From Holophagae bacterium (GTDB lineage Bacteria; Acidobacteriota; Holophagae; Acanthopleuribacterales; Acanthopleuribacteraceae), in NCBI GenBank assembly GCA_029263455.1, contig JAJCXM010000026.1, positions 62,001-126,000 of the forward strand: a DNA stretch of 64,000 bases, in the 5' to 3' direction. The translations under genes were made by a program, and so were the position numbers. The notes beneath the pieces are model-generated. The model did not search any database, was not told the origin of the DNA, and saw nothing but the letters and a program-made list of their open reading frames with translations. The first letter of the stretch is position 1, and the number at the start of each line of letters is the position of its first letter. Shown here in pieces: positions 1 to 64,000 of the stretch.

Positions 1-1059
1 GCGTTGATGGAGACTTTTGTCGACAATCAGATTCATTTCATCTGCACAACACATCACCAGGTCTTGTGTACCTTTGCTTTGAACCATGCTCAACTCGAAA
101 ACGGTTCTATGGCCTTCGACAGCCATCAGCTGCGTCCAACCTACCGTTTCACTCAAGGCGTACCGGGCCGTTCTCATGCCTTGGAAATCGCACAAAAGAC
201 AGGCATGGACACCGATCTGTTAACAAGAGCACGCAGTCTACTCGACAACAATATGGTCGACATACAAGCCGCAATTCTATCGCTACAACAAAGCGCGAAA
301 GATCTTGAGCGCATGAAGTCAAAGGTGAGGCGCCAAGAACTAAAGCTGCACCACCGCATAAAGGAAACCAAGAACAAGGAAAAAGCGCTTCAAGACGCCC
401 AAGAAGCCATACAAGAAAAGGCCCGAGAACGTGTTCAGAAGAAGGTTAGTCAAGCCGAAAGCAAACTGAGAGTTCTGTTGCAAGAGCTAGAAAGCAACAA
501 ACAGAAACGGCACGCAGCGGCGGCATTCCAGCAATTAAAGAAGGAGATCCAAGAACCTGAACCCGAATCCAAGGTGAAGAAGCTTGATTTACCTGTTTCC
601 GGAACGCCCGTTGAGAAATGGGCCAAAGGGGACTCTGTCTATCTACGTTCATTCCAGAAGTCCGGCAAGCTCGAGTCGGTTGACCGCCGCTCAGCGCGCG
701 TCGATTTGGGCGGCATGACCGTGACCGCCAGCATCAAGGACATCTTGCACCTCTCGCCATTACAGGAATCCGACGCCGACGAAGTTCTAATCCATGAACA
801 TCACGATTTTGATCAGCCTGCACAGCTCGAAGTTTCCTTTATCGGCATGCACGTGCAAGATGCACTGATTGAATTGGATAGGAGCCTGGATAAGGCGCTA
901 AGTAGAGGATTACCCTACTTAACAGTCATCCACGGACACGGCACGGGACGCCTCAAGACGGCCATCCGCGACCATCTTTCGCGCCACCCCGCTAAACAGG
1001 CTTGGCAGATGGTTTTGCGCCCCGAAAACGACGGTCAAACCGAACTAAAGTTCGACTAG
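1..1059 (+). CDS. mutS2: MutS2 family protein, 3' part (5' end outside window)
   Basis: The frame is open from base 1, so the gene begins upstream; 352 residues remain of a family that is usually near 780. MutS2 is a MutS-like ATPase with a C-terminal Smr domain, linked to suppression of recombination and to rescue of collided ribosomes. The fragment opens at the end of the MutS ATPase domain (TTHH, residues 16-19). A charged coiled coil follows at about 80-190, then a small beta-rich linker at about 205-250 (GDSVYLRS). The Smr domain at about 275-350 has HGHGTG at 311-316. The Smr motif that is usually LDLRG reads VSFIG here, so the Asp and Arg linked to nuclease activity are absent. It converges on argR with a 4-base overlap of stop codons. 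Confidence 0.93.
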   Translation, partial: ALMETFVDNQIHFICTTHHQVLCTFALNHAQLENGSMAFDSHQLRPTYRFTQGVPGRSHALEIAQKTGMDTDLLTRARSLLDNNMVDIQAAILSLQQSAKDLERMKSKVRRQELKLHHRIKETKNKEKALQDAQEAIQEKARERVQKKVSQAESKLRVLLQELESNKQKRHAAAAFQQLKKEIQEPEPESKVKKLDLPVSGTPVEKWAKGDSVYLRSFQKSGKLESVDRRSARVDLGGMTVTASIKDILHLSPLQESDADEVLIHEHHDFDQPAQLEVSFIGMHVQDALIELDRSLDKALSRGLPYLTVIHGHGTGRLKTAIRDHLSRHPAKQAWQMVLRPENDGQTELKFD

Positions 1060-1457
1060 CCAATCAAGAGCTGAATTTCGCGCCGTACTGATGACAAGAG
1101 TTCAGGTGGGCTGACGACGACTATGACCGTATCATCGCCACCTACCGTACCAGCCAAACCCTGTATTCGAGATTCGTCCAGCCTGAAAGCGATGGGCTGA
1201 GCATGACCGGGCGGCGATTTGATCACCAACAAATTAGGTGGCGCTTCCGTCACGACGATGGAAGGGATGCGGAATAGCGTCTGCTCAGGCCTCACATAAA
1301 CGCCTGCCTGTTTGCGTATACCTAATTTGGTTAGGTGCCGCGACAAAGTCGATTGATTGAGTTCGACACCGCGACGCTGCAGTTCGGCGGCAAGCTCGGC
1401 TTGCGTGCCTAACTCCTCTTGTTCCACTACTTCCAAGATCAAACGATCCACACTCAT
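1056..1457 (-). CDS. argR: Arginine repressor ArgR
   Basis: ArgR is a hexameric, arginine-binding transcriptional repressor of arginine biosynthesis genes. The 133-residue protein has an N-terminal winged helix (SVDRLILEVVEQ; then QSTLSRHLTKLGI, the recognition helix region) and a C-terminal oligomerisation/arginine-binding domain with GTVGGDDTVIVVV, close to the usual GTIAGDDTI motif. The chosen ATG at 1455-1457 puts the N-terminus where ArgR proteins normally start; an in-frame extension to 1559 would overlap argG and adds a Cys/His-rich segment unlike the family. It is divergent from argG and shares about 100 bp of regulatory DNA with it, which fits direct control of argGH and of itself. 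Confidence 0.93.
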   Translation of the reverse strand: MSVDRLILEVVEQEELGTQAELAAELQRRGVELNQSTLSRHLTKLGIRKQAGVYVRPEQTLFRIPSIVVTEAPPNLLVIKSPPGHAQPIAFRLDESRIQGLAGTVGGDDTVIVVVSPPELLSSVRREIQLLIG

Positions 1458-1484
1458 GCAACTATTCTCATCTTTTCGCCATAA

Positions 1485-1502
1485 TATGCAAAATAATGCT
1501 TG
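1485..1502. promoter_or_regulatory. Candidate ARG box (ArgR operator)
   Basis: TATGCAAAATAATGCTTG is an AT-rich imperfect palindrome (GCA...TGC arms) between the divergent argR and argG. It resembles the 18-bp ARG box in layout but deviates at several positions. It touches the -35 element proposed for argG, where bound ArgR would block transcription. The call rests on position and partial match only. Confidence 0.4.
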
Positions 1503-1528
1503 AATATGAAGTGTTATGTGGGTATTCT
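1500..1528 (+). promoter_or_regulatory. Candidate sigma-70 promoter for argGH
   Basis: TTGAAT (1500-1505), a 17-bp spacer and TATTCT (1523-1528) form a plausible promoter. It predicts transcription from about 1535, just upstream of the GGAGG ribosome binding site at 1547-1551. Confidence 0.45.
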
Positions 1529-1557
1529 GGCAGAAATTGTGACCCTGGAGGTTGGGC

Positions 1558-2745
1558 ATGCATGTTGTTTTAGCTTATTCGGGAGGTTTGGATACCTCGA
1601 CTGCCATTCCCTGGCTTAAACATCAGCGCGGTGCCGATAAGGTAACGGCTGTTTTGGTTGATGTGGGACAAGACGAAGATTTGTTGGCAGCTCAAGCACG
1701 CGGTTATGCCCTGGGTGCAGATAACGTACGCATTGTCTCCAAAACTGAAGCCATGGTTCAGCAAGGCATCGCACCCATGTTGAAGGTGGGTGCATTTTAT
1801 GAGGGTAGCTATTTATTGGGTACAGCCATCGCGCGCCCATTCATTGCCGATGCCTTGATTGAAGTAGCGCTTGAATGTGGCGCACAGGCCATTTGTCACG
1901 GCGCGACCGGTAAAGGCAACGACTATTTGCGCTTCGAACAACGCATTCGACAGCAAGCGCCAGGCCTGGAAATCATCGCTCCTTGGCGTGAATGGGACTT
2001 GAAGGATAGAGAGGGCGCGATTGAGCAATTGAAGCAGAGCGGACACCCAATTCCCGAAAAGACTTTTACTTACTCCACCGATGCCAATCTTTGGCACACG
2101 TCTTATGAAGGCGGACCACTTGAAGACTTGAGCAACCCAATCCCGCAAGAAATTGCGGCGCGCATGTTAGCAGACGGTGCACTGCAGCTAGAGATCAGTT
2201 TTGACGAAGGCGTTCCCTGCGCATTGAATGGTGAGGCCATGGAGCTCACGCCGCTGATAAAGACATTAAACGAGCTCTTATCTCAAACGGGCTATGGTTG
2301 GATCGATTTGTTGGAGACGCGCACCAATGGCCTGAAATCCAGAGGGCTTTATCACACGCCCGCAGGCACCTTACTCTACGCTGCCCGTACCGCTCTTAAC
2401 CAAGCCATGTTCCCTAAACCTACACTGGACTATTTGGACGAACAAGCCAAGCTGTATGGGAAGATGCTGTATGAAGGCGCGTGGGATCACCCTGTGCGTG
2501 TTGCCATTGACCACGCGGTTGACCACCTCTACAAGAACACACAGGGTTCCTTGGTCATTTCCATTTGTGGCAGCCAAATGCTCATCCAACAACGAATTTG
2601 TTCACCCAATCTATTTGATGCAGCACTTGGCGGATTTGGGCACATGGATGTCTGGGACGATTCTTTTAGTGACGCTCTCGTCTACTTGCAACGCATGAAA
2701 TATCACAGCAAACCCTATCCCAGCTTGCAGAAAGTGACGTCATGA
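1558..2745 (+). CDS. argG: Argininosuccinate synthase
   Basis: ArgG joins citrulline and aspartate, using ATP, to give argininosuccinate, the next-to-last step of arginine synthesis in the cytoplasm. The protein is 395 residues, the normal length. The N-terminal ATP pyrophosphatase loop SGGLDTS is at residues 8-14, and conserved family stretches follow (GAFYEGSYLLGT, CHGATGKGNDYLRFE, DANLWHTSYEGG). The ATG at 1558 is chosen over an in-frame TTG at 1552 because GGAGG at 1547-1551 gives 6-bp spacing to the ATG but none to the TTG. Its TGA overlaps the argH ATG by 4 bases (ATGA), implying translational coupling. Probably repressed by ArgR from the divergent neighbour. Confidence 0.97.
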   Translation: MHVVLAYSGGLDTSTAIPWLKHQRGADKVTAVLVDVGQDEDLLAAQARGYALGADNVRIVSKTEAMVQQGIAPMLKVGAFYEGSYLLGTAIARPFIADALIEVALECGAQAICHGATGKGNDYLRFEQRIRQQAPGLEIIAPWREWDLKDREGAIEQLKQSGHPIPEKTFTYSTDANLWHTSYEGGPLEDLSNPIPQEIAARMLADGALQLEISFDEGVPCALNGEAMELTPLIKTLNELLSQTGYGWIDLLETRTNGLKSRGLYHTPAGTLLYAARTALNQAMFPKPTLDYLDEQAKLYGKMLYEGAWDHPVRVAIDHAVDHLYKNTQGSLVISICGSQMLIQQRICSPNLFDAALGGFGHMDVWDDSFSDALVYLQRMKYHSKPYPSLQKVTS

Positions 2746-4031
2746 CCCAACTCTGGAAAAGCCAAATGAATCAAGGCATGTCGGAAGCGGCTTGGGCAAT
2801 GAACCGCAGCATCCAAGTAGACATCACGCTATGGCCTTATGAAATCCAGGGCAGCAAAGCGCACGCGACCATGTTGGGTCAAGCAGGACTCATTTCTCAA
2901 GCGCAGGCACGGCAACTCAACTTCGTTTTGGATGAACTGGCACAAGGATTTGAGCTCAACCAAATTCAGGTACTGCCTTCCGACGAAGATATCCATGGGC
3001 TTATCGAGCGTTTACTAACCGAGCAGTTAGGGTCCTGGGCATCCATGATCCATATGGGCCGCTCACGAAACGAACAAGCGGTTTTAGCCGAGAAATTATT
3101 GCTGCTTGAGCAAGCCAACATCATGAAAGCGAAGTTAAGTGCTTCTATTGATAAGCTTGAAACCATGGCCGAGGTCGCAGGTGAGACCATCATCCCGTCG
3201 TATACACACTTACGACGAGCACAACCCATGTTCTTACGCCAATATTGGCTCGCGCATGCTCATTTGTGGCAGCGAGCGGTTAAAGATCTTGACCATTTCA
3301 TCGAGTTCGCGATGCAAGAATCGCCCATGGGAGCTGGTGCGATCAACGGCACCACGCTTGAGACAGATCCCATTTATGAAGCCAAACTGCTCGGCTTCAA
3401 AGGCCCTCCAGTCAACGCCTTAGCCATGGTCTCGTCACGTTCAGATTCGCTGCGGTTTGCATCATTATGGGTACATTGGATGCTTGACGTGTCGCGCCTG
3501 ATGGAAGATCTCATCTTGTGGTCAAGCGACGAATTCAAAACCATCACCATGCATTCTGACGTGACTTCTGGATCAAGTATGATGCCGCAAAAACGCAACC
3601 CGGACATTTGCGAACTCATGCGTGGGAAGTCAGCCGTCGTGCTTGGTTTATACACCGGCCTCATGACACTAACTAAAGGTTTGCCAATGGGTTACATGAA
3701 GGATTTACAAGAAGACAAAACCCTTTTGTTGCCTTTGATTCGCGAGATCAGTTTTGTATTAAACGCTATGCCAGAGCTGCTGAATTCGATTCAGGTAGAA
3801 ACGGATGCCACGACGCAAGCAAGCGCGGACCCCATGTTGCTGGCAACCGATATCATGGAAATTCTAATTACTCAGGGTAAGCCTATGCGGGAGGCTCATC
3901 ACGAAGTAGCCGATTGCATCGCAGAAGCTGTCGAACGGCAAGTGGATTTCGAATCCCTTGCTCGCCAACGCTGGCAACTGCCAGAAGACGCTTTTGATGT
4001 CCTATCCAGCTGCAGCAAACGCGCTCCGTGA
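2742..4031 (+). CDS. argH: Argininosuccinate lyase
   Basis: ArgH splits argininosuccinate into arginine and fumarate, completing the pathway started by argG. It belongs to the fumarase/aspartase superfamily: the signature SSMMPQKRNP is at about residues 281-290, and SRNEQAVL and TIIPSYTHLRRAQP match other family blocks. At 429 residues it is shorter than the usual 450-465. The protein stops just after DVLSSCSKRAP, before the C-terminal Gly/Pro-rich block of the family. A second frame from about 4003 to 4080 reads AAANALRELSAPESNTSRQL, which looks like a plausible family C-terminus, so a one-base frameshift near 4000-4012 is possible. It is coupled to argG by a 4-base overlap. Confidence 0.93.
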   Translation: MTQLWKSQMNQGMSEAAWAMNRSIQVDITLWPYEIQGSKAHATMLGQAGLISQAQARQLNFVLDELAQGFELNQIQVLPSDEDIHGLIERLLTEQLGSWASMIHMGRSRNEQAVLAEKLLLLEQANIMKAKLSASIDKLETMAEVAGETIIPSYTHLRRAQPMFLRQYWLAHAHLWQRAVKDLDHFIEFAMQESPMGAGAINGTTLETDPIYEAKLLGFKGPPVNALAMVSSRSDSLRFASLWVHWMLDVSRLMEDLILWSSDEFKTITMHSDVTSGSSMMPQKRNPDICELMRGKSAVVLGLYTGLMTLTKGLPMGYMKDLQEDKTLLLPLIREISFVLNAMPELLNSIQVETDATTQASADPMLLATDIMEILITQGKPMREAHHEVADCIAEAVERQVDFESLARQRWQLPEDAFDVLSSCSKRAP

Positions 4032-4266
4032 ACTGAGCGCACCAGAGTCGAATACAAGTAGGCAGCTTTCCAGTCACTGACAGTGGCCTTGTATAGGCTT
4101 TCCAGGAATCGTTTGCACTTATGTCCCACGCTTTTTGACTATCTGCGAAAAAAAAGGTGGGCACGTTTGGGCCGCAAAAACGCGGTAATAGTTGCGCCAT
4201 TGCTAAAGACACGCCCATAGTGACTTTAGCCCGGGCGCCTATTCTCAGACGAACGGGGACACATCG

Positions 4267-5661
4267 ATGCATCAACCTCATAATATATTCCGATCTAGCC
4301 TTGGCCAAAGCAGCACAGCCATTATCGTGAGCCTGTTCATACAAATCATTTTTGCAGGGTCATTGATGGCTCAAACCATAGGCACAGGATTCACACTAGG
4401 GACCACCACCAGCGATCCATTTGGAACGGGCGGCGCCAACCTCGGCTGGGGTAGCGGTAGCCAAAACGGGACTGGAAATCATGTGGTCACCAACCGTGCT
4501 GACAATGGTGGCCGTATAGATATGGACGGCGACGGTCTGTATGAATTCGCCGCCCTTAACCCACAGGGTAGCGACAACCTCATCATTATGGAATCCACGG
4601 CAGACAATACTTACGTCAAGGTCTGGGGAATTAGCCTAAACGGCTCCAACCTAAACAGTGGCGGCCTGGCCGTTGGCGACTCCGACGGTGATGGCATGTT
4701 AGAAATAGTCGCGAGCGACGCCGCATCCGATTTGGTGCGCATTTGGGAATACGATCCCGCGTTGGGAGCAGGTCAAATCGTAGACGGTACAAATCCTGCC
4801 GACACACCCAAATTGTCGCGAGCGGTCACCGATCCAATTGGCATGACCATTGGAGACTTAGATGGAGATGGTTTTTTGGAAATCTTAATGACCTCGACCA
4901 ATGATACAGACAGCTTCATCATTGTTGAATCATCGGCCGACGACACCTGGTCAGCCAATGATTCCACCGCTGTCGGCACAGCAGGATTCGGCGCCACCGG
5001 GATCAGCCACGTCATGGACCTTGATGGTGACTTGACCAACGAAGTGGTGATCGGCCCCGACTCGCAAGCACGAGCGGATAACGCCTTTTATGTCTACACA
5101 TGGGACGGATCTACCTTCACTGTTGAAGCCACCCTACCGTTGGCGGCAAGTGGAGGTGGTCGCAATAGTGTCTTTGTCTATGACCTGGACAGCATGGGTA
5201 CACCTGAAATCATTCTGGCTGATCAGGCGACGACTGATCGGGTCTACGTTTACGAGTCAACGGCCGCAAATAGCTATGCAGCTGACGCAGGAACAAGCGG
5301 AATAGTTGGTCTCACTGGCGAGATTTTTGCGCCTTCGGTTGGTGATCGCGATAGCGACGGCAATCACGAAATCTACCTGGCCTTCGACGATAATTCGCAT
5401 CGCGTTATTTATTATGAACACGATGGTACCGCTGGTGCCTTCGCGGCAGCCAATTTTGGCGCCCAACAAGTATTGATCACCTTGGACACCAATAACAAAG
5501 ATCCCCGCGACGTTGCCTATGGCATGGGAAGTTTAGATGTTGGCGGTGACACCAGGGGTGACATTATCGTCTCCGACCAGGATGCACGATTATTGGCATT
5601 AGAATCAGACTCAGACGGTTCACAGGTGCCGATTGAGTTGCTGTCGTTTATGGTGGACTAA
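4267..5661 (+). CDS. Exported FG-GAP/VCBS-like repeat protein
   Basis: A 464-residue exported protein with a long hydrophobic signal segment at about 18-35 ending in LMAQ. The mature part has about six repeats with calcium-loop-like Asp-rich motifs (DMDGDGLYE, GDSDGDGMLE, GDLDGDGFLE, DLDGDLTNE, YDLDSMGTPE, GDRDSDGNHE), typical of FG-GAP/VCBS beta-propellers found in cell-surface or secreted binding proteins. The C-terminus PIELLSF resembles the PVELTSF stretch seen near the end of many Bacteroidetes secreted proteins, but no sorting domain follows. The ligand and role are unknown. It converges on the sigma factor gene with overlapping stop codons. Confidence 0.8.
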   Translation: MHQPHNIFRSSLGQSSTAIIVSLFIQIIFAGSLMAQTIGTGFTLGTTTSDPFGTGGANLGWGSGSQNGTGNHVVTNRADNGGRIDMDGDGLYEFAALNPQGSDNLIIMESTADNTYVKVWGISLNGSNLNSGGLAVGDSDGDGMLEIVASDAASDLVRIWEYDPALGAGQIVDGTNPADTPKLSRAVTDPIGMTIGDLDGDGFLEILMTSTNDTDSFIIVESSADDTWSANDSTAVGTAGFGATGISHVMDLDGDLTNEVVIGPDSQARADNAFYVYTWDGSTFTVEATLPLAASGGGRNSVFVYDLDSMGTPEIILADQATTDRVYVYESTAANSYAADAGTSGIVGLTGEIFAPSVGDRDSDGNHEIYLAFDDNSHRVIYYEHDGTAGAFAAANFGAQQVLITLDTNNKDPRDVAYGMGSLDVGGDTRGDIIVSDQDARLLALESDSDGSQVPIELLSFMVD

Positions 5662-6239
5662 GACAAGTTTGCAGCCCGCATTTGCAGCGCATCCGTTAGT
5701 TCGCGTTTCAGCCAAATGCGGGCAAACATCCACCTTCTTGTCAGTGTAGTACGCCCCAAACTCATCACGGAAGCAGCCTCGTTCACGCTCAGCCCGCCAA
5801 AATAGCGAAGTACAACCAGTTTCGCAGCCGAGGGATCGATAAGCGCGAGTCGGTCTAGCGCTTCATGCAGAGCCAAGACGTCAATCTCGTTTCTTTCTGA
5901 ATTCGTCGACACGTTTTGCTGACCGGGATCGGATCGCTTAATACGACGTTTGCTGCGATGGTGGTCAACCAATATCCGCCTCATGATCTGTGCTGACACG
6001 GCTAAGAAGTGAACGCGGTCGTGCCAAATTGCCCGATCTTGATTGACCAGTCGAAGGAAAGTTTCATGTACCAACTCCGTAATTTGCAGGGACATATCTC
6101 CGTCTTCAACTTGCATTCGCTTGGCGGCAACCCGCTTTAAGTCGGCATAAATCAACTCGAACACCTGTTCGCCCGCCTCATTTGAACCGCTTGACCAACG
6201 TTTCAGGAGCAACGTGATGGCACCATCATTAGCATTCAC
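5658..6239 (-). CDS. ECF sigma factor (TIGR02999/Sigma70_ECF type)
   Basis: A 193-residue ECF sigma factor with region 2 (about 25-95; LVHETFLRLV, then HFLAVSAQIMRRILVDHHR) and region 4 (about 120-185; LVVLRYFGGLSVNEAASVM and helix-turn-helix GRTTLTRRWMFARIWL). No anti-sigma gene is adjacent; the kinase gene upstream ends inside its start (ATGA overlap), so the two are coupled. The acidic DAED motif usual in region 2.2 is replaced by Q-I-T-E with Thr54. In the ECF43 group of sigma factors a threonine in this region is phosphorylated by a neighbouring kinase (from memory), so kinase control is inferred. Target genes are unknown. Confidence 0.9.
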   Translation of the reverse strand: MNANDGAITLLLKRWSSGSNEAGEQVFELIYADLKRVAAKRMQVEDGDMSLQITELVHETFLRLVNQDRAIWHDRVHFLAVSAQIMRRILVDHHRSKRRIKRSDPGQQNVSTNSERNEIDVLALHEALDRLALIDPSAAKLVVLRYFGGLSVNEAASVMSLGRTTLTRRWMFARIWLKRELTDALQMRAANLS

Positions 6240-9112
6240 TTTTGCGACCCCTCTATAAGCGGTTCATGAACAGGGAGCGCGCCAAGCCTGTATTCAAATT
6301 CATCAACTCGAGCGCGATCACCGACACTATTAAAGAGTTCAAGCAATCGCAACGAAGCTAGCCGACTCGCATGCGTGTCATCGCCTTTCAGACAGACAAG
6401 CTCTTCATGATGTGTCACAACATGGGCAAGGCCTTCATTGAAATGTCCCTGTTCCGCCATGACCCGACCAACCACCGTTTCCGCATAAGCAATCCGCCAA
6501 TGCCCATAGGGGAACAGCTGGTGATATATAGCGGCGGCAAGTTGCGTTTGCTGCCAGGCATCTTGTGGACGTTTTTGAGCCAATAGAAAATCGGCATAGT
6601 TATTTCTCATTGAAGCTACGTTGGAGGAGTTTTCTCCTGAGGCTTCAATTAAGATATCAAGTCCTTGCCTAAAATTCTGATCAGCTTGATCAATTTTTCC
6701 CAATAAGGCCAATGATATGGCTTGATGACCAAGTGAGCTTCCGACGACCAATGATCGTTCACCGGCCACCGCACGACCTATGTCTAACGCTTGTTCAAAG
6801 GAGGCGATGGCCATCTCATCGTTGGCCAAACAATGTAACGCCAGTCCTAGTCCGTTATAAAACTGGGCTTGCATCTCATGGCCTTGCGGCCAAATGTTCA
6901 ACGAGAGACGGATACCTTGGTCGTAATAATCAAGTGCCGTCTCATAATTACCATTATCGATCGATAGCCCAGCTAGGTTGCTTAGGTAACTCACCAAGCT
7001 TGGGTGCTGGTCACCAAGACCTTGTTTACATCGATTCAAGGCCTCCAAATACATGACTTCGGCCTTTTTGAAATCACCCTTTTGCTGGTAGATGAACGCC
7101 AGGGTATTCAAGCCATTGGTGATATTCGGATGTTGATCTCCAAAGAGCTTCTTCGTGATCTCTAGACTCTGGAGCTGTAGCGATTCAGCTTCAGCATATT
7201 TGGTTCTACTGACCAAAATGGCGGCGAGGTTTGACATCGCATGGGCCAGCTCACCTCTGCCGACCCGCATTTCTCGTAGTCGTAGGGCTTCACGAGCGGC
7301 TAATTCAGCTTGCTCATAATCACGCCGTCCCCAATGGACTTGAACCATAATATTCAGACAGTCGGGTTCAACATTGTTGTTTTTCGAATCAGGCCCAAGC
7401 GCATTTAAGAGATCTATTGCATGCTTTTCGGCTTGGTCATAGTCACCTTGCAGGATGTTTACTTCGGCAGCATTCAACTTAGCTTTTTTGGTCGACAAGT
7501 GATGAGTACCCATCACATCAATGTAGATGTTTAACGATTCATCCGCTGTCCGTTTTGCGTCCTCTAAGTGTCCCAGAGCCCGATATAACATTGAAAGTTC
7601 TAGTAAACTCTTTGCGGTCGCTTGATGACGATGCCCATGCTCCCGCTTCCGCAATTTCACTGCATCTTCCAGAAAGGGTAACGCTATGTCGTAATGGCCC
7701 AATCCCCGGTAAACCACGCCCATGGTTTCCTTGAGCTCGGCTGTGAGGTCAGGGCTCAAGTCAACTTCCGCCTGCAAACGCTTAGCGGTTTGATCCAAGA
7801 TCTCGCGAGCACTTATCTGATTACCATCAGTATTGACAGGGTTAGCGAGATCGAAGGCGCCAATCAAATATTGAGAAACGGCTCTTGCTTGATCGCGTTC
7901 GATGGTTGTTTGGCGGGCTTGGTTCACACCAAACGAGGACAGAACCGCTATGACAATGAAGGCAGCAAACCCAATTGCCGATTGAACCGGATGGCGGCCA
8001 ACCAACTTCCGCAAACGCTGTAATAAACTTAAAGGACGAGCTTTCACCGCATGACCCGAGAGGTAACGACGCAAATCCTCAGCAAGATGATCAACTGACT
8101 GGTAGCGCTGGGCCGCTTCAAAATGCATGGCCTTTAAAACCACACTGTCAAGATCGCTGTCCAGGCCCTGAGATTTAGGGTAGTTTGCCGACGCGCAGAC
8201 ACGAGCGCTAGGCGCGGCATAGTCGTTCCAATCTGAGACCGTCAGTGCCGCCAAATCGCGATGGCTCCAATCATATGGTCTCGTGCCGCTACAAATTTCG
8301 TACAGCAAAACACCCAATGAATAGATGTCCATGGTGATGGATGCGTTATGTCCTGCCATCTGCTCCGGGCTCGCGTAATTAGGCGTCAAGGCCCAGTCAC
8401 ACCGATTAATGATCAATCTATCTGCGGACCCAGCAAGCAGGCTGGCGATGCCGAAATCGAGTAGTTTTACCTCACCTGTTTCGGTCACTAAGATGTTGCT
8501 GGGTTTTAAATCTAAATGGACCACCAGCTCTTTGTGCGCGTAATGAACGGCGTCGCAAACATTCAAAAATAGATTTAGCCGCGCCGTCAAATCTAACCGT
8601 TGTTGAAAACAATAATCTGTCAGTCTTTTTCCTGCGACCAACTCAATGACAGCATAGGGTCTGCTGTCTAACCTTCCCGCATCTAATAAACGAGCAATAT
8701 GGCGGTGCTCTAAGCCGGCCAGAATCTGGCGTTCAATTTCGAAACGCGATTCAAGGTTGATGAAATGGGAAGCATGAACCACTTTAATGGCAACCTCGCG
8801 CGCGAAAGCGCCGTCATTACGAACAGCTCGGTACACGCGTGCCATACCACCTTCACCTATATCATCGGTAATCAAGTAAGGCCCAATTTGGCGACCAATC
8901 CAGCTTGGATCAAGGACTTCAATGTCTGGATTGAATAGCGGCAATTCTAAAAAATCACCTAGTTCACTTTGTTGGGCGAGCAACTGTTGAACGTGCGCCT
9001 TAACTTCCTCATCAGCCGTAGACTGCAAAACAAACTGCGTTTGTTCATTGCCTTCAAGGGCTAACGCTTGTTCGACAATGGTCTGAACCAATCGCCACTG
9101 CTCTATCGACAT
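6236..9112 (-). CDS. Membrane-anchored Ser/Thr protein kinase with TPR sensor region
   Basis: A 958-residue protein. A Hanks-type kinase domain spans about 78-350: glycine loop GEGGMARVY 86-94, ATP lysine K110, DFG 219-221, SPE 248-250. One membrane segment lies at about 378-397, followed by roughly 550 residues of TPR repeats outside the kinase (GHYDIALPFLEDAV, LAFIYQQKGDFKKAEVMY). The catalytic loop reads HLDLKPSN at 199-206, with Leu in place of the Arg of HRD, while Asp201, Lys203 and Asn206 remain; it may be active but not regulated through activation-loop phosphorylation. The ATG at 9110-9112 is chosen because AGAAGAGG precedes it; the longer TTG start has no such site. It overlaps the downstream sigma gene by 4 bases, and together they form a signalling operon. 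Confidence 0.92.
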   Translation of the reverse strand: MSIEQWRLVQTIVEQALALEGNEQTQFVLQSTADEEVKAHVQQLLAQQSELGDFLELPLFNPDIEVLDPSWIGRQIGPYLITDDIGEGGMARVYRAVRNDGAFAREVAIKVVHASHFINLESRFEIERQILAGLEHRHIARLLDAGRLDSRPYAVIELVAGKRLTDYCFQQRLDLTARLNLFLNVCDAVHYAHKELVVHLDLKPSNILVTETGEVKLLDFGIASLLAGSADRLIINRCDWALTPNYASPEQMAGHNASITMDIYSLGVLLYEICSGTRPYDWSHRDLAALTVSDWNDYAAPSARVCASANYPKSQGLDSDLDSVVLKAMHFEAAQRYQSVDHLAEDLRRYLSGHAVKARPLSLLQRLRKLVGRHPVQSAIGFAAFIVIAVLSSFGVNQARQTTIERDQARAVSQYLIGAFDLANPVNTDGNQISAREILDQTAKRLQAEVDLSPDLTAELKETMGVVYRGLGHYDIALPFLEDAVKLRKREHGHRHQATAKSLLELSMLYRALGHLEDAKRTADESLNIYIDVMGTHHLSTKKAKLNAAEVNILQGDYDQAEKHAIDLLNALGPDSKNNNVEPDCLNIMVQVHWGRRDYEQAELAAREALRLREMRVGRGELAHAMSNLAAILVSRTKYAEAESLQLQSLEITKKLFGDQHPNITNGLNTLAFIYQQKGDFKKAEVMYLEALNRCKQGLGDQHPSLVSYLSNLAGLSIDNGNYETALDYYDQGIRLSLNIWPQGHEMQAQFYNGLGLALHCLANDEMAIASFEQALDIGRAVAGERSLVVGSSLGHQAISLALLGKIDQADQNFRQGLDILIEASGENSSNVASMRNNYADFLLAQKRPQDAWQQTQLAAAIYHQLFPYGHWRIAYAETVVGRVMAEQGHFNEGLAHVVTHHEELVCLKGDDTHASRLASLRLLELFNSVGDRARVDEFEYRLGALPVHEPLIEGSQK

Positions 9113-9169
9113 CACGCCTCTTCTCGCTGCTCGCTTATACTCGCCGTCTAGCAAAACTATCACAAAGTG

Positions 9170-9187
9170 ACCCACTTGCAAGTGGGT
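9170..9187. promoter_or_regulatory. 18-bp perfect palindrome upstream of kinase-sigma operon
   Basis: ACCCACTTGCAAGTGGGT is a perfect 18-bp palindrome 58 bp upstream of the kinase start. On the minus strand its TTGCAA centre could be a -35 element with TAGTTT 16 bp downstream as -10. A regulator dimer binding here would act on the operon promoter. It is not followed by a T-run, so it is not a terminator. Confidence 0.45.
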
Positions 9188-9330
9188 TGCACGAATGCGT
9201 CAGTACGGACCAAAAGGTCCAACCGCTAAACTGCCCGATAAACCAGGTTTCAATCGTGATAGCACGAATTTGGGCTTTTGAGATCTAAACTAAGCGACGC
9301 TGTTATCGCTCCCTACAACCCCGTGCTAAC

Positions 9331-9360
9331 TTGACTTTTTCGAATCAATCGAACTATCTT
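9331..9360 (+). promoter_or_regulatory. Candidate sigma-70 promoter for DUF3857 pair
   Basis: TTGACT (9331-9336), an 18-bp spacer and TATCTT (9355-9360) lie 45 bp upstream of the first DUF3857 gene. A small hairpin (ACGATC/GATCGT, 9372-9388) and an AGAGGGG ribosome binding site follow before the ATG at 9405. Confidence 0.5.
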
Positions 9361-9404
9361 GGCTCTTTGCGACGATCTCAAGGATCGTTTCACAAGAGGG
9401 GTAA

Positions 9405-11387
9405 ATGATGTGCTGGCTGTTGCTATTTCTCCTGGCATCAGATCATGAATTGTCTCGTTTGATTGAGCAACCGCTGACCGATTTGGAATGGAATGTGGCG
9501 GCCGAATTAGACGACAACGAAGCTGTTATTCTGAAACAAGTCCTTAAGATCAATAAAGATAGCTATGAGCACTTCATCCGCATCCGCGTACTTTCTGATG
9601 ATGGCCGCAACGCGCCCGAGACCATCGAGCTACCGGGTAATATTGCTGAGTTACGGGGACGAATTATCGACCGATCTGGCGTGGTTACGGCTTTCGATCT
9701 CAAACACGACGTAGTCCAGCAACTGGATATCAAGTCACGTGATGAGGAGAAATCTCACTACGTGTTGATTCCACCGGGGATGACCGGCAACTGCATTTTT
9801 GAAATGTATTGGTCAGAACCCACTGAAGAAGGATTACCCAAGGACATTGGCCACTATACTTACCCCGTCCTTTCGGCTTATCCCTGTGTGGAAAAAACAA
9901 TCTTCATTTGGCACGCGCTGGACAATTTTTCAAAATTACTCTACTCCGACGGCATTTTTACGCTGATCACCCGCTACTATTGGACAAGTATTGAAGCGCC
10001 CACCCAATTTACCCAGCAGATTCTCGGCGATTACATTGTTTTGAAGTATCGGGATGTGCCACCAGCCAGAGTCTATCCCTATGGTGCCCCCGAATTTGAT
10101 CAGCGGGCAGCCCGCTTTGTGATTTACAAAACTCTTCCGGTCGAAGAGATGACGCCAGCCCAGTTTTGGGACGAAACATCGTACTTGTTGTTCAAGTCAC
10201 TTTACCAGACCGAGTATATAAAAGGCTCTAACTACCGGGAATGGATTTCACAACTGCGCTTGGACTTGCCGTCTCTATCGCCGGAAGGTGCCCGCTATGT
10301 GTATAACGAATTCCGGAACAAGATCCATTGTGTGACCAACTTGGGGCATGAACGTCGCACAAAGATATCTTTGAACGCAGGTCCGATTACGGCTTTCGAA
10401 CCCGAGATGATCAATCGCTCTTTGCAACGTGGATTCGCGTTTCCATCTAATATGCCCATATTGCTCTATCATGTTTTTCGCGACTGCGGCTTTCCCGCCC
10501 AATGGGTGTTCACCACACCTAGTTTACAAATCCCTTTTCGGCCTCAGGATATGAATGTTTTCTCGCTCGATTTGGATCAACCCTTAATCGGTCTCTGGAA
10601 CAAGGACGGGCAGGCCTACTATTTTGCGGCCTCACGACCGGAAATGCCTGCCGGGCTTGCACCCGAATCAGTGATGGGCGGCAAGGGAATGGTGATTAAT
10701 CCAAAGAACTGGCATCACCGTATGATTGAGATGCCAAAGTACCCTCGCTCGACACATAAGTTATTGCGTAAATTCAATGGCCGTTTTCAGGCCGATGGCA
10801 CGATGCATTTCAACCTATTGGAGAAGGGGACCGGTGAGTTTGAAGCACGACAACGAGCTACCCATTTCGGTCTGACCCCTGATGAGCAGAGCCAGTCCCT
10901 TAAACGGGAAATGCGACACCGTATGAGGGGCTGGCAAATAAGATCAGCGAGAGTGGCCCATGCGTACGATCCCCACAAAGAGATCCTCTTAACGGTTACT
11001 GGCGACCGCAAGACGCCCATCGTTGCAGGCACAGCCCTGATTCCAGCCTTTCCCGACAATCATGATGAGTTGGATTTCCCCTATGTCTGGCCTGACGACC
11101 GATCGCAGCCGGTTCTTCTGCCGTATGTCTTCACTTTAGTAGAGTCGAGCGAGTGGCAAATACCCGTTGGCTGGCGTGCACAATTCCCTCAGAACACTGA
11201 CTACTCCTCTGATGCAGGCCGAGTAAAGGTGACCTTTGAGGAATCCGGTCAGCTTGTCCGCGTGCGACGTGAAGTGTTCCTTGACCAGTGGTTATTTACA
11301 ACCCAAGAATCGGATCAGATTCGCGACTTTCTGTGGACTTGGATCCAAGATCGGGGCATCTACATCAAACTGGAGAAGATGCCATGA
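9405..11387 (+). CDS. DUF3857 protein with inactive transglutaminase-like domain
   Basis: A 660-residue protein with a short hydrophobic N-terminus (MMCWLLLFLLAS), probably exported. The order fits the DUF3857 family: an N-terminal beta-rich domain (about 30-240) and a transglutaminase-like middle (about 250-420), then a C-terminal beta domain. The middle domain keeps the framework (SLQRGFAFPSNMPILLYHVF, then FRDCGFPAQWVF) but the position of the active cysteine in the usual G-D-C-K-D reads G343-F-A-F-P, so no thiol catalysis is expected. Its stop overlaps the next gene's ATG by 4 bases. Substrate is unknown; it may act as a partner of the next protein. Confidence 0.8.
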   Translation: MMCWLLLFLLASDHELSRLIEQPLTDLEWNVAAELDDNEAVILKQVLKINKDSYEHFIRIRVLSDDGRNAPETIELPGNIAELRGRIIDRSGVVTAFDLKHDVVQQLDIKSRDEEKSHYVLIPPGMTGNCIFEMYWSEPTEEGLPKDIGHYTYPVLSAYPCVEKTIFIWHALDNFSKLLYSDGIFTLITRYYWTSIEAPTQFTQQILGDYIVLKYRDVPPARVYPYGAPEFDQRAARFVIYKTLPVEEMTPAQFWDETSYLLFKSLYQTEYIKGSNYREWISQLRLDLPSLSPEGARYVYNEFRNKIHCVTNLGHERRTKISLNAGPITAFEPEMINRSLQRGFAFPSNMPILLYHVFRDCGFPAQWVFTTPSLQIPFRPQDMNVFSLDLDQPLIGLWNKDGQAYYFAASRPEMPAGLAPESVMGGKGMVINPKNWHHRMIEMPKYPRSTHKLLRKFNGRFQADGTMHFNLLEKGTGEFEARQRATHFGLTPDEQSQSLKREMRHRMRGWQIRSARVAHAYDPHKEILLTVTGDRKTPIVAGTALIPAFPDNHDELDFPYVWPDDRSQPVLLPYVFTLVESSEWQIPVGWRAQFPQNTDYSSDAGRVKVTFEESGQLVRVRREVFLDQWLFTTQESDQIRDFLWTWIQDRGIYIKLEKMP

Positions 11388-13285
11388 TAGCTTTGATTTT
11401 GGGTATTTATGCGCAGACCCTGCACTTCCAGTCTCAGAAAAGCCTACCCACATGGTCGGACAGCTATCTGGAAGATCCTATCCCTGTTTATCTTCAAGAA
11501 GAAGATGTTTTGGTTCTGCTTGATGAAGTCGTCGTTCATGCAAACGATGACGGCAGCGTTCGAGTCATTCACCGATCACTGCGAAAAGTACAATCCGAGC
11601 TGGGTGTGGAACGAGCCTCGGTTTTCTCCTGCTTCAATCAACTGGGCGGTACGAAGGTAGAACGCCTAGATGGCTGGCACCGATTTGCTAACGGCAACCT
11701 TGAAGTCTTAGGCAGCGGTCAAATCGTTACGGTCGGCGCTCCGTCGTCGAACGCTGTCCACGATGGACAAGTGACGATTGGCTACTTTCGCAAAGTTGCC
11801 CGTGGCTCCGTTATCGCTTTTGAAAGCGAGGAAATCGTTGACCTGTTTCTTGGCCCCATTCTTCCTTTTCCGATCCTTGCCGATATGCCAACGGTACACA
11901 AACTGTTTAGGGTAGAACAAGCGGAATTGATTCAACTTCAACCACTGAACTTGGAAGCATGGGGCTTGATCGCTCAGCCCTTGAACGACGGTCTAGAATT
12001 CAAGCTGCTTCCGGCAGATCGGCAGCGCGACTGGGCTCCTCAAAGTCGAGGATACTGGCCCGTTGTTTTTGCTCGCATGAAGCACGCGCGCACTGATTCT
12101 TATCGCAACTGGAATGAACTCGCGCATTGGTACAACGGTGTTTTCACCAAGGCGGCCTTACCCAATCAAAAGGAGCGCCTAAAACCATTAACCAAACTCG
12201 GGCTATTTAACCAAACAGCCCAGTCAATCAAAAGTAAGCTTGCCTACCGGCAGGTCTATTTGTCGCCCCACCGCGGCTGGATCCCAGACGCTGGTGAAGA
12301 AGTATTTAAGCGTTCTTTTGGTGACTGTAAAGACATGGTTTCCTGCAGTGCCTATTTGCTGGCTGAGCAAAATGTGTCTGCTTACCCAACTCTTGCCAAC
12401 GTCTACGACGGATTTGACTTCAAAGCCCAAGATCCGGCTAATCCCTGGTTCAACCACGTCATTGTGGCCATTCCACTACAAGCAACATTGGGCTTGGCGT
12501 CCGAAGTGGTAGCCCGCGAAAAGCGGTTCTTGCTGTACGACCCAACCGCGCAACACACACCGGCCGGAACCTTACCGCGTGCATTTCTCGGACGCCATGT
12601 CCTAATTTGCACGGCAGACGGCGGCTATTGGATTAGTGTTCCCGAATCTGCTTTAGAACCGGCACGAACCGACTTTAGCTTAAATGGTGATCTAGATGAA
12701 GCAAATGGCTTTCGCGGCGAATTTGTCATTCTAGAAAAAGGTAACGCGATAGGCGTTCGCCAGACGCTCAGCAGTTCCACAAAAATGAACCGCGAAAATT
12801 GGATACGCAAAGCATTTCAAATACCTGTCGACGCCAAGGTAGAGCTACTAGATTTTCAAAGTGATGAACTCGGCGGCGTCAGCTTGCGTCTCCATGTGAC
12901 TTGGCCACAATTCCTAAAAACAGGCCCGCTGGGAAGTCGCCTACCACCAGCGATAGTTCCTCCTGCCCTTTCTTATTACGGTCAAAATGAGTCGCGCAGG
13001 CAGGCGCCTCTTGCTCTACCAAGTTGGCCGCTTCAATCCTGGACCATAACATTGAAATGCGAGCGCCCGTTGCAACCGCTTCAGGCTGAATTTGACTGGT
13101 CTAATGAGCATCATCGTATCCATTGGCAAGTGAACACCGACTCACAGCTGCTGATCCGTTTCGAAACACAAGGCAACAGCGAGGTGTTTACAGGCAAGCG
13201 CGTAACACTGGGACTCAGCCAGCTTGCGGAGCTTCAGCTTAACTATGAACGCTTTGCGTTGTTCACGCCGCTTTTTTCTTTATAG
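11384..13285 (+). CDS. DUF3857 transglutaminase-like protein, triad intact
   Basis: A 633-residue exported protein, starting at the ATG that overlaps the previous stop (ATGA); the first 16 residues (MIALILGIYAQTLHFQ) are a short hydrophobic leader. DUF3857 occupies about 25-230. The transglutaminase-like domain has a complete Cys-His-Asp triad: GDCKD with C315, FNHV with H358, and YDPT with D386. The family includes cysteine proteases and acyl transferases acting on peptides, and many members sit in the periplasm of Bacteroidetes and Acidobacteriota. The pairing with an upstream paralogue that has lost its cysteine suggests a two-protein complex. The substrate cannot be inferred. Confidence 0.83.
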   Translation: MIALILGIYAQTLHFQSQKSLPTWSDSYLEDPIPVYLQEEDVLVLLDEVVVHANDDGSVRVIHRSLRKVQSELGVERASVFSCFNQLGGTKVERLDGWHRFANGNLEVLGSGQIVTVGAPSSNAVHDGQVTIGYFRKVARGSVIAFESEEIVDLFLGPILPFPILADMPTVHKLFRVEQAELIQLQPLNLEAWGLIAQPLNDGLEFKLLPADRQRDWAPQSRGYWPVVFARMKHARTDSYRNWNELAHWYNGVFTKAALPNQKERLKPLTKLGLFNQTAQSIKSKLAYRQVYLSPHRGWIPDAGEEVFKRSFGDCKDMVSCSAYLLAEQNVSAYPTLANVYDGFDFKAQDPANPWFNHVIVAIPLQATLGLASEVVAREKRFLLYDPTAQHTPAGTLPRAFLGRHVLICTADGGYWISVPESALEPARTDFSLNGDLDEANGFRGEFVILEKGNAIGVRQTLSSSTKMNRENWIRKAFQIPVDAKVELLDFQSDELGGVSLRLHVTWPQFLKTGPLGSRLPPAIVPPALSYYGQNESRRQAPLALPSWPLQSWTITLKCERPLQPLQAEFDWSNEHHRIHWQVNTDSQLLIRFETQGNSEVFTGKRVTLGLSQLAELQLNYERFALFTPLFSL

Positions 13286-13380
13286 AGCGAATGAGTAGGC
13301 ACAGCTTTGAATTTCACGCTTAACTAAACCGCTTAGGCTAGCCGTGTGAGAAGATTTGCATGAATACTTCTTGGCACAAA

Positions 13381-15651
13381 TCAAAAAGAGCGCCCCACAA
13401 ACAAGTAGAGCTCGCTATTGGAGTCATCGTTCATTCCTTTAGCGAAATAGACCGGTCCCAAGATCGTATCGAAACCAATAAATAAGCTAGCCGAATACAG
13501 CAGATCACTGCCGTCCACCCCGGACCTTTCTGTCCAAAGGTTGCCAGCCTCAAGTGATCCACCCACAAAGAACCCATCACCAATGGTTTGCGGCAACTGA
13601 AACAACTGGTAGAGGTATAACAACGAAGCCTTTCCTCCGTAACGGCCAATGACACTCTCTTTCGGGTAACCCGACAAGTTGAACAGGCCACCTAAGCTAT
13701 AGACCTCCGGGGTGTCGCTACCCAACGCACTATAGAAATTGGTCAAACTCAAAACACTATGACGGCCTCTCTTCATAGCCATCCCAGCAAAACCAATCAA
13801 ATGTTGGTAGTCGACATCGGATCCCCAGCTCTCACGGGCGTCAAAAAAGTCTAGGACAAAAAAGCTACCCTGGCGTGGGAAATTCATATTGTCGAACTGA
13901 TCAAATGTGGCGGTCAATTGCAGTCCAGTTGCGTTAGTCGTGAGTTCTGAGTAGCCCGCATCTCCATCACTAGGTTCAATCAACACGCGCGTGAACGTGG
14001 GTCCAAAACGAACCTCTCCGTAGCGCGAGAATTGATAGCCCAGATAAGCTGATCCACGAGAGGCACTAACATCATAAGGCGCGTAAAGCCCATTGTCTTG
14101 AAACACGAATGAACTCGAGGTTTGCAGCAGAGCAGTGACGGTACCAAACCAGTTATCTTGACGGCTCAGAGGCTGATAATACTCGCCAAGTACAGTGGGC
14201 GTTTCTCCGATCTGAGCCCGTAACTTGACTTCGCCTCGCCGACTATTCAAGTGCGTCATATTGTAACTTGTCAACACATCAAAGGTACTTTCACCAGCAA
14301 AATCCGACACGAAATTGACGCCAAACCTCAGGTAATTGGGTCCCCATTTTTTGTCATGAGCTTCGAGGTATAACTGGTAGCCCGTTTCGCCTTTCTTAAG
14401 ATAAAAATCAACCCGTTCATAGTCACCCGTTTCATATAGATTACGAAGGTCAGACTCGATCGCGTCCAGACTAAAAGCATCGCCTGGACGGATTGTGATG
14501 CGTTCAAATAGACGCTTTGAGTTGGATGTTGAGTCGGCCGTAAGTTGGATGGACTCGAATCGTTCCAGAAGTGGGTGTTCCATTCTTATGTTGGCGATGT
14601 GGCGCTGAAAGGTTTCCGCGTCCAACATGAACGGCTCCAGTTGTTTGGAAACGTCGTATGTTGCCGCTTCACCTACCGGTACCATTTCGATGCCCCGGTC
14701 AAATTGCGAAGACTTGAAATCGCCACAATCGGGTTTGATCAAGACGGTCACTTGATGTAACTGTTCGTCGACATTCTTTCTAAAGGGGATACTCAACATT
14801 TGATTGGTGACTCGCGTCATGGACCCCAGTTCATCTTGCTTAAATAATGGCTCGCCTACATCCACGGCAATAATGACATCCGCACCCATGGCGATGGCGA
14901 CATCAACGGGTAGGTTGCGCACCAAACCGCCATCCACCAATAGTTTTCCGTCCCGCTTTACGGGCGAAAAGACACCTGGAATCGACATGCTGGCTCGTAT
15001 CGCGAGGCCCAGGTCTCCTGCGCGCATGACCACCATGTCGCCGGTTTCAATATCGGTGGCAACGGCGGCGAACGGAATAGGTAACTGGTTAAAGTCTTGG
15101 ATGCCAGCTGAGCGCAGCACCATTCTTTGCAGCACAAAGTTAAGTTTTTGGCCAGTCACCATACCAGGAGGCAACTGGATTGAGCCTCGATTAACGCCCA
15201 ACTCGAGACGGGTCAAGAAAGTCTGGTCATCGACCTTCTTACGGTAGGGAAGTAACCGACGAGCAGGTCGATCCTCAAGCACCTCACGCCAATCAGTATC
15301 GGCAAGGATCGTCTGCATCTCGTCAATGGAGAGACCCGAACTGTATAGTCCACCCATGATGGCACCCATACTGGTGCCTGTGATGACATGGATCGGGATA
15401 CGCATTTCTTCTAGCGCTTTTAGGACGCCCAAATGCGCACTTCCTCGAGCTCCGCCGCCGCTCAAGACAAGCCCAATTTTGGGACCTGTCTCTTGGCATA
15501 TCACTCTCGCGGGAAACACCAGAAAGGCCACTACAGTCATCATTTTCAAGATTGAGTAGTCAACACCGATAGAGCGGCTAATCTGACGATTGCTTAACGC
15601 GTTCTTGTGGATGTCGTTGTGCCTACATGAGGCCATCTCATTGAATAACAT
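13381..15651 (-). CDS. Patatin-like phospholipase fused to POTRA and Omp85 barrel
   Basis: A 756-residue outer-membrane protein resembling type Vd autotransporters such as PlpD and related patatin-Omp85 proteins. The patatin lipase domain (about 57-350) has the oxyanion loop GGGARG at 65-70, nucleophile S94 in GTSMG, and D240 in DGG, a complete Ser-Asp dyad. A single POTRA-like domain (about 385-430) is followed by a 16-strand-type barrel (about 440-756) ending in Phe, as expected for BAM substrates. A signal peptide-like segment is at 38-52 (TVVAFLVFPARVICQ); an in-frame start at Met37 (15543) would give a cleaner one, and neither start has a clear ribosome binding site. It probably acts on phospholipids at or outside the outer membrane. 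Confidence 0.88.
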   Translation of the reverse strand: MLFNEMASCRHNDIHKNALSNRQISRSIGVDYSILKMMTVVAFLVFPARVICQETGPKIGLVLSGGGARGSAHLGVLKALEEMRIPIHVITGTSMGAIMGGLYSSGLSIDEMQTILADTDWREVLEDRPARRLLPYRKKVDDQTFLTRLELGVNRGSIQLPPGMVTGQKLNFVLQRMVLRSAGIQDFNQLPIPFAAVATDIETGDMVVMRAGDLGLAIRASMSIPGVFSPVKRDGKLLVDGGLVRNLPVDVAIAMGADVIIAVDVGEPLFKQDELGSMTRVTNQMLSIPFRKNVDEQLHQVTVLIKPDCGDFKSSQFDRGIEMVPVGEAATYDVSKQLEPFMLDAETFQRHIANIRMEHPLLERFESIQLTADSTSNSKRLFERITIRPGDAFSLDAIESDLRNLYETGDYERVDFYLKKGETGYQLYLEAHDKKWGPNYLRFGVNFVSDFAGESTFDVLTSYNMTHLNSRRGEVKLRAQIGETPTVLGEYYQPLSRQDNWFGTVTALLQTSSSFVFQDNGLYAPYDVSASRGSAYLGYQFSRYGEVRFGPTFTRVLIEPSDGDAGYSELTTNATGLQLTATFDQFDNMNFPRQGSFFVLDFFDARESWGSDVDYQHLIGFAGMAMKRGRHSVLSLTNFYSALGSDTPEVYSLGGLFNLSGYPKESVIGRYGGKASLLYLYQLFQLPQTIGDGFFVGGSLEAGNLWTERSGVDGSDLLYSASLFIGFDTILGPVYFAKGMNDDSNSELYLFVGRSF

Positions 15652-15863
15652 GACGTTATTCTACTGAGCCCATTTTGATCCGAACACTCTTTTCCGACCA
15701 AAACAAAATTTAGACTCTTCGTTTGCGTAACTATTTCAATCAATGGTGACCCGATACCAATTTGGATGAGGGTTTTTACCTAGCGCTTGCGCTTACTCCT
15801 CGTGAAGGGCCGGATAACGCCGATCAAATCCTCATTTCCCAATGCTCAGGTAGGAGTGTCCAC

Positions 15864-17708
15864 GTGATTCATTGTTTAGTTGTACTGGCCTTATTTTCTA
15901 ACCCAGAATTGGATGATTCGCTGCATCTCGCTTTCAATCACAGCGAGTGGGTCCACGTGGTAGTGGCCCTTGACGATCAGGCCTGGCCAATCAGGCTTGA
16001 GGATCAAATGGCACGGACCAATGCCGTCGTTGAAGACGCACTGAGCAACGAATTGAACAGCGGTTTTGTGTTGGAAAGTCGCTTTCATACCGTTCCTTCA
16101 CTTGTTGGCTGGATGAGCCGCGACACGTTTCGGACGCTAATCGCACCTCGTAAATACAACTCATCTATTGTGGCGGTCTCTTTGGATACAGCTCTCGATA
16201 GCACGGAGCCGACAACAGCCACGACTGCTGGCAAGTTATTGGAGAGCACGCAACTAATTGGCGCGACGCTCGTGCACAACCAAGGCATTCGCGGTAAAGG
16301 CATCGAAATTGCCATTATTGACAGCGGTATCGATTCTGATCACCCAGACCTACTCGGTGCTTTGGTGGCTGAGGCATGTTTCTGTGATTCTGCGCTTGGA
16401 CCCTGCTGTCCTAACGGCTTAAATCAACAAGAGGGTCCGGGCAGCGCTGAAGATGACGAGGGCCACGGCACACATGTCAGTGGCATTCTCACAAGTGACG
16501 GCGTTATCGCTTCTACCGGCGTCGCCCCTGATTCCGTATTAAGCGTCGTCAAAGGGATCAATTTCCAAGGACGAGGCCGTCTATCAAATTGGGTTTCTGG
16601 GCTCGATTGGCTGCACATGAATCGTCCTGATCTCAAAATTGTGAGCATGAGCATACAAGCGGGAGTTTTTGAGGGTGTATGCGATGAGGGTCCCGCCGTC
16701 ATCCGCAGTTTCTATAGGGCCGCACAAAATCTCTATGATCGCGGCATTCTCTTAATCGCCATTTCAGGGAACCAGGGTCAACCTGCTGCGCTTTCTGCGC
16801 CAGGCTGCCTGTCTAATGTTTGGGCCATTGGTGCCTCTGACAAGATGGATATCCCCTGGATTGCATCAAATAGCCATGATGAAGTCGCTTTTTTTGCGCC
16901 AGGCGTGGATATTGTCTCCAGCCAAATAGGCGGCGGCAGTGTTTCTGCAACGGGTACATCCATGGCGGCTCCACATGTAGCAGGCGCAGCGGCGCTTCTA
17001 TACGAAATCAATCCGCTGCTCAATCAAGAGGATCTACGCGCCGAATTGGAGAACACGGGCTTGTGGATTCAGGACAGTCACGGACTCTATCGAGCCAGAA
17101 TCGATGTTTGGCAAGCCTTTCAGGAGGTGAATGTGGGTCCGTTCAAACGTTGGCTGCCATTTCTGACCGATGACCACTCTTATCAGTTGAATGTTGCCCT
17201 GAAAAACGGGAGCCCCTTTTCGCAAGAGGTTAATTTGTATCCGCTTGCCGCAAATGGGCGCGCCCTACCTCGAGAGCGCCTCCATCTTAATCCGTATGAG
17301 ACCCGGGTTGTGCCAGCTAGCAGCCTTTTCTCCGAGATCCCAAGCCATTTCGCGGTTGTGACGGCAAAACAGGTAACCATATCGGTTTCAATGCAGGCCA
17401 TTTCTGGCATTAGTTTGCCGGTTTACGTTCATGAATCACTACAAGCAGCAACGGTCTTTGATTCAAGCGCTATGTCACCATCGCCAAATGCGGCCGCCAT
17501 CGTCAATGTGGGTCCCAGCCAATCTAAGGTTTATGTGTATCAAATAGCGGCCGACGGCAGGGTATTGAGGTCAAAGAATTACGGTTATGTGCCACGTTTT
17601 GGGCAGCTGGCTATGAGGTTAGACAGGGATTTTCCATCTGTATCAGGTAGCTATTACCGGCTTGTCTCAAGCCAAATCAGTCACGCGGTATTTTTGGCCA
17701 TTCAATGA
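15864..17708 (+). CDS. Secreted subtilisin-like serine protease (S8)
   Basis: A 614-residue secreted protease. The catalytic triad is D153 (IIDSGID), H201 (GHGTHVSG) and S366 (GTSMAAPHVAG), with the oxyanion Asn303 (ISGNQG). An N-terminal propeptide-like region is at about 20-130, the S8 domain at 140-400, and a C-terminal beta-rich region at 430-614 has no family I recognise. The GTG at 15864 is chosen: AGGAG at 15852-15856 lies 7 bp upstream and it begins directly with the signal peptide (IHCLVVLALF). An upstream in-frame ATG at 15762 would bury that signal. Cysteine pairs near 172-182 (CFCDS, CC) may form disulphides. Confidence 0.9.
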   Translation: MIHCLVVLALFSNPELDDSLHLAFNHSEWVHVVVALDDQAWPIRLEDQMARTNAVVEDALSNELNSGFVLESRFHTVPSLVGWMSRDTFRTLIAPRKYNSSIVAVSLDTALDSTEPTTATTAGKLLESTQLIGATLVHNQGIRGKGIEIAIIDSGIDSDHPDLLGALVAEACFCDSALGPCCPNGLNQQEGPGSAEDDEGHGTHVSGILTSDGVIASTGVAPDSVLSVVKGINFQGRGRLSNWVSGLDWLHMNRPDLKIVSMSIQAGVFEGVCDEGPAVIRSFYRAAQNLYDRGILLIAISGNQGQPAALSAPGCLSNVWAIGASDKMDIPWIASNSHDEVAFFAPGVDIVSSQIGGGSVSATGTSMAAPHVAGAAALLYEINPLLNQEDLRAELENTGLWIQDSHGLYRARIDVWQAFQEVNVGPFKRWLPFLTDDHSYQLNVALKNGSPFSQEVNLYPLAANGRALPRERLHLNPYETRVVPASSLFSEIPSHFAVVTAKQVTISVSMQAISGISLPVYVHESLQAATVFDSSAMSPSPNAAAIVNVGPSQSKVYVYQIAADGRVLRSKNYGYVPRFGQLAMRLDRDFPSVSGSYYRLVSSQISHAVFLAIQ

Positions 17709-17715
17709 ACTGGGC

Positions 17716-19008
17716 TCACTGTGCAGGCTCACTAATACAGTAAAGCCATTGTCTTCCTCGCAGAATCAGGTCTCGCTCTACCAATGCAGGTGAGGCGCTG
17801 AAACTATCGTCCAAACGGTTCAGAGCCAGAACCTGTGGTTGATCGCTATGACTCATGACAAGTGTTTGACCTTCAAGATCCACCACGTAAACACGGCCAG
17901 CCGCAGCCACCGGCGACGCATAGATGTTACGCAAGGAGCCCAATCGGAAACTGCCCGGTCTGTCATTACCAGTGAGCGCATCAACCCGACTTATGACCCC
18001 TTGGTAGTGGGTCAAGAAGTATAGTGAATCCTCATAAAGTAACAAGGAAGGGACATAGGGCGTACCCCTCGTTCGCGTCCACAACACACGATCACTACCG
18101 GAAATATCGCCACTCGCGCCTGGTAATCGTATCGCTAAAAGTGCGCGTTTCTCATAACTGCTACCCACAAGCAAAACGCCATCGCCATAGACAGGGGTCG
18201 CCACCACGTTGGCGGATAGTCCCCCACAACTCCACAGCACGGCCCCAGAGTTCAGATCATATCCCCTGATGCGTTCTGTCCCAGCCACAACCACTTGCAA
18301 CGGTTTCTCGATCACCAGCGGTGTGGCCCAGCTTGTGGCTTCGTTGCGCTTAACCTTCCATTTTTGTTGGCCTGATCCAGCATGAAACGCGACGACAAAG
18401 GAATCCCCCTCGTGATCCCAGTTCACGACCAGCGTGTCTTGATAGAGCACGGGTGAACTGCCCTCGCCGTGTCCGTGTTTGCTATGCATATTACCCAGGT
18501 CCTTTGACCACAGCAGGTTACCGTCGAGATCTAAAGCATACAGTCCATAGGATCCAAAAAAGGCAAATAGCTGTTCGCCATTGGTGACAGGCGATGCCGA
18601 CGCAAAACTGCTAGTGATGTGCCCACCCTCATGAGGCAATTCTTCAGCAACCGTTTTTTGCCAAATAACACGCCCATCCTTTCGATCAATCGCCAGAACC
18701 ACGAATCGTTGGCGCTGCTGGACTGGCAAGTTGTCATGTGCACCTGGTCTATTTGGAACAGATGCAGGAATTATCTCTCCAACCGGAATGGCGCTGGTAA
18801 TGAAGATCGTGTCGCCCCAAACCACTGGCGAACTGTGGCCCAGACCAGGGATCTCAATACGCCAGCGAAGGTTATCATTTTCACTCCAATGGATAGGAGG
18901 GTCGGCTTTGGGTGCGACGCCTGTTCCAAGTGGTCCGCGCCACTGAGGCCAGTTGACCTGAGCAATCAAGGACGTCGCAAAACAACAAACAAGCAAACAT
19001 CGCATCAT
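17716..19008 (-). CDS. Exported PQQ-like beta-propeller protein
   Basis: A 430-residue exported protein with an N-terminal signal peptide (MMRCLLVCCFATSLIAQ) followed by NWPQWRGP, the typical opening of PQQ-binding-like propellers common in Planctomycetes and Acidobacteriota. Repeats of the type SPVVWGDTIFIT, WATPLVIEKPLQVVV, YGDGVLLVGSS and YASPVAAAGRVYVVD fit an eight-bladed propeller. The Trp-docking motifs are those of PQQ-like domains, but this group is not shown to bind PQQ or to be an enzyme. It converges on the protease gene with 7 bp between stops and is probably a single-gene unit. Confidence 0.83.
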   Translation of the reverse strand: MMRCLLVCCFATSLIAQVNWPQWRGPLGTGVAPKADPPIHWSENDNLRWRIEIPGLGHSSPVVWGDTIFITSAIPVGEIIPASVPNRPGAHDNLPVQQRQRFVVLAIDRKDGRVIWQKTVAEELPHEGGHITSSFASASPVTNGEQLFAFFGSYGLYALDLDGNLLWSKDLGNMHSKHGHGEGSSPVLYQDTLVVNWDHEGDSFVVAFHAGSGQQKWKVKRNEATSWATPLVIEKPLQVVVAGTERIRGYDLNSGAVLWSCGGLSANVVATPVYGDGVLLVGSSYEKRALLAIRLPGASGDISGSDRVLWTRTRGTPYVPSLLLYEDSLYFLTHYQGVISRVDALTGNDRPGSFRLGSLRNIYASPVAAAGRVYVVDLEGQTLVMSHSDQPQVLALNRLDDSFSASPALVERDLILRGRQWLYCISEPAQ

Positions 19009-19435
19009 GCGCTCATTCTAAAGCAAAAGGGCAGCGCACACCTTTTCCCTCTCTGAAATCATTTCAACCATCCACAGAGCGGGTCAATGATGGATTCCTG
19101 CAATCCAGCTAAGGCTGTGGATTGAAGGTGGGACAATGACTCACTAAATTCACCAAGTCCTGTACATTGTTTGGACTTGGCCAAAGCGGATAGGATTCCT
19201 CAACGACCGTAAATGAGCGAATAGCGCCATTGCGGCCAGCAAAAGCGGCGATCCCACTCAATGTTTGGTCCATGCAGAAGCGGGATTAGTTCTTCACTAA
19301 AAGGTGGGGAATTCTGTAGGCCATTTCCTGGGGAATCATATTGTTCGGTTATAGTTGCCATCGCTCACCTTAACGATGTCGGTATGCTAGTGCCCCTCGC
19401 AGCAGTGGCTCAATGCAGTGACTTGTGTCCCTGTC
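19009..19435. other. Intergenic stretch with a gene remnant
   Basis: No complete gene is seen in these 427 bases. The part at 19109-19273 is a truncated copy of the 3' end of the BNR-like gene at 21710-23476. Bases 19274-19435 between the remnant and the hydrolase stop hold no recognisable element. Confidence 0.6.
19109..19273 (-). pseudogene. Truncated copy of the BNR-like propeller gene 3' end
   Basis: These 165 bases match 21710-21890 at roughly 85-90% by eye, with an 18-base in-frame deletion. Read on the minus strand they give an open 54-residue frame from ATG at 19273 to TAG at 19109, encoding MDQTLSGIAAFAGRNGAIRS and a tail ending CPTFNPQP, matching the last residues of the intact protein. 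Everything upstream of this point is missing and there is no evident ribosome binding site, so it is a remnant of a duplicated gene rather than a working one. Confidence 0.85.
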
Positions 19436-20137
19436 TCAATTCCTGCGGCTGGCAATCACTTCTTGCCACATATGCTTCCAGGTTCTCCAATCGTGATCGC
19501 CCTCTACCCATATGACCCGATGTTCGGTTTTGTCCTCAACGAGGCGGATGCCATCAGCCAGGCGATCGGACGTTCCGCAGTAAATCGTGATCGCTATGTG
19601 ACGCTCCGATAACAGGAAATCCCACACCTCGAGAATCTTCCTCGTTTTGTCGCCGTCGTTGGTCTTCGGTTCAAGTTCATTGCTTTTGACTCGATCTAGA
19701 ATTGATTCGTCACCAAGGAAAGGTGAGAAAAGGAGTAGCTCCTTTACTTGGTCTGGGTATTCCTTGGCTATGACCGATGCACCCAATCCTCCCATTGAGA
19801 TACCCGCCATGACTACCTTTTCGCCTGGCATAGTTGCGAGGATGTCTTTCTTGATGCGTTTGACCAGTGAACTATCGTTGTAATAACCCAAATGGGCATC
19901 GACAAAAATTAATGTCGGTGGCTGCCGATTAGAAGATTCCTCTGCGATCTGAGGGTACTGGTGCTTGATGAATGAGTTAATACTGCTACGCCTACCTGGT
20001 AACCAGACAAAGGTTTCTGGTCCGTTTTCAAAATAGGTTCTGCTGGGGATCGGAACCACTGTCTTGGGAACAAAGCAGCCAAAAACGTTCAACACGAGCG
20101 GTAACCCAGCAAGATATACCCACATCTTCTTTGTCAT
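19436..20137 (-). CDS. Lipoprotein alpha/beta hydrolase
   Basis: A 233-residue predicted lipoprotein: lipobox VFGC with C21 after a hydrophobic leader. The rest is a small alpha/beta hydrolase: nucleophile S114 in GISMGG, acid D191 in GTSDRLAD, and base H215 in EGDHDW, in the order and spacing of the family. The strand before the nucleophile (EKVVMAGISMGG) and the preceding FVDAHLGYY loop are typical. The enzyme is likely an esterase or related hydrolase in the periplasm; the substrate is unknown. GGAG 7 bp upstream supports the ATG. The downstream DNA holds the remnant of the BNR-like gene. Confidence 0.78.
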   Translation of the reverse strand: MTKKMWVYLAGLPLVLNVFGCFVPKTVVPIPSRTYFENGPETFVWLPGRRSSINSFIKHQYPQIAEESSNRQPPTLIFVDAHLGYYNDSSLVKRIKKDILATMPGEKVVMAGISMGGLGASVIAKEYPDQVKELLLFSPFLGDESILDRVKSNELEPKTNDGDKTRKILEVWDFLLSERHIAITIYCGTSDRLADGIRLVEDKTEHRVIWVEGDHDWRTWKHMWQEVIASRRN

Positions 20138-20213
20138 CTCACAACTCCCAGCTAATCATTGAGTCAATAAAACTAGACCATGCTGCGAATAAACTCCGTG
20201 AATCGAGCTATAT

Positions 20214-21089
20214 TTATTCACTCCGCTTTAACTTCCGTAACATCTTTCTGGCGTCCTCTTGGAAATATATATTCCAAGCGAGTGGGCTTGGTGCCAATTT
20301 AGGATCTTGACCCAAGACCCAATTTAGGTCTTTGAGCATCTCTGCGATGTCGCCTGTTCGAGAGTGTAAGTACTTTGCCCGACCCCACCTCACCAAAAGT
20401 GAGCCTTCAGCATACAGCTCAGCCTCCTTTAAGGTCGATTCAGCGCGAGCCAAACTGCCGCCGACGCTCTCGGGCAAAGCGATATCGTAGATGGCTTGTG
20501 AAAAAAGAACGGCGCCAAATTCGTAAGAGCGATTGAGTTCCAACATCCGGTTCAACATCGATTGTGATTTCTTAACCCATTGAAAATGAATAATATGCCC
20601 AAACGCACCAAGGCACTCTTTGTAGTAATAGGAGACGCCAGTTACCCACAAGAGCATCGCTTTGAGGTCGTCTTCTCTTAGTGTAGGGATGGCTTCGTCC
20701 AGGGGCGTTTCTGAAAGCATGAGATCACGGAATTGAGGATTCTCGGCCATGGCACGCTCGGCAAATCGAATCCCTTCGCGGTACCACATTCTTTTTTCGC
20801 GTTTGGATTTGGCGTATGCCGCACCATATAGAATTTGACACTCAGCCAATCGATTGAGCGCGTGGATGGCTTCCTGGGGCTGAGTGCTGGCCTTCCGATA
20901 TAGGTCGATAGCACTCTTCAGCTTGGGACCGTCAGTTGCCAATGCAAATGCTTGGTCTGCCTGGGAGACCAAATCGATCGGGACGCTCCCTTGGTTTAGG
21001 TCCATGTCCAGCTGCCATCCCGGTTCCCACTTCATACAGCCTTGAAATGTGACGCTGATGATTACTGCGATCGCCATCTGATTTTTCAT
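20214..21089 (-). CDS. Helical-repeat lipoprotein, possibly TatT (TRAP T-component) family
   Basis: A 291-residue predicted lipoprotein with lipobox FQGC (C18). The mature part is all-helical with TPR-like repeats (DLYRKAST, ALNRLAECQILYGAAYA, YREGIRFAERAMAENP, WVTGVSYYYKE). The arrangement recalls TatT, a periplasmic helical-repeat lipoprotein that pairs with TRAP solute-binding proteins, but no TRAP transporter gene lies nearby, so that assignment is tentative. It lies 76 bp upstream of the hydrolase lipoprotein on the same strand, and the two may be co-transcribed. Confidence 0.7.
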   Translation of the reverse strand: MKNQMAIAVIISVTFQGCMKWEPGWQLDMDLNQGSVPIDLVSQADQAFALATDGPKLKSAIDLYRKASTQPQEAIHALNRLAECQILYGAAYAKSKREKRMWYREGIRFAERAMAENPQFRDLMLSETPLDEAIPTLREDDLKAMLLWVTGVSYYYKECLGAFGHIIHFQWVKKSQSMLNRMLELNRSYEFGAVLFSQAIYDIALPESVGGSLARAESTLKEAELYAEGSLLVRWGRAKYLHSRTGDIAEMLKDLNWVLGQDPKLAPSPLAWNIYFQEDARKMLRKLKRSE

Positions 21090-21709
21090 CTGTTTTCTCT
21101 TTTCTTAGACTTGGCACCGTCCGTCTAATTTGGCGTCTTGATCGTTGCCGGGTTATCCGGCCATCGTAGGTGAGCCATTCGAACGGGTTTGGATATAGAC
21201 TGTAGGCGCTTTGAATTTATGGTGATTATCGGGACTGAAGACTTTCGGGGCGGTGCGTGTATAAGTCAGTTTACATCAGGTACACAGTGGATTCGATTTC
21301 GAACCTGTACTTCGGCCTATTTCGTCATCCGTTTCCCGCTTCTTGAAGTGGATGAGGCCGGCCACTGGGTGCCTTCGGCGGTTAAGCGAAATCACCTCTG
21401 GTTTTGAACAGACAATCGCCATCACCGTCGCCGCAATTCACGTCAAAGGACTGGTTGCTGGATCGCCGTCAAGCGCTGGAATGCGGGCCCGACTTTTAGA
21501 TGGCTGTTACACACCCCTGGCGGGAGTTGAAAGGGTTGATTGAAGCCAGCCGATTGCAAGCCATAACGATCAATCATGTCTCGACAGAAGGACTCGGAAT
21601 CCAACGCCAAACTTTGCATCATCCGATCGGTACGGCGCAAAACCAAATCGGCGATCTCGACGAGATCAAATGAAGATAGTACTTTTTCACCATTAGTCAT
21701 CCGCAACAG
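21090..21709. other. 620-bp intergenic stretch without a convincing gene
   Basis: No ORF here has a family match, a ribosome binding site or neighbours that support it. The best candidate is a minus-strand frame at 21443-21706 (87 codons, with VEIADLVLRRTDRMMQSL near its start), which reads like protein but is unrecognised and may be debris. The stretch lies upstream of the two lipoprotein genes and directly downstream of the BNR-like gene, within the segment bounded by the duplicated sequence. Confidence 0.5.
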
Positions 21710-23476
21710 CTACGGCTGCGGGCTAAAGGTGGGACAATCACTCACTAGATCGACCAGTGTCTGCACGTTGCTTGGATTTGGCCAAAGCGGATAGGATTCC
21801 TCAATAACCGTAAATGAGCGAATAGCGCCATTGCGGCCAACAAAGTAGCGGCGGCCACCAAATGCGGCGATCCCGCTCAATGTTTGGTCCATACGGGCCG
21901 AACGTAGCTCAAACGTCATACCGGTTGGATTCCACAAGACCGCACCATCCTCTCCGGAAACCCACCATCGAACACCATCAAAATGAACGGCCCTGAAATC
22001 GTCGTTGCTAGGTGACGTGACCGCGCTCCAAGTCATGCCATCAGCGCTGGACCGCAACGAGCCTTGGTCACCGCATGCCAGAAACGAGCTGCCATCACCA
22101 TCTACCGCATAGAGGGCTGAAGCAGTGCCGGAAGTCTGCTGCGTCCAGTTTTCTCCATCAGGGCTACTAATCACCGCGCCGCCTGCGCCCACAGCTACAT
22201 ATAGACCCTGGTCGTAGGTAACGGCATTGAGGTGCTGCGATGTATTACTTGTTTGTTCTGTCCAGACCAAACCATCTACTGAGCCCAGAACCAGCCCGTC
22301 GTCACCCACAGCAACCCAAAGAGGTCCTTTTGTAATGCCCCGCAAAGCAGCTGTGCTAAGACTGATTCCCTGCCAGCTTGTGCCATCATTGCTATAGACC
22401 AGATCACCATTTGTCAGCGTGCAAACAATGCGCCCGTCGGCTTTGAGGCCGTCGGAAATGGCAGAAAACGTTGATGTCTGCTGACGTTCCCATAGCATGC
22501 CATCCACACTAGTCACCCAAGCTCCCCTTTGGCCCATAGCCGCCAAGAAGCCACCCATATCGCGAATCGCGTTCAGGTCGTCCAACATACCCTGGTGGCG
22601 AGCGATCCAAGTGTGTCCGTCTGTGGTGGTCAATAGTCCACCACCTCCGATGGACGCGATCAAGATACCGTTTCCACTGACCATACTAAGCGCGAACTTC
22701 TCAAATACGGACGCCGCCACGCTCCAATTGGAGGCATCGGGGCTGGTGAGTCGAACACCGGTGATGCCTCCCGCAACGTAGAGTCCGTTAATATGATCGA
22801 CCGCGTACAACGGATAGGTAACTCCACTGACTCGAGGCGTCCAAACAATGCCGTCTGGGCTTGTCACAATTGCGCCACCCAATGCGACGCCAACCCATTG
22901 TCCCGCTGCAAACGTGATGTCATAAATATTGCCTGCGATATTAGAGACGCGTGTTGTCCAGGTAACCCCATCCGAACTAGTAATAATCTTGCCATCTTGG
23001 CCTCCCACGACATACAGACCATTTCCATACGAGGCACAAAACAAAACACCTGGTCCCTGAGGGTCCTGAGGTGTCCAGGCCAAGCCATCGGGGCTAGTGA
23101 GTAAGGCAGCGCCCTGGCCCAACGCCACGAACTGTCCACCGGCAAAGAGGACATCGTTGTACGAGGCAACGGGGATGGTAATTGGGTTCCATTGCACTAA
23201 GTCCGTACTGGAATGTGCAGCGCCTGAATACCCCAAGGCCACGTAGCGACCCGCGCCAAAGGCAACGGCCGTGAAATCGGAAGTTGTCCCCATACTGGAA
23301 ACAGTCCAAGCGCTACCGTCATCTGACGTTTGTACGACGCCGTTATTGCCTACCGCCACAAATCGGGCACCGTCATAGGCTAGGCCCGAAAGGATTTGAC
23401 CGTGGGGTAGAGGGTTTTGCCAAGCCCATTGACAGGGGCTTTGAAGGTAGAGGGCGAACACGAAAATGGTTATCAC
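21710..23476 (-). CDS. Exported BNR/sialidase-like beta-propeller protein
   Basis: A 588-residue exported protein starting at a GTG (23474-23476) with AAGGAG 8 bp upstream and a leader MITIFVFALYLQSP. The body is a run of about 12 similar blades of roughly 41 residues, each with the pattern Y-GxGxYVAVGxxGxIxTSxDGxxWTxxxSGTxxxL, as in BNR/photosystem-stability-factor-like propellers. The role is probably binding rather than catalysis. The tail (SYPLWPNPSNVQTLVDLVSD) follows the last blade and resembles tails in other secreted proteins here. A truncated copy of its 3' end lies at 19109-19273. Confidence 0.8.
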   Translation of the reverse strand: MITIFVFALYLQSPCQWAWQNPLPHGQILSGLAYDGARFVAVGNNGVVQTSDDGSAWTVSSMGTTSDFTAVAFGAGRYVALGYSGAAHSSTDLVQWNPITIPVASYNDVLFAGGQFVALGQGAALLTSPDGLAWTPQDPQGPGVLFCASYGNGLYVVGGQDGKIITSSDGVTWTTRVSNIAGNIYDITFAAGQWVGVALGGAIVTSPDGIVWTPRVSGVTYPLYAVDHINGLYVAGGITGVRLTSPDASNWSVAASVFEKFALSMVSGNGILIASIGGGGLLTTTDGHTWIARHQGMLDDLNAIRDMGGFLAAMGQRGAWVTSVDGMLWERQQTSTFSAISDGLKADGRIVCTLTNGDLVYSNDGTSWQGISLSTAALRGITKGPLWVAVGDDGLVLGSVDGLVWTEQTSNTSQHLNAVTYDQGLYVAVGAGGAVISSPDGENWTQQTSGTASALYAVDGDGSSFLACGDQGSLRSSADGMTWSAVTSPSNDDFRAVHFDGVRWWVSGEDGAVLWNPTGMTFELRSARMDQTLSGIAAFGGRRYFVGRNGAIRSFTVIEESYPLWPNPSNVQTLVDLVSDCPTFSPQP

Positions 23477-23706
23477 GTTGGGGGCTCCTTGAATTTTGTA
23501 CTACTATCTAAAGGGCTCACAAAGCAAAAAGCGCACACCCGGTCTTTTTGGCTTGCCGAAATATGTGGATCGGGATACTTGGTTTAGGATGAAGATCCAT
23601 GGCCATCCGTAGTGTACGGTCCTGTGCAGTCACAGCCTTACGGACGGCTGATACGTGGCGAAAATCACGGCTAATTGGTTTCGGTAACCCTATATTGGTT
23701 TCTAGG

Positions 23707-25172
23707 ATGAAAAGACACAGGTCCATTGAGTTACGTTCCAAGTGGCTTGCTCTGCTGTCGCTCTTGATAAGCATCAATTGCTGGAGCCAGACTACCGCAG
23801 CTAGCCTTGGTGGGTGTGGTGATGCACTGCCCGAGCGTATTCTCGAAGCCAACCCGGGTAACTACCTATCCATGATCGCTAACCTTATGCCCGGCGATCT
23901 GCTCAATTTATCGGCTGGTGATTATGTGGATGGCTTGAATCTGCATGATTTAGCAGGCGAGCCAAACCGCTGCATTACCATTTCAGGGCCACAATCAGGG
24001 CCGCCCGCCGTGTTTATTGGACGGGATTGTTGCAACACCATTAGCTTGAGTAATGCGAGCTACTTAGTGATTCAACACTTTGAAATCGACGGAGACAGCC
24101 GTCTAGGAGATGCCATCAAAGCGGAAAGCACCAGCAGTTCTTGCCACCACATTACCTTGCAGAACCTTTCAATTACCATCAAGACGTCAATCAACAAGTG
24201 GTAGGCATCAATACTAAATGTCCTACCTGGAACTGGGTCATTCGCCGCGTTCAAATTGACGGTGCCGGAACGGGCATGTACTTGGGGGATTCAAATGGAG
24301 AAGACGAATTCGTCAATGGCCTCATCGAATTCAATGTGGTGACCAATACAATCGGCTACAACTTGCAGGTTAAACACCAGAACGGCCGTGCGACCGGACT
24401 GGGAAGTCCAGCCAATGGACAGACTCTGATTCGCCATAATGTATTCCACAAGACCGATACCAGCAGTTCAGGTGGCGCTGCCCGACCCAACGTCTTGGTC
24501 GGTCACTGGCCGCTCACTGGAGACGGATCAGACGATCACTATCTAATTTATGGGAACTTCTTTTTCCAGAACCCCAGCGAGAATTTGTTTCAGGGTGAAG
24601 GCAATATTGCCTTCTACCAGAACCTCTTGGTTACAAATAGCGGAGGCGCGATTGCCATACAACCGCACAACGATGTGCCAAAGTCGATCCGTGTATTTCA
24701 GAATACCGTCCTGTCTGTAGGCACCGGCATACATGTGAGTGGCGGGAACCCTGGATTTACGCAAGAGGTCGTCGGTAACGCGGTATTTTCTGATTTCCCA
24801 CTCAATGGTGGTGATCAGATAGATAATGTAACCGACGATTTTGACCAAGCAAGTGTCTACCTCAACAATCCCAGTGGCGACCCCCTACTCGGCACACTTG
24901 ACCTTTATCCTGTGGGCGGACTGATCGGATCGCTTCTCGACCTGTCCAACATGCTTAGCTACGAAGCATGGGATCTAGACTTCAACGGGAGCGCCAGGAA
25001 CGGAACCGTGCGCGGGGCTTATGTCGGGCAGGGTGTAAACCCGGGTTGGGTTTTGGCCATTGAGGTCAAGTGCTTGCTGGGCGCTGGGACTCCACTTTGG
25101 GATCAGTGGCCTAGCCTGTCGGTGATTTCTTTAATTGCCCAGCTCGGATCAACTTGCTCAGCCCCACCCTAA
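23707..25172 (+). pseudogene. Exported right-handed beta-helix protein, frameshifted
   Basis: Two overlapping frames encode one protein. The first (from ATG 23707) has a signal peptide (WLALLSLLISINCWSQ) and a beta-helix start (LEANPGNYLSMIANLMPGD, CITISGP) and runs to a stop at 24204. The second continues from about 24172 to 25172 with NQQVVGINTKCPTWNW, GAGTGMYLGDSNG and further helix turns. The switch lies around 24170-24176 (TCAATTACCAT); one extra T there would restore a single frame, so a one-base deletion is likely, real or a sequencing error. The intact product would be about 488 residues, resembling parallel beta-helix proteins (pectate-lyase fold). The start could instead be ATG 23599. 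Confidence 0.82.
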
Positions 25173-25178
25173 CAGACC

Positions 25179-25207
25179 TTGACAGAAATTTACATGTAAT
25201 ATACATA
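25179..25207 (+). promoter_or_regulatory. Consensus-like promoter of the MarR-GNAT gene
   Basis: TTGACA (25179-25184), a 17-bp spacer and TACATA (25202-25207) predict transcription from about 25214, which is the first base of the ATG. The mRNA would then be leaderless, consistent with the absence of a ribosome binding site. Confidence 0.55.
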
Positions 25208-25212
25208 TAAAT
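25188..25212. promoter_or_regulatory. Near-perfect palindromic operator, probably for the MarR-type regulator
   Basis: This 25-bp inverted repeat has arms ATTTAYATGTA and TACATRTAAAT around a 3-bp centre, with only one mismatched arm pair. It covers the region between the -35 and the start codon of the MarR-GNAT gene. MarR proteins commonly repress their own genes from such sites, so autoregulation is inferred. Confidence 0.6.
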
Positions 25213-25213
25213 T

Positions 25214-26122
25214 ATGGAATCGGTTGTTGAATTACGAACTCAATTACGCCTTTTGCTACGGAACTTGGGCGTCCTACAAGCGCGATATCCTGAGTTGGGG
25301 CTTGGTGTCACTCAATGTCATGCGCTACTTGAACTGGAAGCTACCAGCCTGACAGTAGGTGAATTGAGTAAGCGCCTGCAAATCGAAGCCTCCTCGGCTA
25401 GTCGCAACATGAAAACGCTGGCGCGACATGGTTTGGCCGAGGTTGACACATCTACCCCAGACTCACGAGTCAAAGCCTATCAATTGACAGCTTTTGGCAA
25501 CGAGAAAGTGGCTCTCATCCATGAGCGCGGCAATCGCGTTATCCATCAAGCAACAGAATATATGACCAGCCAAGAATGCGAGTCTGTTTGGCAGGGCATC
25601 AGTGTCCTTGAAAAGGCCGTGTCACGTTCAAATGCAAGCAGTCTCGTGACGTTTCGCGCCTCGACACCTCGCGATGATGCCGGCATCGCACACGTGATTC
25701 GAACGGTTCTGGCCGGACTAGACATGGCGCGCGAGGGCACGGCCTATTTCGAGCCACAAACAGACTGCATTCATGAAACCTATGCGGCTGTGGACGGCTT
25801 TTACTTGGTCGTGGAGCAACAGGGGCAGATATGCGGAGGTGGTGGTATCTACCCACACTCAAGCGAGCTATGCGAACTCAAGAATATGTATTTCTTAAAT
25901 GAGATACGAGGAGGCGGTCATGGCCGCCGTCTGATGAATATGCTGCTTAGATTTGCGCAGGAGCGTGCATTCAAGGAGATCTTTCTTGAAACCAATTCAG
26001 ACTGGAAAGCCGCACTTCACCTTTATCAACAATTTGGGTTTGTCCCTAGTCAACCACCAGATTTTTATGGCTGCCATGTGGTGTGCGATCGATTTTTCTC
26101 ACTTAAACTGAACAGCCAATAG
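25214..26122 (+). CDS. MarR-type regulator fused to GNAT acetyltransferase
   Basis: A 302-residue two-domain protein. Residues 1-140 are a MarR-family winged helix (GVTQCHALLELEA, LTVGELSKRLQIEASSASRNMKTL, then a wing with VDTSTPDSRVKAYQLT). Residues 146-300 are a GNAT acetyltransferase with the acetyl-CoA loop RGGGHGRRLM and the following FKEIFLETN and ALHLYQQFGF. Such fusions occur in several phyla, and the acetyltransferase may modify the compound or protein the regulator senses. There is no ribosome binding site, and the predicted transcription start coincides with the ATG. It converges on the sialidase-like gene with 4 bp between stops. Confidence 0.9.
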   Translation: MESVVELRTQLRLLLRNLGVLQARYPELGLGVTQCHALLELEATSLTVGELSKRLQIEASSASRNMKTLARHGLAEVDTSTPDSRVKAYQLTAFGNEKVALIHERGNRVIHQATEYMTSQECESVWQGISVLEKAVSRSNASSLVTFRASTPRDDAGIAHVIRTVLAGLDMAREGTAYFEPQTDCIHETYAAVDGFYLVVEQQGQICGGGGIYPHSSELCELKNMYFLNEIRGGGHGRRLMNMLLRFAQERAFKEIFLETNSDWKAALHLYQQFGFVPSQPPDFYGCHVVCDRFFSLKLNSQ

Positions 26123-26126
26123 AGTG

Positions 26127-27257
26127 CTACTGCAACTCAAGCTGCGCACCACTCACACGGGCGTGCTCTGGATCCTGAAAAGTCATATGCAATTTTCCAT
26201 TTAGAATCGCAAGTCGCGGGAAGCCACCGGAACGGTCACTGGGCGTGGCAGATACAACCCATTGCTTAACAATTTTTGATGGCTCGCCATCGATAAGCAC
26301 CACCCTGACCTGACCCTTGTTCTTGGCATCAATCCAACTAACAAATAGTCCGTTTGCACTGAAAGCGGCTGACAGCCGACCCATTGGAGACTCACCCAAA
26401 GCAACCGGTTCGCCATTTAGTGACGATGTGGCAAATACTCGATTTTCACCATCGCTAGACGTGAACCAGGCTGCGCCTAAAAGCGTACCATTAGCGGCCA
26501 GAACTGGGCCGTTTACGGGGCATCCCTGAACTGTCCAGTGGGAGGTTTCAAGCGCGGCTGGTTTTGACCATGTGCCGTTGACACGCGAAACGATAAAGTT
26601 ATCGCGTACGTGATCGGCCGTTTTGTTTCGATATGCTACATGCACTTGCCCATCCACCATTGTCCCCGATGTAGAACAACATTCACAGGTTTCGTTGTCC
26701 AACAACGTTTCGGGACCCAACCCATCAGTAGAAACCGTGCGCGTGCGCAACTGCATCGTGCCTGACTCGTTTACCATAGCCCTGCCATCCAACCAAATCG
26801 CCTGAATCTGTTTATCTGAGCCAGCTAACAAAGTGACAAAACCATGTTCGCTCTCCGACTTGTCTTCGTGTAACCAGAACGGCTCGACAAAGCCAGATTC
26901 CGGATCAATGGCGGCTTTCACCCCATAGGAGTAAGTACCCTTCCCGAGCTTGCTGGGCCAGGAAACTAAAGTGAAGCTAGCGTTATGCGCAACTTTTGGT
27001 GTGTCCGCCCAGTTAATAAACAGCTCACAACTTTCGGCAACTTGTTTAACGGACGACCATGATTGACCATCCCAACTTGCTACCTTCACCACCCCACAGC
27101 TTTCGCCTTTGCGTTCAATCCAAACCAATGAAATACGATCGTCTGCAGCGAAAAGATCCGATGCCAAGCTTTTATCGCCACAGGGCAGCGGCCAACTGGT
27201 CCAATCCGACGAGACAAACAGACATAACAAGAGAGCGAACGCCAAAAAACACCTCAC
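26127..27257 (-). CDS. Exported sialidase/BNR-like protein
   Basis: A 376-residue exported protein starting at a GTG (27255-27257), with leader RCFLAFALLLCLFVSS. The body reads as a six-bladed sialidase-type propeller (TLVSWPSKLGKGTYSYG, IQAIWLDGRAM, VHVAYRNKTADHVRDN, LGAAWFTSSDGENRV, LFVSWIDAKNKGQVRV). A conspicuous TCECCS motif sits at about residues 188-193, seen in a group of sialidase-like proteins of unknown function. The catalytic arginines of true sialidases cannot be assigned with confidence. No neighbour suggests a pathway. Confidence 0.75.
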   Translation of the reverse strand: MRCFLAFALLLCLFVSSDWTSWPLPCGDKSLASDLFAADDRISLVWIERKGESCGVVKVASWDGQSWSSVKQVAESCELFINWADTPKVAHNASFTLVSWPSKLGKGTYSYGVKAAIDPESGFVEPFWLHEDKSESEHGFVTLLAGSDKQIQAIWLDGRAMVNESGTMQLRTRTVSTDGLGPETLLDNETCECCSTSGTMVDGQVHVAYRNKTADHVRDNFIVSRVNGTWSKPAALETSHWTVQGCPVNGPVLAANGTLLGAAWFTSSDGENRVFATSSLNGEPVALGESPMGRLSAAFSANGLFVSWIDAKNKGQVRVVLIDGEPSKIVKQWVVSATPSDRSGGFPRLAILNGKLHMTFQDPEHARVSGAQLELQ

Positions 27258-27305
27258 CTAAAAGCGTATCTTAGCTTTTTCGACGTCACTTCAAGATAGA
27301 AAAGT

Positions 27306-27332
27306 GCGGGAAGCGGGCTAGCCGCTTCCCGC
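27306..27332 (-). terminator. Hairpin terminator of the tonB-like gene
   Basis: An 11-bp perfect stem (GCGGGAAGCGG / CCGCTTCCCGC) with a 5-base loop lies 20 bp past the tonB stop. On the minus strand it is followed by ACTTTTCTA, a short imperfect T-run, so it would act as an intrinsic terminator on that strand. Confidence 0.7.
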
Positions 27333-27351
27333 GAGGGTGGAGTCGGGAGGA

Positions 27352-28020
27352 TCAGGAGAGACTAAAATCGATACGTAAGGTGAGGCGAACATCGGTGGCG
27401 CGGCCGTGGATCCGGCCTGGCAAGAAGTCCCACTTCTTTAGCGCTTCAATGGCAGATTGCTCAAAGCCAAAGCGACCCTTACCGATGGTCTTCAGCACTT
27501 TAATCTCGCGGATTTCACCGTTGGCGCTCATCACGGCTTCTAAAAGCACATAGCCTTTCAAACCAATGCGCACAGCTTGCTCAGGATAGTTAGGCACCAC
27601 ACGACTCGTAATAACCGGTGGCTCTAAGCCTGGCGTGCCAGGGACTAATGGTTCACTGAAGGTGGGCGCGTCAAAGGGTTCTATATCCCAGCCATCGGTG
27701 AGCATGATGTCAGGTTCATGCAATTCAGCCAGCGACGATTGAATCGTTTCGACTTGCATCGGATCCAAGGCTGGCACGGGCCGTAAGGCTTGTGATCTTT
27801 GAGTCATAGGCACTTGTTGAGGTTTCTCTGCTTTAGGAGGTAATACGTGGTGTACCGGCTTAGGCGAACTCACTTGGATGGGTGGATTCACATCGACTCT
27901 AAATGTGGGGGCTGGCAACCAAATAGCCGCCAGTGTGGCCAAAAGCACGCTCAACAAGTAGGGCTTGTAGGAATTCTGAGGCTGTAAGTGTTCGATGAGA
28001 TAGTTTGAGTCAGCTGGCAT
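27352..28020 (-). CDS. Energy transducer TonB-like protein
   Basis: A 222-residue TonB-type protein that would carry inner-membrane proton energy to outer-membrane receptors. It has one N-terminal membrane segment (about 20-35, PYLLSVLLATLAAIWL), a proline-rich periplasmic linker (about 45-135, with PPKAEKPQQVP), and a C-terminal TonB domain (about 138-222: VVPNYPEQAVRIGLKGYVLL, EQSAIEALKKWDFLPG). The domain fits the TIGR01352 form found widely in Acidobacteriota. No ExbB/ExbD genes are adjacent. GGGAGG 6 bp upstream supports the ATG, and a strong hairpin follows, so it is probably a single-gene transcript. Confidence 0.88.
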   Translation of the reverse strand: MPADSNYLIEHLQPQNSYKPYLLSVLLATLAAIWLPAPTFRVDVNPPIQVSSPKPVHHVLPPKAEKPQQVPMTQRSQALRPVPALDPMQVETIQSSLAELHEPDIMLTDGWDIEPFDAPTFSEPLVPGTPGLEPPVITSRVVPNYPEQAVRIGLKGYVLLEAVMSANGEIREIKVLKTIGKGRFGFEQSAIEALKKWDFLPGRIHGRATDVRLTLRIDFSLS

Positions 28021-28236
28021 TAGAACCTCCCGGTAGTTGGAGAACTTTCGAATGCTCGCGAGCTTGAATTAAAGATAAGTGCTGATGGGAAGTTTGTCTC
28101 TGCAAACTCTTGCAAAGGTTAACCCTGACCCCTGTTTGATGTTTCTGTTACATTTGGTACCCCTTAGCTAGATTCGCATGCCGAGACGTCGCAGGTCGCG
28201 TACGTTGCTCGCTTGTCTCAATTAGACGTGTGGATG

Positions 28237-28842
28237 TTAGGTTTGCCCTAGTTCCCGATACAACCATGCCTTGGCAAGGCGCCACTTGCGGACAACCGTT
28301 GCCCGCGATGTCTCCATCAGCTCTGCGGTCTCATCAATCGATAAGCCACCAAAAAAGCGCAGCTCCACCAGCTTGGCTTTGTCGGGGTCTATCAAAGCCA
28401 GTGCATCGAGCGCCACATGCAGAGCAACGATGTTTTCCGGCTCCTGCATTGAAACGTCGCCCAAGTCTTGTAAAGAAACTATCGTCAATTGCCCGCCACG
28501 TTTTTCGGCCAAACAAGCGCGCGCGTGATCGGTCAAAATGCGGCGCATGGTTTGTGCGGCTATCGCAAAGAACTGCGCTCTGTTTTTCCAAGTAATTTCC
28601 TGATGGCCAATCAGCCTGAAATAAGCTTCATGGACTAAAGCTGTGGGTTGGAGCGTATGGTCAGGTCGCTCTGAATTCAAACATTGGCGCGCCATTTGAC
28701 GCAAGGTGTCGTAGACCTTGATCATAAGCTCATCCGATGCCTGTTTATCGCCGTTTTGCCAGTCGTTGAGCAAACGAGTGATGTCCTGAGCTTTTGTGTT
28801 TGGGACGCGGCGATTCGATTCCATGCATTGGATTATCGTCAT
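28237..28842 (-). CDS. ECF sigma factor (TIGR02999/Sigma70_ECF type), second copy
   Basis: A 201-residue ECF sigma factor, a paralogue of the one at 5658-6239. Region 2 (about 40-105) has TALVHEAYFRLI and QFFAIAAQTMRRILTDHAR; region 4 (about 138-195) has LVELRFFGGLSIDETAELM and RATVVRKWRLAKAWL. As in the first copy the acidic region-2.2 motif is missing, and Q-P-T-A with Thr67 takes its place. It lies 15 bp downstream of a kinase gene on the same strand, so kinase control is inferred. An alternative start at Met7 (28824) is possible, and neither has a clear ribosome binding site. Confidence 0.9.
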   Translation of the reverse strand: MTIIQCMESNRRVPNTKAQDITRLLNDWQNGDKQASDELMIKVYDTLRQMARQCLNSERPDHTLQPTALVHEAYFRLIGHQEITWKNRAQFFAIAAQTMRRILTDHARACLAEKRGGQLTIVSLQDLGDVSMQEPENIVALHVALDALALIDPDKAKLVELRFFGGLSIDETAELMETSRATVVRKWRLAKAWLYRELGQT

Positions 28843-28857
28843 GTTTCAGTGCAAATG

Positions 28858-31707
28858 CTATTTGGATTTGCTTGTATGGACCAAATTGTAATGCGTGAAC
28901 AGTGGGTCGAGCTCACGGTCTTGGATACCGCTATTTCTGAGGATTGGTAGCAATTTTTGTAAGCTTTCATAATCACCCAGATAAAAATACGCCTTGGCCT
29001 CATAGACCCGATCCCACAAGGTTAGCGGATCGTTGTGCTCTTGGGTGCGTGTCAGTATGGCGTTGAAATGCACTTTCGCTTCATCGCCGCGTCCCTGCCT
29101 ATTTAAGACTCGCCCCTTCATGTAATCCCAGCTCTGCCAGTAGGAATGGTCGTCGGTTAGGTCACAAGAAGCTATCTGCAGTCTCAAATGATCTAAGAGC
29201 TGGTCACATTCGTTATTTCTACCTTGAGTCAATCGAATGCGAGCACGAAGTAACTCGGCCTTAATAGCTAACTTAGCATCGCGAACTGGGTTTTTGGCAC
29301 ACACGTCCAAGACTTCACAAACACCATCCTCGGCCGCATTCAAGTCATCTGATTGAAACAGGGCGCACGAAAGTTCAAAAAGAACTTGCTGACTCTTATT
29401 CTTATCGCCGTGTCCTTCAGATCTTATGTGATAGGCCCGCTGCAAAAGATGTATCGACGCTTCATAGTGACCCAAGTAACATTTAGATATGCCCAATCCA
29501 TGCATGAATTCGGCAATGGATTCATGGTCCAAACCAAAGGTATCCAACTGTATTTGCAGAGCGCGTTCCCTCAGCCGATCCGCTTCGACAAAATAACCTT
29601 GTCTTAAATCCACGCTAGATAAATTGAACAGCGTGTTTGCAGTATTGGTATGGTCAAGTCCAATGGTTTTTTCGTAAATCGTAAGCGCTTGTTCAAAATA
29701 GCTCGCTGCCTTTTGCGGATTGCGATCCATGCTTGCGAGGGCAACGTTATTGAGGCTATAGGAAACGGCACTATGGTGCTCGCCTAGCTGTTTGCGTCTA
29801 ATCGCCAAGGATCGCTCATAGTTCACCAACGCGTCATCGATGTGGCCTTGGGCTCTTTGGTTTCCAGCCAGAGCGTCGAGGCAATCGGCGACATGGCCAT
29901 GATCGGGGCCAAAAACCTCAATGGCGATGTCCCTCGCGTTCTCCAGGTACGGTTGAGCTTGATCATATTGGCTTTGAAAAAGGTACAACGATCCTAAATT
30001 CATGTTGATCGATGCAATATCTCTGTGAAGAGGTTCTAGAATACGTTGACGTATTTGCAGGCATTCCAGATAGTGTTGTTCTGCTATGGCATAGTTACCG
30101 TTGAATTGATTGGTGACGGCCAGCAATTCTAGCGCATTAGCAAGCTCCTTTTCGCTTACAGGCCCCAGTTCTCGCCAGGTACTTAAACCTTCATTTAGGA
30201 CAGCCTGCGCGTCGTTATACTTTCCAAGCAGAAAGTAGACTTTACCCATCGTATTCAGCAATGTCGCCTTGACCTCAGGCTGACTGTCCATTTCGGACCT
30301 TAAACGCAGTGCGCCGTCGTCTAAGACCTCTCTGACCGTGAGTTCACCGCCCTTTGATTTATCCGGATCCGCGTTTTCAAATAGATCCACTAAGAACTTC
30401 GAAATGCTGTTGGCTTTGTCGCGTTCCAGTTCAGCTCTGTCCCGTTCAGCTGCAACGCGTCGCGATTGGATGTTGGCTGTCACCACAAACGAAACCAACA
30501 AGAGAACAAAACACGTGAACCCTGCAACCGCCAATGCGTTTCGTTTTGCGAATTTGCTGGCCACGTACCAAAACGTCTCCTGCCTGGCTTTGACTGGTAG
30601 GCCCTTCAGGTATCTGTCCAAGTCTTCGCTGAAAGCACTCACGGACCCGTACCTTCGTTCTGGGTCGTGTCTAAGTGCCATCATGACAATGTTATCTAAA
30701 TCACCCTTGATGGCTTTGTGCCATGCAACGGAATCGCGCCCCGTCTTATCGAAATCGGTGCCTGTTTGCCTTTGGATTGCCTCACTTGGGCATGTACTTC
30801 GGGTTCCTGGACCCGTAGCATATTCACCTTGGAAGTCAGGGGTTACGCCAGTCAAGAGTTTAAACAGCAGAACGCCCAGCGAATAAACGTCACTGGAGGT
30901 TGTAATCGAGAGACCTTTGCGTTGTTCCGGACTTGCGTAACGCGGCGTCATTGGGTTCATCTTGGTTTTTGTCTGATCGAATGCTTCCAACCAAGGCGTA
31001 GATCCAAGTAGTTTTGCGATGCCAAAATCTAGCAGCTTGGGTTCACCATTGCCGGTGACTAGAATATTGGAAGGTTTAAGGTCACGATGCACGATCAGGT
31101 TGCGATGGGCATGTTCAACGGCATCCGCCACCAATCGGAATAGGCGTAACCGCTCCTTGATCGAGAGCTTATGATTCGTGACATATTGATCAATTGGGAT
31201 ACCGTCGACGTGCTCCATGACGATGTAGGGTCCCGTTGAGGGAGTACTGCCTGCATCCAATAGTTTGGCAATATTGGCATGGTCCAAAGCGGCCAGGATC
31301 TTACCTTCCACCTCGAAACGGCGAAGCATTTCTTGGCCGAGCACACCGGATCTGAGGATCTTGATGGCCACATTCCGGTCAAATGTACCGTCTATCCGCT
31401 TGGCAAGGTAAACGCTACCCATGCCTCCATGTCCCACCAAGCCGACAATTTCATAATTCCCAAATCGCTCACCCACCATTTGGGGTCCAACCACCATCGT
31501 CGGATCTTCTATTCCAATGACGGGTTGTTCCAGAAAATGTGAGGAATTGAGCCAGGCGGCCAATAGTTCGGAAACGGCTTCTCGCAAGTCGGAACGATCC
31601 CCGCACAATTCAGTCAGGACCTGCTGTCTTTGGTGTTCCGGTTCCTCAAGAACTTGGTTGAGAATGTCTTGTTCCAACTGCCATCTATTCAGATCCGTGT
31701 CGCTCAT
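28858..31707 (-). CDS. Membrane-anchored Ser/Thr protein kinase with TPR sensor region, second copy
   Basis: A 949-residue protein with the same layout as the first kinase: kinase domain about 84-370 (GHGGMGSVY 92-100, ATP lysine K116, HRDLKPSN 207-214, DFG 227-229, SPE 259-261), one membrane segment about 391-411, and TPR repeats from about 450 onward (GKYNDAQAVLNEGLSTW, GNYAIAEQHYLECLQI, YFEQALTIYEKTIGLDH). Unlike the first copy the HRD motif is intact, so the kinase should be fully active. It lies 15 bp upstream of its sigma factor gene. The TPR part is on the far side of the membrane from the kinase and may sense a protein signal. Confidence 0.93.
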   Translation of the reverse strand: MSDTDLNRWQLEQDILNQVLEEPEHQRQQVLTELCGDRSDLREAVSELLAAWLNSSHFLEQPVIGIEDPTMVVGPQMVGERFGNYEIVGLVGHGGMGSVYLAKRIDGTFDRNVAIKILRSGVLGQEMLRRFEVEGKILAALDHANIAKLLDAGSTPSTGPYIVMEHVDGIPIDQYVTNHKLSIKERLRLFRLVADAVEHAHRNLIVHRDLKPSNILVTGNGEPKLLDFGIAKLLGSTPWLEAFDQTKTKMNPMTPRYASPEQRKGLSITTSSDVYSLGVLLFKLLTGVTPDFQGEYATGPGTRSTCPSEAIQRQTGTDFDKTGRDSVAWHKAIKGDLDNIVMMALRHDPERRYGSVSAFSEDLDRYLKGLPVKARQETFWYVASKFAKRNALAVAGFTCFVLLLVSFVVTANIQSRRVAAERDRAELERDKANSISKFLVDLFENADPDKSKGGELTVREVLDDGALRLRSEMDSQPEVKATLLNTMGKVYFLLGKYNDAQAVLNEGLSTWRELGPVSEKELANALELLAVTNQFNGNYAIAEQHYLECLQIRQRILEPLHRDIASINMNLGSLYLFQSQYDQAQPYLENARDIAIEVFGPDHGHVADCLDALAGNQRAQGHIDDALVNYERSLAIRRKQLGEHHSAVSYSLNNVALASMDRNPQKAASYFEQALTIYEKTIGLDHTNTANTLFNLSSVDLRQGYFVEADRLRERALQIQLDTFGLDHESIAEFMHGLGISKCYLGHYEASIHLLQRAYHIRSEGHGDKNKSQQVLFELSCALFQSDDLNAAEDGVCEVLDVCAKNPVRDAKLAIKAELLRARIRLTQGRNNECDQLLDHLRLQIASCDLTDDHSYWQSWDYMKGRVLNRQGRGDEAKVHFNAILTRTQEHNDPLTLWDRVYEAKAYFYLGDYESLQKLLPILRNSGIQDRELDPLFTHYNLVHTSKSK

Positions 31708-31893
31708 AGGCCGCTTGCTCCAATTGTTACCTTTGCGGGATCAAAATATCTTAACAGGGATTCAACAGCAAGGTCGTTAGAGTGATGTCAGCCTCTGGAA
31801 ACGCCAATGGCTGCGGTTCAAATAAAAGAGACAGCATCCTTCGGGTCCGCTAACTGAGGCATGTTTGCGAAATGCGAAAGGCTACCGGAGCAC

Positions 31894-32361
31894 CTAACCC
31901 AAGGTGATCGGTAAAAGAATCGCCGCGACGATGCCAAGAACGTAGATACCCATGATGACTATGGTTGCCACACCCCAAGTACGCCAGAGACGTCTGTTTT
32001 GGTTGCAAAAGTCAATTAGGTGCTCAGCGTTTGGATGGTCTGACACCTGACGCGCAGATCTGGCTGCGCGGTAAATGAGCCAGCCAAAAAACACATAAAT
32101 CAACGCTAAGAAGACATAAAACGCGCCAATTATGCTTGACATGGCCGTAGATTCACCAAAACCAACAGCCGCAATAGCTACTGCAGCGAACAACATTAAG
32201 AAGAAACTAATTGCAAAGAGAACCACAAAAAACATCATCCAGGGTCGGGTCCCACTTATGTGATCGGCAATGATTTGCACCTCGGAACTCGAGATAGCTT
32301 GGCCACCCAATTGTGGAGGGGTGGACGGCGACTGAGGTGCGGAGTACATGTTTTCTGTCAT
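31894..32361 (-). CDS. Small three-helix membrane protein, DUF5362-like
   Basis: A 155-residue membrane protein with a polar N-terminus rich in Pro/Ser/Gln, and three hydrophobic segments at about 41-66 (MMFFVVLFAISFFLMLFAAV), 77-97 and 130-153. The layout recalls DUF5362, a family without known function. GGAG 7 bp upstream of the ATG supports the start. It stands alone on the minus strand, divergent from the PH-domain pair. Confidence 0.7.
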   Translation of the reverse strand: MTENMYSAPQSPSTPPQLGGQAISSSEVQIIADHISGTRPWMMFFVVLFAISFFLMLFAAVAIAAVGFGESTAMSSIIGAFYVFLALIYVFFGWLIYRAARSARQVSDHPNAEHLIDFCNQNRRLWRTWGVATIVIMGIYVLGIVAAILLPITLG

Positions 32362-32560
32362 TTCGCGGCTCCTATTCGTTTTCTAACCTTATCATTCAAT
32401 CGGGCTATGCCAATAGCTCGTTGATTTACCCTTATAGGCGTGGTTCAAACGTCTTTCCTGATGAAACATTCAGCATGCAACGCCATACAATAATGCACAG
32501 GATCATTTGACCCCTTGGTCAGGCAGTGGTACAACGCGACGAACCGACAAAGAGGCAACC

Positions 32561-33124
32561 ATGAACGACGACTTTCAAATCAACCCGCCACTCAGGCGGA
32601 TCACCTATCTAGGAAAGGACCTAGCTGGATTTGAGCCTGCGGTCAATCGTTCGTTTTATACGCTAGATCCGGGTGTCCGATTCCTATGGATGATTGGTCG
32701 CGGCATTAGCTGGACAATCCTCCTTTGCCTTCTGCTTTTTTTGGCATTTATCAGCAAAATCACTCAGGGTTCAGCAACGACTTGGCTAATTCGGGCCTTT
32801 ATCGGGGCACTACCCCTCGCGGCAATGAGTTTGGTTTGGCCGCTGCTGGCTTACAAACACTGGGGATTAGCTATCCGTGATCATGATGTCATGATTCGCT
32901 ATGGTGTCTTGTTCAAACGTGTGATGACGGTCCCATTCTCACGCATCCAACACGTTGACACCCATTCGGGTCCTATCGAACGGTCGATGGGTCTATCGAC
33001 GCTCATTATCCACACCGCTGGTGCTCAACTGAGTTCGCTGTCGGTCCCCGGTCTGCCAATAGAAGAAGCAGAACAACTTCGAGATTACCTGTCCAAAATG
33101 GGCCACACACATGCAAACCTCTGA
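32561..33124 (+). CDS. PH domain-containing membrane protein (YdbS-like)
   Basis: A 187-residue protein with two membrane segments (about 45-65 and 75-98) followed by a bacterial PH domain of the bPH2 type (about 108-180: DHDVMIRYGVLFKRVMTVPFSRIQHVDTHSG). This matches YdbS of Bacillus, usually encoded with a larger three-PH partner as here. The ATG at 32561 is chosen over an upstream in-frame start because AGAGG lies 5 bp before it. Its stop lies inside the next gene (14-bp overlap), so the two are co-translated. Function is not established; in Bacillus the pair has been linked to resistance to antimicrobial compounds. Confidence 0.85.
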   Translation: MNDDFQINPPLRRITYLGKDLAGFEPAVNRSFYTLDPGVRFLWMIGRGISWTILLCLLLFLAFISKITQGSATTWLIRAFIGALPLAAMSLVWPLLAYKHWGLAIRDHDVMIRYGVLFKRVMTVPFSRIQHVDTHSGPIERSMGLSTLIIHTAGAQLSSLSVPGLPIEEAEQLRDYLSKMGHTHANL

Positions 33125-34622
33125 GCAGACCGAATGGCTAATGCTACACCCTTCGATGGTGATACTAGAGCTTGCTCGTTCCCTGCGATCAACACTCTTT
33201 GGCTTAGTTTTGGGAGGCTACTTCGCGTTGAAAGGCAACATGGGCTTATTGACCATGATTATCTTTTTCTCCATTATCTTGCCGACGATCGGCATCGTCT
33301 TGCGCTTCGTCTCCTATCGTTACGGTTTTGGCGTCGGTCATATCCTCATCAAAGAGGGCATTTTATCTAAGAAGCAACGGGTTATTCCTGTCACCCGTAT
33401 ACACAACATCAATACCACTCAGTCGTTGGTAGCTCGTCTATTTGGTGTCGTACGCGTGGATCTTGAAACGGCAGGCGGCGGACAGGCGGAGGCGACCTTG
33501 CCAGCCATTACACAACTGGCTGCCAATACAATTGATGACTTTATTTCTCAAGGTAAAAAGTCTGATACAGAAGCTCGCGACACGGATGTAGAACCGGATA
33601 CGTCAAGTCATCTTGTCTACCAGGCATCCAACTTGGACCTCATCTTGTTAGGCATCACAACCAATCGCATCGGACTCATATTCGCTGGCCTTTATGCCAT
33701 GGCCGAAGTTTATGAACAGGACATTTGGCGAATGGTCGAGAATTGGATGCAGCGCGTTAGCGAGCTATCTAATCAAATACAGGACCGTTCCGGCCTACAG
33801 GTATTCTTGGTGGTTGTGATTTCCGTTGCGTTAATCATGACGGTTTCCTGGGCCATAAGTATCACTTTGGCCATCATTCAATATTATGGGTTTACTTTGT
33901 CCAAGGTTGCGTCCGACCTGAAAATACGAGCAGGCCTATTTACGGTACGTTCATATACGATCCCCGCTGGAAAAATCCAGGCACTTCGTTTTAAAACATC
34001 AGCTATACGCCGACCCTTTAAGCTACTGCAAATTAATGTACAAAGCGCAGGTCACATGGGTGTTCAGGAGCGAAACCAGAATTCGGCCATCCAACCGAGT
34101 TTATTGGCACCGTTGACGAACCGAAAACACATTGATCTATTTGTAAATGCTGTTTGGCCAGACGCAATTTGGTCCTCTATCGAGTGGCTTGCCGTTCATC
34201 GCTATACGCGAACACGTCAGTTTCGAGTTCTTTGGCTGGTTGCGAGCGCTGGCATTGTCGCCCTTATTTGGAAGTCTGAGCCTCATTGGGCGCAGTCACT
34301 TAGCATTTGGCTAATCGCCGGTATATTGTCATGGCTTATTGCACACCTAACCTATAAGCAAACTGGTTACGCGGTCGACGAGCGTTTCGTGTATCTAAAA
34401 ACCGGATTTATCGGCTTACAGTCATGGGTCATCCCCGTCAATCGCATCCAAATGCTTGAGCTGCGCCAAAGTCCGTTTCAGCGGCGACGGCGGCTCGTAA
34501 GTTTAGTGATAGACGTTGCCGGCAGTGGACGCGACAGGGCTGCCGTCATTCCCAATATCGAGCTAGAAAACGGATGGCGTTTATTCAATCGTTTTGGAAG
34601 TCCTTCGGCACAAAAAAATTAG
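33111..34622 (+). CDS. Triple PH domain membrane protein (YdbT-like)
   Basis: A 503-residue membrane protein built from three repeats of two membrane segments plus a bPH2 domain. PH cores start at about 76 (GVGHILIKEGILSKKQRVIP), 265 (SDLKIRAGLFTVRSYTIPAG) and 425 (VDERFVYLKTGFIGLQSWVIP). This is the architecture of YdbT, the partner of YdbS encoded just upstream with a 14-bp overlap. They probably form one membrane complex. No other functional clue is present in the neighbourhood. Confidence 0.85.
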   Translation: MQTSEQTEWLMLHPSMVILELARSLRSTLFGLVLGGYFALKGNMGLLTMIIFFSIILPTIGIVLRFVSYRYGFGVGHILIKEGILSKKQRVIPVTRIHNINTTQSLVARLFGVVRVDLETAGGGQAEATLPAITQLAANTIDDFISQGKKSDTEARDTDVEPDTSSHLVYQASNLDLILLGITTNRIGLIFAGLYAMAEVYEQDIWRMVENWMQRVSELSNQIQDRSGLQVFLVVVISVALIMTVSWAISITLAIIQYYGFTLSKVASDLKIRAGLFTVRSYTIPAGKIQALRFKTSAIRRPFKLLQINVQSAGHMGVQERNQNSAIQPSLLAPLTNRKHIDLFVNAVWPDAIWSSIEWLAVHRYTRTRQFRVLWLVASAGIVALIWKSEPHWAQSLSIWLIAGILSWLIAHLTYKQTGYAVDERFVYLKTGFIGLQSWVIPVNRIQMLELRQSPFQRRRRLVSLVIDVAGSGRDRAAVIPNIELENGWRLFNRFGSPSAQKN

Positions 34623-34663
34623 TCCTTGAGAATTGGCTAACCACTTGAGGTAAGCTTGCCGTT

Positions 34664-35788
34664 ATGCCGGAATCATATCCCTGGGAATCGGGTACATCAC
34701 GCAGAAACAAACTCCACGTCCTGGATCTAACCAGCCCTCAACTTGAGGACTTGATTCAGTCTTGGGGATACCGAAAAAGCCATTCGCGTAAGCTTTTTGG
34801 CTTTATTCATCGATATGGGATGAATTTACCGTTGGCTTTCAAAGCTAGTCAATTACCTAAAGGTCTTTGGCATCGTCTCTTCCACGATGACCAGATTGCC
34901 ATGGACCCCGTATCAGCTTGGACGGCGGAAGAATCTTGTGACAGTTCCACCAAATATGCGTTCGAGCTCAAGTCGGGCGGGACGGTTGAAGGTGTCTTTA
35001 TGCCTTTTGAGCATCGCAACACCTTGTGTATTAGCTCACAAGTGGGATGTGCGATGGGTTGCACCTTTTGTGCGACGGGCAGTATGGGTTTTCATCGACA
35101 TTTGTCAGCAGGAGAAATGGTCAGTCAAGTGGTTCGCATGCGTGCTCAGCATCCAGATCCAAAAGGCTGGCCACGCCGTTTCAACGTCGTGTTCATGGGC
35201 ATGGGTGAGCCACTGCACAATATCGAACAAGTGATGAAAGCCGTAGATGTATTGACCGATGACGCCGGGCTAAATCTCACCGCTCGGGATATTGCGGTTT
35301 CCACATCGGGCCTTGTACCTCGTATCCAACAGCTCGCTGAATATCCTAATCGCCCGCAGCTGATGGTAAGCATCGCGGCTACAACGGACAAAGCGCGTAG
35401 CCAAATAATGCCTGTCAATCGCGCCTACCCGTTGGCTGAATTGCGTCAGTGTTTGGGCAATTATCCCTTACGAAAACGCGAAAAGATCATGCTTAGTTAT
35501 GTCTTGATTTCCGACGTCAATGACAAACTAGCCGATGCCGACCGCCTAGCTGAGTTGGCAAGCGAATTCCCTAGTGTGGTCAACCTCATTCCCATGAACG
35601 AACATGAGGCCAGCCCAGGGATGCTTGAGCCTCATGGAGATCGGGTCCAATTGTTTTATGATCGACTCATTCAAAAAGGTGCGTTTGCAACCATTCGCCG
35701 AAGCCGTGGCCGCGACGTGGCTGGAGCCTGCGGTCAACTTGTTCAAACACTTTCAAAAGGAAACAGAATTGCGCGCACTCACATTTAA
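34664..35788 (+). CDS. rlmN: 23S rRNA (adenine2503-C2)-methyltransferase RlmN
   Basis: RlmN is a radical-SAM enzyme that methylates C2 of A2503 in 23S rRNA and A37 of some tRNAs. The 374-residue protein has the usual N-terminal helical domain, the [4Fe-4S] motif C129-x3-C133-x2-C136 (CAMGCTFC), GMGEPL for SAM binding, and the C-terminal GACGQL with the methyl-carrying cysteine near residue 357. The N-terminus is about 15 residues longer than the core family. The next gene begins inside its 3' end. Confidence 0.95.
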   Translation: MPESYPWESGTSRRNKLHVLDLTSPQLEDLIQSWGYRKSHSRKLFGFIHRYGMNLPLAFKASQLPKGLWHRLFHDDQIAMDPVSAWTAEESCDSSTKYAFELKSGGTVEGVFMPFEHRNTLCISSQVGCAMGCTFCATGSMGFHRHLSAGEMVSQVVRMRAQHPDPKGWPRRFNVVFMGMGEPLHNIEQVMKAVDVLTDDAGLNLTARDIAVSTSGLVPRIQQLAEYPNRPQLMVSIAATTDKARSQIMPVNRAYPLAELRQCLGNYPLRKREKIMLSYVLISDVNDKLADADRLAELASEFPSVVNLIPMNEHEASPGMLEPHGDRVQLFYDRLIQKGAFATIRRSRGRDVAGACGQLVQTLSKGNRIARTHI

Positions 35789-36791
35789 GAACATCAAACA
35801 AGTTCGTGTGGAAGAGGTAGATGAACCCAAGCTATTGACGGCAGACGACGTCATTGTCCGCGTTAGCCACACGGCCATTTGCGGCTCTGACCTACATGTC
35901 TATCACGGACGCGAAAAGGGCATGAAGCCAGGAACGGTGATGGGACACGAATTTGTTGGCGTGGTTGAAGAGGCTGGCCATCAAGTAGAGGGTTTGGCCG
36001 TCGGTGATCGCGTCTTTAGCCCGTTTACAACCAATTGCGGGCAATGTGCTTCGTGTAAATCTGGACTCACTTGTCGCTGTGAACACGGTCAACTGTTCGG
36101 TTGGGTTTCTGACCATGGCGGACTCAACGGTGTGCAAACCGAACGCGTCCGCGTCCCACTTGCCCAGAGCACCCTGAAAAGAATTCCAACGGGCCTGAGC
36201 CCTGAAGTGGCCTTACTTCTTGGCGACGTGCTATCCACGGGCGCCTACTGCGCGGAACGCGCAGCTGTGTCTGAACAAGGCTCGTACGCGGTTATCGGTT
36301 GCGGACCTGTTGGGCTGATGGCGATCACAGCCTGCCGCTGGCGAAACGCGGGCCAGATTTATGCCATCGATTTGCAACCGGATCGACTCGCGAAAGCACG
36401 CGAGTGGGGTGCCATTGCCTTGACACCCGCCGAGGCCAGCGACAGAAATTTGGTCGTAGACGGCGTTCTAGAAGCGGTGGGAAGTCCAGCTGCGAGTCGT
36501 CTCGCATTGCAGTTAGTACGCCCTGGCGGTGTGATTTCTATCGTGGGTGTACACAACGAGCCGCACTTCGCAATCACACCGACCGAAGCCTATGACAAAA
36601 ACCTAAGCATCCATATTGGGCGCTGCCCGGCGCGGCGCTTCATGGATGAACTAATGCCATTCGTCAATTCGAATCCCTATGACTTGGCCTCCATCTTCAC
36701 CCACCAGCTAGATCTAGACGACGCTGCCGAAGGTTACGAAATATTTGATCAAAAACGTGATGGCTGTCTGAAAGTGATGTTAAAGCCCTGA
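35769..36791 (+). CDS. Zinc-dependent alcohol dehydrogenase family protein
   Basis: A 340-residue medium-chain dehydrogenase. The catalytic zinc site is built from Cys (AICGSDLH) and GHE (VMGHEFVG), the structural zinc site from four cysteines in CGQCASCKSGLTCRC, and the NAD(P)-binding Rossmann fold starts at GCGPVGLMAI. Substrate cannot be assigned; formaldehyde, alcohols and threonine are all possible in this family. The start is taken as TTG at 35769: AAAAGG lies 8 bp upstream and MDR proteins begin just there. This makes a 20-bp overlap with rlmN, so the two are likely in one transcript. Confidence 0.87.
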   Translation: MRALTFKNIKQVRVEEVDEPKLLTADDVIVRVSHTAICGSDLHVYHGREKGMKPGTVMGHEFVGVVEEAGHQVEGLAVGDRVFSPFTTNCGQCASCKSGLTCRCEHGQLFGWVSDHGGLNGVQTERVRVPLAQSTLKRIPTGLSPEVALLLGDVLSTGAYCAERAAVSEQGSYAVIGCGPVGLMAITACRWRNAGQIYAIDLQPDRLAKAREWGAIALTPAEASDRNLVVDGVLEAVGSPAASRLALQLVRPGGVISIVGVHNEPHFAITPTEAYDKNLSIHIGRCPARRFMDELMPFVNSNPYDLASIFTHQLDLDDAAEGYEIFDQKRDGCLKVMLKP

Positions 36792-36801
36792 TCCATTGAG
36801 G

Positions 36802-37527
36802 TTATTCGGGTAGCTCATCTAGTTTCATGACCATAGGTTCCACCAACGTTTTGATTTGTCGCAGTGAATCGTCGATCTCCATGGGTAAGAACATCGTAAA
36901 GGTATCCAGAATCACGATGGCATTTAGTGTTGAGTCTTTCTCGCAAACAGTTTTGAGTCGTTCCGCCATGTGACGATTAATGGTGTGTAGATCATCGTAT
37001 ATACGCTTTAACTTATCGAATGCGACGGGTTTATGTTCAGCCGAGCGGCGATCTGCGACATGCAGCGAGAGTAAATAGAATGACATCACCCGTGCCAATG
37101 TCTCTTCAGGACTGGCGTCGGGCACATGATAACGGGCTAGCGGTCGCAGGCATTCTGTCAGTGGACATCCACTGGTTGGGATGATGAGCCCTAACATCGA
37201 ACTCATGGCTCGTTGTGCGGTGGTATCTAATTGATAGGTCCGCTCCTTAGTGATCACCTCTACCTTCATTTCACTATAAGACGCCATATCTTTGGCGAAC
37301 TCCACCAACGGTGCCGTACTCAACGCCAGCGGACAATGGGGAGTCGTTTCTACCTTTAACGGGCAATGACTGCACTGACAATGACTCAAAGCTGTCCAGG
37401 ACGGAGGCTGCTCGATTGGCTCTTGTTGGAGCTGGTATGTGGTGGGGTCAAAACGAAGGTCAAACGAACGGGTTCGGCCGTCCGGAAGCCTGTAAAGGTA
37501 AGTGACCAAGTTAGGAGAATGAAGCAT
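36802..37527 (-). CDS. Conserved unknown protein, DUF6901-like, Cys-rich N-terminus
   Basis: A 241-residue soluble protein. The N-terminal part is beta-like (TYLYRLPDGRTRSFDLRFD) and is followed by a cysteine cluster, CQCSHCPL and HCPLA at about 48-66, with a further Cys pair at GCPLTEC (about 141-147). The C-terminal half is helical. The pattern fits the DUF6901 family (from memory), with no known function; the cysteines could bind a metal or an iron-sulphur cluster. ATG 37525-37527 is preferred over GTG at 37531-37533 because GGGAG lies 8 bp upstream of the ATG. It converges on the dehydrogenase gene. Confidence 0.72.
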   Translation of the reverse strand: MLHSPNLVTYLYRLPDGRTRSFDLRFDPTTYQLQQEPIEQPPSWTALSHCQCSHCPLKVETTPHCPLALSTAPLVEFAKDMASYSEMKVEVITKERTYQLDTTAQRAMSSMLGLIIPTSGCPLTECLRPLARYHVPDASPEETLARVMSFYLLSLHVADRRSAEHKPVAFDKLKRIYDDLHTINRHMAERLKTVCEKDSTLNAIVILDTFTMFLPMEIDDSLRQIKTLVEPMVMKLDELPE

Positions 37528-37604
37528 GAACACGGCTCCCTCTTTAATCCTATCGGTTGATGGTCCCTATTTACATAATGTTAATACGCTAAATGTGATC
37601 TAGC

Positions 37605-38084
37605 TCAAACCTTGCCGCGTGACTCCCAAACAGGAGGACGCATGCCACCTCGGTGCATACTGCGCACAGCCACGCAGGGTCCCAGAATGACCTGCGCAAA
37701 AATCATCTTTTCCAAATCTGTACGACCAGGAAGACGGAACGACTGACCGGTCTGTTCGCGACGAAGCTTCAAAGCATCGGAGTGGATGGTGTGCTGCATG
37801 CCAACTTCAAGTGGCACATCTGGTGCGGTACGCATTGAGATGACCTTGGCAGGCTTTGATCGCACGGGTTCGATCGGAGGCGGAACCACCTGGAGGGCCG
37901 GCGGTGACACCTCAAGGGGCGGAGGTTTCTGTAAAGGTGTGCCCGCAGGTTGGGCTTGCCCTTGTACTCGGGCAAGCCATTCCTCTAAGGTCACCGCTTT
38001 CTGCTGCGGTTTCTGACGCCGCGCAGAATCTTCTTCAAACAAAGCTTGAAAAATCTTTACGATGAGCTGGATGATGATGTCCAT
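37605..38084 (-). CDS. Unknown protein downstream of floA
   Basis: A 159-residue protein with a hydrophobic N-terminus (MDIIIQLIVKIFQALF), a proline-rich middle (about 48-80) and a short conserved-looking C-terminal block (DLEKMIFAQVILGPCVAVRS). Its ATG directly abuts the floA stop, so it is translated with FloA and may act with it at the membrane. No family is recognised. Confidence 0.7.
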   Translation of the reverse strand: MDIIIQLIVKIFQALFEEDSARRQKPQQKAVTLEEWLARVQGQAQPAGTPLQKPPPLEVSPPALQVVPPPIEPVRSKPAKVISMRTAPDVPLEVGMQHTIHSDALKLRREQTGQSFRLPGRTDLEKMIFAQVILGPCVAVRSMHRGGMRPPVWESRGKV

Positions 38085-39083
38085 TTACTTGGCGTCATCC
38101 TCTTGTTGCTCTGATCCGCCACTTAGGCTTTTACGCATCTTGGTGTCGGCTTCAATGTTTTTGAAGTTGTAGTAGTCCATGATACCCATGTTCCCGTTAC
38201 GAAACGCTTCGGCCATCGCTAAAGGAATCTGTGCTTCTGCTTCGACCACTTTTGCTCTGTTTTCAATGACACGTGCATGCATTTCTTGTTCGGCAGCAAC
38301 CGCCATTGCTCTTCGTTGTTCGGCGCGAGCCTGAGCAACATGCTTATCGGCTTCAGCCTGGTCTGTCTGCAATTTGGCACCGATATTCTCACCGATATCG
38401 ACATCGGCGATATCAATGGAAAGTATTTCAAAAGCGGTTCCTGCGTCTAACTGACGATGAAGCACCGTCTTAGAAATAACATCCGGGTTCTCCAAAACGT
38501 GTTTATGTGATGCCGCAGAACCGATGGCAGAAACAATGCCTTCACCGACACGTGCAATCACGGTATCTTCGGTGGCGCCACCGATTAAACGTGGTAAGTA
38601 AGTGCGAACGGTTACTCGCGCTCTTACACGTAATTGGATTCCGTCTTTCGCGACAGCATCAATGGTTGATTTGGCTTGACCAATTTTTGGCACGTCAATG
38701 ACTTTTGGATTAACCGACGTGTTGATCGCGTCCAAAATATCGCGACCGGCCAAATCAATGGCCGTGGCTTTCTTAAAGTCCAAATCGATATTGGCTTTGT
38801 TCGATTCAACCAGCGATTGCACCACGCGTTTAACGTTCCCTTGAGCAAGGTAATGGGTTTCCAATTCCTCGACCGTAATGGGTACACCCGCTTTTCGGGC
38901 AACAATATAATTATTAACAATCAGACCTGGGTTAATTTTTCGAATCGGCATCAGGATGATTCGTACCAAAGAGACCGGTGTATTCGAGACCACCGACTGA
39001 ATCCAAAGCTTAAGTGAACCTAAGATAAAAAAGCTGAGAATCACAAAAACGATGGTGATTGCTATGAGAATCCAACTCTGCAT
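38085..39083 (-). CDS. floA: Flotillin-like protein FloA
   Basis: FloA organises lipid-raft-like membrane domains and affects membrane fluidity and signalling. The 332-residue protein has one N-terminal membrane segment ([20 protein letters not shown]), a SPFH domain of the YqfA type (about 45-200; [34 protein letters not shown]), and a coiled helical part with Ala/Glu repeats ([20 protein letters not shown]). It matches the Bacillus YqfA/FloA group in length and order. GGAGG 8 bp upstream supports the ATG. The downstream unknown gene follows without a gap. Confidence 0.93.
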
Positions 39084-39165
39084 ATGGGGAGCCTCCTCGG
39101 CGTGGAAATGCTAAGCTGATTGTAGCAGGGTTATTGACCGAAAGTTTGCTCAAGCGCAGGTGTTC

Positions 39166-39672
39166 ATGCTTTTACTACTTTTAATGAGTTGGTCATTACA
39201 GAACAGCGACAGGGCCATTAAAGTGGTGAAGACGGGCGAATTAGACATAAGGCCAGCAGAAAAGGTGGGTACGGTTTTTGAGAGCTACCCACACTGGTCA
39301 AATTGGGAATGGCTCGCTACATCGGAGCCCGACCAAACTTTAGTTACTTTTCGCGGTGTCTTTTCGCACAACACTTCCATGGAGCTGATACAAACCCATC
39401 AATATGAATGGGAGCTAGGCTTCAAATTCATGCATTTACATTCGATCTATGGACTTGAACGCGATGCGGCGGATGATCAGATCATTGAAATCCACTTCGA
39501 AGTCATCGACGGAAAATTTAGCGTCCATTCAGGCGAATTCAAACGGCAATCATCTGAAAACGAATGGCATAGCTATCCGCTCAGCGATAAAGCATTGCTG
39601 ATGGTTATTAAATCGCTCTACCGTCCAACAGATCCATACGCCATGCTCATCAAGGGTCTTCCCTACAAATGA
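39166..39672 (+). CDS. Hypothetical exported protein
   Basis: A protein of 168 residues with a hydrophobic N-terminus (MLLLLLMSWSLQ) likely to be a signal. The body is rich in Trp, His and acidic residues (SYPHWSNWEWLAT, THQYEWELGFKFMHLHS) without a recognised domain. ATG at 39166 is preferred; GTG at 39160 is also in frame. It converges on the DUF368 gene with a 10-bp overlap of the ends. Confidence 0.6.
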   Translation: MLLLLLMSWSLQNSDRAIKVVKTGELDIRPAEKVGTVFESYPHWSNWEWLATSEPDQTLVTFRGVFSHNTSMELIQTHQYEWELGFKFMHLHSIYGLERDAADDQIIEIHFEVIDGKFSVHSGEFKRQSSENEWHSYPLSDKALLMVIKSLYRPTDPYAMLIKGLPYK

Positions 39673-40637
39673 TCTTGTGATTTGCTGCTGCCTACTCGTT
39701 CAAGCGTAAAAACCAGTGCGATTCCAAAGACAAAGAGCACAATTGAAGCCCAGAATGTCTGGTCGAAATGTTCCGGCAAAACGTTTTTCTCACTCAGAAT
39801 GTATGTTTTTCCTCTGATTACCGTGGAATCCAACATCTCTTTCCAGGGCCAAATTTTACGCAGCGAACCGGCCATTAAACCCGTTAACAAGGCCATCGTG
39901 ACGTTGTGAAATCGAGTAAGCAGGTAGCTCAACAGACGTGAAAAGCTAGTCAACCCCAGCGCAGCGCCAGAACAGAAGATGGTGATGATGAGCAAGTTAT
40001 TCACATCAAATGGATTCTTGATTGCGCCGGTCAAAAAAGCGTATTTGCCCATGATCAAAAGCAGAAACGCGCCACTCAAACCAGGTAGGATCATGGCGCA
40101 AATGCTAATCACGCCGCAAATGAATATGAACCACCAAGTTTCCGGTGTTTGCACAGGGATCACACCCACCAAAAAGTAGGCAAAACTGGCCCCTGCCAGA
40201 AACGATAAAAAATGAAACCACTGCCATTTGCGAACACGACCGGCAACGAACCAGATAGAAGCGGCGATGAGACCAAAAAAGAGGGCTGCCGTTTGCACGC
40301 CGAATTCGTCCAATAAATAGTGAATCACACGAGCAAGGGTCAGGAGGGCCATGACTATGCCTGTGAATAAGATAAGTAGGAATCGTAGGTGTGACCGTGA
40401 TACTGCATCTGCCCAACGAAAACAAACGAAATCGACGATTACCTTACGGTCGATGGACTTAATGGCTTGAAGTAACGACTCGTATATTCCCGTGATTAGA
40501 GCAACGGTGCCGCCCGAGACACCAGGGACAATGTCGGCACAACCCATACAGAACCCCTTTGTCCATAAACCCAGAATCGAGCGCCATGACCTTGGACCGG
40601 GCGCAACCAGAAAAGCGGCCCATAAACTTTTAAACAT
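39663..40637 (-). CDS. DUF368 membrane transporter (PopT-type, polyprenyl phosphate)
   Basis: A 324-residue multi-span membrane protein with the signature GCADIVPGVSGGTVALITGIYE near residue 31 and the mirrored motif ILPGLSGAFLLLIMGKY near 180, the inverted-repeat hallmarks of DUF368. Members such as PopT carry undecaprenyl phosphate back across the cytoplasmic membrane for cell-wall synthesis (family knowledge). It lies 5 bp downstream of a Cys-rich gene on the same strand and probably shares its transcript. Confidence 0.88.
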   Translation of the reverse strand: MFKSLWAAFLVAPGPRSWRSILGLWTKGFCMGCADIVPGVSGGTVALITGIYESLLQAIKSIDRKVIVDFVCFRWADAVSRSHLRFLLILFTGIVMALLTLARVIHYLLDEFGVQTAALFFGLIAASIWFVAGRVRKWQWFHFLSFLAGASFAYFLVGVIPVQTPETWWFIFICGVISICAMILPGLSGAFLLLIMGKYAFLTGAIKNPFDVNNLLIITIFCSGAALGLTSFSRLLSYLLTRFHNVTMALLTGLMAGSLRKIWPWKEMLDSTVIRGKTYILSEKNVLPEHFDQTFWASIVLFVFGIALVFTLERVGSSKSQDHL

Positions 40638-40642
40638 GGGCG

Positions 40643-41170
40643 CTACCCGAACAACGTGGGCACGATGACTTCTGGGCTCGACGGTTGAAGGTCAGACAAG
40701 AAGCCTTCCCAATGACGACGCGTTTCTTCGGACAATAAGCCGGTCATTTGTTCGATAGCTGTTCCACCTACAAAAAAGTAGTTCTCGTCAGGATCACCAA
40801 AACTACCGCCGTTCAGTGTATAGATTTCAAAAGTCCCATTCTTCTCGATCTCTTCACCGGTGATGATGCAGGTAGGATCTTCTAAAAAATAGGCTCGCCT
40901 GGCAAAGGGATCTGTCGTAAACGCCTCAAATCGACGTCCTTTGTAGAGCTGCAAATTTTCCATCGACTGTTCAGAAACAAAGTGCCTGAGCTGCATCTGG
41001 CAAGACAGGCATTGAGCTGTCTCCAATATACAGCGTCCCTTATCGTAAGCCTTGGCAACGATAAATATGTCCTCGGCTGACAAGTCATTAGAACAGGTAC
41101 CACAGCGGTTGATGGGCTCTAAACTTCGTTCATAGTTCTGGCGACGATGTATAAATTCGTCTAAAGACAA
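40643..41170 (-). CDS. Unknown zinc-ribbon-like protein
   Basis: A 175-residue soluble protein with two CxxC pairs (CGTCSNDL and CLSCQ at about 23-59), likely to bind zinc, followed by a mixed alpha/beta region (ICIITGEE-like CIITGEEIEKNGTFEI and YFFVGGTAIEQ). No family is recognised. The TTG at 41168-41170 is chosen because GGGAGG lies 5 bp upstream; an in-frame ATG at 41200 has no such site. It is next to, and probably transcribed with, the DUF368 gene. Confidence 0.65.
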   Translation of the reverse strand: MSLDEFIHRRQNYERSLEPINRCGTCSNDLSAEDIFIVAKAYDKGRCILETAQCLSCQMQLRHFVSEQSMENLQLYKGRRFEAFTTDPFARRAYFLEDPTCIITGEEIEKNGTFEIYTLNGGSFGDPDENYFFVGGTAIEQMTGLLSEETRRHWEGFLSDLQPSSPEVIVPTLFG

Positions 41171-41340
41171 GCGGACCTCCCAAAGCAATATCCGCAGCAT
41201 TATAGCCTGTCAAACGGTTTTCCCAATATTCGGATAGATTTACGTTCATTTGCCACCTATGTGATGCAGCTCCGCCCATGTAGCAGCCAGACAATTTGAG
41301 CTGAAATCTCTAGGCCAATCCTTTGGTTACCGGCGTGCTG

Positions 41341-41922
41341 CTAAAACCGATAGCCCTCATTGCCCATGGATTCTCCACTTGCCACTAGCCCCAGGATACG
41401 CGTCATCCATCCAGTCACACCCCAAACAGTCCCTTGCGAAAAATGATAATAGTGCACGTTTATCTCCTCGTTGCGATACCAAGGCTTGGTTTCATGATTT
41501 GCGTGATCAAACAATTGCGCAAACGGAACACGAAGCACGCTTTCGACCTCGTCAAGGTTTAACTTTTCGTGCCAGTCAATAATTTGCCCGACATAACAGT
41601 GGATGTGATACCCAAGCGGAGAATAGACGTCGTCGATACGCCCGATGATCTCGATTTGGTCGGCTTCTAAACCGATCTCTTCATGGGCTTCGCGCACGGC
41701 GGCCTGTAACGGCGTTTCTTGGCCATCCACGCGGCCGCCCGGGAAACTCACCTGACCTTGGTGGTGTTTGAGGTGTTGGGCTCGTTGGGTATAGATGAGG
41801 TGGGGATCTGGGTCCATCAGGATCGGAATCAATACAGCCGCTTGCGTAAAATCCCTGTGGGGCAATTCTTGATGTCGGTAGTCGGTGATTCTACTTCTAA
41901 CGGTTTCCCAGTCCCAATTCAT
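41341..41922 (-). CDS. Nudix hydrolase, CoA pyrophosphatase type
   Basis: A 193-residue Nudix enzyme. The Nudix box is complete (G-x5-E-x7-REAHEEIGL at about 67-89), preceded by the block HHQGQVSFPGGR that marks the CoA pyrophosphatase (NudL/PCD1, UPF0035) subgroup, which cleaves coenzyme A to 4'-phosphopantetheine and 3',5'-ADP. The usual LLTxRxxxLxxHxGQVSFPGG pattern matches IYTQRAQHLKHHQGQ. It lies 66 bp downstream of the sugar dehydrogenase ORF and may use the same transcript. Confidence 0.92.
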   Translation of the reverse strand: MNWDWETVRSRITDYRHQELPHRDFTQAAVLIPILMDPDPHLIYTQRAQHLKHHQGQVSFPGGRVDGQETPLQAAVREAHEEIGLEADQIEIIGRIDDVYSPLGYHIHCYVGQIIDWHEKLNLDEVESVLRVPFAQLFDHANHETKPWYRNEEINVHYYHFSQGTVWGVTGWMTRILGLVASGESMGNEGYRF

Positions 41923-41988
41923 CGAGTCAGCCCAGCCGTCAGAGCCTTATGCCCAATTCCAACGGCTGGGTTCTTTGATGTTCCATCT

Positions 41989-43209
41989 TCACAGGACATT
42001 GACCAATTCTGCCAAGCGCCTAACATCGACCGACGGCGTGGCGCACTGATCAAAGACAGTGCTCCTCCAAGCCGGATAATAGTCAGCGAACAGGGTGGAA
42101 ACGAAACGATAGATACGGTTCGGCGAACCGAGACTAACCACATAGAGTTCACCACACGAGTCCTCACCAAAAGTAGGAATGCCACCAAGGATAGGTAAAG
42201 CCAAAGTACTGCGGACCCAAGCTCCGGGCGTCATGGCCCACAACTCACCATTCAAACAATAATCGGCAAAGACATACTCCCCGTCCAAAGCAGAAACGGT
42301 CGCGCCGCGATACACATAGCCGCCTATAACCGTCGCGCACCCTGGTCCGGAATTATAATCAAAGACCGGATCTACTAATGAAGGATCAGAACAATCACAT
42401 GGACCCGAACAGACCCCGCAGCCAAAGCAGTTGCTGCCTTCTTTAATGTTCCAGCCGTAATTCTCGCCCCCAGTCGAGGAAGCCATCTGAAAATCTACTT
42501 CTTCGAGCGTGCCTTGCCCCACATCGCCGATATACAGATCGTGCGTATCTCGATCAAACGAAAAGCGCCAAGGGTTTCGCATGCCATAGGCCCAGATTTC
42601 GTCTTGAACGCCAGCCATACCAAAGAACGGGTTGCTGATAGGGATCGTGTAGGGCAAACCAGAATCCACATCAATGCGCAGGATTTTCCCAAGCAACGTA
42701 TCCAGTTTTTGTCCGTTACAGAAGACGTCGTTTGCTCCGCCGCCATCTCCCAAACCTATATACAAATAGCCGTCGTTTCCAAATTCGATCTGGCCACCGT
42801 TGTGATTGGAAGCAGGTTGCGAAACATTCAATATGGTCTGGGCAGACCCAGAATCGGCAATATTGGGATTGGCCGACACCGTGTAGCGGGCAACCATAGT
42901 GTCGCCCGAGTTATCGGAATAATGTACAAAAAAATAGCCGTTATTGGCGTAGTTAGGATGAAAGGCCAAACCCAACAGACCTCGTTCACCACTGAATTGC
43001 ACAATGCCGGTAATGTCCAGGAATGGCGTCGTTAGGACCTGTTGACCGTCGAAAATCAGGATTTCACCATCCTGATCGACTAGAAACAAGCGCTCGTCGC
43101 CAGCATGCGCGATGCTGATAATCGGATCAGAAATAGAGACGATCTCTTCCAATGCAACTTGAGCAAAAGACACGCTCAAAAAGGAAAGTGTCAGGAGTAA
43201 ATGTTTCAT
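41989..43209 (-). CDS. Exported PQQ-dependent sugar dehydrogenase-like protein (GSDH)
   Basis: A 406-residue exported protein of the glucose/sorbosone dehydrogenase fold, a six-bladed propeller. Signal peptide KHLLLTLSFLSVSFAQ; then ERGLLGLAFHPNYANNGYFF, SNHNGGQIEFGNDGYLYIGL, GMRNPWRFSFDR, GENYGWNIKEGS and VIGGYVYRG, all typical blocks, including the GLGDGG calcium/PQQ loop region. An unusual cysteine-rich insert (CFGCGVCSGPCDC) is at about 275. Start at ATG 43209, with GAGAGGA about 6 bp upstream. The C-terminal tail (ADYYPAWRS ... LAELVNVL) follows the propeller. Substrate unknown. Confidence 0.87.
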   Translation of the reverse strand: MKHLLLTLSFLSVSFAQVALEEIVSISDPIISIAHAGDERLFLVDQDGEILIFDGQQVLTTPFLDITGIVQFSGERGLLGLAFHPNYANNGYFFVHYSDNSGDTMVARYTVSANPNIADSGSAQTILNVSQPASNHNGGQIEFGNDGYLYIGLGDGGGANDVFCNGQKLDTLLGKILRIDVDSGLPYTIPISNPFFGMAGVQDEIWAYGMRNPWRFSFDRDTHDLYIGDVGQGTLEEVDFQMASSTGGENYGWNIKEGSNCFGCGVCSGPCDCSDPSLVDPVFDYNSGPGCATVIGGYVYRGATVSALDGEYVFADYCLNGELWAMTPGAWVRSTLALPILGGIPTFGEDSCGELYVVSLGSPNRIYRFVSTLFADYYPAWRSTVFDQCATPSVDVRRLAELVNVL

Positions 43210-43352
43210 AGAGGTCCTCTCGAAAAGGGTCATTCGTTATTGCGTGATGAGCAATAAGTATAAGCCCGCCCACAAGGTCGTACAACATTGATACCTTCAA
43301 CACGTGCTCTAGATCACAAGGCTTGCTACACTATGGGACCTTGGAGGGCCGT

Positions 43353-44762
43353 ATGAACTTGGACCGCTTTCGACTAACCCCATCCCGAATTGAACGTGTA
43401 TTACAAGCAGCTATGAGTCGTGGCGGTGATTACGCGGATCTTTTTTGTGAATATAGCCGCTTTGAAGGGCTAGGACTTGAAGAAGGGATCCTGAAGTCGG
43501 CTGTCTCAAATATTGAATGCGGCGCCGGCGTCCGTGTGGTTATCGGCGAAAAGTCAGGTTACGCATACACCGAACTTTTGGAAGAAAGCCATTTGTTGAG
43601 CGCGGCAAAGACAGCCGCAGCCATTGCACAAGACCATGGTAGTCAGCATTCATTCTCGGTGGGCGCACACGCAATTGGCAATTATTATCCTGTGCCCAAC
43701 CCCATGATCGACGAATCTATGGACGAAAAGATTCAATTCGTCTACCTGGCCGACCGAAGCGCACGTGCGCATAGTACGGCCATCAAACAAGTAAGCGTTT
43801 ATATGGGCACGGCCCAACGGTTGATCCTGATGGCCGATAGCCGCGGTAGGCTGGTTGAAGATGTTCAGCCGATGTTGAGATTTACGGTTTCAGTGGTCGT
43901 TGAAAAGAACGGTGAACGCCAAAATGCGATGGCAGGAGACGGCGGCAGGCTCGGTGCCGATTTTCTCACCAGCAGCCGCGTTGAAATGTTGGCCAAGAAA
44001 GCGGTTGATGAGGCGCTCGTATTATTGGAAGCCAAACCGGCGCCAGCGGGTATGTGGCCCGTCATCTTAGCGCCAGGCGATTCGGGGATCTTGTTGCACG
44101 AAGCCATTGGTCATCCCTTGGAAGCTGACTTCAACCGCAAACAGTCAAGTGCCTATTCAAACCGATTAGGGCAAATGGTCGCCGATTCCCAGTGTACGAT
44201 TGTCGATGACGGGACGGTGGCATCAGACCGAGGCGCGATTAACGTAGACGATGAATTGAATGAGTCGCAGAGAACCGTGCTCATTGAAGAGGGTCGTTTA
44301 CGTAGTTATATGTGCGATGAAATGTCAGCGCGCTTTTTTGACATCGAGAGTACGGGCAATGGTCGACGTGAATCCTATCGTTTTCAACCCATGCCACGCA
44401 TGCGTACCACCTACATGTTACCGGGCAAATACAGTGCCGATGAGATTATCAAAAGCACAAGTAAGGGTCTTTACTGTAAGACGTTTCGCGGCGGCCAAGT
44501 CAACATATCCAACGGTAACTTTACCTTTGTGCCATCAGAGGCGTATTGGATTGAGGACGGTAAGATGACCTATCCCGTCAAAAACTGCACGCTGATTGGA
44601 AACGGACCGGACGCCTTAAGCAAAGTGAGCATGGTCGGATCGGATTTCGCCATCAGTGCTGGTATTTGGACCTGCGGCAAAGAGGGCCAATCGGCGCCCG
44701 TTGGCGTGGGGCTACCGACCATCAAAATATCTGAAATGACCGTTGGAGGAAGTTCGGGATGA
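43353..44762 (+). CDS. tldD: Metalloprotease TldD
   Basis: TldD is the catalytic subunit of the TldD/TldE heterodimeric zinc protease, which degrades unfolded peptides and matures some modified peptides (microcin B17, CcdA in E. coli). The 469-residue protein carries the zinc site HEAIGHPLEADF (HExxxH) at about residues 250-261. Start at ATG 43353, with GGAGG at 43343-43347. It overlaps the pmbA/tldE gene by 4 bases. No modified-peptide precursor is seen nearby. Confidence 0.95.
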   Translation: MNLDRFRLTPSRIERVLQAAMSRGGDYADLFCEYSRFEGLGLEEGILKSAVSNIECGAGVRVVIGEKSGYAYTELLEESHLLSAAKTAAAIAQDHGSQHSFSVGAHAIGNYYPVPNPMIDESMDEKIQFVYLADRSARAHSTAIKQVSVYMGTAQRLILMADSRGRLVEDVQPMLRFTVSVVVEKNGERQNAMAGDGGRLGADFLTSSRVEMLAKKAVDEALVLLEAKPAPAGMWPVILAPGDSGILLHEAIGHPLEADFNRKQSSAYSNRLGQMVADSQCTIVDDGTVASDRGAINVDDELNESQRTVLIEEGRLRSYMCDEMSARFFDIESTGNGRRESYRFQPMPRMRTTYMLPGKYSADEIIKSTSKGLYCKTFRGGQVNISNGNFTFVPSEAYWIEDGKMTYPVKNCTLIGNGPDALSKVSMVGSDFAISAGIWTCGKEGQSAPVGVGLPTIKISEMTVGGSSG

Positions 44763-46117
44763 CCGAGGATAACAAAAAAACCCAGCTGCGTGACACCGCC
44801 GAATGGTTGGTTGAAACAGCTGTCAAGATGGGCGCCTCAACCGCCGAAGCACACATGAACCACAGTCGAGATTTCGAGCTCGAGGTGCGCGGCTCCGAGA
44901 TTGAGAACCTGAGTGAAGCCGAGTCACATGGAGCCTCAATTACCGTCTCCCGCGATGGCAAAAGGGCATCCGTTCAGTCAAGCGACACCGAACGCAATCA
45001 CCTGCGGACATTAATCGAAAAAGCGATGTACCTCTGCGAATACACCGACAAAGATGATTCATTCTCACTGCCACCCGTCGATCGGCTAGCTCGTGAACCC
45101 CAGGACCTGGACCTTTTTGACCAGCGCCTTGCTGTTTTATCGGTGGACGATAAGTTTCGTCTTGCCCAACGTGCCGAAAAACAGATGATGGCTCACAACA
45201 ATCGCATCATTTCTAATGGTTCGTCGTTTTCGGACACCATCAGCACATCCGCCATGGCTAGTAGTCAAGGCTTCAGCGCCAGTATCCAAGCCACCATCGC
45301 GGGTATGGGCGTAAGTGGATTTGCGAATGACGACGTGGTCGATGGTGACCTGAATACAGGGCGTAAGCAATCTGGCGGTTGGTCCCAACAAACACGCTTC
45401 TTCGACATGTTCGATTCACCAGAATCGCTTGGCGAGCGAGCGGCAATCGACATCTTGCGTTTATTAGGCGCCAAGAAACCACACACGGGCAAGTATCCGG
45501 TTTATTTTGAGCCCGCTACCGCAAGAACACTATGGCGTCATCTTTTATCAGCTATGACGGGCAGTCATATCTATAGGGACGAATCCTTTTTAGCGGGTAA
45601 GGTGGGTGAGCAAGTGACCAGTGACAATGTCACCATCATCGACGATCCGCTGATTCCGAGAGCCTTGGCCAGCCACCCTTATGATGATGAAGGCGTGGCC
45701 TGTGCGCGCCGCGACCTGATTGATGCCGGCGTACTAAATACATATTTGTTGTCCACTTACTCTGCCAATAAGCTGGGTTTACAAACGACGGGTCATGCGG
45801 GCGGAACGGGAAACATTCTCATCAAACCCGGTGATCAAAGCGAGGACCAGCTAATCAAGTCCATCGACAAGGGCGTTTGGATAACAGGTCTATCAGGTCA
45901 AGGCGTCAATGTGGCCACCGGTGACTATTCAAGGGGTGCCGAGGGGCTCTGGATTGAAAAGGGGCAAGTCTGTTACCCCATCATGGAATTCACGATTAAC
46001 TCAAATCTAAAGACTATGTTCCAACATATAGCCGCCGTGGCCAGCGAGCCTGAACTTGGATGGTCCGTTGTCACGCCCGGCTTACTGATTGACGAAATGT
46101 CGGTCAGTGGCGTCTAG
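44759..46117 (+). CDS. pmbA: TldE/PmbA, partner of TldD
   Basis: TldE (PmbA) is the non-catalytic partner that pairs with TldD to form the peptide-entry channel. The 452-residue protein has the family layout with GRKQSGGWSQQTRFFD, the C-terminal LLSTYSANKLGLQTTGHAGG and NILIKPGD. It lacks the HExxxH zinc site, as expected. The ATG overlaps the tldD stop (ATGA), consistent with equal production of the two subunits. Confidence 0.94.
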   Translation: MTEDNKKTQLRDTAEWLVETAVKMGASTAEAHMNHSRDFELEVRGSEIENLSEAESHGASITVSRDGKRASVQSSDTERNHLRTLIEKAMYLCEYTDKDDSFSLPPVDRLAREPQDLDLFDQRLAVLSVDDKFRLAQRAEKQMMAHNNRIISNGSSFSDTISTSAMASSQGFSASIQATIAGMGVSGFANDDVVDGDLNTGRKQSGGWSQQTRFFDMFDSPESLGERAAIDILRLLGAKKPHTGKYPVYFEPATARTLWRHLLSAMTGSHIYRDESFLAGKVGEQVTSDNVTIIDDPLIPRALASHPYDDEGVACARRDLIDAGVLNTYLLSTYSANKLGLQTTGHAGGTGNILIKPGDQSEDQLIKSIDKGVWITGLSGQGVNVATGDYSRGAEGLWIEKGQVCYPIMEFTINSNLKTMFQHIAAVASEPELGWSVVTPGLLIDEMSVSGV

Positions 46118-46167
46118 GTCAGGTCATATTGACATAGCGAGGATTTAACGATCAACGTGGATGAGTG

Positions 46168-46196
46168 TTGGGTTCGCGCATGAATTTTGCTACCAT
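46168..46196 (+). promoter_or_regulatory. Candidate promoter for the DUF1573 gene
   Basis: TTGGGT (46168-46173), 17-bp spacer, TACCAT (46191-46196). It predicts transcription from about 46203, which fits the downstream GGAGGA (46221-46226) and ATG at 46236 and argues against a start at 46161. Confidence 0.4.
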
Positions 46197-46235
46197 ACTC
46201 GGGTTGTGCACAGTCCTATAGGAGGAATCAGCGAA

Positions 46236-47261
46236 ATGAAGCATGCTCTCATCATGGGATTCACTTTGGCATTAGCCACATTTTGGGGTCACGCCCAAGA
46301 TGAAAAGGCGCCCAAAGTTGAATTTGAACGAATGGAACATGACTTTGGCAAGATCGACAAAGGCGCCAAAGTTGACACGGTGTTTAAGTTTAAGAACACT
46401 GGGACAGATATACTTGAAATCAAAGATGTATCTACATCATGTGGATGTACATCGGCGAAACCTGAAAAGATAAGTTACCAGCCCGGCGAAGAAGGCAACA
46501 TTCCTGTATCCTTCAATTCTGGCCGATTCAGTGGTCCTATCCAAAAAAACGTCACAATCGTCACCAACGATCCGATCAATCCACGCACGGTCGTAAAAAT
46601 TAAGGCCGATGTCATCGTGGACATCATGACCAAACCTCCAACCGTGTTTATCAACAACTTGAAACGCGGCGAGTCAAATTCTCAAGAGATATTGGTGTCA
46701 ACAGAGCGCTTGGAAAAGCTTGAATTAAGCGAAGTTAAAGCCGACCAGCCCTTTATTGCCACGGCAATGGAGCGCGTTGATGACAAAACGGTCAAACTCA
46801 TTGTTACGGTTGACGGCTCAAAGATACCTGCCAGTGAATCACGACTGAGAGGCTTCGTTACCTTCAATACCAACAGCCAGTCTCAGCCCACGGTAAAAAC
46901 CAATGTCAATGTCCTGGTTGAGAACCCTGTAACGGCACAACCTAGCTCTATTTACATGTTTGGGTCAAAAGAGGGGCAACCACGCGAAGCCATGGTTCGT
47001 TTGATTCCCAGCTCCGATAAGAAGCTGGCATTAAGCGACGTCACGGTGGAAGTGAAACACGCCAATCCGGAAACGCCCAACGAAAAACATAGTGCAGACA
47101 TCTTAATGACTGAGATCATCAACGAAGCTGGCGAAGCGACTCTGAAAATCACACTTTCGGATAAAGCCGCCAAAGGTCGCTTCGAAGGCGCTATCGTCAT
47201 TAAGACGAATATCAGCGAGCAACCTGAAGTACGCATTCCCGTACGCGGCAGCGTTATCTAA
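46236..47261 (+). CDS. Exported DUF1573 protein
   Basis: A 341-residue exported protein with signal peptide (KHALIMGFTLALATFWGHAQ). Residues 25-125 are a DUF1573 domain with the hallmark TSCGCTSAKPEK; the rest are Ig-like beta domains. The family is common in Bacteroidetes and Planctomycetes, is exported, and has no established activity. The start is ATG 46236 with GGAGGA 9 bp upstream. A strong terminator follows at 47291-47321, so it ends its transcript. Confidence 0.88.
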   Translation: MKHALIMGFTLALATFWGHAQDEKAPKVEFERMEHDFGKIDKGAKVDTVFKFKNTGTDILEIKDVSTSCGCTSAKPEKISYQPGEEGNIPVSFNSGRFSGPIQKNVTIVTNDPINPRTVVKIKADVIVDIMTKPPTVFINNLKRGESNSQEILVSTERLEKLELSEVKADQPFIATAMERVDDKTVKLIVTVDGSKIPASESRLRGFVTFNTNSQSQPTVKTNVNVLVENPVTAQPSSIYMFGSKEGQPREAMVRLIPSSDKKLALSDVTVEVKHANPETPNEKHSADILMTEIINEAGEATLKITLSDKAAKGRFEGAIVIKTNISEQPEVRIPVRGSVI

Positions 47262-47290
47262 GGTTCACTAGACTTGTAACACGACATCGC

Positions 47291-47321
47291 GAGGCGCTCT
47301 AACTAGAGCGCCTCTTTTTTT
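47291..47321 (+). terminator. Intrinsic terminator after the DUF1573 gene
   Basis: A perfect 10-bp stem GAGGCGCTCT / AGAGCGCCTC with a 4-base loop (AACT) is followed by seven T residues. It lies 29 bp past the DUF1573 stop and just before the glycosylase start. Confidence 0.93.
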
Positions 47322-47331
47322 GGAGTGACGG

Positions 47332-48213
47332 GTGCCCGAATTGCCAGACATACTGGGCTATCAAGATGCCATGCGATCGCGCATCATGCACGCCAAGCTC
47401 ATTCAAATCAAACTGCATAACCCGTTCATTCTACGATCGGTTGCCGACCCACAAAGTTACCAAAACTCACGGGTCACCGAGGTGAAACGTTTGGGCAAAC
47501 GCTTGGTTCTGTGTTTCGACCGCCCTGGTTTCATGGTTATACATCTTATGATAGCCGGTAGGTTTCATTGGCTACTGCCAACCCGAAAGCCAACCAGAAC
47601 CACGTTGGTCACCTGGTTCTTCGAAGCGGGGCAATTGACGCTTACAGAGCAAGGCAATAAACGGCGCGCGTCGCTACATATCTACGATACTTGGGACGAG
47701 GTTGAGCAACACAACCCTGGCGGACTGGACGTACGCCTGATGGATGAAAAGACGTTTATCGAGCGTCTTACCCGCGAAAACAAGACGTTAAAACGGGCGC
47801 TAACCGATCCACACATTTTTGATGGCATCGGTAACGCCTATTCAGACGAAATTCTCCATGCGTCGGCCCTTTCGCCTCTGAAACGTAGTCGCCAATTGAA
47901 CCAACAAGAACAGCTCCGCCTTTTTGAAGCTTGCAAAAACGTTTTGGCCCATTGGATTGACCATTTGCGCGACGAGGTGGGTGATGGCTTTCCCGAAGGT
48001 GTTACAGCGTTTCGTCCCGAAATGGCCGTCCACGGTCGCTATCAAAAGCCATGCCCCAAATGTCAAACCCCGGTGCAAAGGATTCGTTATGCGCAACGTG
48101 AGGCTAACTATTGTCCGACCTGCCAAACAGACGGCAAATTGTTGGCCGATCGAGCGCTTTCACGCCTCTTAAAGGGCGAGTGGCCCAAACGTTGGGAAGA
48201 TTTGGAGCGCTGA
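47332..48213 (+). CDS. Fpg/Nei family DNA glycosylase (formamidopyrimidine-DNA glycosylase type)
   Basis: A base-excision-repair glycosylase/AP lyase for oxidised purines or pyrimidines. The 293-residue protein starts at a GTG (PELPDI follows the initiator, giving catalytic Pro1 and Glu2), has the conserved GKRLVL lysine region, the H2TH helices (DGIGNAYSDEIL) and a C-terminal zinc finger (CPKC ... CPTC). PELPD in place of the Fpg PELPE and the wide departures elsewhere fit the acidobacterial/planctomycete subgroup, so Fpg versus Nei cannot be fixed. GGAG in the upstream stretch supports the start. Confidence 0.9.
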   Translation: MPELPDILGYQDAMRSRIMHAKLIQIKLHNPFILRSVADPQSYQNSRVTEVKRLGKRLVLCFDRPGFMVIHLMIAGRFHWLLPTRKPTRTTLVTWFFEAGQLTLTEQGNKRRASLHIYDTWDEVEQHNPGGLDVRLMDEKTFIERLTRENKTLKRALTDPHIFDGIGNAYSDEILHASALSPLKRSRQLNQQEQLRLFEACKNVLAHWIDHLRDEVGDGFPEGVTAFRPEMAVHGRYQKPCPKCQTPVQRIRYAQREANYCPTCQTDGKLLADRALSRLLKGEWPKRWEDLER

Positions 48214-48222
48214 TCAATTCAA

Positions 48223-48795
48223 TTATTCACGCATGAGTCGATCGGCAACCATGCGACCGAGAGACTGCTTGAACAGACCAATAAAGAGCCAAAAGTAGAG
48301 GCCGGTAAAAGTGAGAAATACAAATAGGATAGGAATGAAACTGAAGCGCATCATCTGATCCATATCGCGAGGGGAAACCCACAGTACCACTTGCATCACC
48401 ACGGCATTGAGCAAGACACAAAAAAGCATATCCCAGAATAAGGAGACACGAGTCGAGCCGTTCAACGGTGGCTCGTCGATTGCTACCGACTCCTCCACCA
48501 GGGTGTTCATCTGTTCATTAGACTGCTCAGCGGTGATCGTTTGTCGCCTCAATCTTGGCCTTTCGGCGTCATCTCTGGAGTCAGGGACCCTGACCGCAGG
48601 CGGAGGGTGATCTTCAAATGGCTCACGTCTCATTTCTTCGGGCAGAAGGCGACCAAACATGAAACGAGGTTTACTGCGCGCCAATACAATGTCAACCATC
48701 ACATGAACTGAAGTTTCACATTCAACACAGCGCTCATCCTCAGGGCCTAACGAATGCCCACAAACAAGACACACGTCCATCGCTTGTGTACTCAT
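48223..48795 (-). CDS. Zinc-ribbon RDD-family membrane protein
   Basis: A 190-residue protein. The N-terminus has a zinc ribbon with two CxxC pairs (CLVCGHSLGPEDERCVEC, residues 9-26), then a long polar linker, then two membrane segments with an RDD-like core (SLFWDMLFCVLLNAVV, then FIGLFKQSLGRMVADRL). The R-D-D polar residues in membrane helices are typical of the family, whose role is not known. It starts 1 bp after the TPR gene stop on the same strand, so the two are co-transcribed. Confidence 0.75.
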   Translation of the reverse strand: MSTQAMDVCLVCGHSLGPEDERCVECETSVHVMVDIVLARSKPRFMFGRLLPEEMRREPFEDHPPPAVRVPDSRDDAERPRLRRQTITAEQSNEQMNTLVEESVAIDEPPLNGSTRVSLFWDMLFCVLLNAVVMQVVLWVSPRDMDQMMRFSFIPILFVFLTFTGLYFWLFIGLFKQSLGRMVADRLMRE

Positions 48796-48796
48796 G

Positions 48797-50509
48797 TCAC
48801 ATCAGAAAGAAAAAGAACCATTGATCCTTGTCAACTGGCGTGATGCTACCGTCATAAAACAAATTAATCACCTGCACATGATGCATCAGCGTTGAATTGG
48901 CAGACGTCAAGACCGCTGCTCGACGAAAAAACGCATGGGCCTCATCCAACTCACCGGTTGCCACTTTTTCTAGTGCAAGCTTAGTCTGAATACCCTTGAG
49001 CGTGTTGCGATACGCCTCGTTCTTTGGATCCATCGACAAAGCTGTCATTAATAAATCAGACGCCTTCCCTAAATCACCGTCAGCAATTGACTTATCAAGG
49101 GTCTTTAATTCTTCCGGCTTGACCTCTTTGGTGACAATGCGATCGGGCAATCGATCAATTTCACCACTCGCCTGTTCAATAACTGCCTTGAGCCGCACTA
49201 AACGCCCTTGTGTACTTTCATCTAACTTCGCGTTTGTTTTGTTGATTTCTTCCACTTTAGGGTTCGCAATATTTTGTGCTTGTTCGAAGGCGAACATGGC
49301 AAACAGGAATTCACCCTCGTCCATGTAGTCCGTTCCGATTGATGCGAATTCCTCAGCACTGCGTTCCGGACTATCCCAAACATCCTCTTGCAGTATTACC
49401 TGCAGCGGCACATCGGCCTGATCCAAAACAAGCTGTCGTTGATATTGTTGCCAGCCAAAGTATCCGCCCACACCGAGCGCGATCAGTACGACAACCGCGA
49501 TAGGCAACCACTTCGGGATTTTGCGTTCTTTTTTCTGCTTAACGATCTTAATGACTTTACGTGCTTCCGACTTACGGCCCTCGCCAGCTTCGGGCGTAAA
49601 GTAACGGGTAATCTCATCATCTGTTGCCGAAGAAATATGTTGAGACTGAGTATCTTCGATCTCTAAGGAGCGGATCTCCGTAATTTGACGTTTGCGCTCC
49701 TCGATAGATTCTTTAAGTTTTTGAGCGCCCTCTAAGTGAGGGGCCTTAATGAGCAGATGCAAAACTTTACGTTCTGCTTCGGCATGGTCGCCTGAGCGAA
49801 AATCACTCTCTGCGTCGTCGAGCAAGTCGACGTATTCTTGTTCTTTGTCTAGAGCCGCCCTGGTTTTGCGAATACACTCCTGTGTTTCTTTGTGGCCCGG
49901 ATGATATTTGAGAATGTATTCCCATTTCTCTAATGCCGCATCAAAGTCTTTATGTTTGTAGAGCTGCAGACCTTCGTTGTAAATGGTGAGTAGCTGGTTT
50001 TTATCTGGAATCTCATCAGCAGCGCCTTCGGCGCTCACGCTCGCCGGATGATCGCAATCTGAAACCATGGCACGCACGTTGCCAAGGTATTCCATGGCAA
50101 TGGTGTTGTCAGGGTCGACCGCCAAAGCCCTCTCCCAGGTATTCATAGCCTGTTCATAATCCTGAACTTCATATAACTTGACACCTTGTTGAATGAGCTG
50201 ATCGACATTTACAGAGGCTTCGCCGCTCATCGCTGTCTCAGCGCGATCAGTGTAATACACCGTCGATTCGGGAGGCGGTGCTTCCGGCTTAGGCGACGAC
50301 TTTAAGGCATTTGTGCGCGCTTCAATTTTCGCGTACAAACCCTTGAGATCGGCATTATTTGGATGGCGTGCAACTAAATCGCTGCACAAGATCAGGGCCT
50401 CATCGTACTTGCCCGCTTTGTAAAGCTGTTTAATCTCTTGGAGGATTTCCTTGGAGCTCTTCTTCACGGGTGGCATTGGTTCGTTCAAGCGTGTCAGTCC
50501 TTCCTGCAT
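48797..50509 (-). CDS. TPR-repeat membrane protein
   Basis: A 570-residue protein with TPR repeats in the N-terminal cytoplasmic part (about 20-55 GKYDEALILCSDLVARHPNN; 100-150 VQDYEQAMNTWERALAVDPDN; 180-215), a basic stretch (KIVKQKKERKIPK) and one membrane segment at about 348-368 (WLPIAVVVLIALGVGGYFGW), then a C-terminal helical part outside the membrane (about 370-570). Similar proteins are common in Acidobacteriota and Myxococcota with no assigned role. It precedes the RDD gene with a 1-bp gap. Confidence 0.8.
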   Translation of the reverse strand: MQEGLTRLNEPMPPVKKSSKEILQEIKQLYKAGKYDEALILCSDLVARHPNNADLKGLYAKIEARTNALKSSPKPEAPPPESTVYYTDRAETAMSGEASVNVDQLIQQGVKLYEVQDYEQAMNTWERALAVDPDNTIAMEYLGNVRAMVSDCDHPASVSAEGAADEIPDKNQLLTIYNEGLQLYKHKDFDAALEKWEYILKYHPGHKETQECIRKTRAALDKEQEYVDLLDDAESDFRSGDHAEAERKVLHLLIKAPHLEGAQKLKESIEERKRQITEIRSLEIEDTQSQHISSATDDEITRYFTPEAGEGRKSEARKVIKIVKQKKERKIPKWLPIAVVVLIALGVGGYFGWQQYQRQLVLDQADVPLQVILQEDVWDSPERSAEEFASIGTDYMDEGEFLFAMFAFEQAQNIANPKVEEINKTNAKLDESTQGRLVRLKAVIEQASGEIDRLPDRIVTKEVKPEELKTLDKSIADGDLGKASDLLMTALSMDPKNEAYRNTLKGIQTKLALEKVATGELDEAHAFFRRAAVLTSANSTLMHHVQVINLFYDGSITPVDKDQWFFFFLM

Positions 50510-50857
50510 TAGAGCTACGCATCTCGACGATTTAACAGGTTAACCCCACATTGGGTTTGCCCCGAATACGTCTGAACTAAAGGGATTCATGAATATACAT
50601 ACACCTGTGCCAGTTTAGTTAAGGAAAGCCAAGATTGTCAAGGCGATGAGCAGTCATTGCCAGACTCATTCGTCAGCTGGACATACTTTGTACGGCGATG
50701 CTAGACTGAGCTTGGAGTTTCGGATCTATGCCGCAATTCCAATAAGGGATGCAATCTCGCCATTTTTTGGCCCACCACATATTATTCCTACCAACATTTG
50801 GCCCACCAACAATTGGCCCACCAAATAAACGCCCCCCATCTACACTTGCATCCCTTT
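50510..50857. other. Intergenic stretch holding a short tandem repeat
   Basis: These 348 bases between recG and the TPR gene contain no supported gene. The part near recG (50766-50825) carries a tandem repeat; the rest shows no other recognisable element. Confidence 0.7.
50766..50825. repeat. Short tandem repeat, 15-bp unit, four copies
   Basis: Four consecutive 15-bp units lie at 50766-50780, 50781-50795, 50796-50810 and 50811-50825; the consensus is ATTTGGCCCACCAAC. Units 1, 3 and 4 share TTGGCCCACCA; unit 2 (ATTATTCCTACCAAC) is degenerate. The repeat lies 32 bp past the recG stop. It is much too short and regular for a CRISPR array. Confidence 0.85.
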
Positions 50858-52909
50858 TTAACTCTTTTCGGCAAACGGAAATGTCGCTAGCCAACGATCG
50901 TAAAGTGGCTCAGGTTCTGGCTTGAGCTGGCGAACCCAATCAAACAGTTCGCGATCAAACCAAAGATCGGCCGCCCTGAAGGTGACAAAGCCCGATTGCA
51001 ATTTACCCAGCAAGGCACCAAATCCTCGTTGATCTAAATCAGCTTGGGCAATTTCGAAACCGTCGTCAGTTTGCTCCATGACCCGCAGACGCCGCAGGGT
51101 TTCTTTAGATACGGGTTCATCAACCACTAGAAACGCAAATCCGCGACGTTTGCCTCGGCCCACCCTTCCCCGTAACTGATGTAACTGCGACAGGCCAAAG
51201 CGGTCGGCACCGTCAATGACCATGACGGAGGCTCGCGCAACGTCAACGCCCACTTCGATGACGGTGGTCGCGACCATGACATCGATCGCCCCGCGCCTAA
51301 AGTCAGCCATTACACGGGCCATCTCGTCACGTTCTAAGCGACCGTGAACGAGGCCAACTCTTTGCTCACCAAAATGTTGACGCAACTCCTTAACCATAGC
51401 CAAGGCCGATTTTTCGCGATCCGCTTCTTCGCCTTCAATATAGGGGAACACCCAAAATACGGCTTCACTTTGCTTAACTCGAGATTGGGCAAAAGCGATG
51501 ACCTCACTTCGATTACACGCCTTCTTCAAGATGGTCTTGACCGGCTTGCGCCCAATCGGTTTCTCTTTTATCTGATGAACAGAATAGCCGGCGTACAAGG
51601 TCAACGCCAATGAGCGCGGGATGGGAGTCGCCGACAAGGCCAGGTAATGGGGCCTTTTTCCCTTTTGAATGAACTTGGCTCGCTGATTGACGCCAAACCG
51701 ATGCTGTTCGTCAATGACGGCTAGTCCAAGGTGCGCGTATCTGACGTCATCTTGAAATACTCGATGAGTGCCAATAACGAGGTCAATGTCACCTTCAGCT
51801 AGTCCATGCAACACTCGATTCTGCTCTTCATTTGATTGACGTGAACTAAATAGAGCTACATTTAACCCAAACGGGGTGAGCAATTCCTGGGCAGTATTGG
51901 CATGTTGCGAGGATAGGAGCGAGGTTGGGCACAGGATCGCGCTCTGCTGTCCTGCACGAGCCATCAAGAATGCCGCGTACAAAGCGATCAGCGTCTTGCC
52001 ACAACCTACGTCGCCTTGGATCAAGGAAAAGACCCGTTCGCCTCGCCCAAAAGCCGACTGCACGGCCAACATGGCCGATCTTTGATCGTTGGTCGGCTCA
52101 AACGGTAACTGACGGACAAATTCGTCATAATTCGTCGCTTCCACAGCTATCGGCTCAACGCGCTGCGGGGATGACGCCAAATGGGTCATGCCTAGCGAAA
52201 AGAAGAATAGTTCCTCGGCGATCAAGCGCTGGAGTGCAGGCGATTGACGATTACGGATCAAAGCAACGGCTTGACTATCAAGCGGGTTATGGACACGAAG
52301 AAAAGCTTCTTTTCTCCTGTAGCCAAATTTGGTTGTCAGTTCGTCAGGAACAATCTGGTCATCGGGCATCCGCTTTATGGTTTCGTCAATCCAAGCGGCT
52401 ATACGCTCGCTCTTGAGACCGGCCACTTGACGATAAACAGGCTGGATGCGAGGGCCACCTGCCGCTGGCGTAACTTTAGGGTTAGCTAAGTAGCGGCCGC
52501 GACGATCAAATTCGATCTTTCCGTATAAGGCAACCTCGCTACCCTTCACAAAGGTTCTTGAGAGATAAGGCTGATTAAAATACACCGCTCTGATAGTCCC
52601 TGAACCATCGTCCAAGAGCATCTCAAAAACGGGTATTCGACGTCTCTGAGTTCGGTGAGATGCTGAATGAATAACGCGACCGCAGACCAATATCGTTTGA
52701 CCGACCTCCGCTTCTGAGACGGGCACCACTCTTGATAGGTCTAAGTATTCGCGCGGCAAGAACCAGATGAGGTCGCGGGCACAGACGATTCCAGCCAGGG
52801 CAAGCTTCTCGGCGCTCTTAGCACCCAGCCCACGAATCTTCAATTGACTGATCGCGGTTGCTTCATAATCTAAGAGACGGTCAGTCAAGCGTATAGCCTT
52901 TGCGTGCAA
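50858..52909 (-). CDS. recG: ATP-dependent DNA helicase RecG
   Basis: RecG reverses stalled replication forks and processes branched DNA. The 683-residue protein has the wedge/OB domain (about 60-160), helicase domain 1 with Walker A GDVGCGKT and Walker B DEQHRFG, and helicase domain 2 (VATTVIEVGVDVARA, QLRGRVGRGKRRG). The C-terminal block reads DLDQRGFGALLGKLQSG, a little unusual against the family DLxLRGPGDLLGTRQSG. The start is uncertain: TTG at 52907-52909 overlaps the VWA gene by 29 bp, and TTG at 52888 (AAAGG upstream) by 8 bp. Confidence 0.94.
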   Translation of the reverse strand: MHAKAIRLTDRLLDYEATAISQLKIRGLGAKSAEKLALAGIVCARDLIWFLPREYLDLSRVVPVSEAEVGQTILVCGRVIHSASHRTQRRRIPVFEMLLDDGSGTIRAVYFNQPYLSRTFVKGSEVALYGKIEFDRRGRYLANPKVTPAAGGPRIQPVYRQVAGLKSERIAAWIDETIKRMPDDQIVPDELTTKFGYRRKEAFLRVHNPLDSQAVALIRNRQSPALQRLIAEELFFFSLGMTHLASSPQRVEPIAVEATNYDEFVRQLPFEPTNDQRSAMLAVQSAFGRGERVFSLIQGDVGCGKTLIALYAAFLMARAGQQSAILCPTSLLSSQHANTAQELLTPFGLNVALFSSRQSNEEQNRVLHGLAEGDIDLVIGTHRVFQDDVRYAHLGLAVIDEQHRFGVNQRAKFIQKGKRPHYLALSATPIPRSLALTLYAGYSVHQIKEKPIGRKPVKTILKKACNRSEVIAFAQSRVKQSEAVFWVFPYIEGEEADREKSALAMVKELRQHFGEQRVGLVHGRLERDEMARVMADFRRGAIDVMVATTVIEVGVDVARASVMVIDGADRFGLSQLHQLRGRVGRGKRRGFAFLVVDEPVSKETLRRLRVMEQTDDGFEIAQADLDQRGFGALLGKLQSGFVTFRAADLWFDRELFDWVRQLKPEPEPLYDRWLATFPFAEKS

Positions 52910-54017
52910 ACACCCTAGTGCCCATTTTCTTTACCTTAATTTCAAGCGGGTGAAAGCCCCTGCGCGAGGTGGCTGGCACGACACCCAAAAGATACTGGTT
53001 ACGAAGGTCGGACAGTACCTGATCAAAACGATCGGCAAGATCGCCCAACCCATCCGCATGATAATAACGCCCACCGGTCTCTTCGGCCATTGCCTGCAAA
53101 GCATCTTCATTGATGCGTTTACCTAATCCAATGGTAAAGATAAGAATCTCATTGTTCTGGGCCCGGGAAATGGCCTTTCGGAAGAGCCTGGCCTTTTTGT
53201 TGGGCTCTTCGTGAACGGAATCTCGACCATCGGTAAATAGTACGATAGCTCGACGACCTCGATCACGCTGGCCAACCTTTTCAAGGCTCTTTAGCAATGT
53301 ATCAAAGAGTGCAGTTTCTCCGTAAGCTTCGAACGCTTGAATACTCTTGCGCATAGTCTTGCGATCATTGGTGAAGTCCATGACAAAATCGACCTTACTT
53401 GAGAAACTGACCAGAGCCACGCGGTCCCGTTCGTGTAATTGCTCCAAGAAACTTGTCGTCGCGCCCCTTAAAGTATCCATAGCGCCCCTTAAAGAGGACG
53501 ATGTATCCATCATCAACACCAGGTCCAAAGGCACTTCCTCGTGATCAAAGGTTGCGATCTCCAAGGGTTGGTTTGATTCAAAAACGCGGAAATCATCTTT
53601 GCTCAGCTTTTCGACTGGCCGATTGAAGCGCGAACGAACAATGGCCGATAGCAAGACCAGCCTGGTCGTCTCTTCAAAGTAGACGGCCAATTCTTTGGTT
53701 ATCACTAAGTTAGAACGCACCACAACACCTGATACCAGTTTGATTTGCGCCTGAACTTCAACGCGTTTGAACGCTTCATCAAAATTGATTGTGACTAGCT
53801 CATGCCAACCGCTCTCGGAAAAACGCACTGCGCCATCAACCAGGATCTCTGTGAGGAAGACCTCCTCGTCTCCCTCTTTTTCAAGGACCACTTCGTAAGG
53901 TCCGGAAACCAGTGCATTGCGTATTGGATCAACGATTGTCAGTGTCTGAGCCCAAGCAGTACAGAATGCAAAGGCAATCATTGAACCGCGTAACCAACGG
54001 CAGCTTGAAACCATCAT
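52881..54017 (-). CDS. Secreted VWA domain protein (acidobacterial type)
   Basis: A 378-residue exported protein with signal peptide (LRGSMIAFAFCTAWAQ), an N-terminal beta domain (about 28-155), and a VWA domain (about 165-350) with the metal-site motif DTSSS, a downstream Thr (GETALFDTL) and FTDGRDS. It resembles the TIGR03436 VWA family typical of Acidobacteriota. The function is unknown; VWA domains usually mediate protein binding. It sits between priA and recG, with recG overlapping its end, so it is expressed with replication-restart helicases, an unexpected context for a secreted protein. Confidence 0.87.
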   Translation of the reverse strand: MMVSSCRWLRGSMIAFAFCTAWAQTLTIVDPIRNALVSGPYEVVLEKEGDEEVFLTEILVDGAVRFSESGWHELVTINFDEAFKRVEVQAQIKLVSGVVVRSNLVITKELAVYFEETTRLVLLSAIVRSRFNRPVEKLSKDDFRVFESNQPLEIATFDHEEVPLDLVLMMDTSSSLRGAMDTLRGATTSFLEQLHERDRVALVSFSSKVDFVMDFTNDRKTMRKSIQAFEAYGETALFDTLLKSLEKVGQRDRGRRAIVLFTDGRDSVHEEPNKKARLFRKAISRAQNNEILIFTIGLGKRINEDALQAMAEETGGRYYHADGLGDLADRFDQVLSDLRNQYLLGVVPATSRRGFHPLEIKVKKMGTRVFARKGYTLD

Positions 54018-54032
54018 GATAAGAACTGTTTA

Positions 54033-56495
54033 TTAAGCAAATTGAGTGGGATCCACATCTAGTATGACCTCATTTCTGTTGAGCAGTTTTCGCCTAACGG
54101 CCGCGTCTATGACCCGACTGGTCAACTCATGCATCCAACTTCTAGCATCAGATTTGACCAGTACTTGAAATCGAAATACGTTCTTCACCTTGGCCACGGG
54201 CGCCTTGCTGGGGCCCAGGACAACTAATTTTTTGCCCTCCTGCGAATGGCCCAATTCCTGCGCAATCCATGACGCAGCCTCGCGAGCTCGCTGCTCGTCT
54301 TTATGACGAACGATCATCTGAACTAAATGCGCAAAAGGTGGATAAAAGAGACGATCGCGATAGCGCAGCTCACGTTCTGCAAATGCCGTGTATTCATGAC
54401 TCGCGGCAAATTGGATACTGTAATGGTCAGGCATATAAGATTGAACGACAACATGGCCGGGAAGTTCGCCCCGGCCACTGCGACCGGAAACTTGTGTTAG
54501 TAGCTGGAAGGTAGATTCCGCGGCGCGCAGGTCTGGGACCCGCAGTCCGATATCCGCATTGAGAATGCCAACAACGGTCACAAGCGGGAAATCGTGCCCT
54601 TTGGCGATCATTTGAGTACCAACTAATATCCTTGATTCTCCACGCCTAAATCGGTCGAGGATGGTTTGATGGGTGTCGCGCGCATTGAGGCGGTCCCGAT
54701 CTAAGCGATCCACCAGGTCCGCGCCATAACGCCGTTGCAACTCTGATTCCACTTGTTGCGTTCCTTCCCCAAAAAACTGGAGCACTGAATCATCCTTGCC
54801 ACACTGAGCGCACTGGCTGGGCACGGTGCTGGTATCGTCGCAGTAGTGACAATGGAGGCGATGGCTGTCTCTGTGATAGGTCAACGTCACCTCGCATTGA
54901 TGACACATCAAGGCTTCACCGCATTTTCGACACATCATAAAACTATGGAAACCCCGCCTATTCAACAGGATCATGATCTGTTGATTCTCTTGCATGGCGC
55001 TGTCCATGCGCGCAAGCAAGGACCTTGAAAATAGAGTCCTCTTCTTTTGCTGTTTGAACTCCTCTCTCATGTCAACAATTTCCACTTTAGGCAACACGGC
55101 GGCCTGTTTTGCGCGCTGCTTGAGACACAGCATTTGGTATTTGCCCGATTGCGCCAGCTGCCAAGTCTCCAATGCAGGCGTCGCGCTTCCTAATACGATG
55201 GGGACCCGATTCTGTTTCGCGCGTACCAATGCCAAGCTACGTGCGTGATAGCGCACGCCTTCATTTTGCTTGTAACTTCCGTCATGTTCCTCATCCACAA
55301 TGATCAACCCCAAACGCGGAAGCGGCGCAAACACCGCCGAGCGTGCGCCTAACACAACGTCTGCCTTGCCGTGCAAGACTCTTCCCCACTCTTTGGCGCG
55401 ACGCGCTTTGCCTATGGCCGAATGTAAAATGGCTAGCCGAGGACCAAAGCGTGTTTGGATTCGTCGATGCATCATGGGCGTTAGCGAAATTTCCGGGACG
55501 AGAAAAAGTGCCTGCCGACCTTCTTTCAGACAGCGTTCAATGGCATTTAGATAAACTTCCGTTTTTCCGGAACCCGTCACACCAAACAACAAATAGGCAG
55601 AGAAATCTGAGTCGCGAATCGAATGCTCAATGGCCTCAAACGCAATTTTCTGTTCGCTCGTCATCACAAACAGGGAGTCTTGCATCTTGTTTTGCTGCCG
55701 ATCCAGCTCGGCCTCGTCTATTTGGGTTTTTTCCACAAGTCCGGCATCGGCAAGTGCCGACAAGACTGACGACCCGCCCGCGACATGGCGGTTCAATTCG
55801 CGGATCTTAAGCCAATCATGAGGTTGTCCCTGCAAGTAGGTAAGGACACGTTTTCGTTTGGCACTACGGCCCAATGAATCCACCGCCAACGCTTGTCCAG
55901 CTGACGTTAAGCGCACCACATCAACCCAGGGAATCGCATGTTTGAACCCACCGATAAGTTCAATCCAACCTTTTTGCTCCCAATCTCTAAGGTCCGATGC
56001 AGCAATATTCGTTTGCGCCGCACTTTGCCACTGTTCGCGCGTCATAGATCCATTGAGAACGCGCAATTGCTTGGCATCCAGCTCATCGCCTTCTTGCTGA
56101 TGAAACTGGCGACCCGATGCCGTTAATCGATAGACACTCGTCTTTGACTCAAGGGCTCCGGGCGGCATCGCCAACTTGACAACTTCACCCACAGGGGCGC
56201 GGTAATAATCGGCGGTCCAACGTACCAACTCACAGATGTCGGGCGTCAACCAACAGCGACTATCGTCGACGGTTAACAGATCTCGAACCCTTGCTTGATA
56301 GCCCAGGTAGGGACCCTTCATGATGACGCCCCAGACGGATTTACCCCGGAACGGTACTTGAACCCGATAGCCAATTCCAAATTCATCGTGCGAAATTTGG
56401 CTCGGGACACGATAGCTAAGTTCGCAAAACAGAGGCACTGGCACAGCTACATCCACCAACCAGTCGGTGGGCGCAGTTTCGGCTAACTCAGGCAA
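54033..56495 (-). CDS. priA: Primosomal protein N' (PriA)
   Basis: PriA restarts replication at arrested forks as a 3'-5' helicase that loads the replicative helicase. The 820-residue protein has the N-terminal DNA-binding domain, Walker A GVTGSGKT, Walker B DEEHDGSYKQ, a zinc-binding insertion with repeated CxxC pairs (MCRKCGEALMCHQC, CHYCDD, CAQCGK), and helicase domain 2 (GTQMIAKGHDFP, VSGRSGRG). The start is a TTG at 56493-56495, overlapping the BCCP gene by 8 bp. The length is at the upper end for the family. Confidence 0.95.
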   Translation of the reverse strand: MPELAETAPTDWLVDVAVPVPLFCELSYRVPSQISHDEFGIGYRVQVPFRGKSVWGVIMKGPYLGYQARVRDLLTVDDSRCWLTPDICELVRWTADYYRAPVGEVVKLAMPPGALESKTSVYRLTASGRQFHQQEGDELDAKQLRVLNGSMTREQWQSAAQTNIAASDLRDWEQKGWIELIGGFKHAIPWVDVVRLTSAGQALAVDSLGRSAKRKRVLTYLQGQPHDWLKIRELNRHVAGGSSVLSALADAGLVEKTQIDEAELDRQQNKMQDSLFVMTSEQKIAFEAIEHSIRDSDFSAYLLFGVTGSGKTEVYLNAIERCLKEGRQALFLVPEISLTPMMHRRIQTRFGPRLAILHSAIGKARRAKEWGRVLHGKADVVLGARSAVFAPLPRLGLIIVDEEHDGSYKQNEGVRYHARSLALVRAKQNRVPIVLGSATPALETWQLAQSGKYQMLCLKQRAKQAAVLPKVEIVDMREEFKQQKKRTLFSRSLLARMDSAMQENQQIMILLNRRGFHSFMMCRKCGEALMCHQCEVTLTYHRDSHRLHCHYCDDTSTVPSQCAQCGKDDSVLQFFGEGTQQVESELQRRYGADLVDRLDRDRLNARDTHQTILDRFRRGESRILVGTQMIAKGHDFPLVTVVGILNADIGLRVPDLRAAESTFQLLTQVSGRSGRGELPGHVVVQSYMPDHYSIQFAASHEYTAFAERELRYRDRLFYPPFAHLVQMIVRHKDEQRAREAASWIAQELGHSQEGKKLVVLGPSKAPVAKVKNVFRFQVLVKSDARSWMHELTSRVIDAAVRRKLLNRNEVILDVDPTQFA

Positions 56496-56994
56496 TGACC
56501 ATCAATGGAGCGCCCGATTCAACCGGGTCGCCTTCGGATACGTCGATGGACTTAATAACGCCAGACTTGGGCGCCTCAATCTCGTTTTCCATCTTCATCG
56601 CTACCAAGACCAGCACGGCTTGGCCCTCTTCAACTTCGTCACCGGGCGAAACCAATAGTCTCAAGACTTTCCCAGGCATGACCGACTCAATCACGACGTC
56701 GCCTTTGACTTGGCGACCGCCACTCTCGCCCAACACACGTTCCATCGGATTGAGCGTTTCAATCGAATAGCTGTTTTCCCGCAATACAGCTGTCATTCGA
56801 TCATGTTTATCGCGATCGCTTACTCGCACTTCGTACGAGTCTTCCTCGATTAACAAGGAGTATAGATTTTTTATGGGTTCCCGACAGTGGACGGTGAAAG
56901 TTTGACCCGCCAAAGTGACTTCATAAAGATCTGGCTCAAGTTGCCGTATGTTGATTTCATGTTCACGTTCGTTTACCTGGGCAATGAGTTCCAT
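56488..56994 (-). CDS. Biotin carboxyl carrier protein domain (acyl-CoA carboxylase)
   Basis: A 168-residue protein with a biotinyl domain in the C-terminal 70 residues: VMPGKVLRLLVSPGDEVEEG, then the biotin attachment site AMKMEN (lysine carries biotin). The N-terminal 90 residues form a beta-rich linker. It carries the carboxyl group between the biotin carboxylase encoded just upstream and a carboxyltransferase not in this window. The layout (separate carboxylase plus short BCCP, with a conserved AMKMEN near the end) fits a split propionyl-/acyl-CoA carboxylase alpha subunit rather than AccB of fatty acid synthesis. It shares an A with the upstream stop (TGATG). Confidence 0.9.
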   Translation of the reverse strand: MELIAQVNEREHEINIRQLEPDLYEVTLAGQTFTVHCREPIKNLYSLLIEEDSYEVRVSDRDKHDRMTAVLRENSYSIETLNPMERVLGESGGRQVKGDVVIESVMPGKVLRLLVSPGDEVEEGQAVLVLVAMKMENEIEAPKSGVIKSIDVSEGDPVESGAPLMVIA

Positions 56995-58502
56995 CAGTGA
57001 GTACCTCGGGCCGCTTCTCTACGAGCCGCTGATTTCCATTCAGACGTAGCGGGCTGATCCGTACTAAAGGCAATAGCCGATGAGGTCTTATCGCGAAACG
57101 TCTTGATTGCTGCCGCAATCACCGCTACCTGCTCGTTATGGTCGCAATCATTTGTACTGAACAGTTCCGGATGTTCGTCAATAAACGACGTATTTAGTGC
57201 GCCAGCTTGAAAATCAGCATGCCGTAAGAGTCGCAAGTGAAATTCAACATTATGGGCAATGCCACCAATTTTGTATTCATCCAGCGCTCGAATCATGCGT
57301 GCAATTGACTCTTCACGCGTGGCGCCCCAAGTGGAAAGTTTCGAAATCATGGGATCGTAATAGATTGGAACTTCGTATCCTTGATAGACGCCAGAATCGT
57401 CGCGCACGCCTGGACCGGAAGGCGTACTCAAAAATGTAATCAGTCCAGGAGATGGTCTGAATTTATGCTGCGGATCCTCCGCATAAATACGGCATTCGAC
57501 CGAGTGGCCCACAAATCTGACATCATCTTGAGCTACGGATAACGGTAACCCTGCAGCGATTTCGATTTGCATTCGGACTAAGTCCAGGCCTGTGATCCAT
57601 TCTGTTACAGGGTGTTCAACCTGGAGGCGCGTATTCATTTCCAGAAAATAGACATCGCCTTGCTCGTCCATGAGAAATTCAACGGTGCCGACAGAGTCAT
57701 AGTTAACTGCTTTTGCGGCCTGAACGGCAATAGCCCCAAGTCGCTTGCGCAGTTCACCGTTCACCGCGGGAGATGGCGCTTCTTCAATGACTTTCTGATG
57801 GCGTCTTTGGATGGAACACTCACGTTCGCCAAGATGGATATGTGTGCCTAATTTATCGCTAGCAACTTGAACTTCTATATGTCGCGGTCGTTCTAAGTAT
57901 TTCTCAAGGTAAACCCGACTATCTCCGAAGGCGCCTAAGGCTTCTGACTGAGCTTGGCTGAATGCTGACTCAAACTGGTTTTCTTCGCGCACTAAACGCA
58001 TGCCTTTACCACCGCCGCCAGCGGCTGCCTTCAGCATAACGGGAAAACCTATCTTTTTAGCCTCCACTTTTGCCGATCCCAAGTCAATGTCATCCCACTC
58101 TCCGCCCGGAACGACTGGCACACCTGCCGCCTTCATGACAGCACGTGCAGTCACCTTATCGCCCATCTGGTCAACGGCAAATGCGTTAGGGCCAATAAAA
58201 GTGATACCTTCTTCAGCGCAACGTTTGGAAAACTCGGTCTGTTCACTTAGAAAGCCATAACCTGGATGAATAGCGTCTGCTCCGCATCGTTTTGCCGCCT
58301 TTAGGATTAACTCGCCTTGGAGGTAGGTCTCCTGAGCCGTATTGCCAGGAAGATGGACTGCCTGATCCGCCCAGCGCACATGGAGGCTGTCACGGTCAGC
58401 ATCGGAAAATACGGCGACAGATTGGATATTCATATCGCGCAAACAGCGAATGACTCGAACCGCTATCTCGCCTCTATTGGCAATCAGCACCTTCTTGAAC
58501 AT
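56994..58502 (-). CDS. accC: Biotin carboxylase (acyl-CoA carboxylase alpha, carboxylase part)
   Basis: This enzyme carboxylates biotin on the carrier protein, using ATP and bicarbonate. The 502-residue protein has the family blocks KVLIANRGEIAVRVIRCLRD at its start, ATP-grasp GGGGKGMR, EMNTRLQVEHPVTE and the C-terminal RIYAEDP. At 502 residues it is longer than AccC of E. coli (449) because of a C-terminal extension of about 55 residues. The next gene starts within its stop codon. It belongs to the same operon as purH, priA and recG. Confidence 0.94.
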   Translation of the reverse strand: MFKKVLIANRGEIAVRVIRCLRDMNIQSVAVFSDADRDSLHVRWADQAVHLPGNTAQETYLQGELILKAAKRCGADAIHPGYGFLSEQTEFSKRCAEEGITFIGPNAFAVDQMGDKVTARAVMKAAGVPVVPGGEWDDIDLGSAKVEAKKIGFPVMLKAAAGGGGKGMRLVREENQFESAFSQAQSEALGAFGDSRVYLEKYLERPRHIEVQVASDKLGTHIHLGERECSIQRRHQKVIEEAPSPAVNGELRKRLGAIAVQAAKAVNYDSVGTVEFLMDEQGDVYFLEMNTRLQVEHPVTEWITGLDLVRMQIEIAAGLPLSVAQDDVRFVGHSVECRIYAEDPQHKFRPSPGLITFLSTPSGPGVRDDSGVYQGYEVPIYYDPMISKLSTWGATREESIARMIRALDEYKIGGIAHNVEFHLRLLRHADFQAGALNTSFIDEHPELFSTNDCDHNEQVAVIAAAIKTFRDKTSSAIAFSTDQPATSEWKSAARREAARGTH

Positions 58503-58544
58503 CGTTGACCACCTTTTTGTGAACTCACGGCAACAGGCACATGA

Positions 58545-60089
58545 TCAATGTTTGAAATGGCGAGTACCTGTGAATAAAAGTACCATGTTGTGCTCGTTTG
58601 CGGCTTGAATGACTTCATCATCGCGAATAGAGCCACCGGGTTCAACCACAGAACTGACGCCTGCTGCGGCGGCCGCATCGATGGAATCACGAAAAGGGAA
58701 AAACGCATCGGAGGCCATGGCGCAACCCGTCAAATCGAAGCCTGCCTCACCCGCTTTATGTACGGCCACACGTGCGGAATCGACACGGCTCATCTGTCCA
58801 GCGCCTATCCCAAGTGCCCCTTCAGAATCGGCATAAACAATGGCATTTGACTTGACGTGAACGACGATTTGCCACGCTAGTTCAAGGGCTCGCCATTGGG
58901 CCGTATCTGGGGTTCTGCTTGACACGACCTGCCATTGATCCGCTGGCACGCGTTCGTCATCCAGTTCCTGGACGAGTAATCCACAATCAAGTCGCTTCAA
59001 TTCAAAGCGAGGCGTACGTCGACCATCATCAAGAATCTCAATCACCCGTAAGTTCTTCTTTTTCTTGAAGCGTGACAAGGCTTCGGGTGTGAATGCTGGT
59101 CCAATGACTAACTCAGCAAAGTTTTCATTAATCGCGCGTGCCGTTTCCTCGTCAACCGTTTGGTTAAGGGCAATCACACCGCCAAAGGATGACACGGGGT
59201 CCACACTACGAGCTCTCAGGAAGGCGGCGGCAGGAGAGGCCCCCTGGCCCACACCACACGGATTGGTGTGCTTTACGACCACAGCCGTTAGTTTTTTGAA
59301 CTCACATACGCAGCGCCAAGCGGCGTCCATATCAACAAGATTATTGTAACTCAGTGGTTTACCTTGATGGAGCTTGAAGCCAGGCTGCGGATCACCCCAC
59401 TGATAAAGGGCCGCGTTTTGGTGGGGGTTCTCGCCATACCTCAGCGATTGTGTACGCGAACTTGTCATGCGCAGCACTTCGGGGAATCGAGATTCATTAC
59501 CCGATCTTTGGGCACTGACTTTATCCAGGTAATCGGCAATATAGGCGTCATATTGATAGGTATGGTGAAAAGCCTTACGGGCCATGTCCAATCGGAATGA
59601 AGCCAACTCACCGTCTTGCAGGTCCAAAAAAGACTGATAGTCATTTGGGTCAGTAAGTATGGTGATGTGCTTATGATTTTTCGCCGAAGCTCGAATCATT
59701 GTCGGACCACCAATATCAATTTGTTCGATGGCCTCATCAAACGTCACATCAGGGCGGCTTATGGTTTGCACAAAAGGGTAGAGATTGACAACAACAAGGT
59801 CAATAGCCGAAATACCATGTTCCGTAAGTTGAACGAGGTCGCTATCCAGTTCGTATCTGGCAAGTAACGCGCCGTGGATCTTTGGGTGAAGTGTTTTGAC
59901 ACGGCCTCCTAAGATTTCCGGAAACCCAGTCACTTCACTTACTTTTATGGCCTCAATACCATGGTCCACGAGATGTTGATGAGTGCCTCCGGAACTGACT
60001 ATTTCGTAACCTCGGCTAACCAACTCGGTCGCAAGTTCAGCGATCCCTTTCTTATCCGACACACTAATTAATGCTCGTGAACGCACCAA
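58545..60089 (-). CDS. purH: Bifunctional AICAR formyltransferase / IMP cyclohydrolase
   Basis: PurH carries out the last two steps of IMP synthesis: formylation of AICAR by 10-formyl-THF and ring closure. The 514-residue protein has the IMP cyclohydrolase (MGS-like) domain at about 1-150 ([44 protein letters not shown]) and the AICAR formyltransferase at about 200-514 ([35 protein letters not shown]). The start is TTG 60087-60089 or the adjacent GTG 60084-60086, both after GGGGAGG. It is followed by the biotin carboxylase gene. Confidence 0.96.
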
Positions 60090-60130
60090 TTTTTCCTCCC
60101 CTAAATCAGTCAGTGATGATGTGTTTTTAT

Positions 60131-60841
60131 TTAACGAGCGCTGTCTATCACAACGCTAGCTTCCTGTTCGACCCTCACAAATGGCGTCCGTGTTGCGTCA
60201 CCGCGGGCCGATGCCCAAGCGTGCTGCCACAATTGGGCAGAGCATTGTGCCAAACTTGAAAAATAGATTGAACTAACACCAAATACAGCAGAGCGCTCGT
60301 CAAAAAGGAAACGAGCGTTACCACCTACGCGCGCATAGTTGACATCAAGTAATCGACCATAATTATCTAATGGGCCTGCGACCGACCGCAAGTACGAAGG
60401 CACATCTTGTTGCTTACGAAAGGCATCGTAACCATCAAAAACAAAAAGGAATTTACGTAATTTGGCATTGGTATAATATTCGAAACCGCGCATGGCCGCG
60501 TCACTTCGACCCCAGGACGGATTAAGCCAGACAGCGAGTAAACCCGAAACGTAGCCCATCTGATAAATAACGCGCGAAAAAGGCGCGCGTCCGTCAATCA
60601 TCTCTGTGATGAGCTGGGTCTCACGCTCAACCATACTTTCACTGACGTTTCGATACGGGATCTTGATGCCCTCGTCTATGCCAGCAAAAAGCTGGTCCCC
60701 GTGACGTTTCACCAAAATCCTTAGACTCTCAGGCAAGATCGAATGGGCACGAACAGCCGCTAGCTTTTGTGGGCGGTGATCCATATCGCCTGCAGAAACC
60801 ATCAAGCACATCAAAAAAGGGAGCAGCCAGAGCGCCTTCAT
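60131..60841 (-). CDS. Unknown exported protein between purH and truA
   Basis: A 236-residue protein with a signal peptide (MKALWLLPFLMCLMVSAG). The mature part is helical with blocks that recall distant zinc-dependent phospholipase C/nuclease S1 proteins (ILPESLRILVKRHGDQLFAG, RAPFSRVIYQMGYVSGLLAV), but the histidine and Asp ligands that such enzymes need are mostly absent, so no activity is claimed. ATG 60841 is preferred over a TTG at 60875-60877, because it begins the signal peptide and removes the overlap with truA. It probably shares the transcript of truA and purH. Confidence 0.65.
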   Translation of the reverse strand: MKALWLLPFLMCLMVSAGDMDHRPQKLAAVRAHSILPESLRILVKRHGDQLFAGIDEGIKIPYRNVSESMVERETQLITEMIDGRAPFSRVIYQMGYVSGLLAVWLNPSWGRSDAAMRGFEYYTNAKLRKFLFVFDGYDAFRKQQDVPSYLRSVAGPLDNYGRLLDVNYARVGGNARFLFDERSAVFGVSSIYFSSLAQCSAQLWQHAWASARGDATRTPFVRVEQEASVVIDSAR

Positions 60842-60873
60842 GTAGCTATTGTACGGGCGATGCCGAGACGGGG

Positions 60874-61698
60874 TCAATCGATTGAAGAGCTCAAATCACG
60901 CGATTGCGTACCTAGAAGCGAATCAGACAGCCATTTTACAAAAGCATCGCCGCTCTCACTCCAAAGAAACGGGCGCGCTCCGTAGAAAACCTCTATCAAA
61001 TGCAAGCCAGCAGCGGGGGCGGTCATGGCCATTTGAGTTCGTTCTCCGCTATTGATACGATCTTCAAATTCTGCCACCGTCCATTCTGCTACTCCCACTT
61101 TAATTAAGCTACCGGCCAGATTACGGACCATGTGATACAAGAAATTTCGCCCAATCACATCAAATACAACAAGATCATTGAGGCGACGTACTCGAGCAGC
61201 ATAAATCGTTGTCACCGTTTCTGTGCGTTTGTCGGCAGCAGCCTGCAAGGCCCTGAAGCAACGGGTTCCAACAAGTGTCTTTGCGCCTAAATCCATATCC
61301 TGATCGTTGAGGCCGCCGGCAACACGCCAGCCAAGATCAGCTGTCATAGGCTCAAGTTCGGCACGGTTGAAGATACAAAAAGAGTATTGTTTGGCTCGTG
61401 CATGATACCGAGCCGAAAACAATGCATCTCGTTCTTGTACCTCAAAGACGTGCATATCGTGCGGTAAAACGTAGTTCAGGGCACGTTGTAGCGACTCGGC
61501 AGGTATGGGATTGTGGCAACTGAATGACACACACTGAGCGCGGGCATGCACGCCCGCATCGGTACGCGAGGAACCGACTGTTCGGACAGCTTCCTGAAGG
61601 ATCTTGGACAGAGCTCGGTTGACCGTCCCTTGCACGGTTTCCCGGTGCGGTTGGATCTGCCACCCGGAATAGGCAGTGCCCCGATAGGCAATCTTCAT
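60874..61698 (-). CDS. truA: tRNA pseudouridine(38-40) synthase TruA
   Basis: TruA makes pseudouridine at positions 38-40 of tRNA anticodon arms. The 274-residue protein starts at ATG 61696-61698 with MKIAYRGTAYSGWQ, where TruA proteins normally begin, and contains the catalytic aspartate in SSRTDAGVHARAQ, the block YVLPHDMHV, and the C-terminal FLYHMVRNLAGSLIKVG. The first motif reads SRTD rather than GRTD, a conservative change. An in-frame extension upstream to 61821 lacks a homologous N-terminus and would run into the promoter of the divergent gene. Confidence 0.94.
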   Translation of the reverse strand: MKIAYRGTAYSGWQIQPHRETVQGTVNRALSKILQEAVRTVGSSRTDAGVHARAQCVSFSCHNPIPAESLQRALNYVLPHDMHVFEVQERDALFSARYHARAKQYSFCIFNRAELEPMTADLGWRVAGGLNDQDMDLGAKTLVGTRCFRALQAAADKRTETVTTIYAARVRRLNDLVVFDVIGRNFLYHMVRNLAGSLIKVGVAEWTVAEFEDRINSGERTQMAMTAPAAGLHLIEVFYGARPFLWSESGDAFVKWLSDSLLGTQSRDLSSSID

Positions 61699-61730
61699 CG
61701 AAATCGTTCTATGCAACGACTTTAGCCTTC

Positions 61731-61760
61731 TTGACAGATTGAAAATTTCGGTGGTATCGT
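61731..61760 (+). promoter_or_regulatory. Candidate sigma-70 promoter for the gene at 61787
   Basis: TTGACA (61731-61736), an 18-bp spacer and TATCGT (61755-61760) predict transcription from about 61767, leaving a 20-base leader with AGGTGA (61777-61782) before the ATG. Confidence 0.55.
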
Positions 61761-61786
61761 CGGCGTGGAAATCCACAGGTGACAAC

Positions 61787-62407
61787 ATGATTACCGGCTT
61801 CAATACCGACGTTAAACACAAGTCGAAAGTCTATCACGTGCAGACGGAAGATAAAGGACGTAAGAATCCTAAGATCGAAACGCTTGTCTACATGGGTGGC
61901 GAGATACTGGATTCTCACCGAACGACTTACGACAGCGATCGTGAGTTGCTTTCCGAAGATGAAATCGTCAACTTGATGGAGTCACAACACAAGAAAGTCA
62001 TCAAAAGTATCAAAATTGGTAAGTACGATACCGGTGAAGATGATGCGGTCGATTTCTTAACCGACCGTGACTTTGACGACGTTATCACGCAATATCTCAG
62101 TACCGAAATGCCCAACGACCAAATACTGCTTGAAGTTGAAGACGCAAGTGACATTAAGCGCGGCGCTTCGAACGCGTTAACCGTAAACGTTAAGACCGCG
62201 GCTCGTAAACCGATCAATGGCGCAAGCGTCAAGATCAAGCTTGTTTCAACCGCACACCGTCCCCGTTTATTGAGTCGAGGCGAAACGAACAAAGAGGGCT
62301 TTTTCAATGCGGAGTTTGATATTCCACCATTGAAAGGCGACGAATTTGCCATTCTCATTCAAGCGTCTAGCGATTTTGGAACGGCGGAATACCGGCAAAC
62401 AGTGTAG
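61787..62407 (+). CDS. Conserved unknown protein with C-terminal Ig-like region
   Basis: A 206-residue soluble protein without signal peptide. The N-terminal block (ITGFNTDVKHKSKVYHVQTE, then NPKIETLVYMGGEI) matches, from memory, a group of unknown proteins in Acidobacteriota and Myxococcota; it is strongly conserved-looking and precedes an acidic helical middle (about 45-110). The C-terminal part (about 115-206) reads as an Ig-like/carboxypeptidase-regulatory beta domain (LTVNVKTAARKPINGASVKI, NKEGFFNAEFDIP). AGGTGA 4 bp upstream of ATG 61787 fixes the start; an in-frame ATG at 61739 would lie inside the promoter. Confidence 0.8.
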   Translation: MITGFNTDVKHKSKVYHVQTEDKGRKNPKIETLVYMGGEILDSHRTTYDSDRELLSEDEIVNLMESQHKKVIKSIKIGKYDTGEDDAVDFLTDRDFDDVITQYLSTEMPNDQILLEVEDASDIKRGASNALTVNVKTAARKPINGASVKIKLVSTAHRPRLLSRGETNKEGFFNAEFDIPPLKGDEFAILIQASSDFGTAEYRQTV

Positions 62408-62414
62408 GTAGCAG

Positions 62415-62687
62415 CTAGTTGATTAATTCTTTGAGCTGCTTGCCAACCTTGAAGTAAGGGACCCGTTTGGCCGGAACTTTTACACTGGTACCTGTTCTCG
62501 GGTTACGTCCCACACGGCGACCACGCGCCCTGATTCTGAAACTACCAAACCCACGTAATTCCACACCCTCGCCACGGTTGAGGGCCTCAATGATGCTTTC
62601 AAGAAATGTATTAACTACCTCTTCAGCATCTCTTTTGCTTAAAAGCGTTGCCTTCGCTACGGCTTCTATTAGATCAGCTTTGGTCAT
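62415..62687 (-). CDS. HU/IHF-family DNA-binding protein
   Basis: A 90-residue histone-like protein that bends DNA and shapes the nucleoid. It has the full fold: MTKADLIEAVAKATLLSKRD, EALNRGEGVELRGFGSFRIR, the DNA-binding arm RGRRVGRNPRTG, and KVPAKRVPYFKVGKQLKELI. The NPRTG proline and arm match HU and IHF. Whether it forms homodimers cannot be told. A promoter fits upstream at 62764-62792. It converges on the conserved unknown gene. Confidence 0.95.
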   Translation of the reverse strand: MTKADLIEAVAKATLLSKRDAEEVVNTFLESIIEALNRGEGVELRGFGSFRIRARGRRVGRNPRTGTSVKVPAKRVPYFKVGKQLKELIN

Positions 62688-62763
62688 TGCGTCACCCTCG
62701 AATCCACGAACAGTCCGCAGGCGTTAATAGCCCTAAGTGATTGTAAAACTTAGATATACTATC

Positions 62764-62792
62764 AAAATAATCAGTGAGAGTTAAAAAGTCAA
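62764..62792 (-). promoter_or_regulatory. Candidate sigma-70 promoter for the HU gene
   Basis: On the minus strand TTGACT (62787-62792), a 17-bp spacer and TATTTT (62764-62769) precede the HU gene, whose ATG lies about 75 bp downstream. Confidence 0.45.
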
Positions 62793-62795
62793 CCA

Positions 62796-63113
62796 CTAAG
62801 TCTGGGCGCGATGTCTTGTAGGGGGTCCAACAAGCTTCAGTTGAACCACATTTGGACAAAACACTTGAAACTGTGATGTTAATCGATTCAGGCGCTCATA
62901 CAAGGCCTCAACCCAGGCCCGTTCATCCAAATACAGTGTCAATATGCCACTTACAAGTTCCAAACGTTTCACATGGCGAGCGGCGATATCTCCAATGACG
63001 TCAACAAGATGGGCTTGTAAGTGGGCTTCAGCAACAGGTTTACGAGCCATCAAAGTCGCGTTCTTAGCCAATATGTCACCTAACTTAACGGTCTTGGAAA
63101 GTCTTTTTCTCAC
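62796..63113 (-). CDS. DUF721 (DciA-like) protein
   Basis: A 105-residue protein matching the DUF721 pattern: a helical N-terminal part (LARKPVAEAHL-like MARKPVAEAHLQAHLVDVIG), then AARHVKRLELVSGILTLYLD, ERAWVEALYERLNRL, and VVQLKLVG. DUF721 includes DciA, which loads the replicative helicase in many bacteria that lack DnaC. It is shorter than typical DciA, so the replication role is an inference. GTG at 63111-63113 is chosen because GGGAG lies 4 bp upstream; a TTG at 63131 is also in frame. Confidence 0.68.
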   Translation of the reverse strand: MRKRLSKTVKLGDILAKNATLMARKPVAEAHLQAHLVDVIGDIAARHVKRLELVSGILTLYLDERAWVEALYERLNRLTSQFQVFCPNVVQLKLVGPPTRHRAQT

Positions 63114-63266
63114 GTGTCTCCCTACCAGCAAACAGGCTCCGACTAAGCCCGAAACCCTGCGGTATCTTTTTGGTTCATATCACCTAACAACAGCAAATCA
63201 AGACACATGGCTTTGTGGCACAAGGATTGCTCCATTCCCAGCGTCTGACTTGACTGGGAGATTCTA

Positions 63267-64000
63267 ATGCTACAACGTATTTTCGCCTTAACGCTGCTTT
63301 CTACCACCTTGGCGATGGCAAACGTTGACGTTCGAACCAATATCGCCGGAGTTTACCACGAAGGTCAGAACGAACTCATCGGCAGTTTTACGTTGGCAGT
63401 AAACGGAAATGACTTTGAAGCAGCCTCTCCAACCACGCCGATCTACATTCGCTTTCGAATTGTTCGGGCCAATGGCTGGGCAAAGACACGGGTTGATTTA
63501 AGAACTGGCTCACTCAAAAACGTTCCAATCAACTTGGCGCTTTCTGTTGACGGACAGGCCATTATGAATCCGGGACTGCCGACCAACGCCATACAACTAG
63601 TGAGACTGGTACAAGGTGAACGAGACGGTTGGATCCGTGTCAACTATCCGTCTTCGAGTTGGTTACAGGTAGCGGGCTTTCCTGCCCCGCCAGATAACAA
63701 TAACGTCGTGTCCATGTCGTTGGGTTTAGACGCACTGTCTTCGGTGAGACCAGGTGCATCAACCGTCACCCAAGGTAATGAGTTTGATGACGGCAGTGGC
63801 TTAGCAAACACGGAACTATGTACCGATTACTCCAACACACCTACTTTTACACCCGGCGACTTGGATTTCCTCGATTTCATCGCCTTTGACGATGAGACGA
63901 CAGGTGTCGAGGATGGCATACCCAACCCAGGTAATAACGCGGGCGTAACCTTTTCCAACGATAACCAAATTGCACGCGGAGAACTTTACGTCGCCCGTTT
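63267..64000 (+). CDS. Exported protein, 3' end outside window
   Basis: The frame is open from ATG 63267 to the right edge (244 codons), so the protein continues. GGGAG about 6 bp upstream supports the start. It has a signal peptide (MLQRIFALTLLSTTLAMA) and a beta-rich mature part (NVDVRTNIAGVYHEGQNELI, IYIRFRIVRANGWAKT, IQLVRLVQGERDGWIRVNYP). No family is recognised. It stands alone, divergent from the DUF721-like gene. Confidence 0.8.
   Translation, partial: MLQRIFALTLLSTTLAMANVDVRTNIAGVYHEGQNELIGSFTLAVNGNDFEAASPTTPIYIRFRIVRANGWAKTRVDLRTGSLKNVPINLALSVDGQAIMNPGLPTNAIQLVRLVQGERDGWIRVNYPSSSWLQVAGFPAPPDNNNVVSMSLGLDALSSVRPGASTVTQGNEFDDGSGLANTELCTDYSNTPTFTPGDLDFLDFIAFDDETTGVEDGIPNPGNNAGVTFSNDNQIARGELYVAR

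Follow-up and report, generated by a model that had tools for sequence, protein, structure and literature searches.

How is an ECF sigma factor controlled when its gene adjoins that of a Ser/Thr kinase and no anti-sigma gene accompanies it? The question is raised by two overlapping genes (module 1) on the minus strand of the window, by which we mean the whole 64,000-nucleotide stretch of Holophagae DNA analyzed here. The kinase gene comes first (6236–9112), running from an ATG at 9112 to a TGA at 6238–6236 and encoding 958 amino acids, followed by the gene for a TIGR02999-type (ECF43-type) sigma factor of 193 amino acids (5658–6239), which runs from a GTG at 6239 to a TAG at 5660–5658. The kinase stop and the sigma start share the four bases GTGA (6236–6239), read from the sequence, and both genes are preceded by plausible ribosome-binding sites (AAGAGG for the kinase, GAGGGG for the sigma factor). 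The reading we favor, with a probability of roughly 0.75, is that module 1 forms an ECF43-type phosphorylation switch, in which the kinase acts on Thr54 of the sigma factor in place of anti-sigma control.

A previous, sequence-only reading had described the four-base overlap without an anti-sigma gene, and a Pfam scan of the flanking genes (4267–5661, 9405–11387, and 11288–13285) indeed revealed no anti-sigma domain; the positions it gave for the kinase, sigma factor, overlap, Thr54, HLD leucine, and palindrome all proved exact to the base. The first of the flanking genes, an FG-GAP repeat gene on the plus strand, converges with the sigma gene and overlaps it by four bases (5658–5661). The other two are long, mutually overlapping plus-strand genes divergent from the kinase, the nearer one with a weak Pfam match to DUF3858 and the farther one with no Pfam match. 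Their position, and nothing else, makes the divergent genes in 9405–13285 candidates for control by the sigma factor.

The region upstream of the kinase contains an 18-bp perfect palindrome, ACCCACTTGCAAGTGGGT (9170–9187), located 58–75 bases ahead of the ATG. Its presence inside this 292-bp intergenic gap has an expectation of about 0.005, but the location was picked after the fact. A second perfect palindrome of this length, GAAGGCAATATTGCCTTC, lies within an open reading frame of the window (24597–24614), and four of at least 18 bp occur in the 290 kb of genome sampled. Leader structure is unremarkable (z −1.6). The element is the only perfect copy in the genome, where the nearest other match has two mismatches; sites within three mismatches number 26, versus 14 for a reversed control, and no consensus promoter was found to overlap it. 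The palindrome is confirmed as a sequence, but as an operator, whether a shared one or one at the kinase promoter where the previous reading placed it, it has no support.

The family matches of both proteins are beyond chance. The sigma factor scores 168.7 bits against TIGR02999 (cut-off 126.15, E = 1.2e-49), a family with 23 members over cut-off in this genome, and 143.9 bits against PF07638 (cut-off 21.1, E = 6.6e-42), while the kinase matches Pkinase (PF00069, 1.3e-40) and TPR_12 (2.4e-48). Region 2.2 of the sigma factor reads Q-I-T-E, with the predicted phosphorylation site Thr54 (codon ACG, 6078–6080, minus strand) equivalent by motif to T51 of EcfK from Xanthomonas citri and to the corresponding residue of EcfP from Vibrio parahaemolyticus. 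Of 146 relatives, taken from this and related genomes as well as from named public ones, 133 have Thr at this position, 7 have Ser (140/146 together), and 6 have another residue; 26 have an acidic residue at the next position. The published figures for ECF43 are a consensus of QTTA, a Thr conserved in 88%, and an acidic next residue in 15.8% (PMC13147305). Judged at the sequence level, then, Thr54 is a family signature and QITE an ordinary ECF43 motif, nearest to the QATE of EcfK. Our ECF43 assignment is based on motif, TIGR02999 membership, and gene neighborhood, and the previously proposed link to ECF43 and EcfP is well supported by the family match, the prevalence of Thr, the overlapping partner kinase, and the absence of a detected anti-sigma domain.

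Two closely related sigma factors, one in the same genome (L067, 6435–7025) and one in a same-genus genome (L099, 5441–6019), carry Ala (QPAG) where Thr54 would be, have no kinase gene within 3 kb, and are possibly kinase independent. A general link between a missing Thr and a missing kinase was considered and dropped, as the numbers are too small (no kinase for 3 of 5 sigma factors without Thr, versus 40/119 of the others).

Thr54 had also been described as part of a motif that replaces the acidic one of region 2.2. We aligned the protein with four further ECF-like sigma factors from this genome, all of them under the TIGR02999 cut-off; the alignment places Thr54 (6080–6078) at the third residue of the canonical motif and Glu55 (6075–6077, minus strand) at its last Asp, with Gln at the first acidic position. 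The description is thus true only in part: QITE is present, but Glu55 retains one acidic charge, and by this alignment the acidic motif appears only partly lost.

The retained charge in region 2.2 is an argument against a switch at Thr54, as is the behavior of EcfK, which shares the Thr-Glu arrangement and in which the T51A variant is functional, whereas linker residue T106 is critical (PMC13147305). Because EcfK tolerates the Thr-to-Ala exchange and its linker Thr weighs more, Thr54 need not be the sole switch. The sigma factor may instead be activated mainly through phosphorylation of the linker between sigma2 and sigma4, which in module 1 holds S111, T112, and S114, with Thr54 playing a secondary part and Glu55 already providing charge. 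This remains the most plausible of the alternatives, if clearly the less probable account, given that so many relatives retain Thr54 and that the module 1 linker is four residues shorter than that of the nearest relative, which makes the equivalence of linker sites uncertain.

That nearest relative is common to both proteins. In separate quick trees, the sigma factor and the kinase each group with the same module (L121) in a Thermoanaerobaculia MAG (JAUIDB010000009.1) with an SH-aLRT support of 97%, at identities of 52% for the sigma factor and 49% for the kinase domain. The relative also has overlapping sigma and kinase genes and keeps both Thr and Glu (QVTE), but its sigma gene precedes the kinase gene with an overlap of eight bases, and its kinase has HRD, the majority state among the compared kinases, and a Thr-rich loop (DEETTRTLTPNY). 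A same-genus genome yielded no match above 43% identity, and a search of 396 phylum genomes yielded one above 50% (G074), which, with identical motifs, is apparently the L121 contig itself. Conservation of Thr54 in close homologs, as expected from the previous reading, is thus borne out in the single closest one; for true orthologs it rests on this single pair, with the wider family as backing.

A second module in the same window (module 2, 28237–31707) likewise combines a TIGR02999 sigma factor (LQPTALVHEAY) with a TPR kinase and has the kinase gene first. It differs from module 1 in its HRD kinase, a Thr-containing loop, a 15-base gap instead of an overlap, and placement in another clade of both trees. 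There it belongs to a kinase-first clade with a pair from the same genome (L062) and one from the same genus (L083, sigma factor 71% identical); the kinase of L083 has HSD although its close relatives have HRD. A co-directional kinase adjoins 82 of 148 sigma relatives, and among these pairs (L061–L200 plus the window) the sigma gene comes first in 75 and the kinase gene in 7, five of them in this genome.

The module 1 kinase consists of an N-terminal extension (residues 1–75), a kinase domain (approximately 77–340), a single hydrophobic segment (378–396, mean hydropathy 2.2), and a TPR region. This corresponds to a PknS/PknT-like receptor kinase, with a kinase domain, one putative membrane segment, and C-terminal TPRs; the predicted topology has the TPRs as ectodomain. 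The best solved match to the kinase domain is 9eed_A (E = 1.2e-36), a "Kinase domain protein" of 364 residues. It is evidently PknS, the kinase of EcfK, since its length and residue range agree with those of the published PknS 1–364 structure.

The catalytic loop reads HLD, as previously noted, with Leu200 (codon TTA, 8515–8513, minus strand) in place of an Arg that is present in 50 of 54 compared kinases and serves most relatives of this kinase in activating themselves. By the usual criterion, an Arg in HRD, the kinase is non-RD. This Arg is the only one missing among the catalytic residues compared: the Lys, the Glu, the Asp of HxD, the Asn, DFG, and the APE-type Glu are all present. Also absent are the common loop acceptors. 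The activation segment (IASLLAGSADRLIINRCDWAL, 8386–8457, minus strand), which extends from DFG to the P+1 residue Thr243, has no Ser or Thr at −10 to −4, and the positions matching PknB T173 and T171, which we take to be the loop phospho-acceptor sites, are Arg and Ile, respectively, when counted back from Thr243. The missing Arg and acceptors suggest activation without loop autophosphorylation, a previous surmise that is reasonable and strengthened by the Ile and Arg at the PknB positions but not proven.

A caveat is the plant receptor kinase EFR, which is non-RD and is reported to be regulated and activated by loop phosphorylation (PMC8463890). The module 1 kinase could in the same way depend on other loop residues despite HLD, and both the Ser residues near DFG (ASLL and GSAD) and Thr243 are available. 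We consider this unlikely, given the residues at the two PknB positions and the pattern in a wider set of 148 kinases, deliberately enriched for those without the Arg, in which a loop free of Ser/Thr at −10 to −4 occurs in 8 of 30 kinases without the Arg and in 4 of 118 with it (Fisher p = 3e-4, kinship ignored). The count is sensitive to the loop-window setting (an early set gave 7/13 versus 5/118), and a tree-based test has low power: the kinase tree shows at least 18 changes in the Arg trait, but the independent-pairs test includes six supported pairs (median p 0.5), too few for a sign test to reach significance. The coupling of Arg loss to loop Ser/Thr loss is hence a suggestive lead, not an established one. 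A speculative extension, to which we give little credence, is that both features have been lost repeatedly in some of the receptor kinases that activate sigma factors; these kinases would pass phosphate to the sigma factor without loop autophosphorylation, gated directly by the TPR ectodomain.

Loss of the Arg as such is an uncommon but recurrent variation. Of 54 kinases encoded close to sigma factors of this family, in this genome and related ones, 4 lack it (HLD twice, HAD, and HSD), and in the wider set it is missing in 5 of 82 co-directional sigma-kinase pairs. In pattern searches, 11 of 297 phylum genomes had HLD-type loops (one match reading HFD) and 93 of 396 had loops of the Ala/Gly/Ser/Cys type, which rules out HLD as a unique feature. 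In another pair of the same genome (L064, 12460–15881), the kinase reads HAD and its activation loop is very short, with Asp-Glu-Glu in place of the acceptors.

The absent Arg could mean low kinase activity, and the genome contains many related kinases (116 matching stretches), yet a weakly active or inactive kinase that serves as a scaffold, or phosphorylation of the sigma factor by another kinase, is improbable with all other catalytic residues retained, a reading frame intact over 958 residues, and a nearest relative common to kinase and sigma factor.

In the ECF43-type switch that we favor, the membrane kinase would sense a signal through its TPR ectodomain, and the cytoplasmic kinase domain would phosphorylate the adjoining sigma factor at Thr54 and possibly also at Ser/Thr residues of the linker. 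The added negative charge would then allow the sigma factor to engage RNA polymerase and drive transcription of its regulon, replacing anti-sigma control. By analogy with EcfP and EcfK, such phosphorylation and effect are most likely. As the kinase is without the HRD Arg and loop phospho-acceptors, it would probably be switched by means other than loop autophosphorylation, presumably dimerization or the ectodomain, or be basally active. Cross-talk is conceivable among the approximately 24 paralogous sigma factors and the many kinases of the genome, which weighs against this reading.

Module 1 hence pairs an ECF43-type sigma factor and a TPR receptor kinase, an already known kind of system, and its kinase is of the less common, though recurrent, non-RD form. 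It is one of about two dozen gene switches of this genome in which phosphorylation by a membrane-bound sensor kinase probably turns on the adjoining transcription factor, and it adds a predicted acidobacterial example of sigma-factor phosphorylation. The number of family members would make the specificity of kinase-sigma pairs testable across paralogs within one cell, and the non-RD kinase presents a natural test of whether ECF43-type activation needs loop autophosphorylation.

Phosphorylation at the matching Thr has been published for both EcfP (PMC8999054) and EcfK (PMC13147305). Like module 1, the EcfP/PknT system combines a phosphorylatable Thr in region 2.2 with a partner kinase gene and no anti-sigma factor, but the EcfP motif is STTA, with every acidic residue gone (PMC8999054), whereas the module 1 sigma factor keeps Glu55. 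Because of this retained charge, EcfK is the better guide: in both proteins, Thr is followed by Glu (QATE in EcfK, QITE in module 1), and PknS is likewise a membrane kinase with an N-terminal extension, a kinase domain, one membrane segment, and TPRs (PMC13147305). The two kinases differ at the active site, where the catalytic loop of PknS is canonical and its activation-loop Thr243 is considered important, whereas the module 1 kinase has HLD and lacks loop acceptors at the PknB positions.
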